Assembly: GCF_002835995.1 (NCBI RefSeq)
Contig: NZ_PJBZ01000039.1
Location: forward strand, 1-64,000
DNA: 64,000 bases
Direction: 5' to 3'
Origin: Psychromonas sp. Urea-02u-13
GTDB lineage: Bacteria > Pseudomonadota > Gammaproteobacteria > Enterobacterales > Psychromonadaceae
Shown here: piece after piece, positions 1 through 64,000 of the stretch
Numbering within the stretch: position 1 is the stretch's first letter
Layout: the number at the start of each line of letters is the position of its first letter
Notes under the pieces: model-generated
The model's input: the letters and a program-made list of their open reading frames with translations, nothing else
Database searches by the model: none
Told to the model about the DNA's origin: nothing
Position numbers and translations under genes: made by a program

Positions 1-564
1 TATATTTGAGAGTGTTGTGGCTTAGTTAAATTGGCTACAGATTTGTAGTTTCTAAGTCTAATGATGGGCGTAAGTGAGTTGGTTCTTTGGCTCGATCGGG
101 GCACATACCGACTTAGGTTTCTAGTACACTCAGTGTGCGTAAGTGAGGAATTATGTAGGGTTACATAATTGTGCATAATTAAGGGTAATTGGCTATCCTA
201 TTAGTTACAATCAGCACATTTTCGAGCTGTCTTTCTGAGGTGCCTGGGGCACAAACTGAGATAGGAATTTGTGCTGATTTACTCTAAATCAGTAGCCAAA
301 ATCACCGTACCACTACAGCATCTCTTGATCGTTTATTCCTTTTTTAGATTGCTATATGCTTTTTATTTTGAATATCAAGATCACTTAAACCATCCATTTT
401 CCACAGTTTAATGTGACTTAGATTACTTTTTTGTTATTTAAAATAAATTGAACTTGAAGCTGTTTTTTTACCTGTGCATTGTATATATATATAACTACAT
501 ATAGTGGTAGGGCTTGACTACTCGTACTATATGTTGTGTTTTAGGTGGTTTTATTGGATGGTGT
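1..564. other. Intergenic leader of the island recombinase module
   Basis: No convincing gene is seen in this AT-rich stretch. It holds an 11-bp direct repeat (GCGTAAGTGAG) at 68-78 and 137-147, a perfect 5-bp palindrome with a one-base centre (ACACTcAGTGT) at 126-136, and a 7-bp inverted repeat (TTATGTA gggt TACATAA) at 151-168. Such clustered repeats in front of a recombinase operon could be binding sites for the recombinase or its regulator. That role is inferred; the far end of the element lies outside the window. Confidence 0.4.
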
Positions 565-1038
565 ATGAAAAAAATATCTATTGGGAATAATTTGATACTA
601 GGCTTTCATCCAATGCTTGATAGATTAATGGAGAATGATCCTATTTCATTGAAGTCTGGTCCTGATATATCAATATTATCAACAAAGCAGTTGAGCATAT
701 TGTGCAAAAATATCATGTTAAATGTAATGCAGTCAGGTGATGGGAAATATTTATTATTATCACCCAATCTAATATATAACCAGCTTATCCAGCACCCTGC
801 AGCAAAAAATGAAGTTGTAAATGTATTGATTCACTCTCCTGAAAGCGAGCAAGAGCTTCTCGCGTTAATTGATACTCTGAATTTAGTTCAGCCAGCCTTA
901 TCTTTATTAGAATCTGCTAACAAATCTAAAACTATTAATGCTCGTTATCTTCAACTAAATAAAATGGGCTACAAACCAACGCCTCTCACATTTTTAGCTA
1001 AATTGGCTAACAAATGCCCATCTACATTGAGAGGTTAA
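565..1038 (+). CDS. Small protein of unknown function, first gene of the recombinase module
   Basis: A 157-residue protein that I do not recognise. The reading frame is open from a TTG at 514, but that codon has no properly spaced ribosome site; ATG 565 (MKKISIGNN) is the better start. The protein is mixed alpha-helical, with no signal peptide or membrane segment. A helix-rich C-terminal half ends in a Lys/Pro-rich tail around LNKMGYKPTPLTFLAKL. It sits 4 bp upstream of the next gene and is surely co-transcribed with it. In other multi-recombinase elements the first gene is often a recombinase, but no R-HxxR-Y signature is visible here. It could be a directionality or accessory factor; this is inference. 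Confidence 0.65.
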   Translation: MKKISIGNNLILGFHPMLDRLMENDPISLKSGPDISILSTKQLSILCKNIMLNVMQSGDGKYLLLSPNLIYNQLIQHPAAKNEVVNVLIHSPESEQELLALIDTLNLVQPALSLLESANKSKTINARYLQLNKMGYKPTPLTFLAKLANKCPSTLRG

Positions 1039-1042
1039 GAGT

Positions 1043-2542
1043 ATGAGTAATAAGCATATTGAAAAGTCTAATCGCTCTAATGCAGGGGGTACACCTTTTC
1101 CTCTTGTGCATGAGCATATGCAGAAGCTTCGTTATTGGTATCAGAGTAAACTGACTAATACACAGTTGTTGGTATTATTACTGACCTGGTTAAAACAAGA
1201 TTTTAAAGCAGTCACAGAACAACAAACCTTCCCTCTGTTTTATCGCTCTAATTCTAATTATTCTAATCAAGCCGAAAGTAATTGTCTGCGAATTCTTCGT
1301 GGGGGCAATAATGTTTCATGGGTGGAATACTCAATTGAGATTGGTAATGAAGAATTTATTTGGATGCCTATTCCTATTGTATTAAGAGGTTTTTTTTGGA
1401 GGGTGTTACAAGAGAACTCTTATGAAAAACCACTATTAAATAAGAGGGAAAGTAGGGTTCTTTATGATTTTTGGATAAGCAAAATGGCAAGGCCTAGAGC
1501 AGACCGTGGGATTAAGATGGCCAATAAAACAGCCTGGGCCAATTATATTAATAATTACTGTCAGGCTGATACCGTACTTTCTAGTAATTCGAAGGCTCTA
1601 TACTTCTCCAACCTACATCATTCTTCAGCAGATGCTTATCAAACAGAGACCATTGAGTCCGATCGTTATCAGTTATTTAAATCTATCAATAATAGTATTA
1701 ACCGTTTAATTTTAGAGGCTGAAAAATGGGGGATATTACCGGATTTTGAGCGCTCTGTTAAAGAACATCACGTTATCCCAAATCGATATGAAAAGTTAGC
1801 TCAATATCTTATAGAAACGCCCGGCTTGATCAGCGAGATCAACATTGATTATAAGGAGCATCACCGAGAAGTCACTAAGGTAAGAAGTTCGCGTATTGGT
1901 ACAAAGAGTGGTGTTGATAAGTTTGCTGTTACTCATTTGTTTAAAGAGCTTAACGATTTATTGTCTGTCAGTAAGCGCAAAGCAAGTAGTCGTTCTGCAT
2001 TCATTTATTATTATAATCAGTGTACCTATATATTTTCCTTGCAACTTATACTGCTCACCAGCCTACGGCCTACTCATCAAATTAGCCCGTCATTGGCTGC
2101 ATTATCTGCAGACCGCTTTAGTGTTAAAGATAAAGGTCAGAGTAGAAATATTCTATTAAGTACTTTCTTACAAGAGCAGGTTATTCGTTATCAAAGTATC
2201 CAGCGTAAGCTACAAAATATAATGCCTTGTTCAGAGAACTCTCCATTTTTGCTTTTCCTGATTGATGATGATTTTAAGCCTGCGCAATTATCAGCTAAAA
2301 AGCTGCGCATATTTACGAATAAGCACTGGCCTGGTCATGTTCCTTATCAGTTAAGAAAAATGTTTTCCCAAACATTGATGGAATTAAAACTGCCTAATCA
2401 TTTACTTGATCGTGCAATGGGGCACTCTCGACTTGGGGAGCACGATGGTGCAATGACTGTCTTCCCACATGAGGAAAAAGTAATGCTTAATGCTCTAAAT
2501 CAATTGCCTGATATCTTCAAAATTAAGCTATTTGATGATTAG
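1043..2542 (+). CDS. Tyrosine-recombinase-fold protein lacking the catalytic tyrosine
   Basis: 499 residues. The C-terminal third has the layout of a phage-integrase catalytic domain: box I Arg at R342 (TSLRPTH), a box II-like segment at 434-441 (PYQLRKMF) where the usual His is Tyr435 and the Arg is R438, and a GHS motif with H461. The nucleophilic Tyr expected 9-10 residues after H461 is absent, and no Tyr occurs between there and the C-terminus. It is therefore probably a catalytically dead recombinase-fold partner. The start ATG follows the previous stop by 4 bp, and its end overlaps the next gene, so the proteins are likely made in fixed ratio. The order resembles the intA-tfp-intB layout described for strand-biased circularizing integrative elements, but I cannot confirm homology. 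Confidence 0.7.
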   Translation: MSNKHIEKSNRSNAGGTPFPLVHEHMQKLRYWYQSKLTNTQLLVLLLTWLKQDFKAVTEQQTFPLFYRSNSNYSNQAESNCLRILRGGNNVSWVEYSIEIGNEEFIWMPIPIVLRGFFWRVLQENSYEKPLLNKRESRVLYDFWISKMARPRADRGIKMANKTAWANYINNYCQADTVLSSNSKALYFSNLHHSSADAYQTETIESDRYQLFKSINNSINRLILEAEKWGILPDFERSVKEHHVIPNRYEKLAQYLIETPGLISEINIDYKEHHREVTKVRSSRIGTKSGVDKFAVTHLFKELNDLLSVSKRKASSRSAFIYYYNQCTYIFSLQLILLTSLRPTHQISPSLAALSADRFSVKDKGQSRNILLSTFLQEQVIRYQSIQRKLQNIMPCSENSPFLLFLIDDDFKPAQLSAKKLRIFTNKHWPGHVPYQLRKMFSQTLMELKLPNHLLDRAMGHSRLGEHDGAMTVFPHEEKVMLNALNQLPDIFKIKLFDD

Positions 2543-5333
2543 TTTTAAAAGTGTAACCGACTGGTTAAATACACAACTAGAAGTCCCGCCTATGAGTGAC
2601 GAGCTCCGTTGGGTGCTGAATCATTGGTCTGAGGTACACAGTGCAATGCAGCCTGTCTTAAGTCGATCAATGTTGGTTGCTATTAACTCTAAAATAAGAA
2701 AAATCTCAACAGGGAAGAGGAGAGGATATCAAAAAGCACTTTCAGTGATTACCGTATATTTATCAGAGTACTTACAGTGGTCGATTCCTGAAAAAGAAAA
2801 AGTAAAACTTCAAGATGCCAATAATAAGTGGTTTGAAGAGGTCACTGCTCAGTCTGCAAATTCGGAGTGTTTAGTTAATAGCCATCAAAAGCTCATAGAG
2901 GATGCAGTAAAGCAGCCTATTAAAGTTAATGCTGCCATGCTGAGTATTACACTCTTATTAGAAACTGCACCGATATCACTACCTGCTATTTTTTACCTAC
3001 TTACCCATCCTGCTGTGCTAGAAGAGGTGGGAGGTATTGCTACGGTTTGTTATCCAGTTTCGCTCGATGATGAAGGTGAACAGAGGCAATATGCTCGTTA
3101 CAAGTTGTCAGCACTTTCATATCGTTTATTGAAAGAATATTTTAGAGCTGGTGGCCCTCTTAAAAACATAAAGGCATTACGTCTTAATATTCGAGAGTAC
3201 CTTGGTTCAGCGCCATTTTATCTGGAAAATGTTTCTGATAGTCAATTACTGAAAATGATCACCTGCTATTGGCAAAAACGACTACCGAACTTTTTCGTAA
3301 AAGATTTTATTAATCCATCCAATCAATTTGCACTACACCCAGCCCGCTATTTGATTGCAGCTAATTGTTCAGATAATTCAAGGCTAACTCAAAATAAAAC
3401 ACTATTTCATACTCATACCACCTTAGATATTAATCCGAGTGGTAAGCAAAAGTGGCCACATAAAAAACTATTAAAGGAATATAAAAAACTAGGTAAGAAA
3501 GCAGTGTTAAAGCTGCTTAAAAGTGAACCTTCAGTAGTCTGGCCACAAGACAATATTCTGCCTCAATTATATTACTTTTATGTTGCAGAGTTAATTGAGT
3601 TTGGTGGGGTTAAAAAAGATACTCTTAGGGTGTCTACGATCGAAACTTATACCAATGGCGATGAGTACCTTAATCTACACCCACTCAGTTTTGATGATGC
3701 AATATCTGAGGAAGCTTTGAACAATTGGGCTGAAGGTTTTTATAAAAATGCTCAATCAGAATCAGTCCGATTACATCTGTTTTACTTCTTGCGGTTTATG
3801 GCTGAGCAAGAGCTTACCGATGCACTTGATATCGATGCCTTTCAGCCAGTCAATTTACCCAAAACTGTCGATGCTAATTTAGTCTCTGCCAAAGAGTTAA
3901 ATGAGATCATGCATCTGCTATCAGAAAGTGAGGCTGAAAATAAATTTCAACAACTGTTCTGCTTGGTTGCAGTGATCTTAAGTTTTCATGGTTGTTTAAG
4001 GCGTGGAGAAATCCTTAGATTACGCATGCAAGATGTTGAGATAAGTGAACCTAAAGGAACGCTATTTCGGCTAACTATTACTAATACTGCAGAAGGGCGT
4101 ACTAAAAATGGTAAGTCGAGAGTTGCGCACATTGAATTACCAATTGAGCAGGCTAAGTTATTAAGGTTATTACTTAAAATAAAAGAAGAGGCGCACTATT
4201 TAGATCCATTGATTGGCTTTTCTGGAGAACTTATCTCTTCTAGAGAAAGGCAATACATTTTACCTATAACACGTGCCATTAAAAGTGTTTGTGGGCCATC
4301 GGCTCGTTTTCATCATTTACGTCATGGTGGCGCATTTGTCCTGGCGAGCCAGGTATTTGTTCTCTTCACAAAAAACGTCTCTTCGGTGAACTGCGTATAT
4401 TTGTCAGCGCTATTACAGGAACCGTTTGTTAAGAATCGATTTTCTTACTGGCTTGAAGGGCGGGGAATTGAACAGGTAAATTCAGTCGTCGCATTGGATG
4501 TTATTGCAGATATGATTGGTCATAGCTTGTTTGAGACCACACGTAAAAGTTATCTGCATGGGCATGAATGGATTGGGGGCTACTTTACGCCTCAGGTACA
4601 GCAATATTCTAAACTCCTCCTTCGCTATATTTTGGGGTTAAATGTTGGTTCAAATGACATATCCAGACAAGTAAATATCCTCATAAGTAACGACATAGAA
4701 AATTTACAATCTATTTCCCATAGTAGTACTAACTTACTCCCTCGAAGGGTTCATGAGATGGCGGTTAACAAGGCCAGTAAACTATCTTGGCTAGCTACAT
4801 GTGATACAAATTTAGTAGATCCTAATTGGACTGCTTTTTGGATAGAAAAGCTAGCTAGAACTTCTGATTGCTCTTTAGATTTATTGATACAAAACTCTTT
4901 AAATACCAAAGCAATAAATAGCTCTGTGACTTGGGAAGAATTAAGTAAGATCAAGCAATTACTCTACAGAAACAAGCTATCCACTCAATACAAAAAAACG
5001 ACTTACAAGCTAATTAAACAGCTACTTTGCAAGCTAGATATTAAAGAGTGCTCTTTCGAAATGGAAATGACAAAAAGGGCTGCTGTTAGGTATGAAAAAA
5101 TATTTAAGCTACCTGAGTTTGCTGTTTTTAATCGTCATTTCACTTTGTTTAAGAACCGAGGGACTTTAAGTGACAAGCAAGAGTTGTTCATTGCGCATGA
5201 AATCTTTATCGCTAACGAAAAACTTATGGTAGAGCCCATTCATTTAGGAAAAACAAAGCTTGTTGTTAGGCTGGAGTTATCTGGTATTTCAGAGCAGTGG
5301 CTAATCAATATTTATCGACAATTATTTTTATAA
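2535..5333 (+). CDS. Very large tyrosine recombinase / integrase
   Basis: 932 residues from ATG 2535; a TTG one codon earlier is possible. ATG 2535 overlaps the upstream stop by 8 nt, suggesting translational coupling. The catalytic set is intact: Arg489 in LRRGEIL, H593-x-x-R596 in HHLRH, H663 in IGHS, and nucleophile Y673 in RKSYLH, ten residues after H663. Typical tyrosine recombinases are 300-400 residues. This one has a long N-terminal part (about 480 residues), about 66 residues between R596 and H663 where roughly 22 are usual, and about 260 residues after Tyr673. It is predicted to cut and rejoin DNA at the element ends, probably together with the inactive partner upstream. Confidence 0.8.
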   Translation: MISFKSVTDWLNTQLEVPPMSDELRWVLNHWSEVHSAMQPVLSRSMLVAINSKIRKISTGKRRGYQKALSVITVYLSEYLQWSIPEKEKVKLQDANNKWFEEVTAQSANSECLVNSHQKLIEDAVKQPIKVNAAMLSITLLLETAPISLPAIFYLLTHPAVLEEVGGIATVCYPVSLDDEGEQRQYARYKLSALSYRLLKEYFRAGGPLKNIKALRLNIREYLGSAPFYLENVSDSQLLKMITCYWQKRLPNFFVKDFINPSNQFALHPARYLIAANCSDNSRLTQNKTLFHTHTTLDINPSGKQKWPHKKLLKEYKKLGKKAVLKLLKSEPSVVWPQDNILPQLYYFYVAELIEFGGVKKDTLRVSTIETYTNGDEYLNLHPLSFDDAISEEALNNWAEGFYKNAQSESVRLHLFYFLRFMAEQELTDALDIDAFQPVNLPKTVDANLVSAKELNEIMHLLSESEAENKFQQLFCLVAVILSFHGCLRRGEILRLRMQDVEISEPKGTLFRLTITNTAEGRTKNGKSRVAHIELPIEQAKLLRLLLKIKEEAHYLDPLIGFSGELISSRERQYILPITRAIKSVCGPSARFHHLRHGGAFVLASQVFVLFTKNVSSVNCVYLSALLQEPFVKNRFSYWLEGRGIEQVNSVVALDVIADMIGHSLFETTRKSYLHGHEWIGGYFTPQVQQYSKLLLRYILGLNVGSNDISRQVNILISNDIENLQSISHSSTNLLPRRVHEMAVNKASKLSWLATCDTNLVDPNWTAFWIEKLARTSDCSLDLLIQNSLNTKAINSSVTWEELSKIKQLLYRNKLSTQYKKTTYKLIKQLLCKLDIKECSFEMEMTKRAAVRYEKIFKLPEFAVFNRHFTLFKNRGTLSDKQELFIAHEIFIANEKLMVEPIHLGKTKLVVRLELSGISEQWLINIYRQLFL

Positions 5334-5345
5334 CTGAGGTGTAGT

Positions 5346-6614
5346 ATGGAAACAACAATTTCTTTATGTGCGGATAAAACAAAAGAACTGATTATTTTAT
5401 TGGAAACAGCTGATAAAAAGTCTCCTGAATATAGAAAGTTTTTGCTTGAGCTAGATAAAAAATCTGGTGAAATTACATTTGTTGTCGGCAGCTCACAGGT
5501 GATGAGTCGCTTAATAGTTGGAGAAGGTAGTCTTGACCAAACTATGAATGACAAAGAGTATTTTTCTCATAATGCAGATTTATTGCTTAACGTTTTATCT
5601 AGTCCTGCCACTTCGTTAAATATAACGTTGAACTCAGATAAGACTGGACGAATAGAGATGACTTTTCCTAGCCTACCCAAGTTACGTAAAGGGTATTGTA
5701 AAGGCATAGAAGATGTACACCTTCAATATCTGAACGCAATTGATGATGCTAGTGTCAAGAAGTATGACAAAGATACGCTACTTGGATTAGTGCAGTTAGT
5801 GGATGAACAATGCCGGCCTTTTGAGTTTGTATTATTGAACTCAGAAGAAGGTGGGGACAGTGTCAAAGTGCAAAGAGATGGCGAAGTATTCTCTGAAAAG
5901 CTAGATACGAATACCCATTTAGGTATTGAGCTTTGTTTAGACAAAAAAACAATTAGCATAATCGATGACGTGTGTGAAAGTAGTACTGAAAAAGAGATCG
6001 GAATTCATGTAGGGCAAGGAGAAATTATATTCAAATTAAAGGATCGTGTTACCTCGGTATCTATACCAGACCATAGTGATTTTTTGTCAAAGATCGAATC
6101 CAAAAAAGACACCGTCATTAGCTTTATATTAAATGGCTATAAATTAAAAGATGAGCTGGGTGGTTATGTAAAAATGCATGACATTAAACAACAAGAGCAA
6201 AGTTACTTGCTGTTTCACAAAGGAAAGTTGGTTGTTTGTGCTAAATCAGAAGATCAGGATTGTGCTGATATATTAGATCTCATTGATGTAAGGTCTAGTG
6301 AGGATGACTTGTTGTTAATGGTTAATCTACATTTATTTAAAGATTTTAAAGTTAAAGATACAACAGAGCATCATAAACTAAAGGCATCAATAACAAAGTC
6401 GCATGATGGAGAGTATTGCTTCTCATTTTATAGTAGTTCTGATCCACGTAATGCGTTTTTCTCTGTTCCTTGTATAGCCGCACCAAGTCATATGAGCGAA
6501 ATTAAAGATCTACACGCTCAACTGAAAAAGCAGTTAATAGCTCAGAAGAAAAAAGTAAAAGTAAGTCATGAGCAGCTTGATTTGGTTGGATATGGTGAGT
6601 TGTTGGATGTGTGA
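5346..6614 (+). CDS. Putative divergent DNA sliding-clamp-like (DnaN-like) protein
   Basis: 422 residues, 12 bp after the recombinase with a good ribosome site (GAGGTG), so it is part of the same operon. No family is obvious, but the pattern matches a bacterial beta clamp by eye across at least two domains. Around 205-240 a segment ending SVSIPDHSDF resembles the end of DnaN domain II (KLVDGRFPDY), followed by a spacing like DnaN domain III. Residues about 293-335, with EDQDCADILDLIDV then MVNLHLFKDF, resemble the clamp segment EEAEEILDV then FNVSYVLDVL. A FPSLPKL motif near residue 115 resembles the domain I/II linker. The length is about 55 residues above E. coli DnaN. The fold assignment is inference from manual alignment; the protein is otherwise uncharacterised. 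Confidence 0.45.
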   Translation: METTISLCADKTKELIILLETADKKSPEYRKFLLELDKKSGEITFVVGSSQVMSRLIVGEGSLDQTMNDKEYFSHNADLLLNVLSSPATSLNITLNSDKTGRIEMTFPSLPKLRKGYCKGIEDVHLQYLNAIDDASVKKYDKDTLLGLVQLVDEQCRPFEFVLLNSEEGGDSVKVQRDGEVFSEKLDTNTHLGIELCLDKKTISIIDDVCESSTEKEIGIHVGQGEIIFKLKDRVTSVSIPDHSDFLSKIESKKDTVISFILNGYKLKDELGGYVKMHDIKQQEQSYLLFHKGKLVVCAKSEDQDCADILDLIDVRSSEDDLLLMVNLHLFKDFKVKDTTEHHKLKASITKSHDGEYCFSFYSSSDPRNAFFSVPCIAAPSHMSEIKDLHAQLKKQLIAQKKKVKVSHEQLDLVGYGELLDV

Positions 6615-6659
6615 GGCAAGAAAGTCTTCTACCTAATTACTGGCAGAAGACTCGCTATA

Positions 6660-6950
6660 TTACTTGTAATATTGTTTACATCTTTTCGAATTGTGTTTCC
6701 AAGAACGAGACAACTCACTAACAATAGATGGATAATCATCCCAAGGGTCTGGTAATACTCGCCCTCTAGCCGCTCTTAATTTAATGGGATAACCTCTAGT
6801 TTCAATCAAATGTATGAAGTAGAAGCTCTTTTCTTGCTTTGTGCTAAAAGACTTATGGGTTCCACTGCGTATGCTTGGATATATTTCCCATGAATAATTG
6901 CAGTGGCTACGCTTAACGCAATTACGATAATGCTGTTTTAATTTTTTCAT
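6660..6950 (-). CDS. Small basic Cys-containing protein of unknown function
   Basis: 96 residues on the minus strand, convergent with the clamp-like gene. A strong ribosome site (CTGGAGGG, 5 nt from ATG) supports it as a real gene. It is rich in Lys, Arg, Tyr and Trp, with a KxxxxYRNCVKRSHCNYSW segment near the N-terminus and a conserved-looking PDPWDDYPSI motif near residue 70. No signal peptide or membrane segment is seen. It could be a nucleic-acid-binding accessory protein of the island. I do not recognise a family. Confidence 0.55.
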   Translation of the reverse strand: MKKLKQHYRNCVKRSHCNYSWEIYPSIRSGTHKSFSTKQEKSFYFIHLIETRGYPIKLRAARGRVLPDPWDDYPSIVSELSRSWKHNSKRCKQYYK

Positions 6951-7098
6951 TTACCCTCCAGGTTTACAGTACCTAGAAAGGGTCTCCTTCAAAATAATTC
7001 ATTTATGCTCCAGTTTTAATAAAGTTATAGTGGTATTTTAGTATGAAATTCGAGCAAATACACATGATGATAATAAAAATTCTTATTGTTAGGTTATT

Positions 7099-7185
7099 AA
7101 GGGTAACCCTTACCTCTTGTAGCGTGTAAAGTTTGATTTACCTGCTCAGCCGTGTAATACTTTGTTTACTTGTTATAGCGTGTAA
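7099..7185 (+). promoter_or_regulatory. hipBA promoter region with three 28-bp-phased repeats
   Basis: The heptamer CGTGTAA occurs three times at exactly 28-bp spacing: 7123-7129, 7151-7157 and 7179-7185. The outer copies share the longer form TAGCGTGTAA. A perfect inverted repeat AAGGGT-a-ACCCTT lies at 7099-7111. The last repeat overlaps the hipB ribosome-binding region. HipB proteins repress their own promoter by binding several phased operators, so these are candidate HipB operators, although the sequence is unlike the E. coli TATCC-N8-GGATA operator. Confidence 0.5.
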
Positions 7186-7193
7186 GGTGAAAC

Positions 7194-7448
7194 ATGAAAA
7201 TATCCACAACAAAACAACTCAGTGCATATTTAAAGGATGTTCGTTTAGATAATGAACTATCTCAAGCGGATGTCGCTAAAAAGGTTGGGGTTCGCCAAGA
7301 TACGGTTTCAAATTTTGAGTTAAGAGCTGGAACGACCAAGATGGATACTTTTTTTAAGCTACTTTCTGCGCTTGAGTTAGATTTTGAAATTACACCTCGT
7401 AATGGAAAAAATAGCGATGATGGTTCAGGTTGGAAAGAGGAGTGGTAA
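7194..7448 (+). CDS. hipB: HipB-type antitoxin / transcriptional repressor
   Basis: 84 residues with a Cro/C1-type helix-turn-helix over about residues 15-65 (LSQADVAKKVGVRQDTVSNF). Length and position match HipB, which binds the HipA kinase, neutralises it and represses the operon. Its stop codon overlaps the hipA start by one base (taATG), so translation is coupled. The C-terminal tail ends in a Trp (WKEEW), as is common in HipB proteins. Confidence 0.88.
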   Translation: MKISTTKQLSAYLKDVRLDNELSQADVAKKVGVRQDTVSNFELRAGTTKMDTFFKLLSALELDFEITPRNGKNSDDGSGWKEEW

Positions 7449-8752
7449 TGGCTACCTTAGATGTCTACCTCAATGGTTATCTTGTTGGTGAGTTTAAAAA
7501 ATCGAGCAATGGTGCCCACTCTTTTAGCTACTCAACGAGCTGGCTGGCATTGAATGGAAGCCGACCAATATCATTATCAATGCCACTCGCTAAGTCTGAA
7601 TATCGTGGTGATGTTGTGTATAACTACTTTGATAATTTATTGCCTGACAACTCAGAGGTCAGACAACGCATTGTTGCGCGTTATCAAGCAGGCTCTTCTT
7701 TACCCTTTGATTTGTTATCTATGATCGGTAGGGACTGTGTAGGTGCTTTACAGCTATTACCAAAAGGAGAAGCCCCTCTTAACGTTAAAAATCTAGAATA
7801 TAGAGCATTAGGTAATGAAGAGTTAGATAAAATAATAATGGGATATCGTGCCGATATGCCACTTGGTATGATTGAAGATCTGCAAGATTTCCGCATATCC
7901 GTTGCGGGAGCACAAGAAAAAACAGCGCTATTGAATATCGATCAAACTTGGTGTTTACCCTTAAACTCCACACCTACTTCGCACATTATCAAACTGCCTA
8001 TTGGGCAGATTCAAAGTCACTCTTACTCACTAGATATGTCTGATAGCGTAGAGAATGAATTCTTATGTATGCAATTACTACAAGCTTACGGCTTATCTGC
8101 TGCTGGCTGTGAAATATTAACATTAGAGGAGATGAATGTACTTTCTGTTGAACGTTTTGATCGCCAATATTCAAGTGATAAAAAATGGTTAATGAGAAGA
8201 CCTCAAGAAGATTACTGCCAAGTATTTAATGTACCTTCAGCCTTGAAGTATGAAAATCAAGGTGGTCCAGGCATTGAGCAAATCATGAATCATCTATTAG
8301 GCTCAAAGAATGCAGTAAAAGATAGAGCTGATTTTATGAAAGCACAAGTGCTGTTTTGGCTGATGGGAGCATCAGATGGTCACGCTAAAAACTTTTCTAT
8401 TTTCATTTTACCTGACGGACAATTTCAATTAACACCATTCTATGATGTGTTATCTGTTTTCCCTGTCGTGAATAAGAAAGGGCTGAATATTCGTCAGGTA
8501 AAACTGGCGATGGGCTTAAAAGCGACGAAAGGGAAAAAGTATCATATTAATAAAATCTACCCTCGACATTTTATTGAAACAGCGAAGCAAGTTGGCTTTG
8601 AAACAGCCAAAATGGATACTATACTAAGTGAGATTAAAGCTAGCACTGAGCAAGTAATTATTGATATTCAAGCTAGGTTGCCAGTAAATTTTCCTGAAAA
8701 TATATCAGAAAGTATATTTTCAGGGATGCTAAAACAGCTTAAAAAGTTATAA
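7448..8752 (+). CDS. hipA: HipA-type serine/threonine kinase toxin
   Basis: 434 residues from ATG 7448, the start that overlaps the hipB stop; an in-frame ATG at 7430 lies inside hipB. It aligns along its whole length with E. coli HipA: N-terminal FDNLLPD, the Gly-rich loop in ISVAGAQEKTALL, THIIKLPIG, the PQED segment, and the catalytic loop GASDGHAKNFSIF followed by TPFYDVLS. HipA phosphorylates glutamyl-tRNA synthetase in E. coli and causes growth arrest and persistence. The pair lies at the island end next to the tRNA fragment, where it could stabilise the element by post-segregational killing. Confidence 0.92.
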   Translation: MATLDVYLNGYLVGEFKKSSNGAHSFSYSTSWLALNGSRPISLSMPLAKSEYRGDVVYNYFDNLLPDNSEVRQRIVARYQAGSSLPFDLLSMIGRDCVGALQLLPKGEAPLNVKNLEYRALGNEELDKIIMGYRADMPLGMIEDLQDFRISVAGAQEKTALLNIDQTWCLPLNSTPTSHIIKLPIGQIQSHSYSLDMSDSVENEFLCMQLLQAYGLSAAGCEILTLEEMNVLSVERFDRQYSSDKKWLMRRPQEDYCQVFNVPSALKYENQGGPGIEQIMNHLLGSKNAVKDRADFMKAQVLFWLMGASDGHAKNFSIFILPDGQFQLTPFYDVLSVFPVVNKKGLNIRQVKLAMGLKATKGKKYHINKIYPRHFIETAKQVGFETAKMDTILSEIKASTEQVIIDIQARLPVNFPENISESIFSGMLKQLKKL

Positions 8753-8976
8753 ATTAAGTTTCATATGTTGAATTTTTTCAATAGTAAAGCTCAGTAATTT
8801 TGTAGCTTAAGAATTTAAATTGTCGTTATTGTTGTGGCCAAATGGTGGCCAATAATTTAATTTGACCGTTTAATCCGATCAAAAAAGGGCTTAAATGGTG
8901 TGGTTTATTGTGTTTTAACTGTTTGTTTTTAATGTGTTTTGTTGTTTTTTAGTAACTTGTGCTAATTTTGTGTTTA
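8753..8976. other. Right-end junction DNA of the island, no gene
   Basis: A 224-bp non-coding stretch between hipA and the tRNA fragment. It contains a TGGCCAA/TGGCCAAT direct repeat at about 8835-8852 and T-rich tracts. Repeats near an att core are often integrase or excisionase arm sites. This is inference only. Confidence 0.35.
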
Positions 8977-9023
8977 AGCCTTCCAAGCTGATAATGCGGG
9001 TTCGATTCCCGCTGCCCGCTCCA
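8977..9023 (+). repeat. attR-like 3' fragment of tRNA-Gly(TCC)
   Basis: These 47 nt match the 3' part of gammaproteobacterial tRNA-Gly(TCC): the TTCCAA anticodon-loop region, the T-arm with GGTTCGATTCC, the acceptor 3' strand GCCCGCT and the CCA end. The 5' half of a tRNA is absent upstream, so this is not a functional tRNA. Duplication of a tRNA 3' end is the classical right attachment site of an integrated element. The intact tRNA-Gly gene should lie at the other island end, left of the window. Confidence 0.9.
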
Positions 9024-9640
9024 AGTTTTATCTACACTAAATCAACATTATGGTTGATTTTTTCGTTTCTGCTCTCTTGTAAAATTAAATTTTCTAGTAA
9101 CTTATAGCACACACTATTTTCATTTATTAGTAATGCTTCGTCACACTTCCATTAACTCGTTCCAATAAAAACATCTCTCTATTTTTAAAATAAATTTTCT
9201 GCAAATGATTCTCTGCCACCTACTTTGTATAATTCCTCTATGAGCAATTTAAGATACGCTACATAGTGTATCAATCGACTCAAGTTCTACTCTTGTTATT
9301 CTCTCGTCAAATACCTGTTTAATCGTTTTATTTAAAAATTCCTTGATCAATATTAGAGTAATAATTCTTGTAGAAAGCTGCCTCGCTCTATTTTGTAAGG
9401 CAGGGACTCTGTAAATACTTGCTTTAGATCTCTTTTTATCTTGGGTAAATACAGTTTATCTATGAGTCTTGCACCAAAATAGCATTTCATTCCATATCAT
9501 TAACTACCTACTATCGACTTATAACAATTTAAGTGTGACGACTCTGACCGTTGATGTTTATGTGTTTTATTTTATTGAAATCATAATGTTTAACGGGACA
9601 TGAGAAATTATATTCAGTCATTAGTAAAACAGGAAAAAAA
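9024..9640. other. Intergenic region upstream of pullulanase
   Basis: A 617-bp AT-rich region with no convincing gene. Its one notable element is the malto-regulon motif at 9468-9489, about 150 bp before the pullulanase start. It marks the return from island to core chromosome. Confidence 0.5.
9468..9489 (+). promoter_or_regulatory. Conserved malto-regulon motif (pul copy)
   Basis: Core AAAATAGCATTTC at 9476-9488. The 39 bp from 9471 match the 39 bp from 13891, upstream of the glucosidase-glk operon, at 32 positions, although the flanking DNA is unrelated. A third copy stands upstream of lamB. Probable binding site or promoter element of a shared alpha-glucan regulator; the regulator is unknown. 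Confidence 0.5.
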
Positions 9641-12600
9641 ATGGAATTTAAAATCAAGACATTAGCTCGTTTGACCATGCCACTATTTGTTGTAGCAACC
9701 TTAGTTGCATGTGGTGATAGCAACAATCAAGAGCCTACACCCGGTGATGATAGTAATGGCGAGCTTAACTATTTACGGAAAGATGCGAGCTATGATGGCT
9801 GGGGGTTACATATATGGAATGATAATCCTGATTGTGACGGTGCGGCTGATAGTGCAGTGACAGATTGGGATCATCCGTTATTAGCGACTAGCGTTGGTGA
9901 AAACGGTGGGGTTTATGATATTCCATTGAAGCCTGGTGCAACCTGTGTGACTTATCTAATGCACAAGGGAGGGGAAAAAGAACCCGGAGGTGATCGCCAA
10001 TGGGACATTAGTACTATTGGTAAAAAAGTATACCTAGTTCAAGGAAAAGTAGATCTTTCTGATTCGCCTATTCCATTGTCTATTTATGATGGCTCAAAAG
10101 GCATTTTAATTGATGCGTCTACCGTTGCTTGGGATGCAAGTAGTGCTGATACCTTTGAAGTTCATTACTCAGCCAATGGAGGTTTTGAAGTAAATGATGC
10201 TACTGGCGAAGTTATTTCTGAAACTCAATTATTAATGCTTACGAGTAAAACTAAGCCTGATGGCGTTGCTAAACGTTATGAAAGTTATCAATTTTTTGGT
10301 TTTGAACTACCTGAAAACCTTAACGAAACTAGATTAATGAGTGGGCAATTAGTACTTGTTGCTAAAAATGCAGAAGGTCGTATTTATGATGCAACAGGGG
10401 TCCAATTAGCCCCTGCTTTAGATGTAGTATATGCAACAGGTGAGGCAGGAGCACAACATGAAGCTCTAGGTGCAATCGTTTCTGGCACTGATGCAACATT
10501 TAAATTGTGGGCGCCAACGGCAAAAAATGTCGCACTTTATCTTTATGATGACAATTTAGCGATGGTTGGTGATGCAATCACTATGGTGCGTAAAGATAAT
10601 GGGACGTGGGAAGTTGCAGATGTTTCGAATGCGCTAGGTAAATACTATCGCTATGAAGTTGAGGTCTATCACGCAGCGCTAGATAACGTTGAAACACTGC
10701 AAGTAACCGACCCTTACTCTCTAAGTTTATCTGTTAATAGTATGTATTCTCAAGTCGTTGATTTAAAAGTTGATGCTAAACCTACAGGCTGGGATACGCA
10801 CACTATACCAACAGTGACTAACCCTGAAGCTCAGGTTATCTATGAAACACATCTTCGTGATTTAAGCTCCGCTCCGAATGATGGTGGAACAGATGCACTG
10901 GATGGTAAATATATAGCAATCACTGAAACGGATCGTGAAAGTGTTAAACAGTTAGCTTCTCTGGCTGAGAATGGTTTAAATACTATTCACTTAATGAATC
11001 TATTTGATATTGCAACCGTTGATGAAAATCCTGAAAAACGTGTTGAATTAAGTGATACGGTTGGCAAGCTTTGCGAATTAAATAAAAGCGCAGCTGTTTG
11101 TAATGATGGTGTTAATGCTTCAACGATACGTGAAGTGCTCGAAGGTTATGATCCAACTTCAAGTGACGCACAAGCGTTAATGAATGATTTACGTATGTAC
11201 GATAGCTTCAACTGGGGCTATGACCCATTCCATTACACGGCACCAGAAGGTAGTTACGCAACTGATGCAAAAGGTACTGCACGTATTGAAGAGTACCGCA
11301 CTCTCATCATGGAACTGCATGCAATGGGTTACCGCGTAGTGATGGATGTGGTTTATAACCACACTAATTCTGCTGGCACTGATGATAAGTCAGTATTGGA
11401 TAAAATTGTCCCTGGATATTACCAGCGTTTAAATGCATCGGGTTATATTGAAACATCAACTTGTTGTTCAAATACAGCGACAGAAAACATCATGATGGGT
11501 AAGTTAATGACTGACTCTCTGGTTACTTGGGCACAAGAATACAAGATTGATGGTTTCCGTTTTGATTTAATGGGTCATCAACCTAAGCAACTTATGGTCG
11601 ACTCACTTGCAGCTGTCAAAGTTGTAGATGCGGATACTTATTTTTATGGAGAAGGCTGGAACTTTGGTGAAGTCGCAGATGATGCGCTTTTTGAGCAAGC
11701 AACACAGGCGAATATGGGCGGGACTGAAATAGGTACCTTCTCAGACAGACTGCGTGATGCGGTGCGTGGTGGTAGTCCATTTGATGATGGCGATACATTA
11801 CGTGAAAACCAAGGTTTTGCTAATGCTGGAGTTTGGAATGAAATGCAAACAGACTCAGATGCATCGCTAGTTAAGCTAAGAAAAGACGGCGATATCATCC
11901 GTTTAGGAATGGCAGGTAACTTAGCCAACTTCGTGCTACTTGATCAACAAGGCAATACTAAGCGTGGCCAAGATATTGATTATAATGGTCAAAAAGCAGG
12001 TTATACCATTGATCCGGCTGAGAATATCGCCTATGTGTCTAAACATGATAACCAGACACTTTGGGATAATAATATGTATAAGATCGCATCGGATGTAACC
12101 TCTGATCAACGCGCTCAAATGCAGATCATAGCATTAAGTACCAACATGCTTGGCCAAGGTATCCCTTTCTTCCATATGGGATCAGAACTGTTACGATCTA
12201 AATCAATGCAGCGTGATAGTTACGACTCAGGTGATTGGTATAATATCGTTAACTACGATATGAGTAGCAATAATTGGAATGTCGGTTTACCACGTGAAGA
12301 TAAAGATGGCAGTAACTGGCCCTTAATCTCAACTATTATTGCAGATACAAATGCAGAGCCTATGGTCGCAGATATTGAATGGACGAATGCACGCTTTAAA
12401 GAGCTACTAAAAATTCGTACCAGCTCACCGCTATTTAGTCTTGAAACGGAAGCAGATATTAAAGCACGTGTTGATTTTCGCAATACAGGTATTGATTCTG
12501 TTGCCGGTGTCATTGTAATGAGCATTGATGACGGTGTAGGCCTTGTTGATTTAGATGAGACAGTTGATGCAATTGTTACTGTCATTAACGCAACGAATGA

Positions 12601-13126
12601 ACAGCAAGTTATTCCAGTCGTAGGAGCAACTGATTTTATATTACATGGCGAACTAATAGCAGGTACGGCTTCTTTTTCTGGGAATGAATTTACTGTCCCT
12701 GCATTAACGACAGCAGTGTTTGTTAAAGTACAATCTGGTGCACAAGGTGTTGGTTTATCAGTTGATAATAGTAAGAAAGATTTATCATCGATTCCGCCAT
12801 TTGGTAATGATATTCCTCATGTTCGTGGTGATATGAATAGCTGGGGTGATGCCGATGCAATGGATTTTGTTAGCGCGGGTATTTACAGCATGACGATGAC
12901 ATTGGAAGCGGGTACTTATGGCTTTAAAGTCGCCGATCCAACTTGGAATGCAATTAACTACGGCACTGCAGGAGCATTAGTACTAGGTGAAGCGTTAGCA
13001 TTAAATGGTAGTGATAATATTTCACTAACATTAGATGCTAAATCAGTCGTTACCTTTAGTTTTGATGCGAATGATAAAGATTTAGCAATGTTAACCGTTA
13101 CTGCAATTGAAAGTTACCAGTTGTAG
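9641..13126 (+). CDS. pulA: Lipoprotein pullulanase (GH13), C-terminally truncated
   Basis: 1161 residues that hydrolyse alpha-1,6 branches in pullulan, starch or glycogen. A lipoprotein signal (LVAC, Cys24) predicts outer-membrane or surface anchoring. Domains in order: CBM41-like starch-binding module (about 45-150), a linker module, CBM48-like N-domain (about 275-380), the GH13 barrel (about 400-950), a beta-sandwich, and a C-terminal module starting near HVRGDMNSWG (about 1060-1155). Catalytic residues are visible: region I D569-VVYNH, nucleophile D642 (GFRFDLMGH), acid E671 (GEGWNFG) and D803 (SKHDNQT). The pullulanase signature NWGYDP is present near residue 525. A further homologous module follows in the same frame after stop codons, so the annotated end is probably a truncation. 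Start ATG follows AGGAAAA. Confidence 0.92.
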   Translation: MEFKIKTLARLTMPLFVVATLVACGDSNNQEPTPGDDSNGELNYLRKDASYDGWGLHIWNDNPDCDGAADSAVTDWDHPLLATSVGENGGVYDIPLKPGATCVTYLMHKGGEKEPGGDRQWDISTIGKKVYLVQGKVDLSDSPIPLSIYDGSKGILIDASTVAWDASSADTFEVHYSANGGFEVNDATGEVISETQLLMLTSKTKPDGVAKRYESYQFFGFELPENLNETRLMSGQLVLVAKNAEGRIYDATGVQLAPALDVVYATGEAGAQHEALGAIVSGTDATFKLWAPTAKNVALYLYDDNLAMVGDAITMVRKDNGTWEVADVSNALGKYYRYEVEVYHAALDNVETLQVTDPYSLSLSVNSMYSQVVDLKVDAKPTGWDTHTIPTVTNPEAQVIYETHLRDLSSAPNDGGTDALDGKYIAITETDRESVKQLASLAENGLNTIHLMNLFDIATVDENPEKRVELSDTVGKLCELNKSAAVCNDGVNASTIREVLEGYDPTSSDAQALMNDLRMYDSFNWGYDPFHYTAPEGSYATDAKGTARIEEYRTLIMELHAMGYRVVMDVVYNHTNSAGTDDKSVLDKIVPGYYQRLNASGYIETSTCCSNTATENIMMGKLMTDSLVTWAQEYKIDGFRFDLMGHQPKQLMVDSLAAVKVVDADTYFYGEGWNFGEVADDALFEQATQANMGGTEIGTFSDRLRDAVRGGSPFDDGDTLRENQGFANAGVWNEMQTDSDASLVKLRKDGDIIRLGMAGNLANFVLLDQQGNTKRGQDIDYNGQKAGYTIDPAENIAYVSKHDNQTLWDNNMYKIASDVTSDQRAQMQIIALSTNMLGQGIPFFHMGSELLRSKSMQRDSYDSGDWYNIVNYDMSSNNWNVGLPREDKDGSNWPLISTIIADTNAEPMVADIEWTNARFKELLKIRTSSPLFSLETEADIKARVDFRNTGIDSVAGVIVMSIDDGVGLVDLDETVDAIVTVINATNEQQVIPVVGATDFILHGELIAGTASFSGNEFTVPALTTAVFVKVQSGAQGVGLSVDNSKKDLSSIPPFGNDIPHVRGDMNSWGDADAMDFVSAGIYSMTMTLEAGTYGFKVADPTWNAINYGTAGALVLGEALALNGSDNISLTLDAKSVVTFSFDANDKDLAMLTVTAIESYQL

Positions 13127-13489
13127 TGTATTTGATGACAGTGCGAAACTGCACCACTTACTTTTGATATTTATGTTAAAGGTAATCAATCAGAATGGGG
13201 AATTTCACCTGAGTATCAACTCACTTACAAAGGTGGTAAGACTTACCAAGCTAACTTCGATTTTGGTGGGGATGTAGAGTTTAAACTTGCTGGCGATGAT
13301 TGGGCTAATAATTTTATCGTCGCGGATGGTGCGACCCTGTCTGCTGATGTTGAATACCCTGTCATGCTAGGTGTTGATGGCGCCGCTAATAATAAAGTGA
13401 CATTACCTGATGGCCGCTGGAGTTTCGGACTTACGTTAGACGATGATTTAACAACTGGTACGTTGTTAATCCAGGAATGCGCTCAGTAG
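13127..13489 (+). pseudogene. Detached C-terminal module of the pullulanase
   Basis: After the pullulanase TAG (13124-13126) the same frame has two more stops (TGA TGA at 13133-13138), then stays open to TAG at 13487-13489. It encodes about 115 residues, including TFDIYVKGNQSEWG, FDFGGDVEFKLAGDDW and a C-terminal IQECAQ. This reads as a second carbohydrate-binding-like module related to the one that ends the pullulanase. It has no start codon or ribosome site of its own, and the operon terminator lies only after it. Likely the gene once ran to 13489 and was broken by small indels near 13110-13150; in the +1 frame that junction reads through as CSVFDDSA. A sequencing error is possible. Confidence 0.75.
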
Positions 13490-13516
13490 ATAGATAACGA
13501 CAACTAAGCCAATCTC

Positions 13517-13539
13517 AGCCGGGTTATCCCGGCTTTTTT
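13517..13539 (+). terminator. Rho-independent terminator of pul
   Basis: Perfect 7-bp GC-rich stem AGCCGGG / CCCGGCT with a TTAT loop, followed by a run of T. Its position after the detached module supports 13489 as the ancestral gene end. Confidence 0.9.
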
Positions 13540-13660
13540 ATATCTGTCACTTTATAATATCAATTACATAATCGCCGATGTTTATTGGATAGAGTAGGGG
13601 GATTTTAGTGTTTTTTACAGATAAAAAAGATCCATAAAATTTTTTGATTGTAGTAGATGA

Positions 13661-13728
13661 TTTTTATGGAGAAAAATTAATATTTAAACTATTTTTCTCC
13701 ATAAAAATTAATATTTAAACTATTTTTC
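13661..13728. repeat. 16-bp inverted repeat interlocked with a 26-bp direct repeat
   Basis: TTTTTATGGAGAAAAA at 13661-13676 is the exact reverse complement of 13692-13707, with a 15-bp AT loop. In addition the 26 bp at 13672-13697 recur at 13703-13728 (period 31 bp). The structure lies in the 490-bp gap between pul and the glucosidase operon. It may be a regulator site or a duplicated hairpin; nothing else is seen in this gap except the motif at 13888. Confidence 0.6.
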
Positions 13729-13887
13729 AAAGCCTTGAATTAAATAAACGGTTCATTAAATTCGATTTAATGCATAAGTCTGGCGTGAAGTCTGTCACAT
13801 AGATTAATTCACTTAATATGACTTAATCTTGAAAATCTCCAACCTACGTCACAATTTAATTGCTAGGTATTTATTGTTGCTATGGTT

Positions 13888-13909
13888 ATTGCGCCTAAAT
13901 AGCATTTCC
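13888..13909 (+). promoter_or_regulatory. Conserved malto-regulon motif (glucosidase-glk copy)
   Basis: Core TAAATAGCATTTCC at 13896-13909, preceded by ATTGCGCC. About 72 bp upstream of the glucosidase start. It matches the lamB copy closely (ATTGCG, TAAAT, GCATTTCC shared) and the pul copy over 39 bp. Confidence 0.55.
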
Positions 13910-13980
13910 TTCTATTTCATTATCTCCCTAATATTAATTTATTAAGTTTAATTAAATTATTATTAGGGAGGATATTCTCA

Positions 13981-15663
13981 ATGAAAACACACTCTATAAC
14001 GCCTCAGCAGCAAGATAAAAAATGGTGGCATGATGCGGTGGTCTATCAGATATACCCACGTAGTTTTATGGATGAAAATAATGATGGCATGGGGGATCTC
14101 GCTGGGATCATCAGTAAATTAGATTACCTTAAAAAGCTGGGGATAAATGTAATTTGGTTATCGCCAGTGTTTAAATCTCCGATGGATGATAACGGTTATG
14201 ATATATCTGATTATCAAGCGATTTCCTCTGAGTTTGGCACGTTAGAAGAGATGGATAAGTTAATCGCTGAAGCTGCAAAGCACAATATTAGTATTATTAT
14301 GGACTTAGTCGTTAATCATACGAGTGATGAACACTATTGGTTTACAGAGTCTAAAAAATCAATCGATAACCCTTATCGTGATTATTACATTTGGCGTAAG
14401 CCACAAGCCGATGGTTCTGCACCAAATGATTTTCATTCATACTTTGGTGGCAGTGGCTGGGAGTTCGATGCGAATACGGGCGAATATTATTTCCATCAAT
14501 TTTCTAAGAAACAACCAGATTTAAATTGGGATAACCCTGAAGTGCAGAAAGTCGTGCACGAGATGATGAACTGGTGGTTAGATAGAGGCATTGGTGGCTT
14601 CCGCATGGATGTTATCGACTTGATTGGTAAAGAGATCGATAACCAGGTTATGAGCAATGGTCCGCGCTTGCATCCTCTGTTACAGGAGATGAACAAAGCA
14701 ACTTTTGGTGATCGTGATGTATTAACCGTCGGCGAGTCTTGGAGCGCGACGCCTGAGATTGCCAAACTGTATTCAGATCCTGCCCGTGAAGAGCTATCCA
14801 TGGTTTTTCAGTTTGAGCATATTACTATTACCTTCGACCCAGTTGAAGGAAAGTGGAAGCCTCGCGCGTTTGATCTGGTTGAATTTAAGCAAGTGATTAG
14901 TAAATGGCAAATCGGGTTAGCTGACTGTGGTTGGAACTCTTTATTTTGGAACAATCATGACCTACCTCGCGCAGTTTCAAAGTATGGTGATCCGGGCCGT
15001 TACCGAGTGCAATCGGCTAAAATGCTGGCGACAGCATTACATTTTCTTAAAGGCTCTCCTTATATTTATCAGGGAGAGGAAATTGGCATGACCAATGTGC
15101 AATTTGATGCCATTGAAGATTATCAAGATATTGAAACACTGAACCTCTATAAAGAACGTATTGCAGAAGGCTCCTCACACGAGGAAATGATGGCAGGTAT
15201 TCATGAAAATGGTCGTGATAATGCGCGTACACCGATGCATTGGAACAACACTGCTAATGCCGGTTTTAGCAAAACTAAACCTTGGCTAAAACTCAACCCT
15301 AACTACGCCGAGATTAATGTCGAATCTGCATTAAATGATCCTGATTCTATTTTCTATCACTACCAAAAACTAATTCAACTGCGTAAAGACCATGAAGTAA
15401 TGGTTTACGGTGATTACTCTCCGTTATTTGAATTGCATACGCAGGTTTTTGCTTACCAGCGTGGTCTTGGTAATACACAGGTATTGGTGATTAATAACTT
15501 TAGCAATGAGTCAGTACAGTTAGCACTGCCTGAATCGTTACAAGGGCTGAAGGGGCAATGTCTGAGTAGTAACTATGAGCAACGTACTGAATTAACTGAT
15601 GCCTTAGATCTTGCTCCCTATGAGTCTTTTGCTCTGTTATTGAAATGCAATGAACAGGAATAA
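13981..15663 (+). CDS. GH13 alpha-glucosidase / oligo-1,6-glucosidase
   Basis: 560 residues, cytoplasmic, no signal peptide. It is predicted to release glucose from maltodextrins or isomalto-oligosaccharides. The full GH13 set is present: [10 protein letters not shown] near the N-terminus, nucleophile D210 ([14 protein letters not shown]), acid E252 (GESW) and D327 (NNHDLPR). The domain order is barrel with a small B domain, then an all-beta C domain, as in the oligo-1,6-glucosidase group (EC 3.2.1.10/20). A strong ribosome site (AGGGAGGA) precedes the ATG. It starts an operon with glk, whose start lies 4 bp beyond its stop codon, so the released glucose would be phosphorylated at once. Sequence alone does not separate alpha-1,4 from alpha-1,6 specificity. 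Confidence 0.88.
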
Positions 15664-15667
15664 TAAA

Positions 15668-16633
15668 ATGAAAAATTATAGTTTGGTTGGTGATGTCGGC
15701 GGTACTAATGCTCGTCTGGCGTTATGTGATATAGAAACGGGCAATATTTCTCATTCTTTAACCTATTCCGGTTTAGATTACCCTTCGCTAGAACAAGTCG
15801 TAAAAGCTTATTTAAAAGAGCAGCCATTGAGTGTTGAGCAAGCCTGTATCGCAATAGCATGCCCTATCCAAGGGGATAAGGTGGTAATGACAAATCATAC
15901 TTGGGCATTTTCTATTACTGAAATGCAAGAAAACCTGGGTCTTAAAAAGTTAATCATTATTAATGATTTTACTGCTGCATCAATGGCAATCCCGATGCTT
16001 GCCGATGCTGACAAAGTACAGTTGGGCGGTGGCTCAGCACAGTCTGATAAACCGATTGCTGTTTATGGTGCGGGCACTGGCTTAGGTGTCGCGCATTTGA
16101 TACCCACTGGTGATCGTTGGTTAAGCATTGCGGGTGAGGGAGGCCATATAGATATGGCCAGTAATAACAAGCAAGAAGCACAGCTGATACAACAATTACG
16201 TCAAGAGTTTGGCCATGTTTCGGCAGAAAGGCTGCTCTCAGGACCGGGATTAGTTAATATTTACGCTGCTTTGATTAAGTCTGAAGATCGTGTGCCAGAA
16301 ATATTAACCCCTCAGCAGGTCAGCGAACGAGGTGTTTCTGGTGAGTGTGATGATTGCCATCAAGCACTAAGTCTCTTTTGTGTATTGATGGGACGTTTTG
16401 CTGGCAATCTTGCATTAAATCTTGGTACCTATGGGGGGGTTTATATTGCTGGTGGCGTTGTCACTCGCTTTCTTGAGTTTTTTAAAGCTTCTGATTTCCG
16501 CATCGCTTTTGAGGACAAAGGGCGTTTCAAAAATTACCTAGCGCCAATTCCTGTTTACGTAATTACCCATCCTCAGCCGGGACTTTTAGGTGCAGGCGCT
16601 TATTTACGTCAGTCCTTAGGGATTCGTTTGTAA
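15668..16633 (+). CDS. glk: Glucokinase
   Basis: 321 residues from ATG 15668, the start that aligns with E. coli Glk ([21 protein letters not shown]). An upstream in-frame ATG at 15650 overlaps the glucosidase and would add six residues. It phosphorylates glucose with ATP to glucose 6-phosphate (EC 2.7.1.2). Visible landmarks are the phosphate-binding [10 protein letters not shown], the [11 protein letters not shown] catalytic segment, the GAGTGLGVA adenosine region, GEGGH, and GPGLVNIY. Its place between two alpha-glucosidases links it to maltodextrin use. Confidence 0.96.
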
Positions 16634-16754
16634 TAGCAACGCATTGACTAATCCAACTTACTGCTTAAAAGAAACGAAGAGATCCAGTGCTCGCACCACT
16701 ACTTCTATTCTCGTTTCAGCGGTTTCATAAAATTAAGATAATAAGACCATAATT

Positions 16755-18458
16755 ATGAAAAGTGAAACAAAAAAAAATACAGCAACAATCAGTAACATTA
16801 AACGAAATTGGTGGAAAGAGGCGGTGGTTTACCAAATTTATCCGCGTAGTTTTATGGACTCTAATGGTGATGGTATTGGCGATCTTCGTGGTATCACAGA
16901 GAAACTTGATTACCTCCAAGATCTTGGCATTGATGTAGTCTGGATTTGCCCTATGTTTAAATCACCTAATGATGATAATGGCTACGATATCAGTGATTAT
17001 CAGGAGATCATGGAGCAGTTTGGCAACATGGCTGACTTTGATCAGCTACTGGCTGCGATACATGAGCGTGGCATGCGTCTGATTTTGGATTTAGTGGTTA
17101 ATCATACTTCCGATGAGCACCCTTGGTTTGTTGAATCGAGCTCGTCGAAAGATAACCCGAAGCGCGATTGGTATATCTGGCGTGATAGCCAAGAAGATAA
17201 AGCACCAAACAACTGGGAGAGTATATTCAAGGGGCCTGCTTGGCAACATGATGCCACTACACAACAGAGCTATATGCACCTTTTCTCGACTAAGCAGCCG
17301 GATCTCAATTGGGAAAATCAAGCGGTTCGTGATGCGATCTACAAAATGATCAACTGGTGGTTAGATAAAGGAATAGACGGTTTCCGCCTCGATGCAATTA
17401 CACATATGAAAAAAGAGCCTGGTTTAAGTGATATGGCTAACCCTAATAGCTTAAAAAATGTGCCTTGCTGGGACAAAATGATGAATGTCGACGGCGTGCT
17501 TAATTATATTGATGATATGTGCCGTAAGACGTTTAACCACTATGACATTATGACGGTGGGTGAGGCGAATGGTGTTTCGGTAGATCAAGCAGAAGAGTGG
17601 GTAGGAGAGCAGAAGCAACGTTTAAGCATGATTTTCCAGTTTGATCATCTACAGCTTTGGAACGAAGATTCAGAGTCTCAATTAGATCTTATTGAATTGA
17701 AAAGAATTTTTAGTAAGTGGCAAAAAGGACTACAAAATTCTGGCTGGAATGCTCTCTTTCTAGAAAATCATGATATCCCACGCATTGTTTCTAAATGGGG
17801 TAACACGGAAAAATATTGGTTTGAAAGTGCCACTGCATTGGCCGTTATGTATTTTCTAATGCAAGGAACGCCCTTTATCTACCAAGGACAAGAGATAGGT
17901 ATGACTAATACCCAGTTTGACGGTATTGATGATTTTGATTGTGTGGGCGCTAAAAACCATTATGCCGAGTTACGTGAGCAGGGTATGCCTGAACAGGAAA
18001 TTTTACATCTTCTAAGCAAAATTGGTCGAGATAATTCACGTACTCCTATGCAATGGGATGCAACAGAGCATGCAGGTTTTAGTTGTCATGCTCCTTGGCT
18101 TAAAGTTAACCCTAACTATCAAAGTATTAATGTGGCGGAGCAGCTACAAGATTCAGGATCGGTGCTTAATTTCTACCGCCGTCTGATTGCCCTTCGTAAA
18201 GCGGAGCCCGTATTAGTTTATGGCGAATATGATTTAGTACTTGAAGCGGATGAGAAAATTTATGCTTATACGCGTAGTTTGGATGAGCAACAACTGCTGA
18301 TTATTTGTAATCTAAGTAAAGAAAGCGTGCAATATTATTACGATAATAAGGCATTAAGGGAAAAAAATATGATACTTAGTAATTATACCAAGGGGCTTGA
18401 TAATGATTTCCTACTTCAACCTTTTGAGACGAGAATTTATCGTCTTGGTAAAGCTTAA
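16755..18458 (+). CDS. Second GH13 alpha-glucosidase / oligo-1,6-glucosidase
   Basis: 567 residues, cytoplasmic and paralogous to the first glucosidase along its whole length. Nucleophile D213 sits in GFRLDAITHMKKEPG, acid E270 in GEANG and D340 in LENHDIPR. The THMKKEPG region and the LENHD variant differ from the first enzyme (LIGKE, NNHD), which suggests different linkage or chain-length preference. It lies 121 bp after glk in the same direction, closing the three-gene operon before a strong terminator. The ribosome site before the ATG is weak. Confidence 0.88.
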   Translation: MKSETKKNTATISNIKRNWWKEAVVYQIYPRSFMDSNGDGIGDLRGITEKLDYLQDLGIDVVWICPMFKSPNDDNGYDISDYQEIMEQFGNMADFDQLLAAIHERGMRLILDLVVNHTSDEHPWFVESSSSKDNPKRDWYIWRDSQEDKAPNNWESIFKGPAWQHDATTQQSYMHLFSTKQPDLNWENQAVRDAIYKMINWWLDKGIDGFRLDAITHMKKEPGLSDMANPNSLKNVPCWDKMMNVDGVLNYIDDMCRKTFNHYDIMTVGEANGVSVDQAEEWVGEQKQRLSMIFQFDHLQLWNEDSESQLDLIELKRIFSKWQKGLQNSGWNALFLENHDIPRIVSKWGNTEKYWFESATALAVMYFLMQGTPFIYQGQEIGMTNTQFDGIDDFDCVGAKNHYAELREQGMPEQEILHLLSKIGRDNSRTPMQWDATEHAGFSCHAPWLKVNPNYQSINVAEQLQDSGSVLNFYRRLIALRKAEPVLVYGEYDLVLEADEKIYAYTRSLDEQQLLIICNLSKESVQYYYDNKALREKNMILSNYTKGLDNDFLLQPFETRIYRLGKA

Positions 18459-18483
18459 TCGCATCTAGTTATTCCTGCGTAAT

Positions 18484-18518
18484 ACACTGATTATATTAAT
18501 AATCAGTGTGTTTTTTTT
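18484..18518 (+). terminator. Rho-independent terminator of the glucosidase-glk operon
   Basis: 11-bp perfect stem ACACTGATTAT / ATAATCAGTGT with an ATTA loop, then G and eight T. It could also serve the convergent LysR gene. Confidence 0.9.
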
Positions 18519-18621
18519 AAATAAAAATTCAGTATCGGTTACGTACAATAAAAATTCACTAACAGGCAATTATTTTTTAGCGTTTTATCTATTTTCCTGC
18601 GCTATTAGTTTCATATCAATA

Positions 18622-19554
18622 TTATCCTTCTCCCTTAATATGAGGGTTCTCTTTTATCAATGATTTAAACTGCTCCAATAACGCGATACTTTGCTTATCT
18701 TGTCGGCCATCTTTATGCAGGTAAGCGCCGATGGTCGCTTTGTTAAAGCATTCTTGCATCTGCAGTGGGACGATATCAAAATTTTCAAAGTATGCTTGCA
18801 TATCAACCGGGTAAGGTAAAATAGCATCACTATTTTGTAATAAATCAATTGCGGTTAAAAATGAATTTGTCGTGTAAGTTACTTTTTCTTGCAAGTAATG
18901 GCGTTTCTGAAAAGAGCTAAGCTCAGGGCTTGGTTGTTGCAAATGCGCATAGCGTTTTTTGGAGACACCTAAGTCAACAGAAGGGAAGCGTGCGATATCT
19001 TCATTACTACATACTAACTCCAGCAAAGGGTGGCCTTTCCTAACATAAACTTCTTCGTGGCTACTGAAAAGAGGATAAAAAAGAATATCTTCGTACTGTG
19101 CTAATCCGACTATTTCATGTCCAACAAAAATACTGATCTCATTACTGAGTAATAGATTCATCAGCTGTAGATTGTCCCCAACATCAATGGTGATATTAGT
19201 GTGCGGATAAGCCGTTCTAAAGTCCTGTACGCAGTCACGAAGAAATAGATGCCACCATGCATCACCACAACCTATTTTAAGCTCCGCCTGGTGTCTTAGC
19301 TTGTTTTTCTTAAGCTTGATAAGGGTATTATCGTATAAATGTTGCAATAACTTAGCTTGTTCATAGAGCAGCTCTCCACTGGAGGTAAGCGTAATGCCTT
19401 TGGAGTTACGATTAAACAATTTACTCCCAAGCTTCTCCTCTAATTTTTGCATATTATGGCTTAAGGTCGGTTGGCTTAAACACAGCAGGTTGGCTGCTTG
19501 AGTAATATTTTGTGTCTTGGCCACCTGTGTAAATTGAAGCATTAACTTGAACAT
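18622..19554 (-). CDS. LysR-family transcriptional regulator
   Basis: 310 residues. An N-terminal winged helix-turn-helix (about 1-60, with ITQAANLLCLSQPTLSHNMQKLEEKLG) is followed by a LysR substrate-binding domain (about 90-295). It is convergent with the second glucosidase and upstream of, but not overlapping, the cyclomaltodextrinase operon end. No MalT gene is in the window, so this protein is a candidate local regulator of the alpha-glucan genes. The effector is unknown. Confidence 0.85.
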   Translation of the reverse strand: MFKLMLQFTQVAKTQNITQAANLLCLSQPTLSHNMQKLEEKLGSKLFNRNSKGITLTSSGELLYEQAKLLQHLYDNTLIKLKKNKLRHQAELKIGCGDAWWHLFLRDCVQDFRTAYPHTNITIDVGDNLQLMNLLLSNEISIFVGHEIVGLAQYEDILFYPLFSSHEEVYVRKGHPLLELVCSNEDIARFPSVDLGVSKKRYAHLQQPSPELSSFQKRHYLQEKVTYTTNSFLTAIDLLQNSDAILPYPVDMQAYFENFDIVPLQMQECFNKATIGAYLHKDGRQDKQSIALLEQFKSLIKENPHIKGEG

Positions 19555-19873
19555 AATTGATCTTATTTGTGCAGGGAAAGTTCTATTTTATGTTGCTTAA
19601 GCTTTTATTTCTATACGGGCCTACTGCAAGATTAAGAATCATGAGTCGAAGTGATCATTCATTTTTCTTTCTCATCATTCTTAATAATTTAGTGATCTTG
19701 TATAAAAGATGCCGTGTGAATACCAGTGCTTTATTTATTGAAAAAAACACTGTCACCAACATTTTTGATTAACGCTTAAACAAACAGTTAGATACTTCCT
19801 TGGGAAAATTAATGGCAATGCTTGCGTGAAAGCAAGCTTCTATTTTTTATTAAGACTACACAACTTCTATAAG
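19555..19873. other. Intergenic region, LysR promoter side
   Basis: 319 bp between the LysR start and the end of the cyclomaltodextrinase gene. It must hold the LysR promoter on the minus strand. AGCAAGCTT/AAGCAAGCTT-type sequence near 19818-19840 could form a weak hairpin. No gene is supported. Confidence 0.35.
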
Positions 19874-21712
19874 TTACGGAAGGTTATAGAGTGCAAACCC
19901 GAATGCAGGAAGGGTTAATGTTTCTGCTAATTGACAGGTTTTTTCATTGTAAATATCGATTACCGTACGACCAGAAAGTGCAACCGGAAGCTTCATGATA
20001 GAAGGCTTATCATTGTTATTGATCGCGATAAAAATGTTATCTGCATTATTCTGTTTTTGATAAATAACACTCTTCTGGGTGTTATCCGTTACTAACCATT
20101 CAATTTTATGAGCTCGTAATGCACTATAGGTTTTACGTAACGTAATAATCTTTTTAATGTGTTGTTTCATATTAAGGTCGTGTTTACTTTCATCCCAAAT
20201 CATACATTTTCGATTAAGAGGATCTTCTCCGCCCTCTAAACCAATCTCACCACCGTAATAAATACAGGGAGAGCCTGTTTGAGTAAATTGGAATAAGTAT
20301 GCCAATTTTGCTTTATCTTTGTTTGCTCCACATTGGTCAAGAATACGTGATGTATCATGGCTATCTAATAATAAAAATGAGGCTTCGCTTACATTAATTG
20401 GATAACTAACATTTATCTCGTTCACCGCTGATTTAAATTGCTCTGCATTTAAGGTATCAGTGGCAAAAAAACCGAGAATGGCATCGGTGAGTGGATAGTT
20501 CATTACCGCATCAAACTGATCTCCACCTAACCAGTTCATTGAGTCGTGCCACACTTCACCTAAAATATAGAGTTCAGGTTTAATCGCCTTTAACTCATCG
20601 CGGAAGCGTCGCCAGAAACGTTGATCTACCTCGTTAGCGACATCTAAACGCCAAGCATCAATATCAAAATTACGCACCCAATAGCGTCCTGCCTCGAGTA
20701 GATATTCCATCACTTCAGGGTTTTCAGTATTGAGTTTGGGCATGTTTTTCGCGAAAGCAAAAGCACGATAGTTAAGCATTTCTTTACTATGACTATCTCG
20801 TTTTGATTCATTAATCAGTGGGAACTGCTCAATATAAAACCAATCTACATACTTTGAGTTTTTTCCATTTTTCAGCACATCTTGCCACTGTATTGAGCTG
20901 GCGCCAATATGATTAAAAACAGCATCAAACATGACTTTTATGCCTCGTTTATGCGCTTCGGTAATTAATGTTTTTACTGTTTCTTCATCTCCAAAAGCAG
21001 GGTCTACTTTTAGGTAATCTGTCGTATCATATTTATGATTACTCTCACCTTCAGTAATCGGGGTGAAATAGATACCGGTAATACCGAGATCTTGAATGTA
21101 ATCTAGGTGGTCAATCACACCTTGTATATCGCCACCAAAAAAACTGTTTACTGTTGGATCTTTAGATCCCCAAGGCAAAGCATTTTTAGGGGAAATAGCA
21201 GGGTTACCATTAGCAAAGCGTTCAGGAAATATTTGATACCAGGTCGTATCTTTAACCCAAGATGGCGCATTAAATACATCCGCGGGGTTAATATATGGGA
21301 AGCCGTAAAAATTAGATAACTGCGATAGCAGAGGATCATTATCGCGGTTATCAATCGCTATGATCTGTTTTTCACCCGCGAGTAATAGTTCGTTATCTTC
21401 ACTTTCAAGAATAAAGGCATAACGAGCGCGATAGAATTGCGGACGAGCTTCGCAGAACCAATAATCAAATAGTTCAGTTTCACACTCTTTTTCCATCACC
21501 ATATTTTCAGCCCCTATCCAACCGTCGGCGTTTCCTGCATTTAGATTTCCGCCACCGCCTCCTTTCGACCAATCGAAGGGGTCTCCAATACGAAGTGTGA
21601 CATTATCTACCTCTCCTTTTGCACTGCGAATACGCAGGTGAAGCGTTTCCTTATCGTATGCGTAAGAGTAACTAGAATGGGACCTGTGGTAGATAGCTGC
21701 TTTTGTAATCAT
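19874..21712 (-). CDS. Cyclomaltodextrinase / neopullulanase-type GH13 enzyme
   Basis: 612 residues, no signal peptide, so cytoplasmic. An N-terminal beta-sandwich (about 1-125) precedes the GH13 barrel, as in the GH13_20 group of cyclomaltodextrinases, neopullulanases and maltogenic amylases. The barrel begins near WYQIFPERFANG. Catalytic residues: nucleophile D357 (AWRLDVANEVD), acid E386 (GEVWHD) and D453 (LLDSHDTSR). The MNYPL sequence after the acid is typical of the group. It would cut short or cyclic maltodextrins after import. It is the last gene of the mal minus-strand operon, 50 bp behind the debranching enzyme. Confidence 0.88.
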   Translation of the reverse strand: MITKAAIYHRSHSSYSYAYDKETLHLRIRSAKGEVDNVTLRIGDPFDWSKGGGGGNLNAGNADGWIGAENMVMEKECETELFDYWFCEARPQFYRARYAFILESEDNELLLAGEKQIIAIDNRDNDPLLSQLSNFYGFPYINPADVFNAPSWVKDTTWYQIFPERFANGNPAISPKNALPWGSKDPTVNSFFGGDIQGVIDHLDYIQDLGITGIYFTPITEGESNHKYDTTDYLKVDPAFGDEETVKTLITEAHKRGIKVMFDAVFNHIGASSIQWQDVLKNGKNSKYVDWFYIEQFPLINESKRDSHSKEMLNYRAFAFAKNMPKLNTENPEVMEYLLEAGRYWVRNFDIDAWRLDVANEVDQRFWRRFRDELKAIKPELYILGEVWHDSMNWLGGDQFDAVMNYPLTDAILGFFATDTLNAEQFKSAVNEINVSYPINVSEASFLLLDSHDTSRILDQCGANKDKAKLAYLFQFTQTGSPCIYYGGEIGLEGGEDPLNRKCMIWDESKHDLNMKQHIKKIITLRKTYSALRAHKIEWLVTDNTQKSVIYQKQNNADNIFIAINNNDKPSIMKLPVALSGRTVIDIYNEKTCQLAETLTLPAFGFALYNLP

Positions 21713-21762
21713 TTGTAATACCTTAATACTTTGTTAATTATTTCAATTATTGGTGGCACATA

Positions 21763-23736
21763 TTATTGTGTAATATTTTCTTCGTAATACTTCAGCACGC
21801 GTAAGACTTCACTAACACTCCAAGCTTGAGCAAAACATCCACGAGACTGATTCGGATTGTAACCATCATGGATTTCCGCCAGTTGCCCAATACAACCTTC
21901 ATAAAGTGCCCCTTGGTTATGCTCAATAAATTGTTCGACAATATGCATGAGTGTTTTATCGTTTGAAAAGTGACGTAAAATTCCCATTAAAAATTGTCCT
22001 ATCATAAAGCCCCACACCGTACCTTGGTGGTAGGCCATATCACGCTCAAAATGCGAACCTGTATGTGTGCCTTTAAACTCTGTATCACTCATGGCAAGCG
22101 AACGTAAACCCAATGGTGTATAAAGATGCTGATAGATATTAAGAATTACCGAACGCGCTCTTTGTGGGCTTAAAATAGGAAAAGGAAGGCCAACTGCGTA
22201 GGCTTGGTTCGGACGTATTTGTTGATTCACTTCACCGTCTTTAAACCAGTCATTGAGGTAACCGGCGGGGTTATAAAATTGATCGTTAAAACTGTTTTTT
22301 ACGCGCTCTGCCAAGGCCGGTAATTCGGGCATCGACTTACCAAGTGCGTAATTAAAGTGGTCTAAAATAGATAGAGTGTTATACCAAAGCGCATTGATTT
22401 CTACCGCACAGCCATGTCTTGGTGTAGGTAAAGTATCAGCGTACCGAACATCCATCCATGTCAGCTGATCAAAGCCACTGCCACCACTAATTAAGCCACT
22501 TTCTAGCATCTTAATATCGAAATCAGTGCCATTTCGATAATGTTGATAAATACTCACCATACAGTCGTAAGCTTCATCACGAATAAAATCGAGATCGCCA
22601 CTTACTTGGTAATATTCGTAAAGACTGACAACTAAAAGAAGTGCTGCATCTATCGTATTATAAAGAGGGGCTACGCCGGCTTCGGGAAATAGGTTAGGAA
22701 TAATGCCACGACGCTCATAACGGATAAAAGTACGGAATATTTGTTTGGCATCGGCAAACTGATTGGTGGATAAATTACATCCCCAAAGTGCGATCATGGT
22801 GTCGCGTCCCCAATCTGCAAAGAAGGGGTAACCCGCAATAATTGATTTAGACTCGGTCGAGTCGCGTGTAACAACAAATTGTTCGCTAGCGCGTACCAAC
22901 TGTTGAGCAAATGGACTTTTTAAACCTGCTTGCAGAATATACTGCTGTTGACGCTGGACCTCTTCATCGATCATTGATTCAATATTCTGTGCAGGTAACT
23001 GTTTGCCTCGCGCCTCTTCTGCTTCAAAGATAATATAAAAATGTTCTTCTGCTTGCTGGCCATCAAACTTAACCGTGTGTAATGCCATTTGTGCATCGGT
23101 GGCCGTGCGATCATCGCGGGCATCATAAGCGAAGTACAGCCCAGGTTCGTAACGCTTGGTTTCAAAGGCATGGTCTACACCATTATGGCGATAGGCGAGA
23201 GATTGCCCATTACTGTTAATTAAACCTTCTTTATGATTAAAGCCTTGCTCTTTTGAAAGGCTTTCACCTTTAGCGCAGAAGTGATATTTCGGAGTAACAT
23301 CAAGCGTGAAGGACTGTTTTAAGGGGTTAAATATTCGGTACTCTACGGCCATACGGTTCAAACCCTGCACCATGACTAGTGTTTTAGTTATCTCAATACC
23401 TTGTATTCTATAGGTAAATTTAGGTAAGTAAGTTTGGCTAAAGTTGTCAAATAACAGTGTTGCATCGATACTATCAAAAGGATTTACGTTCGCTTGTGAA
23501 GAAAGTGCATAACATTGCCCATCGGATAAAATAATACGGTCGTCCAAATGACGGACGAAACAAAAACGGTTATTGGGCGCAACAAGACTACCCATAAAAA
23601 GTGCATGATCATTTCGGCTACAAGAGCCCGCAAGGGTCAATGAAGAGTAACCGCCGAGTCCGTTGGTTAAGAGATAGTTAGATTCTTCAAGGCGATTCAT
23701 GTCGCGGAAATTTGCTTTGGAAAGAGAAATTTTCAT
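21763..23736 (-). CDS. Amylo-alpha-1,6-glucosidase, GDE C-terminal type
   Basis: 657 residues. The N-terminal part begins with LTNGLGGYSSLTLAGSCSRNDHALFM, characteristic of bacterial and archaeal glycogen-debranching enzymes with a GDE_N and GDE_C domain. The (alpha/alpha)6 domain carries FFADWGRDTMIALWG around D308-D312, then IPNLFPEAGVAPLYNTIDAAL and the GSGFDQLTWMD segment. This family removes alpha-1,6-linked glucose from branched dextrins (GH133-like). No signal peptide, so cytoplasmic. It complements the surface pullulanase by debranching imported dextrins. It is co-directional with the mal transport genes. Confidence 0.88.
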   Translation of the reverse strand: MKISLSKANFRDMNRLEESNYLLTNGLGGYSSLTLAGSCSRNDHALFMGSLVAPNNRFCFVRHLDDRIILSDGQCYALSSQANVNPFDSIDATLLFDNFSQTYLPKFTYRIQGIEITKTLVMVQGLNRMAVEYRIFNPLKQSFTLDVTPKYHFCAKGESLSKEQGFNHKEGLINSNGQSLAYRHNGVDHAFETKRYEPGLYFAYDARDDRTATDAQMALHTVKFDGQQAEEHFYIIFEAEEARGKQLPAQNIESMIDEEVQRQQQYILQAGLKSPFAQQLVRASEQFVVTRDSTESKSIIAGYPFFADWGRDTMIALWGCNLSTNQFADAKQIFRTFIRYERRGIIPNLFPEAGVAPLYNTIDAALLLVVSLYEYYQVSGDLDFIRDEAYDCMVSIYQHYRNGTDFDIKMLESGLISGGSGFDQLTWMDVRYADTLPTPRHGCAVEINALWYNTLSILDHFNYALGKSMPELPALAERVKNSFNDQFYNPAGYLNDWFKDGEVNQQIRPNQAYAVGLPFPILSPQRARSVILNIYQHLYTPLGLRSLAMSDTEFKGTHTGSHFERDMAYHQGTVWGFMIGQFLMGILRHFSNDKTLMHIVEQFIEHNQGALYEGCIGQLAEIHDGYNPNQSRGCFAQAWSVSEVLRVLKYYEENITQ

Positions 23737-23834
23737 ATAAACCTTATATTTTGTTAAATGTTATCCAGTTATTCCTGATTCTTTCTATCAAAGATAAAAA
23801 TCAGGAATTTCAAAATAGGCAGGAGGATCTTGTT

Positions 23835-24458
23835 CTAACGTTTAATTTCGTTATAAACGAGTAATAATTTTTGTACTTCACCCTGAGTAAAATCAAGGTT
23901 TTTACTCTCTTCGTATCCCCATAGAGGTTCAACAAGCACAGAGTCTTTTAGTGGTGAGACCTTAATGGCGACAATTCGATCTTGATTTTTATCGGAGATA
24001 AAAAATAGGTAGGGTTGAGGTGTGCCAAGTAATGCGCTGTAAAGAGAAGAGGGGGTGTAAACGGCATTGACTGCTTTAACGTCTTCGCTGTTATAAAATT
24101 TTTGAGCTTGGGCTAAAACTGGCAGTGCCATTTCTTGAAGTTGTTCATAGCTACTCTCAACATGAAATGTGCCACAGTTAGTCGGGATCTGCTCACGTAG
24201 CAATTTATATTGTGCTGAAATATCTTCTAATGGTAGTTGTCGATAATCTTTCTCAAAAACATCTGCGCTTAGAAAAAGAGAATCATTATTAACACACTGC
24301 TTGAATGCCAGCTGCTGATCAATAAATGCAGCGTGTTCAAATTGTGGCTTTGGTAGATTGCCAGAAACAATAATAAATCCGACAATAAATATGATCACAG
24401 CCACGGCGATATGAAACATGTAGTCGTGAATACGTTGGAGTTGTCCGCGAAAAATCAA
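23835..24458 (-). CDS. Single-span membrane protein of unknown function in the mal operon
   Basis: 207 residues. One membrane segment at about 13-33 (FHIAVAVIIFIVGFIIVSG) follows a short basic N-terminus, so the bulk should be periplasmic. The exported part has two Cys (KQCVNND and PTNCGTF) that could form a disulfide. It lies between malK and the debranching enzyme in the same direction, so it is probably co-expressed with maltodextrin uptake. I do not recognise a family. A helper of the transporter or a maltodextrin sensor are both possible. Confidence 0.7.
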   Translation of the reverse strand: MIFRGQLQRIHDYMFHIAVAVIIFIVGFIIVSGNLPKPQFEHAAFIDQQLAFKQCVNNDSLFLSADVFEKDYRQLPLEDISAQYKLLREQIPTNCGTFHVESSYEQLQEMALPVLAQAQKFYNSEDVKAVNAVYTPSSLYSALLGTPQPYLFFISDKNQDRIVAIKVSPLKDSVLVEPLWGYEESKNLDFTQGEVQKLLLVYNEIKR

Positions 24459-24550
24459 ACTGGTATTCCTTTTGATAAAAAAGTTGGGCTAGTGCTAGAG
24501 CTGTTATAGATTATTGCAAGTCAATCTTTGAAAGCGTTCTTAGAATAAAC

Positions 24551-24586
24551 CTGGTGATTAGGGTGAACTCTTTTCCCAATCACCAG
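24551..24586 (-). terminator. Hairpin after malK
   Basis: CTGGTGAT / ATCACCAG stem, extended by GGG / CCC across a two-base bulge, just downstream of the malK stop. On the minus strand it is followed by only a weak T-rich stretch. It may act as a partial terminator or an mRNA-stabilising hairpin between the transporter and enzyme genes. Confidence 0.55.
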
Positions 24587-24602
24587 AAGTAATGAATGAA
24601 AC

Positions 24603-25730
24603 TTACTTCGCTGCTTTCACATTAAACTTTATCGATTCTTCTGTTTCAGAATCAAAAAAGTGAAGCTTAGTATTGTCGATGACTAATGTGATTTTCTCAT
24701 CAATCTCGACTTCACGTTCACCGGTGCCTAAGGTGCCGACGAACATGTTCATTGGTGCAGCATCAAAAAATACATTGACGCTATCACCAAGGTACTCGAC
24801 GTTCTTAGCCGTGGTTTCAAAACAAGAATCAGGGAACGCTTGTTCATATTTTTTACCTGAGCGGATCGAACTAGAACGTGCGCCTAAGAAAATTAATTTC
24901 CCGTCGTAGCCAGCACCATCGAGAATGATACGGTCAGAATCACATACCAAGATAGTGAATGCTGGGCAACTAAATTGACCATCTTTATATGTTCCTTCAA
25001 TCAGGTTCATAGATGGCATACCAATAAAAGTGGCAACAAAACAGTTTTTAGGGTTAGTAAAAAGTTCTTTGGGGCTACCAATTTGCTGTACTTCCCCCAT
25101 GGACATCAAAACGATACGGTCAGCCATGGTCATCGCTTCAACTTGGTCATGGGTTACATAAACAGTGATAGCGCCCTTTGCACGATGCATGCGCGATATT
25201 TCGGTTCGTGTTGTAGTACGTAGTTTTGCGTCTAAGTTACTTAATGGTTCATCCATTAAGTACAATTTAGGTGTACGTACCATTGCACGGCCTAATGCAA
25301 CACGTTGACGTTGACCACCAGAAAGTTCTTTAGGTTTGCGTTCAAGGTATTGAGTTAGAAACAGATCTTTAGATATTGCATCAACCTGTTTCTTGGTTGT
25401 CTGGGCCGGATAATTACGCAGTTTTAAACCATAACCAATATTTTCACGTACCGACATATGTGGGTAAAGCGCATAGCTTTGGAAAACCATGGCAATGTCT
25501 CGATCTTTTGAACTGACATTGTTAACCACTTCTCCGTCTAGAATGAATTCACCCTCGGTAATATCTTCTAATCCTGCGATCATACGAAGCGTCGTTGACT
25601 TGCCACAGCCAGATGGCCCAACAAGTACGATAAATTCGCCTTCTTCAATGTCGAGATTGAAATCTTGTACAGAACAGTGGTCTGCATTAGGGTATTTTTT
25701 ATTAATGTTTCTTAAAGAAATTTTACTCAT
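24603..25730 (-). CDS. malK: Maltodextrin ABC transporter ATPase
   Basis: 375 residues. Walker A GPSGCGKST at 38-46, Q-loop Q83, signature LSGGQ at 135-139 and Walker B ending in D159-E160 are all intact. A C-terminal MalK-type regulatory/TOBE region follows (about 235-365). It energises uptake by the MalFG pair. The stop of malG and the start of malK meet at 25730, so translation is coupled. Whether its C-terminal domain still binds a MalT-like regulator is uncertain because no malT is seen. Confidence 0.92.
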   Translation of the reverse strand: MSKISLRNINKKYPNADHCSVQDFNLDIEEGEFIVLVGPSGCGKSTTLRMIAGLEDITEGEFILDGEVVNNVSSKDRDIAMVFQSYALYPHMSVRENIGYGLKLRNYPAQTTKKQVDAISKDLFLTQYLERKPKELSGGQRQRVALGRAMVRTPKLYLMDEPLSNLDAKLRTTTRTEISRMHRAKGAITVYVTHDQVEAMTMADRIVLMSMGEVQQIGSPKELFTNPKNCFVATFIGMPSMNLIEGTYKDGQFSCPAFTILVCDSDRIILDGAGYDGKLIFLGARSSSIRSGKKYEQAFPDSCFETTAKNVEYLGDSVNVFFDAAPMNMFVGTLGTGEREVEIDEKITLVIDNTKLHFFDSETEESIKFNVKAAK

Positions 25731-26617
25731 TAGCCTTTTACTCCGCCTGACGTTAAGCCGCCAACAATATAATCTTGAAATTTATAGAAAACTAAAACAG
25801 GGGGGATTGCTGCTAACACTGCACCCGCTGCAAATACGTTATAATTTGAATCTTTGATATCGTTAATTAACCCCATTAAACCCACTGCCAGGGTTTTTGA
25901 ATCACTACTCATGCTTGCGATAAGGAATTTTGGCATGATGATGTCGCCGATAGGGCCTAAGAAACAGAAGATGGCAATAACCACAATCATCGGTTTCACA
26001 AGTGGCAATAGTATCTCTGTAAAGATTTGCAGTTGAGTTGCACCATCAATCTTCGCCGATTCATCCAAATCACGTGGAATCGAGTCATAATAGCCCTTCA
26101 TTAACAGGGTATTCATGGTGGTGCCACCCGCGGTGTAGATAAGCATCATAAAGATGTAGGTGTATAGCGTTGCATTCTCTGAGCTGTATATGCCGATCGA
26201 ACTAGCCATCGCATAAAGCGCAATCAAGCCACTGCCTGATGGTACAATTTGAATCAGCAATAATGACATTAACGCCGTTTTACGTGACTGATAACGGTAA
26301 CGCGAGTAAACAAAGCCCGATATCACCACAATAATCGTTGAAAGTATCATAGTGACGATCGAAAGAAGGAAGGTATTAAAGTACCAACTGCCGTACGCTG
26401 TGTTAGCAAATAATTGTTTGAAATTATCTGTCCAACTAAAATTCTCCGGGAAGAATGAAGTTGAATAGAGTGAATTACTGACATTAAAGGCACTCATGAT
26501 GGTGATTAATATCGGATAAATAATCACGATCGCCATCGCAATAAGAAATACGTAACTCATAATGGTGCCCATGTTACGGGCAATAAAATTACGATTTAAG
26601 GATTTTGTTTTACTCAT
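25730..26617 (-). CDS. malG: Maltodextrin ABC transporter permease, MalG type
   Basis: 295 residues with six predicted membrane helices. The ATPase-coupling EAA loop is visible near residue 195 (DLDESAKIDGATQLQIF...LPLVKP). It pairs with the MalF-type permease, whose stop overlaps this start at 26617. The C-terminal GLTSGGVKG end is typical of MalG proteins. Confidence 0.92.
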   Translation of the reverse strand: MSKTKSLNRNFIARNMGTIMSYVFLIAMAIVIIYPILITIMSAFNVSNSLYSTSFFPENFSWTDNFKQLFANTAYGSWYFNTFLLSIVTMILSTIIVVISGFVYSRYRYQSRKTALMSLLLIQIVPSGSGLIALYAMASSIGIYSSENATLYTYIFMMLIYTAGGTTMNTLLMKGYYDSIPRDLDESAKIDGATQLQIFTEILLPLVKPMIVVIAIFCFLGPIGDIIMPKFLIASMSSDSKTLAVGLMGLINDIKDSNYNVFAAGAVLAAIPPVLVFYKFQDYIVGGLTSGGVKG

Positions 26618-27915
26618 TACATGACCTCCTCATTTTTAAACGCACCTGCTTTAAGCCACGTATAAAGCACTATTGCACCTACGAAGGTACTCGCGATTAA
26701 GGTATAAACAGCGGCTTCGTTATACTTGGCATCCATCATCAAACGGAAACCCAGTGAAGAGATAGTATCCAGTGGTTTATACACTGCACCCACCGTTTGT
26801 ACCGTGGCTTCACCTAACATATAAACAATGGTGACGTTGTTAAAGTTAAAGGTAAACTGGGTGATAAACACAGGGGCGACACTGATTAGTATCAATGGCA
26901 AGGTAATATCAAAGAAATTAGTCCACGCATTGCCACCATCAATACTGCTCGCTTCATAGAGATCATCAGGAATTGTTTGTAATACACCTGTCACTAAAAT
27001 AAACACATAAGGGAAACCGAGCCATGCTTGGATGAGGATGATGGTTATCTTGGCATAGTCGGCATTAAGGAAGAAACCTATTGCTGTTGATACATCATAT
27101 TCATTGCCCGTAAAGAAAGGGATAACCATGGTATTCATTCCACCTACTTTTGAGAAAAAGAGTTGGAATACTAAGATGGTTAAAAATGCAGGCACCGCCC
27201 AAGGTAAAATATAAACAGTGCGGAAAAACTTTTTCCCTCTGATATTTTTATTGTTTGCAACAACAGCTAGCACGGTACCTAATACAATTGTTAGGACTGA
27301 AGCACAGAAAGTCCATGTCATCGTCCAGGTTAAAGTATCCCAGAATCCAGAGGCTAATCGTTCATTAGTAAATAGGCGTTCAAAGTTAGAGAAGCCTTTC
27401 CACTCAAGTAAAAATGCGGGTGGTAGTATTGGACGTTTGTAGTTGGTAAACGCAACCGCTATTGACACAATCGCGGGCAAGAAAGAGAAGGCGAAGAGTA
27501 AAATAAATTTTGGTGCGGTAATAATATTAGGCACTATTTCGTGAGATAACCCACGGACTTTTTCGGTAAAGGTAATCGCAAAACCATTAATATCTATTTG
27601 ACGTTTTACATCTTTGGCATCACGTGCAAAGCCATAGTGTAATGCGACAAATACTAATAGCATTATGGCACCGAGGGTTGAACCCACCATGATAAGAAAG
27701 GAGTCATCAACAAAGCGCTCCAAGCCAATAGTAATTTTTCCATTCGCTTGTTCGACTGCTAATAATCGGAAATTGGGCAGTATAAATTGGAAGTAAACTA
27801 GAATCTCTAAAGCGAGTAATGAGAACCCAAAGAGGGTTTCTCGCACACGACGCAGTAGCATATGGCCACTGCCGGGTATCACCATAGAAAGCCAGAAAAT
27901 AAAACGTTGACTCAT
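26617..27915 (-). CDS. malF: Maltodextrin ABC transporter permease, MalF type
   Basis: 432 residues. The N-terminal part (about 1-130) adds two or three hydrophobic segments before the six-helix core, as in MalF proteins with an extra N-terminal domain. The EAA loop is near residue 335 (DDLYEASSIDGGNAWTNFF...LPL). A long periplasmic loop lies between helices near VFQLFFSKVGGMNTMVIPFF. It forms the channel with MalG. A 246-bp gap with a hairpin separates it from malE. Confidence 0.92.
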   Translation of the reverse strand: MSQRFIFWLSMVIPGSGHMLLRRVRETLFGFSLLALEILVYFQFILPNFRLLAVEQANGKITIGLERFVDDSFLIMVGSTLGAIMLLVFVALHYGFARDAKDVKRQIDINGFAITFTEKVRGLSHEIVPNIITAPKFILLFAFSFLPAIVSIAVAFTNYKRPILPPAFLLEWKGFSNFERLFTNERLASGFWDTLTWTMTWTFCASVLTIVLGTVLAVVANNKNIRGKKFFRTVYILPWAVPAFLTILVFQLFFSKVGGMNTMVIPFFTGNEYDVSTAIGFFLNADYAKITIILIQAWLGFPYVFILVTGVLQTIPDDLYEASSIDGGNAWTNFFDITLPLILISVAPVFITQFTFNFNNVTIVYMLGEATVQTVGAVYKPLDTISSLGFRLMMDAKYNEAAVYTLIASTFVGAIVLYTWLKAGAFKNEEVM

Positions 27916-28130
27916 TTGTAACCTACTTTTAATGAATTATTATAAATTTTTGTTTAAGAAGGGATTTTGTTTTATTTTTTACACGATGGCCTGATTATTT
28001 GGACATCGTGTAATTAACATAAAAAGAATAAGGATTGGCTTCAAAATTACTTGATCTTTTGTTTTCAAAATAACCAGTCAGTTAAGGTTTTTTGAAAATA
28101 ATTTAGTGCAAGTTATTTTGTAACGATTCC

Positions 28131-28154
28131 TAAGCGCAGTAATGGCAGCGCTTA
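28131..28154 (-). other. Hairpin in the malE-malF gap
   Basis: TAAGCGC / GCGCTTA stem around a 10-nt loop, beginning 8 bp past the malE stop codon. No T-run follows. In E. coli the malE-malF gap also holds a hairpin element that protects malE mRNA and lowers malF expression; a similar role here is inferred. Confidence 0.5.
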
Positions 28155-28161
28155 TTTCAGG

Positions 28162-29295
28162 CTACATTTCATCAATATCCATTTTGATATTGTCAACGGC
28201 AGCTTCTAATGCGCCTTTCACATCTTGGCCCTGTGCAATCTGAGCAAGGGCTGTTTTCATTGGGCCCCAAACTTTACCGAATTGAGGGATGTTTGGCATA
28301 GGTAACCCCGCATTCGTCGCATCAAAAATAGCTTTATGAATTGATCCGTCTTTATAATGAACCGCAAGATTCGGTGAAATTTCACGTGTCATTGCATACC
28401 ATTTATTTGCATATTCAGGTGTTGCTGCAAATTTAAGGAAAGCACGAGCGCCTTCTTTATTGCTACTGTAACCATTAATCGCGATACCTTTTGTACCCGT
28501 TAATGCTTGGTATGGAGTACTGCCATCCCAGCTTGGAATAGGAGCCGCACCTACATTGATACCTGCTTTTTCAATATCTGCAATTGCCCATGGACCATTG
28601 ATAACAGCGCTGATTTTACCTTCAGTGAAGTTTTTCATCATAATGTCGTAAGCAACGGTATCGTCTTGCATCAAGGTCCAATGTGTTACGCCACTGTGGT
28701 AAAGACTTTTTGCTGCAAAACCTGCTTTGATAGAGCCATCATTCGCTAAGCCAATATCTGTAGGGTTATTATCTTTAAAGATATAACCTTGGTTAGCCAT
28801 AAATAGACCACCAGTGAAATAGAAATCAGTGAATTTTGCGGCCCAGTCTGCAGGTGCAAGTTCTTTTAATGTTTTTGGCACTGTTTTCAGTTTGTCTTTG
28901 TTATAAAGGAATAATGTTGTGTCAGTCGACATCGGCAACATGTAATTCTTACCATCGTAACTTGCCGATTTAGTTGATGTATTTGTATATCCTTTTATTT
29001 CAAAATTAATTGAGTCAACTAAATGTTGATTTGCTAAATCACCAATACGGTCATTAGGCACCATAAATAGATCCGCTATATTTCCTTTTTGCGTTGGTAA
29101 TGCATCTAACAAGTCAAACATTTTTGCTGTCGTTACTTCAACTTTGAAATCTTTACCTTGATTGAATTTTGCCGCTAATTCAGTGAAGTAGGGAACATAG
29201 GCTTTTTCTACACCGACCATCACATTGTCTGCTGCCATTGCATTGTTTGCCAAAAAAAGTGCTGCAGAAACGGCCATCGTTATTTTCTTAATCAT
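28162..29295 (-). CDS. malE: Maltodextrin-binding periplasmic protein
   Basis: 377 residues from ATG 29295, which has a clear ribosome site (AGGAG, 6 nt) and gives a proper signal peptide (MIKKITMAVSAALFLANNAMA). An upstream in-frame ATG at 29367 would bury the signal. It is an extracellular solute-binding protein of the MalE cluster: PNDRIGDLANQHLVDS, INGPWAIADIEKAGINVGAAPIP and GTKGIAINGYS are recognisable. It delivers maltodextrins to MalFGK. It is first in the minus-strand operon. Confidence 0.93.
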   Translation of the reverse strand: MIKKITMAVSAALFLANNAMAADNVMVGVEKAYVPYFTELAAKFNQGKDFKVEVTTAKMFDLLDALPTQKGNIADLFMVPNDRIGDLANQHLVDSINFEIKGYTNTSTKSASYDGKNYMLPMSTDTTLFLYNKDKLKTVPKTLKELAPADWAAKFTDFYFTGGLFMANQGYIFKDNNPTDIGLANDGSIKAGFAAKSLYHSGVTHWTLMQDDTVAYDIMMKNFTEGKISAVINGPWAIADIEKAGINVGAAPIPSWDGSTPYQALTGTKGIAINGYSSNKEGARAFLKFAATPEYANKWYAMTREISPNLAVHYKDGSIHKAIFDATNAGLPMPNIPQFGKVWGPMKTALAQIAQGQDVKGALEAAVDNIKMDIDEM

Positions 29296-30022
29296 TTGAA
29301 CTCCTGATAGGGATAAAGTGTTTAAAATAGTAAAAATACGTTTGTGGAAACAGTTCCCTGCCATCATTTACATCAAATGTGATGAGGCTTATTAACCATA
29401 AACGCTGTGCGCTTAAAAATTTCTCGTAACTATTGTTGATGATTGTTTGACTGAGATTAATTGGTCATCATGATATGCGAGAGATAAGGGCGGTTGAAAT
29501 ACGATTTACTGTGAATGGCCATAGATAAAATGCATTTCACTACGATAAAGTGTTAACTGCATCAATGATTTTTCTATATCACTCACCTCAATCGGATTAA
29601 AAAATGTGATGTTAATGAGAAAAAAATAGTGAACGTGAGATCTCTGTTCTTATTGCTAAAAAACAAACCTACTTTGATCACCTAACCCATAGCTTGACGT
29701 TAAGGCACACGGTGCTTATCGGTTATTTTAAGGAGGAGAATAGATTGAAAAAAACAATGCTTATCATTTATTATTTTTCTCACAATAGGGAGGGGGTATT
29801 CTATTAGCGCTATGAAATTATTCGCTAAGCTCTCCTTTTCAGATCGCTTATTGTAAACCTGCTGTGTAATTTAAAAGTATCGTAATACCTCCAAACCATT
29901 ATAAATTCTCTTAAAAAGCAATTAGCTACTAGAGAGTTGAAGAGAAAGAGGGCTAAACAGGCAACCTGCTTTTTTAAAAGCACTGTTTAAGCGAAGTGAC
30001 TTTGTGATTATTCTTTATGAAA

Positions 30023-30034
30023 GAAAACGTTTTG
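30023..30034. promoter_or_regulatory. LacI-family operator-like palindrome
   Basis: GAAAACGTTTTG: a perfect AAAACGTTTT palindrome with a central CG, the form bound by LacI/GalR-family repressors such as MalI or CcpA-like proteins. It lies in the malE-lamB region. No LacI-family gene is in the window, so the regulator would be elsewhere. Confidence 0.45.
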
Positions 30035-30418
30035 CAAAATTCTCTGTAAAACGGGTTACCAAATACCCCCTACAAAACGATCTTACAAAGTAATCGGACA
30101 AAACAAACAACAGGCGATAAATGAACTTAAAAAGGGTTAATCCGTTTGCTGTTTTCTAATATTTTCCTCGATACCTGTATATTTTTCATTTGATGTCATT
30201 GTTTTTAAGCGTGGTGCATCACTCCATATTTTTGATGACGCAATGAGATTGTTACTGATGTTTTTATTATCCACTGATTAAAAATGCAACGTTTATTAAA
30301 TAAAGAGAACTTTGTCACGATATTTTAATGTACTTGTTTTTCTCAATACGGGCAGTGATATCAAAATCGCTGTCGGACTTCACGCTTTACCTATCTGGCA
30401 TGCCTTTTATCTATGGGC

Positions 30419-30440
30419 ATTGCGGGTAAATTGCATTTCC
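30419..30440 (+). promoter_or_regulatory. Conserved malto-regulon motif (lamB copy)
   Basis: ATTGCGGG then TAAATTGCATTTCC, identical to the glucosidase-glk copy at 19 of 22 positions, yet 280 bp upstream of the lamB start. The weaker fit at 29524-29539 may be a second site for malE. Confidence 0.5.
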
Positions 30441-30720
30441 GGCTTCCTCGTGCACTGCATATCATAGCGACCAGTTAAGTTCAGTCAGCATATTTTTAGA
30501 TTCAGCAGAGCAGAAATATTGACGACAAATTTAATAAAAATGGTATATGGATATTTGATGACAACGTAGTTTTATCTTTCAAAACAGCCTATTCAAAATA
30601 CTATTTTGAATAGGCTTGTTTCAATTAAGGTGGGCCCATAACTAATGCTTGCTTCGTTGTCTTCGTCCAAAAGTATTTTTAAATCAAAAATAATAATTTA
30701 AAAAAGAAAAGGAATGAAAC

Positions 30721-32064
30721 ATGAAAATGAATAAATATAACTTATTAGCGATGGCCGTTTCTACTGCTTTATTTTCTGGTGCTGCCTTAGCAGAAACAGA
30801 CGTTGCTTTGGATGTGATTACCGGTGGCGAAGCTGCACCTAAAGTAGAAAAAACGAATGGAACTGATGTTTTAAAAGATGGCTGGGAAGTACATGGTTAC
30901 GCTTCTATGAACTTCCGTATGGTTGATGGTGAATCTATCGACACAGAATATGGAAAACGTGACTACAAAACGGCGGGTACTCACGGGAAAAGTACTAATC
31001 AGGTTGAATTTGTTCTTAAAAAACACACTGAACATGTCAATGGTGTTTGGTCAGACTTTATTGTCAGAACGGAATACGGTAATGGCAACTCTTATGCTTA
31101 CTCATCACCTGGTAGCCAAAAAGACAATACTGATGCGCAACTTGAAGTCAAAGAAACCTTTGTTGAAATTGGTGGGTTATCGTACTTAGGTGAGGATACG
31201 TCAATTTGGGCTGGTCAGCGTTATTTTAACCGTTCTGCGGGTATTCTTTCCGGTGAGTTTTGGAAGCAATCATCTGGGCTAGGTGCTGGTATTCAATCTA
31301 AAATCGCGGGTAATACGGCTGGATTTGCCATTGTTACTGCCGATACAGATGGTGATATTAATAACGGTGTAAACACAGGAGAGCGAACCACATTGACCTC
31401 GTATGATCTTTATTATTACGGTGTGGATGCGGGTATTGGTAGTTTAGATTTTGATTTGAAATTTATGCAACAAGCGAATGTCGACGAAGATAGTGGTTTT
31501 GGTGCATCGGTTACATTGAACTCTAGTTATTACGGCTTAGATGGTTGGACTCAAACTGCCATTGCTTATGGTAAAGGAACCGCTCAAAACCGAGGTGTAA
31601 ACTTTGGTAGTTGGTCTGGTGGTGATGATAACGCGGAATCTATTTTCTTCACTTCTTATGGTGTACTTAATATTTCTGAAAGATGGCAAATGGGTTCTGA
31701 ATTCACTTATTTTGCTGCGTTAAATGAATTATTTACCGCTAAAGATCTAGTACGTTACATCGTCGCAGTTCGCCCTTCATACAAAGCTAACGAAAACCTA
31801 CGTCTTGAGATGACAGCATCTTATGGTCATGAAGAAGGCGCAGAGGGTTATTGGGGTCGTACTGGTGATGACATTGAAAGTAATATTTTTAATGCAGAAT
31901 TAGCGGCTGCATTTACTGTTAATGCAGATTACTTTGGACGTCCACAAATTAAGCCATACGTAAGCTATATTTCTGCCGATGATGAAGCAAGCGCACGTCA
32001 ACTTGGCATTAAAGATGGAACGTCTGAAACTGTCATTGGTGTACACACTGAAATTTGGTTCTAA
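30721..32064 (+). CDS. lamB: Maltoporin LamB
   Basis: 447 residues with a signal peptide cleaved after ALA (residue 24). An outer-membrane 18-strand barrel of the LamB family: HGYASMNFRM at the mature N-terminus, DTSIWAGQRYFNR, the SGLGAGIQ segment that matches SGPGAG in E. coli LamB, and a terminal aromatic residue (EIWF). It lets maltodextrins cross the outer membrane. The ribosome site AAAAGGAAT precedes the ATG. It is divergent from malE and followed by malM. Confidence 0.9.
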   Translation: MKMNKYNLLAMAVSTALFSGAALAETDVALDVITGGEAAPKVEKTNGTDVLKDGWEVHGYASMNFRMVDGESIDTEYGKRDYKTAGTHGKSTNQVEFVLKKHTEHVNGVWSDFIVRTEYGNGNSYAYSSPGSQKDNTDAQLEVKETFVEIGGLSYLGEDTSIWAGQRYFNRSAGILSGEFWKQSSGLGAGIQSKIAGNTAGFAIVTADTDGDINNGVNTGERTTLTSYDLYYYGVDAGIGSLDFDLKFMQQANVDEDSGFGASVTLNSSYYGLDGWTQTAIAYGKGTAQNRGVNFGSWSGGDDNAESIFFTSYGVLNISERWQMGSEFTYFAALNELFTAKDLVRYIVAVRPSYKANENLRLEMTASYGHEEGAEGYWGRTGDDIESNIFNAELAAAFTVNADYFGRPQIKPYVSYISADDEASARQLGIKDGTSETVIGVHTEIWF

Positions 32065-32098
32065 TGGCTGAGGTTTAGTTTTAATTACCAACATGAAT

Positions 32099-32128
32099 AA
32101 AGGTAGCAATTAAGCTACCTTTTACTTT
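32099..32128 (+). terminator. Attenuating terminator between lamB and malM
   Basis: 9-bp perfect stem AAAGGTAGC / GCTACCTTT with a short AATTAA loop, followed by a T-rich run. It probably lowers malM expression relative to lamB. Confidence 0.75.
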
Positions 32129-32151
32129 TTTGATTAAATTGGAGAGTAACG

Positions 32152-32979
32152 ATGAGCACTAAGACGGTATTTATCAGCTTATTTATAAGCATTTTCTTAA
32201 GCGCATGTACTTCGACAGAAACGATTAACCAACCCGTCGAGCCAATCTCTTCTGCGAAAGTCTGCTGTGATGATTTTTCTCAATTTAGATGGATACCACT
32301 TAGCACAACAGAAGACATCGATTTCCTATTAGATTCTGATTCACCTATCGGTCACTTCTCCGATGGTAACAGTTATTTTAATGCCTTTAAATTATCGGGT
32401 CGATCACAAAAAGTACAATTAAGCCTTTCTAGTTTAATGATTAACAGTTCGGTTGTCGCACCTAAGCTTATTACCCTTAATAAAGAATTTGAGATTGTTA
32501 GCAGTAGCGATTTAGAACAGTTTACAGTTAAAACATCGAGTGCTTTCTCTCGTACTCAATTTCAGTTGAATGTTGAATTAGACGCGACTAAAACGCCTTA
32601 CTTTGTTATCTATTCTTCAGATTCTTATTTAGGGCAATCTATCAAAGTAAAACATCCAGCAAGAGTCAGAGCAGAAGAATTTGGCGAAGTCATGCCAATC
32701 GTCACCGATCCTATTTACACCTATGAACGTTTTGGACGATTAACGCTAGCATTAAAAACACTGTCATTACAGGCAAGTAAAATATCAGAAAAGTCAGTTC
32801 AAGTAGTAACAAAACCGGTGCAACCAGAAACGCAAAATTTTTATAAAACGGCGATTACCACAGCCATTAATAACAGTGATATTCAGAAAGCATTAAGTTT
32901 GCTAGAGGAAGCCAAAGGACTAGGAATAAAAGATGCCGAAAGTGCCTTTATTAAAGCCCTAGAAAATAGCAAAAAATAA
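32152..32979 (+). CDS. malM: MalM-family maltose-operon lipoprotein
   Basis: 275 residues. A lipoprotein signal (FLSAC, Cys19) is followed by the MalM pattern: VCCDDFSQFRWIPL near the mature N-terminus, then DSPIGHFSDGNSYFNAFKL and an all-beta middle region. Positioned directly after lamB, as in enterobacteria. MalM is a periplasmic or membrane-anchored protein whose exact role is unsettled. The C-terminal part is helical (ALSLLEEAKGLGIKDAESAF). Confidence 0.87.
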   Translation: MSTKTVFISLFISIFLSACTSTETINQPVEPISSAKVCCDDFSQFRWIPLSTTEDIDFLLDSDSPIGHFSDGNSYFNAFKLSGRSQKVQLSLSSLMINSSVVAPKLITLNKEFEIVSSSDLEQFTVKTSSAFSRTQFQLNVELDATKTPYFVIYSSDSYLGQSIKVKHPARVRAEEFGEVMPIVTDPIYTYERFGRLTLALKTLSLQASKISEKSVQVVTKPVQPETQNFYKTAITTAINNSDIQKALSLLEEAKGLGIKDAESAFIKALENSKK

Positions 32980-33129
32980 ATATAACGACTCAGGCCGTCG
33001 CCATTTTCGTTACTAAACTGCATTTTTTTCGCATTTTTATAAGCATAAGTGGCTGAATCCTGAGCATTTAAAATAGATATTCATACCAACAGCTCACTCT
33101 ACCTATTAATAAATCTTCAGGAGAAAATC

Positions 33130-35172
33130 GTGGTTAAATGGAATACAGAGTTAAAACGAAATGTAAAAACGTGTATTGCGCTTGCAATAGCCGTCTCTTT
33201 ATCAGCTTGTGTCAGCTCAGACTCATCCTCACCCGCTAAAAGCACCCTTGCTTATGCGTGTGATACAACAACTTCATCAGGCATTAATGATTTACGTATG
33301 TATCAAGTGATGGTCGAAAGTTTTGTAAATGGGGATGACAGTATTGGCCACGGTACCGGTTATGGAACGAGCCATCACAACGGTGATATACAAGGCATCA
33401 TTGATTCGCTGGAGTATATTCAATCACTGGGAGTTAATGCGATTTGGCTAACGCCAATATTTGATTCTACTCCCGTTGAAGGGCAAGACCATTGGGCAGA
33501 TAGGCTCGATGCAACGGGGTATTATGCAAGTAATTATTTTGCTATTGATCCTCGTTTTGGTTCAATGGAAAAGGCGAAAGAGTTAGTTGAAGAAGCGCAT
33601 AAACGGGGTTTGTATGTGTTTTTTGATGGCGTATTTGGGCATCATAAAGATAATGTCAGCAATTCTCCTCAAGGAAACTCACCGCAGGGGAAAAGCAATC
33701 CGGTTAGCTATCCGGAGAGCATGGCATTCTATAAAGAAGTCGCAACATATTGGATAACCGAATTAAAAATTGATGGTTGGCGTTTAGATCAAGCATACCA
33801 AGTTCCTACCGATGCATGGGCAGAATTACGGAAAAGCGTAGACCAAGCTTCTAAAGCCGTGACCTATATAAATGCTGATGGGCAAACGGTTAACCCACTG
33901 GGTTATATGGTGGCGGAAATATGGAATAACGAAAACTATATCAATGAAACGGGTTATGGTTCAGCTGAAAATCCAGCATTATGTTCTGCTTTTGATTTTC
34001 CTGTTCGTTACAGAATTGTTGAAACGTTTGCTGTTAACGAAAATAGTAATGGCGGAAAAGGCGGTGAATGGCTCGATGAAGGTATGTCGTTACATAGCCT
34101 TTATCCCGCGCATGCAAAGCCTAATTTAATGTTAGGTAATCATGATTTGGTACGTTTTGGTGATTTGCTACAGCGTGGCAAGATTGCAGATATTGAAGAC
34201 GACGAATATTGGCAACGCCATAAGGCTGCGTTATCTTTTCAAGCCGCTTACACGGGCCCTATTACCCTATATTACGGAGATGAAATTGGTGATCAGGTCG
34301 AGGGTTTTTCTGATAAAGAGGCCAATTCAAACTGTGCCGTTGAAGGGCTTTGTGATGATCACGTTGCTCGCTCAAGTGCCAAAATAGACGGCGTTACTAC
34401 TGGGACGCTAACTGCGAACCAAGATGATCTTAAAATGTACGTGAGCAAGTTGATGAAATTGCGTGCAGAGCATCCTGCCTTATCACAAGGTAAGCGAATT
34501 AATGTGTTAGCTAACAGCGCGGTCTATGTTGATCACAAGCAGTCTGGCAGTGATATTTTGTTGTATCTGGTAAGCACACAATCACAATCCAACAACATCG
34601 AAATAAATGCTTCAGATGCCGGTTCAGAAGGAGATTTGATCGATTTAGTCAGTGGTGAATCTTTCTCAATCAACGCTGGAAAATATCAAATTCCATTAAA
34701 CGGTTTTGAAGCTCGATTCTTAGCCGTTCAATCGCCATCGACAAGTGGTGCCACAGTAAAAAAAGTGGTATTGGCTGCCACTGGTAGCGGATTTATGGCC
34801 AGCTGTAGTAACCCTACTCTGGATGAAAGTGGTCCGATTAATAATACGCTATATGTTGTGGGTGATTTTGCAAACGCAAGCTGGAAGCATAAAGACAATC
34901 GATCTTTTGAATACAAAGGAGATAACGTTTACCAAGTTGTTGTTGACGAGAAAGCAGGTAGTTATCGGATGCAATACGCAAGTAAAGATTGGTCATCGCA
35001 ATTTACTGCTGATGGTTTTTCGCTAAAACTAGGTGTCGAAAATGCATTAATAGCTGGTGGTTATGGAACCGATACGGCAGCCATGTTACCCGAGGTGGGT
35101 AAGTATGTTTGGAGTCTGCAATTTTCTGATGTTGGTTTGCCAGAAAAAATAATGGTATCTAAGTGCCAGTGA
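33130..35172 (+). CDS. Lipoprotein alpha-amylase (GH13) with C-terminal binding-like module
   Basis: 680 residues, GTG start after AGGAG. The lipobox LSAC (Cys27) predicts a surface or periplasmic lipoprotein. GH13 barrel: nucleophile D220 (GWRLDQAYQ), acid E263 (AEIWN) and D339 (GNHDLVR). Region I reads D166-GVFGHH, so the usual Asn is Gly170, which is unusual. The HHNGDIQGI segment resembles calcium or substrate loops of other amylases. The last about 110 residues (from NNTLYVVGDFANASWK) form a beta module that resembles the C-terminal module of the pullulanase. It would produce maltodextrins from starch for LamB. Confidence 0.85.
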   Translation: MVKWNTELKRNVKTCIALAIAVSLSACVSSDSSSPAKSTLAYACDTTTSSGINDLRMYQVMVESFVNGDDSIGHGTGYGTSHHNGDIQGIIDSLEYIQSLGVNAIWLTPIFDSTPVEGQDHWADRLDATGYYASNYFAIDPRFGSMEKAKELVEEAHKRGLYVFFDGVFGHHKDNVSNSPQGNSPQGKSNPVSYPESMAFYKEVATYWITELKIDGWRLDQAYQVPTDAWAELRKSVDQASKAVTYINADGQTVNPLGYMVAEIWNNENYINETGYGSAENPALCSAFDFPVRYRIVETFAVNENSNGGKGGEWLDEGMSLHSLYPAHAKPNLMLGNHDLVRFGDLLQRGKIADIEDDEYWQRHKAALSFQAAYTGPITLYYGDEIGDQVEGFSDKEANSNCAVEGLCDDHVARSSAKIDGVTTGTLTANQDDLKMYVSKLMKLRAEHPALSQGKRINVLANSAVYVDHKQSGSDILLYLVSTQSQSNNIEINASDAGSEGDLIDLVSGESFSINAGKYQIPLNGFEARFLAVQSPSTSGATVKKVVLAATGSGFMASCSNPTLDESGPINNTLYVVGDFANASWKHKDNRSFEYKGDNVYQVVVDEKAGSYRMQYASKDWSSQFTADGFSLKLGVENALIAGGYGTDTAAMLPEVGKYVWSLQFSDVGLPEKIMVSKCQ

Positions 35173-35676
35173 TGATATTCAATCATTACTAGTCACTAAT
35201 ACTCAAAAGGAGTGTTGTTGATAGTATTTACAACGCTACTTTTAACTTAGTCTATCCACTATAAATTATACGCTAACCAGAAAATTAATAGCCCTAACCT
35301 CTACGCAGATTGTCGTGATCTATTGTTACCATCGTATTAATTACAGTGGGTTAGTTACTGATAGAAAGAGGATAATAATCGCTGTTGGTTATCAGTTCGA
35401 GTTATCTGCTACAGAAATAAATTCAATACTTATCATTTTCCAGCAGCTTTATTTTTCTCATCTTCCGATCCTTTAATCATTCTGTGTGTTTGAGTTGCTT
35501 GAAACTCCTTCGGGTTACTCCTATATTTAGAAAGTGCTTTTAACGCTAAAAATTATGCAGGGACGGAAAGGCTAAATCTAAATGATTCAATTAGATAGAA
35601 GGTGTTCTTTGAGTCGTAAAGGTTAATCGTGTGGTTGTACGCCTGTGCTTCAATTATTCAACAAGGAACTGAGTGA
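35173..35676. other. Intergenic region before the PAS-GGDEF-EAL gene
   Basis: 504 bp with no supported gene, strong terminator or clear operator. It likely carries the promoter of the next gene. Confidence 0.4.
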
Positions 35677-37794
35677 ATGGTGGCTGAACAAAAAGAAGAC
35701 TCCGCTTTATTAACTCCATTTGATGAGAAGTTACATGATTTGGAAATATATCTTGATACTGTTTTTAATAATACAGGAGACCCTATATTCGTAAAAGATG
35801 AAGAGTGCAGGTTGCTCCTTGTTAACGATGCCTTCTGTCATATTTTTGGCTTACCCAGAGATGAAATCATTGGTAAAACACTTGCGGAGAAAGTGCCTCT
35901 CAATGAAAGAGATCATTTTTTATCTGTCGATAGGCAAGTGCTTAAAGAGGGGAAGGAGGTGTTATGCGAAGAAACACTGACCATTGCTGGCGAGCAAACT
36001 AAAACAATTCTTACCAAAAAAAATCGATTCGTCGACCCCAAGGGTAACTATTTCCTGGTTGGCGTTATTCATGATATTAGCGAACGTAAGCGCACCGAAG
36101 AAAAACTTAAATTAGCAGCAGGTGTATTTTCTCATTCTCGAGAGGCGATTTCTATCACAGATGCGAGTGCCACGATTGTTGATGTGAATGATGCCTTTAC
36201 TCGTATTACGGGCTTTAGCCGATCTGAAGCGATTGGGCAGAATCCTAGTTTCCAACAATCTGGGCGACAATCTGCCGGATTTTATCAAGCGATGTGGAAA
36301 GGCCTGCTCAAAAATGGTTATTGGTGTGGTGAAGTCTGGAATCGGCGTAAAAATGGCGAAGTATATGCGATGATGAAAACCATCAGTGCAATCTATGATG
36401 AACACGGCACCATTACGCATTATATTGCTTTAGGTCGTGATATTACCGCCATGAAAGAACACCAAGAAGAGTTAGAGCGCATTGCCCATTACGACATACT
36501 CACTAACTTACCTAATCGCTCATTGCTTGCCGATCGACTCTCTCAAGCGATGATGCAATGCCAACGTCGTCAACAATCACTGGCAGTGGTTTTCCTTGAT
36601 TTAGATAGCTTTAAAAACATCAATGATACTTATGGGCATAGTGTCGGGGATGAATTGCTCATTGCATTTTCTACTCGTATGAAAGAAGCATTGCGTGAAG
36701 GGGATAGCTTAGCGCGTATTGGGGGTGATGAGTTTGTTGCTGTATTAGTTGATTTAGGCAGTATTGAAGAGTGCAAAGCGGTGTTAGACCGATTGTTATT
36801 AGCCTCCTCTCAAGCGGTTAAAGTGGGTGATGTGATATTGAATGTGACAGCTAGTATTGGTGTTACCCTTTATCCGCAAGACAATGTGGATGCAGATATG
36901 CTCATGCGCCATGCAGATCAAGCGATGTATAGAGCAAAAGAATTAGGTAAAAATCGCTACCAATTATTTAATAAGGCTCAAGATGATGCTGTGAAAGTAC
37001 AGCGTGCCTCTCTCGCTGCTATTCGCTATGCATTAGATAATCATCAATTTGTGCTTTATTATCAGCCCAAAGTGAATATGCGCACAGGCGTTGTGGTGGG
37101 GGTCGAAGCACTGATTCGCTGGCAACATCCAATAGAGGGGTTATTAAGCCCAATCGAATTTTTACCTATTATTGAAAATAATCCCATGAGTATAGAGTTG
37201 GGGGAATGGGTGATTGACAGCGCGTTGACACAAATTGGCCAATGGAAAAAAATGGGTATTAATTTGTCGGTAAGCATCAGTGTGAACATTGCCGCTATTC
37301 AATTACAGCAACCTGATTTTACGCCTCGATTAATTGCATTATTAGATGCTCACCCTGATATTGAACCACACTATTTAGAGTTAGAAGTGCTAGAAACAAG
37401 TGCATTGGATGATGTAAATAATGTCTCAAAAACCATGGACGCTTGCATCGCATTGGGTATAAACTTTGCGTTAGATGATTTTGGTACGGGTTACTCATCT
37501 TTGACTTATTTACGACGCTTACCGGCTAATTTAATTAAAATTGATCAGAGCTTTGTGCGCGATATGCTTGATGATCCTGATGACTTAGCCATCGTGGAAG
37601 GGGTGATAGCATTAGCAAAATCATTCAAAAGAGAGGTAATTGCTGAAGGTGTTGAAACAATAGAACATGGCACTGCATTATTACAGCTAGGTTGTGAATT
37701 AGCACAAGGTTATGGTATTGCTAAGCCGATGGTAGCCAGTGAAATTCCCGCATGGATTGAGCACTGGAAGCCGGATGTTAATTGGCAAGTATGA
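35677..37794 (+). CDS. Cyclic di-GMP enzyme with PAS-PAS-GGDEF-EAL domains
   Basis: 705 residues with no membrane segment. Two PAS domains (about 15-140 and 145-270; KDEECRLLLVNDAFCHIFGL marks the first) sense an unknown signal. The GGDEF domain has an intact GGDEF motif at 349-353. The EAL domain starts E477-A478-L479 (EALIRW) and keeps DDFGTGYSS and the KIDQSFVRDM metal and substrate residues. Both synthesis and breakdown of c-di-GMP are thus possible; in such tandem proteins one activity often dominates. It stands alone, so its target is not given by context. Confidence 0.92.
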   Translation: MVAEQKEDSALLTPFDEKLHDLEIYLDTVFNNTGDPIFVKDEECRLLLVNDAFCHIFGLPRDEIIGKTLAEKVPLNERDHFLSVDRQVLKEGKEVLCEETLTIAGEQTKTILTKKNRFVDPKGNYFLVGVIHDISERKRTEEKLKLAAGVFSHSREAISITDASATIVDVNDAFTRITGFSRSEAIGQNPSFQQSGRQSAGFYQAMWKGLLKNGYWCGEVWNRRKNGEVYAMMKTISAIYDEHGTITHYIALGRDITAMKEHQEELERIAHYDILTNLPNRSLLADRLSQAMMQCQRRQQSLAVVFLDLDSFKNINDTYGHSVGDELLIAFSTRMKEALREGDSLARIGGDEFVAVLVDLGSIEECKAVLDRLLLASSQAVKVGDVILNVTASIGVTLYPQDNVDADMLMRHADQAMYRAKELGKNRYQLFNKAQDDAVKVQRASLAAIRYALDNHQFVLYYQPKVNMRTGVVVGVEALIRWQHPIEGLLSPIEFLPIIENNPMSIELGEWVIDSALTQIGQWKKMGINLSVSISVNIAAIQLQQPDFTPRLIALLDAHPDIEPHYLELEVLETSALDDVNNVSKTMDACIALGINFALDDFGTGYSSLTYLRRLPANLIKIDQSFVRDMLDDPDDLAIVEGVIALAKSFKREVIAEGVETIEHGTALLQLGCELAQGYGIAKPMVASEIPAWIEHWKPDVNWQV

Positions 37795-38106
37795 GTGAAA
37801 AACACAGCGACTAGAGCCTCTGTGAAGCCCTATTAAAGCTGATTGATAGAAGTTAACTGAGCGCTTAATGATGTTAATTGTTTTTCACTAAAAAGCGCTT
37901 CACCCGAATTAGTGGCTCATGCTTTGCTTTGCATATTCTGCGTATTATTCTATTGATGAGTATTCCTAATTCTTTAAATGCTTCGGGTGTTGCCTCTTCT
38001 AATTCACAATCCTCCAATGGATTATGCGATAATAGAGGGCAGAAAAACCTGCATAATCAACTTACCTAAAATAACTTACCCAATATAATTTGAGCAAATA
38101 TTATAT
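37795..38106. other. Intergenic region
   Basis: 312 bp. A 63-codon frame at 37878-38069 lacks a ribosome site and recognisable features, so it is not called. An AAGCGC/GCGCTT pair (37860-37900) may form a weak hairpin behind the GGDEF-EAL gene. Confidence 0.35.
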
Positions 38107-38870
38107 TTGTCATTTTATGAAATTAAGAGAGCCAATTTTTTTATTAAAAATAAATTAGTAATAATATTATTGACCCTTATCGGCATGATGAGCGCGACTT
38201 GGGCGAATGCGACTGAAGCGCTTGTTGAATCCAATGATCATGAGCAACGCTATGTATATAGTGTGTATTATAAAAAATCTCAATTGGCAAGATGGTCCGA
38301 GAGTTACAACAAAAAAATCAACAAACCCAAGTGAATATGTTTGTTGATTTATCATTTTTAGCCATTGGTTTTGGTGGCAGTCAATCTTCCGATATTTATT
38401 GGGATGAAGCGTCACAGCGATTTATTACTCAGCGTTTTACACGAGAAAGCAAAGGTTTTAGTGATGTTAAAATGCAAGCAGAGTTTTCAGAAAAAGGTCA
38501 TCGCTCTAGCATCGTTAATAATGGTGAAACCACTACGTTTAATAATGCTAAAGGTCCCATTGTTGATTTTAATGCGATCACACTGCAAATTAGTGAAGGA
38601 TTAAAATTAGGAAAAGTCGATTTTGAATTTTTTATGCAAACTTCTGATGATATTGCCCATTACTTTTTTAAAGTCACAGGCAAAGATGTCATTAAAACTA
38701 AGTTTGGTGAATTTGAAGCTTTTCGTGTTGAACAAGTGAAGAAAAGTGATCGTAAATTTGTCGCATGGTTTGCGCCTGAGATTGAGTATCAACTGGTTAA
38801 ATTTCACTATAAACGCAAAGTATTAGATATTCGTGGTGAATTGACTGAACACTCAATAACACATTTTTAA
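38107..38870 (+). pseudogene. Frameshifted DUF3108-like periplasmic protein
   Basis: Two overlapping frames together encode one protein. The first (TTG 38107 to 38334) has a signal peptide ending TWANA and the strand RYVYSVYYKKSQ. The second, open to TAA 38870, continues with VRELQQKNQQTQVNMFVDLSFLAIGFGGSQ and runs to the end, including DFEFFMQTSDD, GKDVIKTKFGEFEAFRVE and FAPEIEYQLVKFHYKRK. That latter pattern fits DUF3108-type outer-envelope proteins. One missing base near 38279-38286 (reading SQ-IGKMVREL) would restore a single gene of about 250 residues. Either a true frameshift or a base-calling error. Confidence 0.7.
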
Positions 38871-38963
38871 CCGCTAATGCGTTGTTAATTTGGCTGCTGG
38901 GAATAACGAAACAGCAGCTGCTTTCCCCTTTGTTGGATAATGTGCGCTATCGCGAAGTCTCCC

Positions 38964-39155
38964 TTACAAAAACCTGCCTAAGGTCGGATCAAATTTTAAA
39001 TCTGCGGTGGCGAGTTTTGTTTCTAATAAGCGTCGATCAATGGCATGCGTTTTGGTTAGATCATCGAGATCCCCACTAAAGTCATTACGTAATTTCATAT
39101 TAATAATGCTCATCAACATCATAACTTCCATTGTTTCAAATTTTTCCAAGTACAT
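38964..39155 (-). CDS. Small DUF4250-like protein
   Basis: 63 residues on the minus strand with a ribosome site (AAGGGG) 5 nt before the ATG. The pattern MLMSIINMKLRNDF, a Leu/Asp-rich middle and a YD/FDP-type end (LKFDPTLGRF) match the short DUF4250 family, whose function is unknown. No signal or membrane segment. It stands alone, convergent with the broken DUF3108 gene and divergent from the permease. Confidence 0.65.
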   Translation of the reverse strand: MYLEKFETMEVMMLMSIINMKLRNDFSGDLDDLTKTHAIDRRLLETKLATADLKFDPTLGRFL

Positions 39156-39271
39156 TGTTACCCCTTAAATATGACTTGTTTTAAAAGTACCTGTTTATTT
39201 TTTAAATAAACCGCTTTTAATAGGCAACAAAAATAAATATTTATTGCGATTAGTTAGTATATGTATATGCT

Positions 39272-39290
39272 AATGATATCTATTATCATT
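39272..39290. promoter_or_regulatory. Fur/Mur-type metal-regulator box
   Basis: Perfect 7-bp inverted repeat AATGATA-tctat-TATCATT, 14 bp before the permease ATG. It resembles Fur and Mur (manganese) boxes of gammaproteobacteria. The site may control the permease and, divergently, the DUF4250 gene. Confidence 0.6.
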
Positions 39291-39303
39291 TGCAAGTGGT
39301 GTT

Positions 39304-40512
39304 ATGGCTAGTACATACTTTTTTAAAGCAGTTGGGCAGTGGCGTGGAAGAACAAATTCGCAATTTACCCTTAAATATAAAAGGGCACTGCTCCCGATTA
39401 TACTAGTTGCTTTGCTCATTGCGGAGCCAACACGTGAAATTGCTATTAATACCTTAGCGGATGCTTTTTGGGCGGTGTCTGCCTATGTTGCATTTACATT
39501 GGCGATTTACCACTACCTGTCTTTATGGATGAATAAAGAGAGTAAAGTGGTTCGCCTGTACAATAGCTCGCGCAATTACCAAGTGTTTTTTGCTGCTTTG
39601 TTAGGTGCACTGCCTGGTTGTGGTGGTGCGATTATTGTTACCACTCAATTCATTAGTGGCAGGGTTGGATTCGGCGCTATTGTCGCGGTATTAACTTCAA
39701 CAATGGGTGATGCCGCTTTCTTATTACTGGCGAGCATGCCAGAAGTGGGGTTTAGTCTTGTGGCGATGGGGATTGTGGTGGGAACATTATCAGGGCTAGT
39801 TGTTAATACTATTCACAAAGATGATTTTTTACGTCCAGCTGTAAAAGAAAAAATAACCGAGTTAGAAAGTAACAAAATCCTCACTTCCTTCGAAAAATCC
39901 GCGATTAATTTACAGGGTTATTTTTGGAAGCTACTGATCGTCCCTGCTATTATTATTGCTTCGTTAGGCTCATTTCAAATCGATATTAATGCGTTATTTA
40001 ACTTACCGAACTTAAGTATTGAATGGATAGGTACGATATTAATTATTATCTGCATGATGTTATGGGCACTGACCAAAGAGATTGATGATTATAAATCGAC
40101 GGTATCAGAAGATGAAAAATGCATCGAATCACATCCGTTACAAAAAGCCGCTCAAGATACTAATTTTGTCACTGCTTGGGTTATTGTTGCTTTTTTAGTG
40201 TTTGAATTGAGCACCGCATTAGCGGGTATTAATCTGGCGGATCTATTTTCAGGCTGGGGAGTTTGGATGCCGTTGGTGGGGTTAAGCGTGGGTTTATTAC
40301 CGGGCTGTGGGCCACAAATTTTGATCACGAGTTTGTTTATTTCAGGCGCGGTGCCTATGTCGACTCAATTAGCGAATGCTATCTCTAATGATGGCGATGC
40401 GCTCTTCCCTGCTATTGCGTTGGCGCCACAAGCGGCACTTGTCGCGACGTTTTATTCCGCGGTGCCGGCTTTAATTGTTGGTTATGGTTATTATTGGTTA
40501 TTTGAATTTTAA
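39304..40512 (+). CDS. Putative 10-TM heavy-metal exporter family permease
   Basis: 402 residues, about ten membrane helices in two homologous halves. Each half has a PGCG signature: GALPGCGGAIIV near residue 100 and GLLPGCGPQILITS near residue 335, each followed by SxxF and a DA/GDA motif (STMGDAAFLLLASMPE; SNDGDALFPAIALAP). This is the layout of the ArsP_2/DUF2899-type putative metal exporters. A Fur/Mur-like box just upstream points to a role in manganese or iron homeostasis. Substrate is unknown. Alternative start codons are not obvious; ATG 39304 has a GGTG-type weak ribosome site. Confidence 0.75.
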   Translation: MASTYFFKAVGQWRGRTNSQFTLKYKRALLPIILVALLIAEPTREIAINTLADAFWAVSAYVAFTLAIYHYLSLWMNKESKVVRLYNSSRNYQVFFAALLGALPGCGGAIIVTTQFISGRVGFGAIVAVLTSTMGDAAFLLLASMPEVGFSLVAMGIVVGTLSGLVVNTIHKDDFLRPAVKEKITELESNKILTSFEKSAINLQGYFWKLLIVPAIIIASLGSFQIDINALFNLPNLSIEWIGTILIIICMMLWALTKEIDDYKSTVSEDEKCIESHPLQKAAQDTNFVTAWVIVAFLVFELSTALAGINLADLFSGWGVWMPLVGLSVGLLPGCGPQILITSLFISGAVPMSTQLANAISNDGDALFPAIALAPQAALVATFYSAVPALIVGYGYYWLFEF

Positions 40513-40578
40513 ATGAGCATGCAGGGTTTAAATTTTGCTAAATTTTTCTCGACCCTGTACTTTTTAAGTCATTAAAAA

Positions 40579-41103
40579 TTACATTTCAAGTGTGATAAAC
40601 AAGGTTTCGTTCTTCACTTTTACCGACTTTAAAACAGATTTAGCTAATTGCTCTTTTAAATTATCATCTTTAAATCGATATACGGGATAAGCCGTCATCG
40701 CTTTTGAAAGTGTCATTTGCGCAATTTTTTTAATTTCAGGCATAAACTCTTCTGCTACATCATCAATGGTTAAACTCACAATCCTTGGGTTTCTTAAATT
40801 AAATTCACCTTCAGTGGCATCATAATCTAAGGTGCCATTAATCATTATTTTTCCCTTACCTTCCATTATGCCTGGCGCGTCAGCTTTAATATTTGCCAGT
40901 AAACTAATTTCATCGGTCTCTTTTAATAAATCAATGATGGGATTTGATATGCTGATGGTGACAAAATACTTTGTTCTTTCAATAGGCATAAACGCGGAGA
41001 CTTCTGCTTGTATCTCTTGTTCTGTTATCTCTTGTACATATTCTAATGCGTGGGTCATTTGGCTAATTGCGACTAATACAGTAAAAATTAATGTGCGAAA
41101 CAT
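40579..41103 (-). CDS. DUF1439 (YceB-like) envelope protein
   Basis: 174 residues. A hydrophobic signal (MFRTLIFTVLVAISQMTHA) predicts export. The mature part has the DUF1439 pattern: ITEQEIQAEVSAFMPIERTKYF, then alternating beta strands NPIIDLL and GTLDYDATEGEFNL, and YPVYRF near the end. No lipobox Cys is seen, unlike E. coli YceB. Function of the family is unknown; a lipid-binding fold is suggested. Confidence 0.8.
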   Translation of the reverse strand: MFRTLIFTVLVAISQMTHALEYVQEITEQEIQAEVSAFMPIERTKYFVTISISNPIIDLLKETDEISLLANIKADAPGIMEGKGKIMINGTLDYDATEGEFNLRNPRIVSLTIDDVAEEFMPEIKKIAQMTLSKAMTAYPVYRFKDDNLKEQLAKSVLKSVKVKNETLFITLEM

Positions 41104-41164
41104 GGTTTTCCTTAGGGCTAAAAATAGAGGGCAAACGCTGATTTATAATGAATAGATTATACTA

Positions 41165-41244
41165 ATACCAATTACAATAAATAGCTGATCTATTTGGCTA
41201 GTTAAAATAACTTACTTTTACGTTGTAATGTTCGTAATGGGTAT
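41165..41244. repeat. Small palindromic repeat element
   Basis: About 80 bp bounded by near-inverted ends ATACCAATTAC and GTAATGGGTAT. The ends resemble those of the element at 54996-55156, suggesting a dispersed family. Confidence 0.4.
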
Positions 41245-41471
41245 AAGCGCTTATATGGGTCATTATTGATCTGTTTTCTCAGCAAAATGATTTTTAATCT
41301 GCCTTCCCCAAAACCATCGCTGAGAATATTCGAGAACAAAGCAATTTGATGTCTCATCCTCCATGAAAAGTAACTATGCTAAAAGTAGTATTATATTTAT
41401 CACCTTTTTTATTAAGGTCTTGTGGTTAGCCGCCGATACAAGAGCTTATAAATACATAATGAGGTTGAAAT

Positions 41472-42465
41472 ATGCATAAAATTTTAAATATATTAATCTT
41501 AGCTTTTCTTTTTCAGCCCGCTCTCGGGTTCGCTAAGGCTTCTGTACTCTTGCTTAGTCCCGGTAAAACGAATGAAAGTTTTTGGAAAGATGTTGATACC
41601 TTCGCTAATGCGGCGGCGACACGTCTTAATTTAGATTTTAATGTTTTCCATGCTGAACGTAACAATTATTTAATAATAAAAGAAGTTGAGCGATTAATTG
41701 AAGATGAAGAGTTACCTGATTATCTATTAGTCGTAAATGAAAAAAAATATTACCTAAGCTACTGACTTTATTAGAAGGCCATAAGGTTTATCTTTTAGTT
41801 ATTTTAAACGACTTGAATGCAGAGCAAAAAGCACAGCGATTAAAGAGCAAGCATTGGAAAAAATACCTATTAAGTAGCCTGATTCCCGATAACTATTGGG
41901 TAGGACAGCAAACCGCCAAGGCGCTACTCGAAGCAGGTAATCATCAAGCGGGTGACGTGATGATGATCTCTGGGGATAAAACTACTCCTGCATCGAAACA
42001 ACGACAAGCGGGTGCGACAGATTATTTTAATTCTAAAGTTCACATAAACCTTAAATATGAACTTTATGCAGACTGGAACCAAGCACTTAGTTACCAAAAA
42101 TCACATGTACTGATTGGTCGCTCAAAGAATCTGAAATATATTTGGACTGCAAATGACCTGATGGCATTTGGTAGTATAGAGGCATTAAAAGAGCTCGCGC
42201 TAAAAAAACCCAAAGAAATTAGTGTATTAGGTGCGGGCATTTTACGTCTGCGGGGTGGGCGTTAGTCATGATCAATAGCCATAATAAAGGGCAAACATTG
42301 CCACAAACATCATTAGATCCACTCTTTCAGTTAATTGAGCCCAATACTGATTTTTACCGCTGTTTAGTGACTAAAAATTGGGATGCATTGCCCTTTGAAA
42401 AAATTCAGCCTGACGCGCAGGGCGACTATAAATTTAAAATAAATGCGCATCAGCTCAATAAATAA
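41472..42465 (+). pseudogene. Decayed periplasmic substrate-binding protein
   Basis: Three consecutive frames form one broken gene. The first (41472-41765) has a signal peptide and SVLLLSPGKTNESFWKDV, typical of periplasmic sugar-binding-like receptors. A shift in the A8 tract at about 41739-41746 moves to a frame reading LPKLLTLLEGHKVYLLVILNDLNAEQ, which continues through KYIWTANDLMAFGSIEAL. Near 42240 the coding sequence jumps to another frame reading AGWALVMINSHNKGQ; about 20-25 residues usually found there, around a GGHF-like motif, are missing. One indel plus one internal deletion indicate a real pseudogene. Its original ligand is unknown. Confidence 0.75.
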
Positions 42466-42480
42466 TAACTGACCAAACTT

Positions 42481-42520
42481 TGATGGACCCCGAAATACAT
42501 ATTATATTTCGGGGCCATCA
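42481..42520. terminator. Bidirectional hairpin between the pseudogene and the cytochrome gene
   Basis: Long stem TGATGG(a)CCCCGAAATA / TATTTCGGGGCCATCA with a 7-nt loop, between convergent genes. No strong T-run, so termination in either direction is inferred from position. Confidence 0.6.
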
Positions 42521-42580
42521 CATATGATTATTCTCTGTTTATTGATCCGCGTATGCACTGTTTCGAAAAATGAACGCCCG

Positions 42581-43303
42581 CTATTCTGGTAGTTTTTTAT
42601 CTTTTTTCCACCATAAATCATAGAGTGACAATAAACACATTAGTACCAGTGCCGTTATCTCCAAGGCGCCAGATCCTGCAATAACATAAGCAAATACAGA
42701 TGAAAATTTTGCCATCCACCAAGCACTGATATCTAACCATAACATTGACCAAGCGGTGCAGATTAACACTGTCTTAGGCATTGAAGGGAAGCTACTCAGG
42801 CTGAATATACCTGTGACTAATACCATCACTACAGCGATGCCAAGTAGGTGAATATGTGCACTTTTAGCCATATGTACCCATGAGTAACCTTTTTCGGTAT
42901 AAGTGAGTAAATCGTCATAATTATTAAGTGGCATGGAAGGAATTGCACCGGTCATGGTTGAGGTTCTGCTGTGGCATTTTTGGCAATCGGCTTCAATAAT
43001 ATACATCACTTCATCGTTGAAATAATCATTATCGGGAGCGCCATCTTTTACCCATTTTTCAACTACGCCGATATCTTCATCTACAGTAACATGTTGATAC
43101 ATTGAACTTTTCATTGCACCCACTAATAATGATTCACTGTATTTTGCTTTTACCTTATCGATTTCAGGAATATTAAAACCACTATTACTACTCGAATACA
43201 GTAATCCGATTAAGGTGGCGGCACTGAGTAAGCCAAGCATAATGGTCATTAAAAACCCAGAAAGCCCTAACTTGCTATGAAAACTAAGTCCATTTAAACG
43301 CAT
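42581..43303 (-). CDS. Membrane-bound cytochrome c-type protein
   Basis: 240 residues. An N-terminal membrane helix (about 12-36) is followed by a periplasmic part with one haem-c motif, CQKCH, near residue 108. Three or four helices follow in the C-terminal half, with a His-rich start (HMAKSAHIHLLG) that could bind haem b. This architecture suits an electron carrier between the quinone pool and a periplasmic partner. It lies downstream of the EB_dh gene in the same direction, separated by 57 bp with a hairpin, so the two likely form one electron-transfer unit. Confidence 0.78.
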   Translation of the reverse strand: MRLNGLSFHSKLGLSGFLMTIMLGLLSAATLIGLLYSSSNSGFNIPEIDKVKAKYSESLLVGAMKSSMYQHVTVDEDIGVVEKWVKDGAPDNDYFNDEVMYIIEADCQKCHSRTSTMTGAIPSMPLNNYDDLLTYTEKGYSWVHMAKSAHIHLLGIAVVMVLVTGIFSLSSFPSMPKTVLICTAWSMLWLDISAWWMAKFSSVFAYVIAGSGALEITALVLMCLLSLYDLWWKKDKKLPE

Positions 43304-43332
43304 CGTTCACCTCCACACTAAATCGGAAAAAT

Positions 43333-43353
43333 GACCCGCAATGACAGCGGGTC
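43333..43353 (-). terminator. Attenuator between the EB_dh gene and the cytochrome gene
   Basis: Perfect 7-bp stem GACCCGC / GCGGGTC with a 7-nt loop, followed on the minus strand by ATTTTT. Probably a partial terminator that sets the ratio of the two proteins. Confidence 0.65.
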
Positions 43354-43360
43354 GATGGTT

Positions 43361-44434
43361 TTATTTGAAGCTTAACGCGAGAGATCCATCATGATAAACA
43401 TGATTTATTTGGGAGTTATCAAAAACAGAAATCGCGAAAGGATAGATTTTAGATAAGTCTGTAAACTGCACATCTTGGCTATTAGCTTTATCCCCAGTGG
43501 TCACTAGTTTACGTTTTATCTCAATGGTCCATACGCCATTTTCCCAGTTACCTTTTGCCCAAATATCTCCCCTTGAGCCAGTAAAAACCTCAGACATAAT
43601 GCCTGGGATTAAATCACCGCTTTTAAAGGTATCCACAAAAGGTGTTTTTTGAGAAGGCACAATAGTAAAGTCATTCAGGCCATCTTGTGTGCGGTTCATA
43701 AATGCCGGGCCTGATTTATCTTTATTAGTATTATTGACGTATCCACCGCCGGTTTTACTGTCACCATGACGGCCCCAGTTTTTATTAACCGCGGGGTCTT
43801 TAACATGATCAACAAATTGATCATCAATGATACCCAGTGGATTCATGCGCACACTTTTCCAGTGCCACATATCGAGTGTTTCCCCCGCTCTGCGTGTATA
43901 TTTTCGGCCAGCCGTTTTCCCTTTTTGATCGATTCCGTTAATTTTTCCGTCATCATTCACTAAGTGACAAGCAACCGCACAGCCCTTTTTAGCAAAGCCC
44001 GGTGCTTTTATGTCCCAGAAGAAGGCAAACTTGTCTTCGTAATAGTTATTTGAATGGCCAGTTTGATCTTTATCTTTTAACTGTTTCCATTGACCGTCGG
44101 ATTGTTTTTGCCAAGGAAAGCGTTGTAGGCTTTTGGTGGGGTCTGAATACTGTACGAGGAAGTAGATATGTTCATTATCGTATAACGATTTCAAGCTCAC
44201 TTGTGTTTCTTTTATGCCTGAATAGTTATTTGCTTGGTAGGGAAGTTTATCTACTTTGACTTGTAACGCGGAGGCTTTCTGCCAAAGAGGTTCTGCGACT
44301 CCATCTAATATAACGGTACTGTCTATTTTGATGCTGCTAAGAGTGTTTTCGGCTGCTTGTAAATTTCCATTAAGAGAACTTCCGAGCAAAATAACCGAGG
44401 CGATAAATAACTTTTTGTGTGTTGTTTCAAACAT
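43361..44434 (-). CDS. EB_dh-domain periplasmic haem-binding protein
   Basis: 357 residues with a signal peptide (to NLQAA). The mature protein matches the ethylbenzene-dehydrogenase-related haem domain: VILDGVAEPLWQKA near the start, FFWDIKAPGF, MWHWKSVRMNPLG and the C-terminal WTIEIKRKLVT strand. A CAVACH sequence (CxxxCH) near residue 158 may be a non-standard haem-c site. In the family the domain binds haem b at the gamma subunit of DMSO-reductase-type enzymes, but no catalytic molybdenum subunit is in this window. Its job may be electron relay with the downstream cytochrome. An FNR box upstream suggests anaerobic expression. Confidence 0.8.
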   Translation of the reverse strand: MFETTHKKLFIASVILLGSSLNGNLQAAENTLSSIKIDSTVILDGVAEPLWQKASALQVKVDKLPYQANNYSGIKETQVSLKSLYDNEHIYFLVQYSDPTKSLQRFPWQKQSDGQWKQLKDKDQTGHSNNYYEDKFAFFWDIKAPGFAKKGCAVACHLVNDDGKINGIDQKGKTAGRKYTRRAGETLDMWHWKSVRMNPLGIIDDQFVDHVKDPAVNKNWGRHGDSKTGGGYVNNTNKDKSGPAFMNRTQDGLNDFTIVPSQKTPFVDTFKSGDLIPGIMSEVFTGSRGDIWAKGNWENGVWTIEIKRKLVTTGDKANSQDVQFTDLSKIYPFAISVFDNSQINHVYHDGSLALSFK

Positions 44435-44616
44435 GAGATATCTCCTTTTTTACAAAATAAAGATAACGGCAAAGCAAAACAAATTTTTAAAGGTTTTGAT
44501 AATGTCTTTTTGTGCATTTATCATTTTTAAAATGAAAACGACGGTTTGCTCTAACCATGCTAATAAACTGTTTTTTCAAGGAATAATTTTTACTGAATAA
44601 GATTGTTTTTTAGAAA

Positions 44617-44630
44617 TTGATTTATATCAA
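44617..44630. promoter_or_regulatory. FNR-type box
   Basis: TTGAT-TTAT-ATCAA, a perfect match to the FNR consensus TTGAT-N4-ATCAA. It lies 183 bp upstream of the EB_dh gene, which would give a leader of about 145 nt if the site sits near -41. Confidence 0.65.
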
Positions 44631-45313
44631 TAAAAACCATTAAAAAAAAGTGGCTACTTACTGTTTTACTATAGCTCAAAAATATTTATTGGGTATTTTT
44701 GAAGATGATTTTTAAGCTGGGGATATTTATGGGCACGATTAGCGCGAGAGGGTTAAATAAATTAATCGCTCAACAGCGACAACTTACACTTTGAATCAAG
44801 CCGTTTGCCACCATAAAACTTAGATCGCAGACTTAGCTTTATTTTTATTATGTACAAAAAAAACCTTATCTAGATAGGGTAATTTCCCGCTTGAATTAGC
44901 GTATTCATTGGGCTTAACTACTGATGAAGAAAAACCATTTAGCTGAAATTAGTATTAATAAAGCTTATCTTTAAGATATATAGCGACCATGACAAAACAG
45001 CTATTTTAGTTTGCCTTTTACGACCCTATTAATGAAGTCAATATTGAAACTGTGCAAGTGGTAACCAATGCTTTATTGCTATTCTAATCCCATTAAATAA
45101 GCATTATAAAGTAAAATGGTCATGCTGTTTTTAACATATTAGCTACTTATATGAAACATCACTAAAATTACGCATGAACAGGGTTTTTCTTCTCTTAAAT
45201 AATGCATGCTAGGTACATCTATTTTATTGTTCAGTGAGGTCATTCGACTGAGCAAAGAATTTAATTAATAAATACATATCATTAACCTAGTCATTCTATC
45301 GAAGGTAAAAATC
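44631..45313. other. Intergenic region
   Basis: 683 bp between the FNR box and the next plus-strand gene with no supported gene. It is AT-rich and carries many short stop-rich frames. The promoter of the NAD(P)-binding gene lies in the last 100 bp. Confidence 0.4.
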
Positions 45314-46006
45314 ATGCACACACAACACAATATTATTATCGCAGGATCAACTGGGTTAATTGGTGCTTTGCTGGTTGATGAAGCATTAAAGCATGATCAG
45401 ATAGGCAGTGTAGTGAGTTTAAGTCGCCATGCGCTTAAGCAAAACCTAACCGACTCAAGCAATAAGCTGGTTCAAATTATCAGTCCAGACTTACATATAG
45501 ATGAAAAACGATTAACATCAGGTAGACCGACTATTGGCTTTATTACCTTAGGCTCAACGAAGAAAAAAGCGGGCAGTAACAGTGCGTTAAAAGCGGTTGA
45601 TGTCACCTTAGTGGTGAACGTTGCACACGCGATGAAACAAGCGGGCATTAAATCGATTTATGTTGTGTCATGTATTGGCGCTTCAGAGACCGCTTTGTCT
45701 CATTATTTGCAGTGCAAAGGTGAGATGGAAAGGTTAGTAGAAGCCATTGGTTTTGAGCAGATTGTATTTATACAACCCGGTCCCCTTGCAGGAAAGCGTG
45801 AATTACAACGCCTTGATGAACGCTTATTACAAGGCATGATGTTATTGCTTAGTCCGATTATGAAAGGTCGGTTATTAAATTATAAACCAATCGAAGCAGA
45901 GCTTGTTGCGCAAACGATGTTACATTTAGCGCTTAAAAAGCACGGTAACAATGCGATTAAAAGAGTCAGCTCACAGGCAATGTTTACATTACAATCAAGC
46001 TTATAA
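45314..46006 (+). CDS. NAD(P)-binding Rossmann-fold protein
   Basis: 230 residues. The N-terminal GSTGLIGALLVDEAL is the dinucleotide-binding Gly motif of atypical short-chain dehydrogenases. The SCIGASETALSHYLQCKGEMER segment gives a Ser and a YxxxK-like arrangement (Y..CK), and IQPGPLAGKRE follows, as in the HTATIP2/YwnB-type NAD(P)H-binding family. The substrate is unknown. Single gene, convergent with the carrier gene downstream. Confidence 0.8.
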   Translation: MHTQHNIIIAGSTGLIGALLVDEALKHDQIGSVVSLSRHALKQNLTDSSNKLVQIISPDLHIDEKRLTSGRPTIGFITLGSTKKKAGSNSALKAVDVTLVVNVAHAMKQAGIKSIYVVSCIGASETALSHYLQCKGEMERLVEAIGFEQIVFIQPGPLAGKRELQRLDERLLQGMMLLLSPIMKGRLLNYKPIEAELVAQTMLHLALKKHGNNAIKRVSSQAMFTLQSSL

Positions 46007-46044
46007 GTAGCGTAATGGAGGTTAGGTTTAGTGACTTACAAGCT

Positions 46045-46998
46045 TTACGAAAAGAAATTTAAGCTATACAAAATGGAAATGCCTAAGCTATAGGTAATCA
46101 ACGAGCCAGCGGTGGTGATGGCAATAATGTTTGCGGCCAAATTAGCATTACCACCCATTGAACGGGCCATTACATAGCTTGCTGCTGCCGTAGGTGCTGC
46201 TGTCATAAAGAATAACAAGCCTAATTCCAATCGGCTAAATCCCCATAAATAAGCGCCGCCAGTGATCAATGTTGGTGCGAGTAATAATTTAAAAAAGCTC
46301 GCAAACCATGCGTCTAACCCTTTATGACCTAACTCTCTTAAATTCAATGTCGCACCTGTACACAGTAGCGCTAAAGGTAAGGTCATATTGGCAAAATATT
46401 GGCCGCTATCTAAGAGTACAGTGGGTACTTTTATATCTAGAATTAAAAGTAAAACACCGAGCGTAATGCCGATAATTAATGGATTTTTAGCAATGGACCT
46501 AGTGACGTCTTTTAAGCCCTGCAAGCCTAATTTTGACTGTGTGGAGGTTAAACAGATCACCGCTAATATATTATAAAGAATGGTCGTGCTTGCCACATAA
46601 ACTGCGGCTAGGGCAACACCAGCATCACCATAAACATTAGCCACATAAGCAAGGCCGATAATGGCCGTATTCGCGCGGAATCCCCCTTGAATAATCACGC
46701 CATGATCTTGTTTTTCTTTAATAAATAGTTTGCATGAGAAGGTGGTCAGTAGAAAGAAGGATAAATTAGCCATTAACCCATACGCGATATAAAGCGGGTT
46801 TATTTCAACGGATTGATCGGCATTTACAATGCTTAAAAATAACAGCGCAGGTAGGGTTACTTGAAAAACCAGCTTTGATGCATTATCTACAAAGGCATCA
46901 TTAATCAGTTTGATACGTTTTAAAAACCAGCCTAAAAATAGCAAGATACAGATAGGACCTGTCACAGAAAATGAGAATAAAAGAGATTGCCAAAACAT
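46045..46998 (-). CDS. AEC-family (auxin efflux carrier type) transporter
   Basis: 317 residues, about ten membrane helices in two halves of five. N-terminal FLGWFLKRIKLINDAFVDNASKLVF and the central FRANTAIIGLAYVANVYGDAG are hallmarks of bacterial AEC permeases, which move small carboxylates such as malate or malonate. The C-terminal PTAAASYVMARSMGGNANLAA segment is also typical. No linked catabolic gene reveals the substrate. Confidence 0.85.
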   Translation of the reverse strand: MFWQSLLFSFSVTGPICILLFLGWFLKRIKLINDAFVDNASKLVFQVTLPALLFLSIVNADQSVEINPLYIAYGLMANLSFFLLTTFSCKLFIKEKQDHGVIIQGGFRANTAIIGLAYVANVYGDAGVALAAVYVASTTILYNILAVICLTSTQSKLGLQGLKDVTRSIAKNPLIIGITLGVLLLILDIKVPTVLLDSGQYFANMTLPLALLCTGATLNLRELGHKGLDAWFASFFKLLLAPTLITGGAYLWGFSRLELGLLFFMTAAPTAAASYVMARSMGGNANLAANIIAITTAGSLITYSLGISILYSLNFFS

Positions 46999-47140
46999 GG
47001 ACGATTCCTATGTAACCCCTAAGTAAGCAGAGTTAGGATGAATAAAAAATGAGTGAATAGTAGGCTATTCTGGACTAATTTAACGCAGATAGGTGAAAAA
47101 TGGCAGTATTGCTTAATATGGTTTTTATTAATGGTTAGAA

Positions 47141-47174
47141 TTACTTTCAAGCAGAGCACACTGCTTGAAAGTAA
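47141..47174 (-). terminator. Terminator hairpin of fbp
   Basis: 14-bp perfect stem TTACTTTCAAGCAG / CTGCTTGAAAGTAA with a 6-nt loop, 45 bp after the fbp stop. Strong stem, only a short T-rich tail on the minus strand. Confidence 0.7.
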
Positions 47175-47218
47175 CTATTTTTGTCGATAAGGCTACCGCT
47201 AAAATTAGCGTATTACAT

Positions 47219-48232
47219 TTAGTTTTCTGAGCGAGGTGAATGTTCCTGCATCATATCTTGTACGGTAGAAACCATGTTTTTACTGCCACAAAAAAACGGT
47301 ATGCGTTGATGTAATGTGTTGGGTTTGAGCGCCATAATACGTTGGAAGCCATCACTCGCGGTGCCGCCTGCTTGTTCCATTATAAATGCCATCGGATTAC
47401 ATTCGTACAGTAGTCGTAGTTTCCCCTGTGGTGCTGAGGCGGTAGACGGGTAGATATAAATACCGCCTTTTAATAAATTACGGTGAAAATCAGAAACTAA
47501 AGAGCCGATATAACGTGAGGTATAAGGACGGTTAGTATCATTGTCTATCGCTTGGCAATATTTTAAATATTTTTTAACACCTTCAGGAAAGGTTAAATAA
47601 TTACCTTCATTGATAGAATAAATTTGGCCATCAGTAGGGATTTTAATATTTTCATGGGAAAGATAAAACACACCAAGTGACGGGTCACAGGTAAAGCCAT
47701 GCACACCATTACCTGTGGTATAAACGAGCATGGTAGAAGAACCATAAATAATATAACCGGCAGCAACTTGGGTAACACCGGGTTGTAAGAAATCTTCTAA
47801 AACAACAGGTTCGCCAACAGGGCTAATACGTTTGTAAATTGAGAAAATAGTACCAATAGAAACATTTACATCGATATTTGATGAGCCATCAAGCGGGTCC
47901 ATTAAAACAATATATTTACTGTTCAGACTACGTTTGTCATCAAAGGTTATAAAATTTTCTTCCTCTTCCGATGCAATACCACACACTTCACCACGTGCTT
48001 CTAATGCGGCTTTGAAAACATCGTTGGCGTACAAATCCATTTTTTGTTGGCTTTCACCTTGGATATTTTCAAGACCTGTGGTGCCAATAATATCGGCAAT
48101 GCCCGCTTTATTGATTTCTCGATTAACGACCTTGGCGGCTAAACGAATCGCCCCGAGTAAAAGAGTTAACTCACCGGATGCTTCAGGAAAGTCGTGTTGC
48201 TTTGCAATAATGTATTCGCCTAGAGTGATCAT
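47219..48232 (-). CDS. fbp: Fructose-1,6-bisphosphatase class I
   Basis: 337 residues from ATG 48232, the start that aligns with E. coli Fbp ([15 protein letters not shown]); an upstream frame extension to 48259 is unlikely. It converts fructose 1,6-bisphosphate to fructose 6-phosphate in gluconeogenesis. Key segments are IASEEEENF and [17 protein letters not shown], which bind the metals, plus [24 protein letters not shown] and [13 protein letters not shown]. It lies behind the glycerol-3-phosphate dehydrogenases, consistent with growth on glycerol needing gluconeogenesis. Confidence 0.97.
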
Positions 48233-48363
48233 TGATGTGCCTGTATAAAAGCAGGGCAACCAAGGCGCCTGCTGTGGTTAAGTTATTGCACCCTATCAAT
48301 TTAAGGTGCCCCAAAAATACTTATGCGTTCATGTTGTCGATTCAATGTGCTTGTTTGGCTTTT

Positions 48364-49956
48364 TTAACTGACTTGGGCGATGCTGATATTTCTGTAATTT
48401 TTAACATAAAGATCCACACTTGCCTGTTGCTCTTGGTTTAAATAGAGCCCTAATTTTGTTCTGCGCCAAAGGATATCTTGTGCATTTTTAGCAAATTCAT
48501 GATCAATAAAATAATCGATTTCACGGCTATATAAACCACTGCCAAAATGCGTGCCAAAGGAAAATTCTGACTCATATCCTTCAAATAAGCGCCAAGCTAA
48601 TGTGCCAAATTGGCTGACATAACGGTGCGCGGTTTTAATCGCTAACCAACCATTCTGCGCAACTAAATTTTTTGCTAACTGTTGAGGCGAGTAATTAAAG
48701 TTACCTCCAGGTAGCGCAGTATTGGCTGTCCAAGTATCACTCAAGCCTTCAAAATAAGGTTTAATTAATGCCATCGCTGAGTCTGAACGTTTTCGATAAG
48801 TTGTTAATTTTCCACCAAAAACACAAAGTAGGGGAGCTTGATGACCTTGTTGTTCCAAGGTGAGCGTGTAATCGCGTGTTACTGCATGAGGTGGCTCGGA
48901 TTTCTCGTCGCATAACGGGCGTACCCCTGCGAATATGCTGACCACATCTTCTTTTTTGAGCTGCTTTATAAAGTGTTGGTTTACCACGCTAAGCAAGTAA
49001 TCGATTTCATTATTAGAGATAGTGGCTTGATGCGGGTCGCCGACATATTCACTATCGGTGGTGCCCACAATAGAAAAGTCATTCATATAGGGGATAACAA
49101 ACACAACGCGATTATCTTTATTCTGTAACAGGTAGGCTTGTTCTTTATTGTGCAGGCGTGGCACAACAATATGCGACCCTTTCACTAAACGGATATTATT
49201 AGCACTGTTGTCGGCTTGGCTATGATTAAAAAATTGTTTTATGTATAACCAATCTTCAGTGTTTTCGACTTCATCGGGTTGGTTATCTTCAAAAAAGGGT
49301 TTGGTCCAAGGTGCGGTTGCATTAACTAAGGCACGTGCTTTACGCTGAAAACGCAGATTAGTTTGGGTATTAAGAATAGTCACGACCCATAAACCATTCT
49401 GTCTTTGTGCTTTTACGACTCTGCTGTAATTTTTAACTTCAGCGCCGTTGGTTTTTGCAGAGATAGCATTAAGCAAAACCAATCGTTCTTCATCAACCCA
49501 GCAGTCTGAATATTCAAAACCTTTGGTGATCTCTTTTTTTAACAAACCAGAGCTAGTTAAATTAACTTGCTGGCTTGACGATAAGGTTGTGTGTTTACCT
49601 AAGTGGTCATATAAAAATAAACCACTACGAATTAACCAAGCAGGGCGTAAAAATTCACTATGAGGTAAACGAAAGCGCATCGGTTTAACAATATGAGGCG
49701 AATTTTTTAATAATGTTTCGCGTTCAGAAAGCGCTTCAGCCAATAAGCGAAATTCATAATGCTCTAAGTGATGTAAACCGCCATGCATTAATGTTGAACT
49801 TGCAGAAGAGGTTTCCGAGGCAAAGTCCGCTGCGTCGTATAAACCCACCATCAGACCTCTGCCAGCCGCATCGGCAGCAATCGCGCTGCCATTGATACCC
49901 CCACCGACAACAATAAGATCTAAAATGGTGTTGTTTTTTTGTGTTTCACTATACAT
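48364..49956 (-). CDS. glpD: Aerobic glycerol-3-phosphate dehydrogenase
   Basis: 530 residues. FAD-binding VVGGGINGSAIAADAAGRG at about 16-34, then FASETSSASSTLMHGGLHHLEHYEFRL, the GlpD signature. It oxidises glycerol 3-phosphate to dihydroxyacetone phosphate and passes electrons to quinone at the inner membrane. The segment FSIVGTTDSEY and GGKLTTYRKRSD are further GlpD landmarks. It is 70 bp behind a second dehydrogenase gene in the same direction. Confidence 0.92.
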   Translation of the reverse strand: MYSETQKNNTILDLIVVGGGINGSAIAADAAGRGLMVGLYDAADFASETSSASSTLMHGGLHHLEHYEFRLLAEALSERETLLKNSPHIVKPMRFRLPHSEFLRPAWLIRSGLFLYDHLGKHTTLSSSQQVNLTSSGLLKKEITKGFEYSDCWVDEERLVLLNAISAKTNGAEVKNYSRVVKAQRQNGLWVVTILNTQTNLRFQRKARALVNATAPWTKPFFEDNQPDEVENTEDWLYIKQFFNHSQADNSANNIRLVKGSHIVVPRLHNKEQAYLLQNKDNRVVFVIPYMNDFSIVGTTDSEYVGDPHQATISNNEIDYLLSVVNQHFIKQLKKEDVVSIFAGVRPLCDEKSEPPHAVTRDYTLTLEQQGHQAPLLCVFGGKLTTYRKRSDSAMALIKPYFEGLSDTWTANTALPGGNFNYSPQQLAKNLVAQNGWLAIKTAHRYVSQFGTLAWRLFEGYESEFSFGTHFGSGLYSREIDYFIDHEFAKNAQDILWRRTKLGLYLNQEQQASVDLYVKNYRNISIAQVS

Positions 49957-50026
49957 ATTAAATGGGCCTATTTTATCCTTTGTCGGTCACGCGCTTTGTT
50001 CGCTAAATTTTCAATTTAAACAGGGT

Positions 50027-51667
50027 TTAAGCTGAATTTTTTAGCGCGACATCTGGCTGGATATGGACTTTTCCACAAAATTCATCCATTTTCTGTTGCG
50101 CCTGCTCGCCAAACAATCTTTCACTAACCGCTTGTAACCCTTGAGCTGAATGTAAGTCTTCTTTGCGGATCACTAAACTGGCTTTTGAGCGTCTACGTAG
50201 CAGATCTTCCAGATTAACGATCATCTCGTTATCGGCTACCCAATCAATTTCAGCCCAAGTAAATTCTGTATGCTCCAGTGCAAGCTTCGCCTTTTTAGGA
50301 TCTTGTTTAATAGCCTCTAAGAGTGTGAATGCATCTTCACCGTAACGGCGCCAAAAGCGACTAGATAAAGGTTCAAGTGCGCCTTTAGGGGTTAAGTTAT
50401 CAATGTTGAATGCTTTGATACTGGCCATGAATCGCGCTTTAACCGGATCTGCTGGCTCGCCATACCAAAGTGAATCTTCTGTTTTCATTGATATATTCAG
50501 GTCTGCAACGATGCCTGCAATTTCTTCACCGACGTTAATACAATCAGTTAGTTTCCCGCCAAAAATACTAATGTGTTTATCTGCTTTATTAACATCAACC
50601 GCGTGTTTACGTGATAAGGCAACCCAATCTGCCACACCATCTTCTGCTTCAATCGCAAGAGGGCGTACACCACATCGTTCTGAAATAATATCTGCTGTGG
50701 TTAATGGTTTTTTTAATTCTAATAAGGTATTTGCGTTGTCGAGAATAAATTGGCGATCCGCATCAGTCACTGATGTATTGTGATTTTGTACTTGGTCATC
50801 GGTAGTGCCAATACAGGTTTTTGAGCCCATCGGTAAGACAAAAAATAAACGTCCGTCACTGGCAAAAAAGGTTAATACACGCTGTTCTTTGGAAATACGA
50901 TCAACAATTAAATGCACTCCTTTAGAAAACAGATGATGGTGCGATGTTTTTTGTCCGGTGCCTTTATTAACGAGATCCACTTGCGGACCACAGGCATTAA
51001 TAAGCACTTTTGCTTTGATGGTGAAATGTTGATTGTTGGTGGTGTCTTTTGCTTGGATTTCCCAACGGTCATTTTCTCGAACCGCTTTTACTGATTCAAC
51101 GTAGTTAGCAACAATGGCTGATTTTTTTGCAGCTGCGCTGATAAAGTTAAATACAAAACGTGAGTCATTATCTTTTAAGAAAGCATCTGAATATTCAAAA
51201 CCGGCTTGAGCACCTGCCACTTTAATAGTCGGTTCACGTTTCTTTATCGCGTTAGGTGTTAGGTATTTAGGTGCTAGGGTGAAAAATCGGCCGAATAACC
51301 AATAAACCAAGGTGCCCATAAAGACAAACCATACCGGAAAGCGGAAGCCTTTTTGAATGGTGGTTAAGAAGCGCACCTCTGTCACTGATGATGGGTAATG
51401 TTGCATCAGGTTATTGCGGCTTTTACATAACTTGTTGACCAATGCATATTCGTGGCTTTCTAAATACTTAATACCACCCCAAGCAAGGTTTGATGAATTA
51501 GAGCTTGTTTCTCCTGCAAAATCGCCTTTATCAATAAGGCCAACTTTTACTCCACGGGCTGCTAAAGAGGCGGCGGCTACAGCACCATTAATGCCTGCAC
51601 CTAAAATAAGGACATCTAGCTCTTCTTCAGCCAGTTTTTTAATATTGTTTGCTCTATGGAGGCTCAT
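50027..51667 (-). CDS. Second FAD glycerol-3-phosphate dehydrogenase / oxidase
   Basis: 546 residues. FAD motif LGAGINGAVAAASLAARG at about 22-39, then FAGETSSNSSNLAWGGIKYLESHEYAL. It belongs to the same DAO/GlpD family as glpD but is divergent and carries hydrophobic PVWFVFMGTLVYWLFGRFF near residue 115, perhaps for membrane contact. CGVRPLA and IFGGKLTDCINVGEE are conserved. No Fe-S C-terminal domain of GlpA is present, so it is not a GlpABC subunit. Oxidation of glycerol 3-phosphate is likely; a related polyol phosphate is possible. The GlpR-like site upstream at 51724-51743 supports glp-regulon membership. Confidence 0.85.
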   Translation of the reverse strand: MSLHRANNIKKLAEEELDVLILGAGINGAVAAASLAARGVKVGLIDKGDFAGETSSNSSNLAWGGIKYLESHEYALVNKLCKSRNNLMQHYPSSVTEVRFLTTIQKGFRFPVWFVFMGTLVYWLFGRFFTLAPKYLTPNAIKKREPTIKVAGAQAGFEYSDAFLKDNDSRFVFNFISAAAKKSAIVANYVESVKAVRENDRWEIQAKDTTNNQHFTIKAKVLINACGPQVDLVNKGTGQKTSHHHLFSKGVHLIVDRISKEQRVLTFFASDGRLFFVLPMGSKTCIGTTDDQVQNHNTSVTDADRQFILDNANTLLELKKPLTTADIISERCGVRPLAIEAEDGVADWVALSRKHAVDVNKADKHISIFGGKLTDCINVGEEIAGIVADLNISMKTEDSLWYGEPADPVKARFMASIKAFNIDNLTPKGALEPLSSRFWRRYGEDAFTLLEAIKQDPKKAKLALEHTEFTWAEIDWVADNEMIVNLEDLLRRRSKASLVIRKEDLHSAQGLQAVSERLFGEQAQQKMDEFCGKVHIQPDVALKNSA

Positions 51668-52322
51668 GTTCTAATCCTTGTTTAAATGCGCTTTCGCGTT
51701 CGAAAATGTTCGGTTTACATTCGTATGTTCGTATTTGAGCATATTGTCGCTCTAATTAAAATGTTTTTTAACAAGTTATTGACATAAATCGAAAGTCTAT
51801 TCAGCCAAAGGTCACTGTTTTCTACGCTGAACATGGTCTTTGAAAATGAAGTTAATTTGCAATGTCCTTTAAATATAGGGCGTCTGGAGGTGTTGTGGAC
51901 TTTTAATTAGTAATTTATGAGCTTGAACGTCACCAATCACAAATTGATTTATATTTCGACATCGAACTTATTGTTTGTTTTTTCGGCTTGTATTGGTGTT
52001 TTTTGTACGTTTGTTATGCTTTTTAACAAGGTGATGCAGGTTGTTACTGTTATTTTCTCGATGTGATGGGTAATCGCGCTTTATTTTTAAGCGTAAAAGT
52101 ATTGATTACCCTTATTTATGTTAACTACATCTTGTTTTTATACTTTAAATGTTCGTTTTTAATCAATTGCGTGGTTTTTGTTGTTCGTTTACGTAATGAT
52201 TGTGTAACAAAACTATCGTGAAATTGAACTGACTGCGTATTCGTGAGCGAATTGCCTGTTTTTATTCTCTTTGGGGTTCGTTTACTCAAAGTGTATGTAC
52301 TAATCACACTAAGGAACAACCC
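51668..52322. promoter_or_regulatory. Divergent glp control region with GlpR-like operator
   Basis: 655 bp between the second dehydrogenase gene (leftward) and glpT (rightward), no gene seen. TATGTTCG-TATT-TGAGCATA at 51724-51743 is a 20-bp site close to the enterobacterial GlpR operator (left half exact, right half 6 of 8). An AATGTTCG half-site occurs at 51705-51712 and another at 52148-52155, near glpT. Confidence 0.6.
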
Positions 52323-53708
52323 ATGTTTGGTTTATTTAAGCCTGCTGCACATATTGGACTTCTGCCGGAAGGGCAGATTGATCCGGTATACAAACGCTTA
52401 CGTTGGCAACTATTTTTAAGTATTTTTGTTGGTTATGCCGGCTATTATCTGGTGCGTAAAAACTTTAGTTTAGCGATGCCTTTTTTGATTGAAGAATATG
52501 GCTATAGCCGTGGTGATCTAGGTGTTGTGTTGGCTGCTGTCTCTATCGCTTATGGTTTATCTAAATTTTTAATGGGTAATGTTTCAGACCGTTCTAACCC
52601 TCGTTATTTTATGGGCGCAGGTTTGGTGATGTCTGCTTTGGTTATGCTCTGCTTTGGTTTTATGCCTTGGGCGACCAGTAGTATTAGCGCAATGTTTATT
52701 CTTTTGTTTTTAAACGGTTGGTTTCAAGGAATGGGCTGGCCTGCCTGTGGACGAACCATGGTTCATTGGTGGTCTCATAAAGAACGTGGTGGCACAGTAT
52801 CGGTTTGGAATGTGGCGCATAACGTCGGTGGAGGTTTAATTGGTCCGCTGTTTTTATTAGGTTTATGGGCATTTAATGATGATTGGCGTGCAGCCTTTTA
52901 TGTACCGGCTATGTTTGCGTTATTTATTGCTGTGTTTACCTTTCTGACCATGCGCGATACCCCACAGTCTTGTGGTTTACCCGCCATTGAAGAATATAAA
53001 GATGATTACCCGGAAAATTATACTAAATCTTTTGAGACTGAATTAAGCGCTAAAGAGATCTTCTTTAAGTACGTATTTAAGAACAAATTATTATGGTACA
53101 TCGCCATTGCTAACGCATTTGTTTACATGATTCGTTACGGCGTATTGGATTGGGCACCTGTTTATTTAAGTGAAGTAAAAGAGTTTTCAGTTGATAAATC
53201 ATCTTGGGCATATTTCTTATATGAGTGGGCGGGTATTCCCGGCACATTATTATGTGGTTGGATGTCAGATAAAGTATTTAAAGGCCGTCGTGCACCTGCC
53301 GGAATTTTATTCATGGTATTAGTGACAATTGCGGTACTCGTTTACTGGTTTAATCCTGCCGGTAACCCGATGGTAGATATGTTGGCTTTAGTGGCTATCG
53401 GGTTTTTAATTTACGGTCCAGTTATGTTAATTGGCCTATACGCACTTGAACTAGCACCGAAAAAAGCGGCTGGTACTGCGGCGGGTCTAACCGGACTGTT
53501 TGGTTATTTGGGTGGCGCTGTAGCAGCAAATGCACTGCTCGGTTATACCGTGGATCACTTTGGTTGGGATGGTGGTTTCTTCTTGCTAATCGTTTCATGT
53601 GGTCTGTCTATCTTGTTCTTTATCTTGGCTATGTTTGGTGAAAATAAAATCCATGCACAGCGTAAGCTTGATAAAGAAAATGATGAGCTCGTGCCTGCTG
53701 CTATATAA
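52323..53708 (+). CDS. glpT: Glycerol-3-phosphate:phosphate antiporter
   Basis: 461 residues, twelve membrane helices, major facilitator superfamily. The N-terminal [20 protein letters not shown] contains the Arg that in E. coli GlpT binds substrate phosphate (R45). [21 protein letters not shown] and [18 protein letters not shown] are GlpT signatures. Ribosome site AAGGA precedes the ATG. It is followed by glpQ, which produces its substrate. Confidence 0.96.
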
Positions 53709-53737
53709 GTTTGCACGACTAAGTTAATGAGCACTAC

Positions 53738-53760
53738 AAATGCCCTGTTTTAGGGCATTT
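53738..53760 (+). terminator. Terminator between glpT and glpQ
   Basis: 9-bp perfect stem AAATGCCCT / AGGGCATTT with a GTTTT loop, ending in T. It lies 30 bp after glpT, so glpQ may get reduced read-through. Confidence 0.75.
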
Positions 53761-53863
53761 TACTTTCCAATTTAATAAAAGATTCATGCTAGATGTTTAG
53801 TCTAGAGGATGAAAAGCTGATCTGTTTCATCAGAGCTACACACTTTATTGCAAGGAATAAACC

Positions 53864-54946
53864 ATGTTTAAACCATTATATAATCCTAAAAAATTACTAC
53901 TGAGTTTACTGATCGGTTCGACACTAAGTAGTTTTGCGTATGCTGAAAAGATAGTTGTTGCCCACCGAGGTGCGAGTGGTTACTTACCTGAACATAGCAT
54001 GGCGGCTAAGTCGATGGCCTATGCGATGGATGTTGATTACATTGAACAAGATGTAGTGATGACTAAAGATAATGCCTTAGTGGTATTACATGATCATTAT
54101 TTAGATGGTGTGACTAATGTCGCCGATCGCTACCCAGGTCGCCAACGTAAAGATGGCCGATATTACGCAATAGACTTCACGCTAGCAGAAATAAAAACGC
54201 TGGAAATGACTGAAGCCTTTAAAATGAAAGATGGAAAAGCAAAAGCTGTTTACGCGCGCCGTTTTCCAATTTGGGCCTCTGATTTTAAAGTACATACGTT
54301 AGAAGAAGAGATAGAGATGATTCAAGGTCTCAATATCAGTACCGGTAAAAACATTGGTATCTACACGGAAGTGAAAGCCCCTTGGTTTCATCGCCATGAA
54401 GGTAAAGACATTAGTACTGCTGTGTTAAAAGTTTTCAAGAAATACGGTTATACAGAGAAAGAAGATTTAGCTTATTTCCAGTCTTTTGATGCGGAAGAGT
54501 TAAAACGCGTTAAATTTGAGTTATTACCAAAATTTAATATGGATGTTAAATTGGTGCAGTTGATAGCAGAAACAAGCTGGGGGGAAACTATGCAATATAT
54601 CGATGGCAAACCTGAAGCTTATAATTATGACTGGATGTTCAAACCCGGTGCAATGAAAATAATTTCTAAGTATGCAGATGGTGTGGGTCCTTGGCATCCG
54701 ATGGTGGTTGCGCCTGAATCAACTAAAGATAAGCTAGTATTTACTTCGATGGTTAAAGACGCACATCAGGCGGGCATGAAAGTTCATCCTTATACCTTTA
54801 GATTAGATGAAGGGCAGATTCCTGCTTACGCACAGGACTTTGATAACTTATTAGATATTTTCTATAACCAAGCAAATGTTGATGGTGTGTTTACTGACTT
54901 TCCTGATCGCGCCGTTGATTTTTTAAAGCGCCAGAATAATCATTAA
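53864..54946 (+). CDS. glpQ: Periplasmic glycerophosphodiester phosphodiesterase
   Basis: 360 residues with a signal peptide cleaved near FAYA-EKIVV. GDPD-family metal and catalytic residues are visible in VVAHRGASGYLPEHS (His, Arg, Glu) and the IEQDVVMTKDNALVVLHDHYLDGVTNV segment (Glu, Asp, His). It releases glycerol 3-phosphate from deacylated phospholipids in the periplasm for import by GlpT. Ribosome site AAGGAA. Confidence 0.95.
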   Translation: MFKPLYNPKKLLLSLLIGSTLSSFAYAEKIVVAHRGASGYLPEHSMAAKSMAYAMDVDYIEQDVVMTKDNALVVLHDHYLDGVTNVADRYPGRQRKDGRYYAIDFTLAEIKTLEMTEAFKMKDGKAKAVYARRFPIWASDFKVHTLEEEIEMIQGLNISTGKNIGIYTEVKAPWFHRHEGKDISTAVLKVFKKYGYTEKEDLAYFQSFDAEELKRVKFELLPKFNMDVKLVQLIAETSWGETMQYIDGKPEAYNYDWMFKPGAMKIISKYADGVGPWHPMVVAPESTKDKLVFTSMVKDAHQAGMKVHPYTFRLDEGQIPAYAQDFDNLLDIFYNQANVDGVFTDFPDRAVDFLKRQNNH

Positions 54947-54995
54947 GCATTAGTCATAAAAATAAAAAAACATCATAGCGCTAACTAACTTTGTT

Positions 54996-55156
54996 ATACC
55001 AGTTCCATTAATTTAATGGTTTAATATTGCGCAGGAAAAAGTAGCGAGTTCAAGGCGGAAGTTGCTGTAAATGGTTGTTCCCTTTACAAAACTTACAACG
55101 CGGAAATCGTTGCTTTTAACCAGCAAGATTGAGCAGTTACTTAGTGGAATTGGTAT
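54996..55156. repeat. MITE-like palindromic repeat element
   Basis: 161 bp bounded by near-perfect inverted ends: ATACCAGTTCCATTAA and TTAGTGGAATTGGTAT. It contains AGTTCAAGGCG, also found in the element at 62747-62869. No coding capacity. Such elements are common between genes in Psychromonas and related marine genera; the family assignment is inferred. Confidence 0.6.
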
Positions 55157-55276
55157 TAATCGCTTTGATGTTTTTTACGTTGTTGCTTGTGGTCATTTTA
55201 TTACTGATGACGGCTTACTTACTAAGTAGTAACGATCCCACACTTGTTTAAATTTATGCGTATGGGATAACTATTT

Positions 55277-56050
55277 TTAGCTTGTAGAAGGGGCTACTTC
55301 AAAAGGAATATTGTGCTCTTTTAATAAAACAACAATCTCTTCAGGTGGTGGCAGGTCAGTAATTAACATATCTAATTCTGCAATATTACCCAGTTTAACC
55401 ATCGCATTCCGACCAAATTTAGTATGGTCAACCGCAAGATAAACACTACGACTATTCTCTATAATCGCTTTTTTAACGCGTACTTCATGATAATCAAAAT
55501 CAAGTAATGACCCATCGTAATCAATGCCACTAATACCTAAAATGCCAAAATCTAAACGAAACTGCTTAATAAAGTCGAGTGTCGCTTCGCCAACAATGCC
55601 GCCATCTTTATTGCGTACTTCGCCGCCAGCAAGAATCACTTTAAAGTCTTCATTACCCATTAAGATAGTGGCTGCATTAATATTATTAGTCACAACACGT
55701 AGATCTTTATGACCTTTGACTAACTCTCTGGCAATAGATTCTGGCGTGGTGCCAATATCAATAAACAGGGTTGCACCGTTAGGAATATATTTCACTATCG
55801 CTTTTGCAATGCTGTCTTTCTCGTGTAATTGCATCACTTTACGGGTGTTATAAGAGGTATTTACAGAGCTTTGAGGAGTCGTTGCACCACCGTGATGACG
55901 ACGTATTTTGTTCTCATTAGCGAGTTCATTTAAATCGCGACGGATGGTTTGTGGACTGACTTGAAACTGTTCAACAAGGTCCTCAGTACTGACATAACCA
56001 TTTTTTTGTACGATATCGATGATCTTTTGGTGCCTGGTAGTTTGCTTCAC
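55277..56050 (-). CDS. glpR: DeoR-family repressor of the glp regulon
   Basis: 257 residues. DeoR helix-turn-helix at about 5-60 (VSTEDLVEQFQVSPQTIRRDLNELANENKIRRHHGG), then a sugar-phosphate sensor domain with TLFIDIGTTPESIARELV, LAGGEVRNKDGGIVG and HTKFGRNAMVKLG. It closely matches GlpR, which is released from DNA by glycerol 3-phosphate. It sits between glpQ and glpK. Confidence 0.94.
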   Translation of the reverse strand: MKQTTRHQKIIDIVQKNGYVSTEDLVEQFQVSPQTIRRDLNELANENKIRRHHGGATTPQSSVNTSYNTRKVMQLHEKDSIAKAIVKYIPNGATLFIDIGTTPESIARELVKGHKDLRVVTNNINAATILMGNEDFKVILAGGEVRNKDGGIVGEATLDFIKQFRLDFGILGISGIDYDGSLLDFDYHEVRVKKAIIENSRSVYLAVDHTKFGRNAMVKLGNIAELDMLITDLPPPEEIVVLLKEHNIPFEVAPSTS

Positions 56051-56216
56051 GAAACACTGCTCCTTTGTATTACGGCTAAATTGAATGAAATAAGTTTACC
56101 GTGACGGGCGTTAATAGCAATGAAATAAGCCATCTTATGAGTGTTATGATCTATATTGGTTTCGCATTGCAACAAATTGAGGCTTAAAGCAGGGTGATAG
56201 GTTGGTTTGTTTTGAA

Positions 56217-56247
56217 CGAAAAAAAAGAGCATCTGGCGATGCTCTTT
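56217..56247 (-). terminator. Terminator of glpK
   Basis: 10-bp perfect stem AAAGAGCATC / GATGCTCTTT with a 4-nt loop. On the minus strand it is followed by eight or more T, a textbook rho-independent terminator 56 bp after the glpK stop. Confidence 0.9.
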
Positions 56248-56302
56248 GTATGTGAAGCTAAGTGTTAATAACCTATTTTAATAGGCTATTAATCTTTAAG
56301 TG

Positions 56303-57826
56303 TTATTCATCATCTTCGCTGTGAAGTTTTGCCCATTCCTGAGTACAGTGAACCGCACGTTTCCAGCCGTTATAACGTTTTTTACGTTTAATCGGGTCTG
56401 CTTTAGGCTCGAATGAACGCTCAATTGTCGCTTTACCTGATAACTCTTCTAAGCCATCCCAGAAACCAACCGCAATACCCGCAAGGTAAGCCGCACCTAG
56501 CGCTGTCACTTCCGTTACTTCAGGACGATGAACTGTTGTGTCTAATACATCAGACTGGAACTGCATTAAGAAGTTATTTGCCACGGCGCCACCATCTACA
56601 CGTAATGCAGAAAGCTTAATGCCAGAGTCGACTTGCATTGCATCAAGTACATCACGTGTTTGATAAGCAATACTCTCTAATGTTGCACGGATAATATGAT
56701 TTGAATTAACACCACGTGTTAAACCAACAATCGTACCACGTGCATAAGGGTCCCAATAAGGTGCGCCTAAACCAGTAAATGCAGGCACAACGTAAACGCC
56801 ATTTGAAGAGTCTACTTTTGTTGCAAAGTATTCAGAATCTTTAGCATCTGCGAGTAGTTTCATTTCATCACGTAACCATTGGATAGAAGCACCACCCATG
56901 AATACGGCACCTTCTAATGCATAACTCGGTTCACCTTTTGGTCCACAAGCTAACGTCGTTAACAAACCGCTTTTAGAGGTTACTTTCTCTTGGCCAGTAT
57001 TCATTAATAAGAAACAGCCCGTGCCGTAGGTATTTTTTGCTTGTCCTTGATGCACACACATTTGACCGTATAAAGCCGCTTGTTGGTCACCCGCAATACC
57101 AGCAATAGGGATACGTGTACCGCCATGTCCACCAATGTTCGTTTGGCCATAAACTTCCGAAGAGCTTTTCACATCAGCCATCATAGAGCGAGGAATACCA
57201 AAGGCGTTAAGTAGTTTCTCATCCCACTGTAATGTATTGATATTAAACAGCATGGTACGTGATGCATTGGTGTAATCAGTGACATGAACACGCCCTTGAG
57301 TCATTTTCCAAACAAGCCATGTATCAACCGTACCAAACATTAGTTTACCGGCTTCAGCGTCTTCACGTGCGCCTTCAACGTTGTCTAAAATCCACTTGAT
57401 TTTGGTACCCGAGAAATAAGGGTCAAGTACTAGACCGGTATTTTCACGGATATATTCTTCTAGGCCTTCCTGTTGTTTTAACTGTTCACAAATAGTCGCT
57501 GTACGACGACACTGCCATACGATTGCGTTGTAAACCGGCTTGCCTGTTTCTCTGTTCCAAACAATCGTGGTTTCACGTTGATTGGTAATACCAATGGCTG
57601 CGATTTGATCACTTTCGATGCTTTCTTTTGCTAACGTTTCAGTTAATACAGAACTTTGTGTTGCATAAATTTCTAGTGGATCATGCTCTACCCAACCCGG
57701 CTGTGGATAAATTTGTGTGAACTCACGTTGAGAAACGCTGACGATATTTGCATCGTGGTCAAGAATAACTGCACGTGAGCTGGTTGTACCTTGATCGAGT
57801 GCAACAATATATTTTTTATCTGTCAT
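56303..57826 (-). CDS. glpK: Glycerol kinase
   Basis: 507 residues. FGGY-family kinase: N-terminal [13 protein letters not shown] phosphate loop, [54 protein letters not shown] and [18 protein letters not shown]. It makes glycerol 3-phosphate from glycerol and ATP. Lies 64 bp after glpF in the same direction. Confidence 0.97.
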
Positions 57827-57890
57827 TACGTTGTCCTTTATTTCAATAAGTTCGTTATTAGTAAATATTATGTGTTTTTAATTAATGTGT

Positions 57891-58760
57891 TTATGAGTTC
57901 GCTGTTTGTAGCGCTGGTGCTTCTGCTTCTGTTCCATCGTCACACTGGTTAGGAATAGTGCAACCGTGGCCTGCATTTGGTAAATAAGGTGCGATTAATT
58001 TCGGGTAAGCCCAGCCACCAAAGCACGCGCCAAAGATAGGAGCTAAAATAGGTACGATAAAGTAAGGGATTTCTTTTGCGCCACTAAGTGCAAAGTCCCA
58101 ACCCGCTAAATAAGCGAATAGTTTTGGTCCAAAGTCACGAGCTGGATTCATTGCAAAGCCAGTCAATGGACCTAAAGAGCCACCGATAACGGCAATTAAA
58201 ATACCGATTAAAATAGGGTTCATTGCACCACGTGGTGCGCCGTTGTTTTCATCACCTAAGGCTAAAATAGCGAACATTAATACGGCTGTGATAACAAACT
58301 CAACAGAGAAAGCACCAAGCATCGATAATGATGGGTGTGGATAAGTAGAGAAGATCCCGGCTGTAGATAGAGCTGCTTCACTGCTTCGTAGGAAACCGTT
58401 GGCAATTTCATAGTCAGTAAACAGGTTGCTATATAAAGCGTAAATTAAGGCCGCTGAACAAAAAGCACCTAATAACTGCGAGATGATATAAGGCAATACT
58501 TTACGTTTTTCAAAACCATGAAAGGCAGCTAGTGCGATAGTAACGGCTGGATTGATATGTGCACCGGAGACACCCGCGGTACAATAAATCGCGATAGCGA
58601 CACCCATACCCCACATAATACTAATTTCCCACTGACCAAACTCTGCGCCGGTTAAAACCAATGCGGCCACACAGCCAACCCCAAAAAATATGAGTAAACC
58701 TGTGCCTATAAATTCAGCAATACATTGCCCGAGTAAAGAGTGTTGTTTTTGTTGAGCCAT
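57891..58760 (-). CDS. glpF: Glycerol facilitator
   Basis: 289 residues, six membrane helices plus two half-helices. Both NPA motifs are present: N70-P71-A72 (GAHINPAVT) and N205-P206-A207-R208 (MNPARDFGPK). The Asp after the second motif (D209) marks aquaglyceroporins rather than water channels. It passes glycerol into the cell for trapping by GlpK. Confidence 0.96.
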   Translation of the reverse strand: MAQQKQHSLLGQCIAEFIGTGLLIFFGVGCVAALVLTGAEFGQWEISIMWGMGVAIAIYCTAGVSGAHINPAVTIALAAFHGFEKRKVLPYIISQLLGAFCSAALIYALYSNLFTDYEIANGFLRSSEAALSTAGIFSTYPHPSLSMLGAFSVEFVITAVLMFAILALGDENNGAPRGAMNPILIGILIAVIGGSLGPLTGFAMNPARDFGPKLFAYLAGWDFALSGAKEIPYFIVPILAPIFGACFGGWAYPKLIAPYLPNAGHGCTIPNQCDDGTEAEAPALQTANS

Positions 58761-59270
58761 CTTATTTTCCTTTTCAGATTAGGTTGGTTGGATGTGTTGG
58801 TGTTGAAAGAATTTACTCTTTATTAACAAACGCGCAACAAGCTAAGGACTAAAGTGTGCGTTCGAGCGCAAAGTGAGTTAATTCGAGCTTTTTGGTGTTT
58901 TTGGTTTATTTCGAAGGTCTATTTGTGTTGATATTACAGATAAAAAAGGAGGAATTATGATTTTTTATCAATTAAACCGCCTCAATAGGGCAGGATATTG
59001 AGGTAACAAAAATCGCTAAATACTTTTATTAAAATACACTAAGCATCTGATTTTTAATTGTTATTAAACAGGTTCTAGTGCGGGGGATTCAATGAGGTTT
59101 TCTTTTTTTTGATAAGGATTTTGTGAGCGTAAAAAGTTGATTAAATAGTGCCTTTAATATTAACCATAACACTAAAAAAAAGCGATTAACGCTGTTATTA
59201 ACAGAATTAATCGCTATTATTTTTTTTCGTTAATGACCATTAATGGTGATTTTCAGGGGTAATGTATCAG
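58761..59270. promoter_or_regulatory. glpF promoter region and eda 3' region
   Basis: 510 bp without a gene. It should hold the glpF promoter. GTTCGAGC, TTCGAGC and TTCGAAGG sequences at about 58860-58915 may be degenerate GlpR half-sites. The eda terminator lies at 59174-59216. Confidence 0.45.
59174..59216 (-). terminator. Terminator of the SSS-kdgK-eda operon
   Basis: Stem AGCGATTAA / TTAATCGCT (9 bp, with a nested GCTGTTA / TAACAG hairpin) followed on the minus strand by eight T. Confidence 0.85.
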
Positions 59271-59903
59271 CTATCTAGCCAATTCAGCCGCTTCACGTGT
59301 TAGACGCGCAATCTCATCCCAGTTTTGGCCATTAATTAATTTTGGCGCCACCATCCAGGTACCACCACAACAAACAACTCTATCCAGTGCTAAATAATCA
59401 CGGGCGTTATTGCTGTTAATGCCACCGGTTGGCATGAGCTTTAAATCGACATAAGGGGCTAATAAAGATTTCAGCATCGCAATACCGCCTGACGCTTCAG
59501 CAGGGAAAAACTTTAAGAAGTCTAAACCTAGCTCTAAACCTTGCTCCACTTGGCTTGGGTTATTAATACCCGGCACAATGGGAATACCTTTATCTTGGCA
59601 GTATTTTACGGTATTTGGATTTAACCCAGGAGAAACCATAAAGCTTGCGCCGGCTGCAAAAGCTTGATCAACCTGTCGTGGGTTCAAAATAGTGCCCGCG
59701 CCTAATAACATATCAGGACAAGCATCTTTAATGCGTGCAATTGACTCCGCTGCTGCCGCTGTTCTAAACGTCACTTCGGCTGCTGGTAATCCGTTTTCTG
59801 CTAATGCTTTTGCCAGTGGCACGGCCAATTTTGCATCGTCGATTTGAATAACCGGAATAATTTTAATTTCTGCTAATCGTTGAATTAATGAGAGTGAAGA
59901 CAT
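59271..59903 (-). CDS. eda: 2-dehydro-3-deoxy-6-phosphogluconate (KDPG) aldolase
   Basis: 210 residues. Class I aldolase of the KDPG/KHG family: catalytic E43 (AAEVTFRT), GAGTILNP, and Schiff-base Lys K131 in FLKFFPAEASGG. It splits KDPG into pyruvate and glyceraldehyde 3-phosphate. It lies 27 bp behind kdgK (63 bp from its chosen start region), so the two run as one pathway step pair. Confidence 0.95.
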   Translation of the reverse strand: MSSLSLIQRLAEIKIIPVIQIDDAKLAVPLAKALAENGLPAAEVTFRTAAAAESIARIKDACPDMLLGAGTILNPRQVDQAFAAGASFMVSPGLNPNTVKYCQDKGIPIVPGINNPSQVEQGLELGLDFLKFFPAEASGGIAMLKSLLAPYVDLKLMPTGGINSNNARDYLALDRVVCCGGTWMVAPKLINGQNWDEIARLTREAAELAR

Positions 59904-59930
59904 TGTTTTTTCCTTAATTTTTTTGAATTT

Positions 59931-60839
59931 TTATAAATTTGGCATATTTTCAGGGGCAATAATCGCACCTGGATATTGAATCACTGTACTTGCTAACAAA
60001 TGGCCTGCTGTGGCTGATTGCTCTACGGTAGCGCCTAATAAACGTTTACTTAAATAACCCGCTGCAAAACTGTCACCGGCGGCACAAGTATCAACGACGT
60101 TGTTGACTTTAGTGGCGGCGACTTCTGCTATTTGTGACCCGTTAGTGGCGATAATACAGGGTAATAAACCACGTTTAATGACCACTTCATTAACCCCTAG
60201 TTGAGCACAACGGGTTAAAATATCTTGATAATGGGTATCTGCAAAAACGGCTATTTCATCGTCTTCGGTTAATAACGCGATATCAGTTAAGGTTAATATT
60301 TTTAGATAACATTGTTTTGCTTGTTCGGCTGACCATAACTGTGGGCGGAAGTTGTTATCAAAAATAACCTTGCCACCAGACTGTTTAAAGGTGGTTAATA
60401 ACTCGAATAACTGTGCTTGGCTCTGCTCAGATAAAACCGCCAAACTAATACCACTAAGATAAATGTAATCTAATTCAGCTAAGTGCTTTTGCAGTGGGCT
60501 AATGCCACGTGAAAAGTATTCTTTTACTGCGCTATCACTGCGCCAATATAAAAATGAACGCTCGCCTGTAGCGTCGGTTTCAACCAAATATAAGCCGGGC
60601 TGTTTATTTTCAAACTGGCTAACCAATGCGGTATCTATTTGTTCATCTTGCCAAGCGTTGATTATTGTTTGGCTTAAGGCGTCAGTGCCCATCGCTGTTG
60701 CGTAGCTGACTTGTAAGTCATTATGCTGACTCAAACGCGCTAAATATAAAGCGCTATTCAGTGTGTCTCCACCAAAACCACGTTGTAGCGGTGAGCCACT
60801 TAATTCAATCATGCACTCACCAAAAAAGGCAATTTTCAT
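59931..60839 (-). CDS. kdgK: 2-dehydro-3-deoxygluconokinase (KDG kinase)
   Basis: 302 residues from ATG 60839; the longer frame from 60893 has no homologous N-terminus. PfkB/ribokinase family: FFGECMIELSG at the start, GGDTLNSALYLARL, and the C-terminal catalytic VDTCAAGDSFAAGYL with the base Asp. It phosphorylates KDG to KDPG, the substrate of the adjacent aldolase. Confidence 0.92.
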   Translation of the reverse strand: MKIAFFGECMIELSGSPLQRGFGGDTLNSALYLARLSQHNDLQVSYATAMGTDALSQTIINAWQDEQIDTALVSQFENKQPGLYLVETDATGERSFLYWRSDSAVKEYFSRGISPLQKHLAELDYIYLSGISLAVLSEQSQAQLFELLTTFKQSGGKVIFDNNFRPQLWSAEQAKQCYLKILTLTDIALLTEDDEIAVFADTHYQDILTRCAQLGVNEVVIKRGLLPCIIATNGSQIAEVAATKVNNVVDTCAAGDSFAAGYLSKRLLGATVEQSATAGHLLASTVIQYPGAIIAPENMPNL

Positions 60840-60860
60840 GTTCGTTTCTCTCTTTATGAC

Positions 60861-60901
60861 AATCGCTGTTGAGATTGAGGTAATCAATGCCAACAGCGAT
60901 T
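60861..60901 (-). other. Hairpin between the symporter gene and kdgK
   Basis: 11-bp perfect stem AATCGCTGTTG / CAACAGCGATT with a 19-nt loop, in the 82-bp gap. No T-run. It may attenuate or stabilise mRNA. Confidence 0.5.
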
Positions 60902-60921
60902 AAGTGAATCAGACAGTTAAT

Positions 60922-62421
60922 TTATCGTGCTAACTGTTCCGTTTCTGGTTCTGCTACCGGTTGAGAATTATCTCCACCTTCCATTACCGAACGTTCTTCA
61001 TCTAAAATCAATAACGCTTGTTCATGCGTGACTGTATTTCTTGGTGTGATGATACTCACGAACATACCCACCGCAAAGGCTGTTGCTACTGATGGTAATA
61101 CTGGGTTACCCCAATATGTCATCCAGCTATCGTTGAAGATTAATGAGAATGAAGCAGCCGATGCGCCGATTAATGTAGCAATCGCACCTTGCCAATTATA
61201 ACGACCCCAGAAGCGACCTAATACACCACATACAAACATACCAGACATAACCGTACTGATCATTTTAGTGATGTAGCTGATAACATCGTTTGACGTTAGT
61301 GCAAAGAGTAACGCTAGTGCAATAACTACCACTAAAGCCGCACGAGAATAATTAATCATTTGGTCTTTTGGTGGCACAGTGCCCATGACCATGATGTACA
61401 CATCACGTAATAAGATAGTCACACCGGCAATCGCGTCTGAACTTGCGCTCGACATAGTTGCTGATAAACCTGCAATTAAGATAATCATACCAAAAGCGGG
61501 CGGTAATACTGAGATAGCTAAGTATGGGAATGCATAGTTTTGATTCGCTAAGTCAGGGTTTAAAGCAAACGCTGCCATACCAATAATCGCCGGAATAAAT
61601 GAGAAGAACAGATACAAACCACCAGAGATAACAAATGATTTACGTACTGTGCTGACATCTTTACCCGAATAAATACGTTGGCGGAAAGAAGGTGTAGCCA
61701 ATACACCAACCCCAACAACGGTTGCTAATGAGATAGCAGGAATAACCCCTAAATGATTCACCCCTAAGAAACCACCATTGCTTGCATCAACCGCTTCAGA
61801 AAGTGCTGCGAAGCCACCCACTTGGTCGACCGCTAAATAAGCCATTAAGATGAAACCAAAGAATAAAATCACAGCTTGAATGGTATCTGTCCATACAACA
61901 GCGGTATAACCACCAATAACAACATAGATAGCAAAGGCGAGTGCGATCAAGACTTTTGCAGTACTTTGGTCGATGTCTGCAATCCAAGCGAGGTACATAC
62001 CACCACCCAGAATGTGCGCGCCTAACCAACCAATACTAGCGACAAAAATTAACACACCCACGACGTTTTTCACGTAACGGTTAGCGCCAACATAATAAGA
62101 GAGTTCTTCACTCATTGTCATGAAACGAAGTTTACGCATCGGTGCAAACCACCATGCGGTTAATAGGATGCCGATTGCACCACCAATGCCGTATAACGCA
62201 CCCGCCCAACCATTAGAATAACCAAAACCAACTGCGCCCATTGACGAGCCTGTGCCTACCATAGTGGCGACAGTGGTACCAAGGGTTAAAAATAAGGGTA
62301 ATCCACGACCACCCAGTAGAAAATCTTCTCCACTTTTTTGGTTGCGTGAGACTCTCCAACCTATCCAAATTAGGAAGATAACGTATATAACAAAGGCGCT
62401 TAAAAAGAGTGTGCTGTTCAT
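60922..62421 (-). CDS. Sodium:solute symporter family transporter
   Basis: 499 residues from ATG 62421, which has GGGA at suitable spacing; ATG 62433 (four residues longer) is also possible. About thirteen membrane helices, SSS family: GGRGLPLFLTLGTTVATMVGTGSSMGAVG in helix 2 and GYTAVVWTDTIQAVILFFG in the central part are hallmarks. Position ahead of kdgK and eda suggests uptake of a sugar acid or aminosugar acid that is turned into KDG. Confidence 0.9.
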   Translation of the reverse strand: MNSTLFLSAFVIYVIFLIWIGWRVSRNQKSGEDFLLGGRGLPLFLTLGTTVATMVGTGSSMGAVGFGYSNGWAGALYGIGGAIGILLTAWWFAPMRKLRFMTMSEELSYYVGANRYVKNVVGVLIFVASIGWLGAHILGGGMYLAWIADIDQSTAKVLIALAFAIYVVIGGYTAVVWTDTIQAVILFFGFILMAYLAVDQVGGFAALSEAVDASNGGFLGVNHLGVIPAISLATVVGVGVLATPSFRQRIYSGKDVSTVRKSFVISGGLYLFFSFIPAIIGMAAFALNPDLANQNYAFPYLAISVLPPAFGMIILIAGLSATMSSASSDAIAGVTILLRDVYIMVMGTVPPKDQMINYSRAALVVVIALALLFALTSNDVISYITKMISTVMSGMFVCGVLGRFWGRYNWQGAIATLIGASAASFSLIFNDSWMTYWGNPVLPSVATAFAVGMFVSIITPRNTVTHEQALLILDEERSVMEGGDNSQPVAEPETEQLAR

Positions 62422-62433
62422 AGCAGATCCCAT

Positions 62434-62871
62434 TCTCGTAAAGTTTTTACCCGTGATTTCTTAGGGTATTAAATGCGTACTGTAAATATCTGTTTATCAG
62501 TACAATCGGTGCGCGAGTTCCGTTGCGCAAGGTACTTATAGCGATTTCTTCACTATAAAATTAACTGCCTGTGGCGGTTAATTACCCGTCCTACTTTGCG
62601 TATCCTGTTTTCACTGCTTAACCAACAAGTCATTACTTTTTTAAGCCTCTTTGTGCTTTTAAGTAATAGTTAGTTGGTGGTAGCTGGGTGGAGCCAGCTT
62701 GTAGGTAATAGGTGATCAATCTATTACCTGTTTTTCTAAATAATTTGGTAACTGCTCTGGGCTAAGCCATTTAGGCTAAGTTCAAGGCGAAAAAGCGCAG
62801 TTTAATATTTTAAATGAGCACTTTTTAACGCCGAAATTAGTTTGAATGGCAACGACCAGAGTAGTTACTGC
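62434..62871. other. Intergenic region with a repeat element
   Basis: 438 bp between the ridA stop and the symporter start. The main feature is the palindromic repeat at 62747-62869. The remainder likely holds a promoter for the symporter operon on the minus strand. Confidence 0.45.
62747..62869. repeat. Palindromic repeat element
   Basis: 123 bp with inverted ends GGTAACTGCTCTGG / CCAGAGTAGTTACT. It shares AGTTCAAGGCG with the element at 54996-55156 but has different ends, so it may be a sub-family. Its right end touches the ridA stop codon region. Confidence 0.55.
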
Positions 62872-63258
62872 TTATGGTGCTTTGTAGCACGTAACGTCTA
62901 CTTCAACTTTTACGTCAACAACCAAGTCACAAACCATACAAATACGGGCTGGTGGATGATCGCCAAAGACTTCTTTGAAGACTTTGTTAAACGATTGAAA
63001 GTAACGCGAGTCGGTTAATACCACTTTTACATGGATAACATCTTTAGCTTCGTAACCTGCATTAGTCATGATGTCGATACAGTTTTGAATCGCTAAACGT
63101 GACTGCTCAATAATGCCACCTTCAACTACTTCACCATCTGTCATCGGTGTTTGTCCTGAAACGTATAAGAAACCACCGGCTTCTACTGCGCTTGAAAAAG
63201 GTAAATGTTGACCGCCAGTACCTGTACCGCCTTCTGCGCCAAAACGTTTAATTGTCAT
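62872..63258 (-). CDS. RidA-family enamine/imine deaminase
   Basis: 128 residues. YjgF/YER057c/UK114 fold; the key Arg is R105 in HPPARICMV, with the later Glu in VEVDVT. LYVSGQTPM and a long helix before RYFQSFNKVF are typical. RidA proteins hydrolyse reactive enamine and imine intermediates released by PLP-dependent ammonia-lyases. Here it is next to a deacylase and the KDG kinase/aldolase pair, which suggests service of a sugar-amino-acid ammonia-lyase. Confidence 0.9.
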   Translation of the reverse strand: MTIKRFGAEGGTGTGGQHLPFSSAVEAGGFLYVSGQTPMTDGEVVEGGIIEQSRLAIQNCIDIMTNAGYEAKDVIHVKVVLTDSRYFQSFNKVFKEVFGDHPPARICMVCDLVVDVKVEVDVTCYKAP

Positions 63259-63298
63259 TTTTTATCTCCACTTTATTTAATAAATAGTTAATAGTAAT

Positions 63299-63739
63299 TA
63301 GCTTCTAGCTTCTAGCTTCTAGCTTCTAGCTTGTAGCTTGTAGCTTCTAGCTCGTAGCTTCTAGCTCGTAGCTTCTAGCTCGTAGCTTCTAGCTCGTAGC
63401 TTCTAGCTTCTAGCTTCTAGCTTCTAGCTTCTAGCTTCTAGCTTGTAGCTTCTAGCTTCTAGCTTGTAGCTTCTAGCTTCTAGCTTCTAGCTCGTAGCTT
63501 CTAGCTCGTAGCTTCTAGCTCGTAGCTTCTAGCTCGTAGCTTCTAGCTTCTAGCTTCTAGCTTCTAGCTTCTAGCTTCTAGCTTGTAGCTTGTAGCTTGT
63601 AGCTTGTAGCTTGTAGCTTGTAGCTTGTAGCTTGTAGCTTGTAGCTTGTAGCTTCTAGCTTCTAGCTTCTAGCTTCTAGCTTCTAGCTTCTAGCTTCTAG
63701 CTTCTAGCTTGTAGCTTCTAGCCTCTAGCTCGTAGCTTC
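63299..63739. repeat. 63-unit heptanucleotide tandem array
   Basis: 441 bp = exactly 63 units of 7 bp, in perfect phase. Three variants dominate: TAGCTTC, TAGCTTG and TAGCTCG, plus one TAGCCTC at unit 61. Units 7-21 (63341-63445) are identical in order to units 27-41 (63481-63585), a 105-bp higher-order duplication with 140-bp period. Units 41-50 are ten TAGCTTG in a row. It fills the gap between the amidohydrolase and ridA, starting 41 bp before the ridA start, and its right edge supplies the last residues and stop of the amidohydrolase. Each unit holds AGCT. Confidence 0.97.
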
Positions 63740-64000
63740 TTCTCTACGCATGAATCGGCCATGTCGTTGTCCAATTAAGTTGCCTTTTTGATAACTTAGT
63801 TGTCCATTTACCCAGACTTTTTCAATGCCGTGAGATTTTCTAATTGGGTCTTCAAAGGTCGCTTTATCACAAATTGTTTTTGGGTCGAAAAGCACTAAAT
63901 CGGCAAAGTTTCCAATTTTTATCTCGCCACGACCCGCAAGATGATATTCACCCGCTGATAAACCTGTCATTTTATGCACCGCTTCTGGTAGCTCAAAAAG
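63725..64000 (-). CDS. N-acyl-D-amino-acid deacylase-like amidohydrolase, C-terminal part
   Basis: Only the last 91 codons are in the window; the frame stays open past 64000. The segment MTGLSAGEYHLAGRGEIKIG-NFADLVLFDP and the end IEKVWVNGQLSYQKG are the standard C-terminal closing strands of metal-dependent amidohydrolases, nearest to D-aminoacylases. It should remove an acyl group from an N-acyl-D-amino or aminosugar acid. The end EEATS-stop is encoded by the first repeat units of the heptamer array, so the natural C-terminus has been overwritten or trimmed by the repeat. Confidence 0.82.
   Translation of the reverse strand, partial: LFELPEAVHKMTGLSAGEYHLAGRGEIKIGNFADLVLFDPKTICDKATFEDPIRKSHGIEKVWVNGQLSYQKGNLIGQRHGRFMRREEATS

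What the first reader, a model, noticed from the sequence alone, without database searches (positions are those of the whole stretch)
565..6614. Four-gene recombinase module with a sliding-clamp-like protein
Two tyrosine-recombinase-fold genes, a small leading gene and a 422-residue protein form one tightly spaced operon in a tRNA-associated island. The last protein matches the three-domain beta-clamp pattern by eye: the domain II end resembling SVSIPDHSDF vs RFPDY, and domain III with ADILDLIDV vs EEILDV. A clamp encoded inside a recombination module would be unexpected; it could recruit host polymerase or repair factors to a replicative or strand-biased excision intermediate.
Basis: partly seen in the sequence, partly recalled or inferred. 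Interest (0 to 1): 0.82.

Follow-up and report, generated by a model that had tools for sequence, protein, structure and literature searches.

The report
Recombinase module with a clamp-like protein
A marine bacterium's genomic island carries a gene set, also found in many related bacteria, that pairs DNA-recombining enzymes with a protein that appears to descend from the replication "sliding clamp" and ends in a short tag resembling those that bind the real clamp, hinting that this mobile DNA ties its recombination to the host's DNA copying.

Summary
The four genes are real and conserved: w1 (157 aa), w2 (499 aa, tyrosine-recombinase fold, no catalytic Tyr), w3 (933 aa, full catalytic set), w4 (422 aa). 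All four stand in order in 30 of 40 named loci of marine Gammaproteobacteria; w4 directly follows w3 in 39 of 40. Searched from w4, 13 of 14 fetched regions have it beside w3. The clamp reading survives sequence tests: the w4 profile aligns with DnaN (hhalign probability 86-90%, score 52 against at most 27 for decoys). Domains I-II are supported, domain III alone is not, and one subgroup alone fails. No structure could be computed. w4 tails carry a beta-clamp-binding-like motif in 15 of 24 non-redundant members, 0.13 expected. "tRNA-associated" is right: a 47-bp tRNA-Gly(TCC) 3' copy lies at 8977-9023. w1-w4 looks swapped as a block beside near-identical w5 in some pairs. Mechanism is inferred: w4 tethers the recombinases to the host clamp.

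The parts
565..1038 (+). w1, 157 aa, small protein of unknown fold, first gene of the module
   Evidence: ORF; family alignment A3; before w2 in relatives; no Pfam, NCBIfam or PADLOC match, one weak PHROG match, E 0.027
1043..2542 (+). w2, 499 aa, tyrosine-recombinase-fold protein without catalytic tyrosine
   Evidence: alignment A2; residue counts over 36 members; 2 of 13 members match the XerC model, best E 5.1e-8; weak PDB match to a XerC-like recombinase, E 0.062
2532..5333 (+). w3, 933 aa, large tyrosine recombinase with complete catalytic set
   Evidence: Pfam Phage_integrase E 2e-7; R, K, HxxR, H, Y in 38 of 38 members of at least 850 aa
5346..6614 (+). w4, 422 aa, sliding-clamp-like (DnaN-like) protein
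   Evidence: hhalign of 37 members against 30 DnaN: prob 86-90%, E 4.7e-6 / 1.4e-6 for one profile pair; decoys no higher than 26.7
6573..6587 (+). QLDLV near the w4 C-terminus: clamp-binding-motif-like peptide (fits the looser pattern only)
   Evidence: looser motif in the last 60 residues of 26 of 37 members; strict motif in 15 of 24 and looser in 17 of 24 non-redundant tails; strict in 4 of 499 other proteins
7194..7448 (+). hipB-like antitoxin gene (island cargo, at the place where relatives carry w5)
7430..8752 (+). hipA-like gene (island cargo)
   Evidence: Pfam HipA_C 4.3e-51
8977..9023 (+). attR: 47-bp copy of the 3' end of tRNA-Gly(TCC), distal end of the island
   Evidence: of 8 whole tRNA-Gly(TCC) genes of the genus compared, 5 have the identical 47-bp 3' end and 3 (this genome's own on contig C46, G004, G008) have a changed but paired T stem; an integrase gene lies 3' of the C46 gene

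Best explanation
w1-w4 is a block of site-specific recombination genes spread among marine Gammaproteobacteria. w3 is the enzyme that cuts and joins DNA; w2 is a relative without nucleophile that probably binds DNA or holds the synapse; w1 is an accessory. w4 descends from the bacterial sliding clamp DnaN. It keeps a clamp-like body, seems to lack DnaN's C-terminal peptide-pocket residues, and has a C-terminal tail with a peptide that should dock on the host's own beta clamp. The likely role is a tether: w4 brings the w2-w3 complex to replicating DNA, or brings the host clamp (with polymerase or ligase) to the recombination intermediate, so that strand exchange is completed by host replication. 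w5, where present, is an ordinary integrase that works with or beside it. Shown: gene order, catalytic residues, profile similarity, tail motif, island end. Inferred: fold, clamp binding, tethering, replication coupling. In this genome the module sits in a tRNA-Gly island without a recognisable w5 and may be inactive.
For: Order conserved and w4 tied to w3 when searched from w4. DnaN match over 277 columns in register; true score 51.7 against 26.7 for the best of 100 block-shuffled DnaN profiles, 19.1 and 18.2 for reversed ones, 23.0 for the best of 23 other ORF families. A DnaN HMM over 538 proteins puts w4 members in 8 of the top 10 places (39 of 538 are w4). Two beta clamps, 1vpk and 3t0p, are among 11 hits in 177,635 PDB sequences, in the same register. 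Tail motif 15 of 24 against 0.13 expected; w1 0 of 22, w2 1 of 19, w3 0 of 22, w5 0 of 5; 4 of 499 other proteins. IS transposases bind beta through such C-terminal motifs (PMC4549789, passages).
Against: No structure. Domain III alone: E 0.17. Vibrionaceae members alone: prob 1.7% and off register; against halves of the DnaN set no subgroup exceeds 15.2%. No Pfam clamp match in 37 members. PDB E-values of clamps only 0.76, 0.11 and 0.25, with unrelated proteins ranked above them; the 14-row profile A1 found none. The best w4 E-value with the DnaN HMM is 0.063. 9 of 24 tails lack the strict motif; the window's QLDLV fits only the looser one. No ends were found for w1-w4 itself, so mobility of the block is not shown.
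Confidence: 0.5

Rival explanations
1. w4 is not a clamp homologue: it is an unrelated beta-rich accessory protein that happens to give a profile match, and only its tail contacts the host clamp. It would work like transposases that bind beta.
For: Domain III unsupported; subgroup failure; no Pfam clamp match. The tail evidence stands alone.
Against: Match in register in two adjoining domains and a score about twice that of every decoy.
Confidence: 0.2
2. w1-w4 is not mobility machinery but a fast-evolving conflict or defence-type block beside an island integrase (w5); the recombinase acts on invading or competing DNA, and the clamp link targets replicating DNA.
For: Block replaced beside near-identical w5 in some pairs (L042/L050: w5 99%, w1-w4 22-33%; L046/L047: w5 96%, w1-w4 32-47%); median identities 24-35% for w1-w4 against 71% for w5 over 80 random pairs; HipA, Fic or AbiEii domains in 5 of 20 flank proteins that I picked for scanning.
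Against: No PADLOC match of the window proteins; catalytic residues of w3 invariant; recombination cores of islands may also diverge with target sites; other pairs (L040/L047, L046/L063) show no such contrast.
Confidence: 0.2
3. The copy in this window is a decayed passenger of an ordinary tRNA-Gly island moved by the conventional integrase on contig C46; it has no current function.
For: No w5 in the window (best tblastn E 0.062) and none at 59% identity or more in the genome at E <= 1e-60; relatives show decay: w3 is cut short in P. arctica L032, only fragments of w1 and w4 remain in G004; tRNA-Gly end and integrase.
Against: All four ORFs are open and of the usual length, and w3 keeps its catalytic residues.
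Confidence: 0.35
4. w4 is a working clamp that is loaded on element DNA and replaces host DnaN during element copying.
For: Clamp-like body; net charge in the range of DnaN.
Against: DnaN's C-terminal MPMRL (in the six DnaN ends printed), part of the peptide pocket as recalled, has no clear counterpart in the alignment; no polymerase or loader gene is in the module.
Confidence: 0.1

Closest known systems
Bacterial beta sliding clamp, DnaN
   Same: Length of body, collinear profile match over domains I-II, similar net charge
   Different: About 12% identity in the profile alignment; domain III not supported alone; no clear MPMRL end; extra C-terminal tail with a clamp-binding-like motif; encoded beside recombinases
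Strand-biased circularizing integrative elements (SE: intA-tfp-intB-srap; PMC10214605, parts 1-4 of 10 read)
   Same: Four-gene core with a large recombinase, a Tyr-less recombinase-fold protein and accessory proteins; marine Gammaproteobacteria
   Different: Different order and sizes; no convincing similarity to the four genes of pAQU1 that I took as its SE core (best: hmmsearch w2 to IntB, E 0.0034 and 3.8 bits; hhalign at most 2.3%); w4 (422 aa) against Srap (161 aa); strand bias and copy-out not tested
GInt (ginABCD; PMC5385486, part 1 of 6 read)
   Same: Several recombinase-fold genes plus an accessory gene in one operon; cargo beside the core
   Different: No clamp-like gene described in the part read; GInt proteins were not compared here
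Gamma-mobile-trio elements (recalled; no paper on them read)
   Same: Multi-recombinase elements of Gammaproteobacteria (recalled)
   Different: No match to the GmtY model, which NCBIfam holds, in the window's w1-w4, 11 w3, 13 w2 and 5 w5
IS transposases that bind the beta clamp (PMC4549789, passages)
   Same: C-terminal clamp-binding motif in a mobile-element protein
   Different: There the transposase itself carries the motif; here a separate clamp-like protein does

Membership tests
Beta sliding clamp (DnaN) | Sequence homology in domains I and II | tested here: met
   hhalign prob 86-90% overall, decoys far lower; domain I E 2e-4, domain II E 6.8e-6
Beta sliding clamp (DnaN) | Sequence homology in domain III | tested here: inconclusive
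   E 0.17 alone; only a low-confidence extension of the alignment
Beta sliding clamp (DnaN) | Three-domain clamp fold, ring-forming dimer | not testable with these tools
   structure job interrupted
Beta sliding clamp (DnaN) | Match to the curated Pfam clamp models | tested here: not met
   no clamp family among the matches of 37 members
Beta sliding clamp (DnaN) | Peptide-binding pocket incl. C-terminal MPMRL (pocket residues recalled) | tested here: inconclusive
   not seen in the alignment, but this lies in its low-confidence part
Beta-clamp-binding proteins | QL(S/D)LF-like motif in a C-terminal tail | tested here: met
   15 of 24 non-redundant members, 0.13 expected; the window's QLDLV fits the looser pattern only
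Beta-clamp-binding proteins | Physical binding to DnaN | not testable with these tools
   needs experiment
SE elements | Homologues of Tfp and Srap in synteny | tested here: not met
   w1-w5 profiles against four pAQU1 proteins taken as SE core by their place beside blaGMA-1, order and size; one SE member, single sequences; weak w2-IntB hit E 0.0034
[quoted passage not shown]
   needs PCR or reads
GInt | ginABCD homologues | not tested
   no GInt sequence was fetched
Gamma-mobile-trio | GmtY model (NF040693, cut-off 340 bits) | tested here: not met
   no GmtY match; three sub-cut-off matches elsewhere in the genome, none over the cut-off; other GMT models not checked
Tyrosine recombinases (w3) | R-K-HxxR-H-Y catalytic set | tested here: met
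   38 of 38 members of at least 850 aa
Tyrosine recombinases (w2) | Catalytic tyrosine | tested here: not met
   no Tyr 9 or 10 residues after GH in 36 of 36; Y stands where HxxR has its H in 36 of 36; a few members have a Tyr in neighbouring columns
tRNA-integrated genomic island | Displaced tRNA 3' end at one border, whole tRNA plus integrase at the other | tested here: met
   8977-9023 and contig C46; the two contigs are not physically joined

The most novel reading that the evidence does not exclude
A protein descended from the replication sliding clamp has become a dedicated core component of a multi-recombinase mobile module. It lost the peptide pocket and gained a peptide for the host clamp, so that one clamp relative rides on another and ties site-specific recombination to replication; the whole w1-w4 block is exchanged as a cassette next to a conserved integrase.
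Probability: 0.4. Interest if true: 0.9.

Novelty: new variant of a known kind. Interest (0 to 1): 0.72.

Why it matters
How multi-recombinase islands (SE, GInt, Tn554-like) finish strand exchange, and why some leave no empty site, is open; host replication has been proposed for SEs (PMC10214605). A core gene that looks like a clamp and carries a clamp-binding-like tail would give that idea a molecular handle and a simple test (tail deletion, DnaN binding). It would also be an unusual case of a clamp relative recruited to recombination.

Tried and rejected
SE membership: rejected on profile comparison with the four pAQU1 genes taken as SE core. GMT: no GmtY match. Phages: w3 has no match in the phages collection or in viral contigs; w4 was not searched there. 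Plasmids: w4 none (window; L046); w3 pieces on one Shewanella plasmid. hipBA as a fixed partner: rejected; at E <= 1e-5 relatives of hipA or hipB lie in 9 of the 39 loci with w4, at scattered places on either side. Termini of w1-w4: no 12-mer shared by 7 or more of 31 upstream regions, no clear junction in L042/L045; between 1-564 and 6615-9640 the shared 11-mers are four direct and one inverted, mostly AT-rich. The repeat at 8977-9023 was first read as tmRNA from a weak Rfam hit (E 0.0018) and corrected to tRNA-Gly(TCC) by ARAGORN on whole copies in related genomes. Literature: searches found 0 papers; some searches were judged from their listings (one search listed 15 of 37, 10 of 408, 20 of 31); no listed title or abstract describes this module; the library lacks most subscription papers.
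Full report
What is there. The window is the first 64 kb of contig 1 of genome G000. The genus is Psychromonas by inference: same-genus genomes have contigs of the same length as named Psychromonas contigs (G003:C4 356,521 = P. arctica; G006:C1 860,346 = P. marina; G014:C32 327,435 = Psychromonas sp. RZ22). Four same-strand ORFs fill 565-6614. Of these Pfam recognises only w3, as Phage_integrase (E 2e-7). NCBIfam and PADLOC give no meaningful match for the four; PHROGs gives integrases and two weak unknown families for w3 and one weak family for w1.

Conservation. A scan with the w3 family (alignment A4) found 40 named loci in Shewanella, Vibrio, Photobacterium, Psychromonas, Ferrimonas, Salinivibrio, Pseudoalteromonas and uncultured relatives. 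In these, w3 is present by construction; w2 was found in 39, w4 directly after w3 on the same strand in 39 (not L039), and all four genes in order in 30 (three of these with one gene in two pieces); w1 was not recognised in 8. From w4: the single sequence gave 17 places in 394 genomes of the order. I fetched 14 of the 17, leaving out the window itself and two weak short matches with stops (G181, G025). In 13 of these 14, w4 lies next to w3; the exception, L019, holds only fragments of w1 and w4. With the profile, 14 of 394 genomes of the order have a w4 at E <= 0.001 and 1 of 369 of the class, the window's own. So w4 is a gene of this operon and not a roaming family.

The recombinases. In 38 aligned w3 proteins of at least 850 aa the R, K, HxxR, H and Y are all present. 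In 36 aligned w2 proteins of at least 480 aa the box-I Arg, the Arg of YxLR and the GH are constant, Y replaces the H of HxxR, and no member has a Tyr 9 or 10 residues after GH, where the nucleophile is expected; a few have a Tyr in neighbouring columns. w2 is thus a recombinase-fold protein without the nucleophile, as Tfp is in SEs according to PMC10214605.

Is w4 clamp-like? Profile-profile comparison of 37 w4 proteins (A5) with 30 DnaN (from the 30 loci returned by a 60-genome phylum draw) gave probability 86.4% and E 4.7e-6, or 90.4% and 1.4e-6 with query and target swapped; these E-values are for a single pair of profiles. 277 columns align w4 5-315 (alignment columns) with DnaN 4-310. 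Controls: reversed DnaN 19.1, reversed w4 18.2, best of 100 block-shuffled DnaN 26.7, true 51.7; among 24 ORF families built from the fetched loci, the w4 family scores 53.1 and the best other 23.0. Without the window and P. arctica rows the score is 52.6. By domain, w4's first third matches domain I (E 2e-4), its middle matches domain II (6.8e-6), its last third does not match domain III on its own (0.17). A DnaN HMM over 538 proteins puts w4 members in 8 of the top 10 places, with E-values no better than 0.063. Against 177,635 PDB sequences, the A5 profile lists the beta subunit 1vpk third of five at E 0.76. The profile of w4 136-312 lists two beta subunits, 1vpk (0.11) and 3t0p (0.25), in the same register, among 11 hits; unrelated proteins, MIC60 (0.027) and EspP (0.077), rank above both. 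The smaller A1 profile lists none. Subgroups alone are weaker: 24 rows (Shewanella and others) 54.5% in register; four rows (Ferrimonas, window, P. arctica) 16.8% in register; nine Vibrionaceae rows 1.7% and out of register; against halves of the DnaN set none exceeds 15.2%. No Pfam clamp model hits any of 37 members. My estimate that w4 is a clamp homologue is 0.8.

The tail. Behind the clamp-like body w4 has a tail that often ends in Q-x-D-(L/M)-(F/L)-GF-D. The strict pattern Q-x-(D/S)-(L/M)-(F/L) is in the last 45 residues of 15 of 24 non-redundant members (below 70% identity) against 0.13 expected from shuffled tails; in w1, w2, w3 and w5 it is found in 0 of 22, 1 of 19, 0 of 22 and 0 of 5, in 4 of 499 other proteins and in 0 of 30 DnaN. 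The looser pattern, which includes the window's QLDLV, is in 17 of 24, 0.8 expected. PMC9690074 (passages) gives QL(S/D)LF as the bacterial clamp-binding motif; PMC4549789 (passages) reports such C-terminal motifs in transposases that bind beta. The DnaN C-terminus MPMRL, part of the peptide pocket as I recall it, has no clear counterpart in w4, but this lies in the low-confidence part of the alignment. The simplest reading is that the tail docks on the host clamp.

A fifth gene and block exchange. In 35 of the 39 loci with w4, a normal tyrosine integrase of about 390 aa (w5; in two pieces in L037) follows on the same strand; four lack it there (L032, L033 where the contig ends, L051, L066). 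The window has none (best tblastn E 0.062), and at E <= 1e-60 its genome has only a 37% relative. Of the 13 genomes of the order whose w4 frame exceeds 360 aa, 12 also have w5 at 59% or more (in G301 in two pieces), in three of them not adjacent to w4 (G003, G258, G301); the exception is the window's genome. One genome (G218) has such a w5 without w4. In 80 random pairs of loci with all five genes the median identity is 71% for w5 but 24-35% for w1-w4 (pairs without a BLAST hit, 9 for w1 and 3 for w4, counted as 0). Among 13 pairs that I picked, L042/L050 have w5 99% and w1-w4 22-33% identical, and L046/L047 have w5 96% and w1-w4 32-47%, with an upstream flank of 89% at DNA level. Other pairs show no such contrast (L040/L047 w2-w5 91-95%; L046/L063 65-82% throughout). 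Pieces of an older w1 lie upstream of the present one in L046, L047 and L070, and L044, L067 and L070 carry extra w1 copies. So w1-w4 seems at times to be exchanged as a block beside a conserved integrase; whether by its own recombinase or by homologous recombination is not known.

The island. Positions 8977-9023 are a 47-bp copy of the 3' end of tRNA-Gly(TCC). Of eight whole copies of this gene in the genus that I compared, five have the identical 3' end; three, among them this genome's own on contig C46 (2350-2424, minus), have a changed but paired T stem. The C46 gene is followed by an integrase gene (434-1636, minus). The expected picture is tRNA-Gly - integrase - gap - w1-w4 - hipBA - displaced 3' end; the two contigs are not physically joined. 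In G004 a 7.6-kb version between two such sites matches the window's hipBA stretch and holds fragments of w1 and w4.

How it most likely works. w3 does the chemistry, w2 helps to hold the sites, w4 links the complex to the host clamp, w5 is a partner integrase. This follows SE thinking, in which the recombination intermediate is resolved by replication (PMC10214605), but nothing here tests strand bias or circles. The window copy, lacking w5 and seated in an island with another integrase, may be a relic.

Known or new. The profiles w1-w5 give no convincing match to four pAQU1 proteins that I took as its SE core from their place beside blaGMA-1, order and size (best w2-IntB, E 0.0034, 3.8 bits). 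No GmtY match was found for the window's w1-w4 or for the w2, w3 and w5 members scanned. GInt proteins were not compared. The paper searches listed nothing that describes this module (listings only). I file it as a new variant of multi-recombinase island modules; the clamp-like gene with a clamp-binding-like tail is the novel feature.

Noticed in passing
L042/L050 and L046/L047: w1-w4 differs strongly between loci whose w5 and flanking DNA are nearly identical: block exchange. Other pairs (L040/L047, L046/L063) do not show it.
   Followed up: partly
L044 779-1105, L067 6191-7279, L070 5963-6767; L046 and L047 upstream of w1: Extra, fused or truncated copies of w1 just upstream of the module; the truncated ones keep the 5' end of w1.
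   Followed up: partly
Right of w5 in L034, L036, L052, L057, L063, L070: Polysaccharide-type genes (UDP-glucose dehydrogenase, epimerase, nucleotidyl transferase, Polysacc_synt_2) in 6 of 10 right-flank proteins picked for scanning; perhaps the module sits at the edge of surface-polysaccharide clusters.
   Followed up: no
L034 around 893-1270 and L071 around 125: A second copy of the 3' end of w5 lies 13-14 kb upstream of the w5 end, possibly an old junction or attachment site.
   Followed up: no
window 7194-8752: hipBA-like toxin-antitoxin pair as island cargo; relatives of hipA or hipB lie upstream of the module on the opposite strand in L042, L045, L051 and L059, and elsewhere in five other loci.
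   Followed up: partly
Genome G000, contig C46 2350-2424; window 8977-9023: The island-bearing tRNA-Gly has paired T-stem changes compared with the displaced 3' end, so restoration of the tRNA by the element can be read directly.
   Followed up: yes
L072 (Shewanella putrefaciens pSA70-4): Broken w3 pieces on a 19-kb plasmid.
   Followed up: no
window 9641-13126: 1161-aa ORF just outside the island end that looks like a pullulanase-type lipoprotein (ORF; the name is recalled, no family search was made).
   Followed up: no
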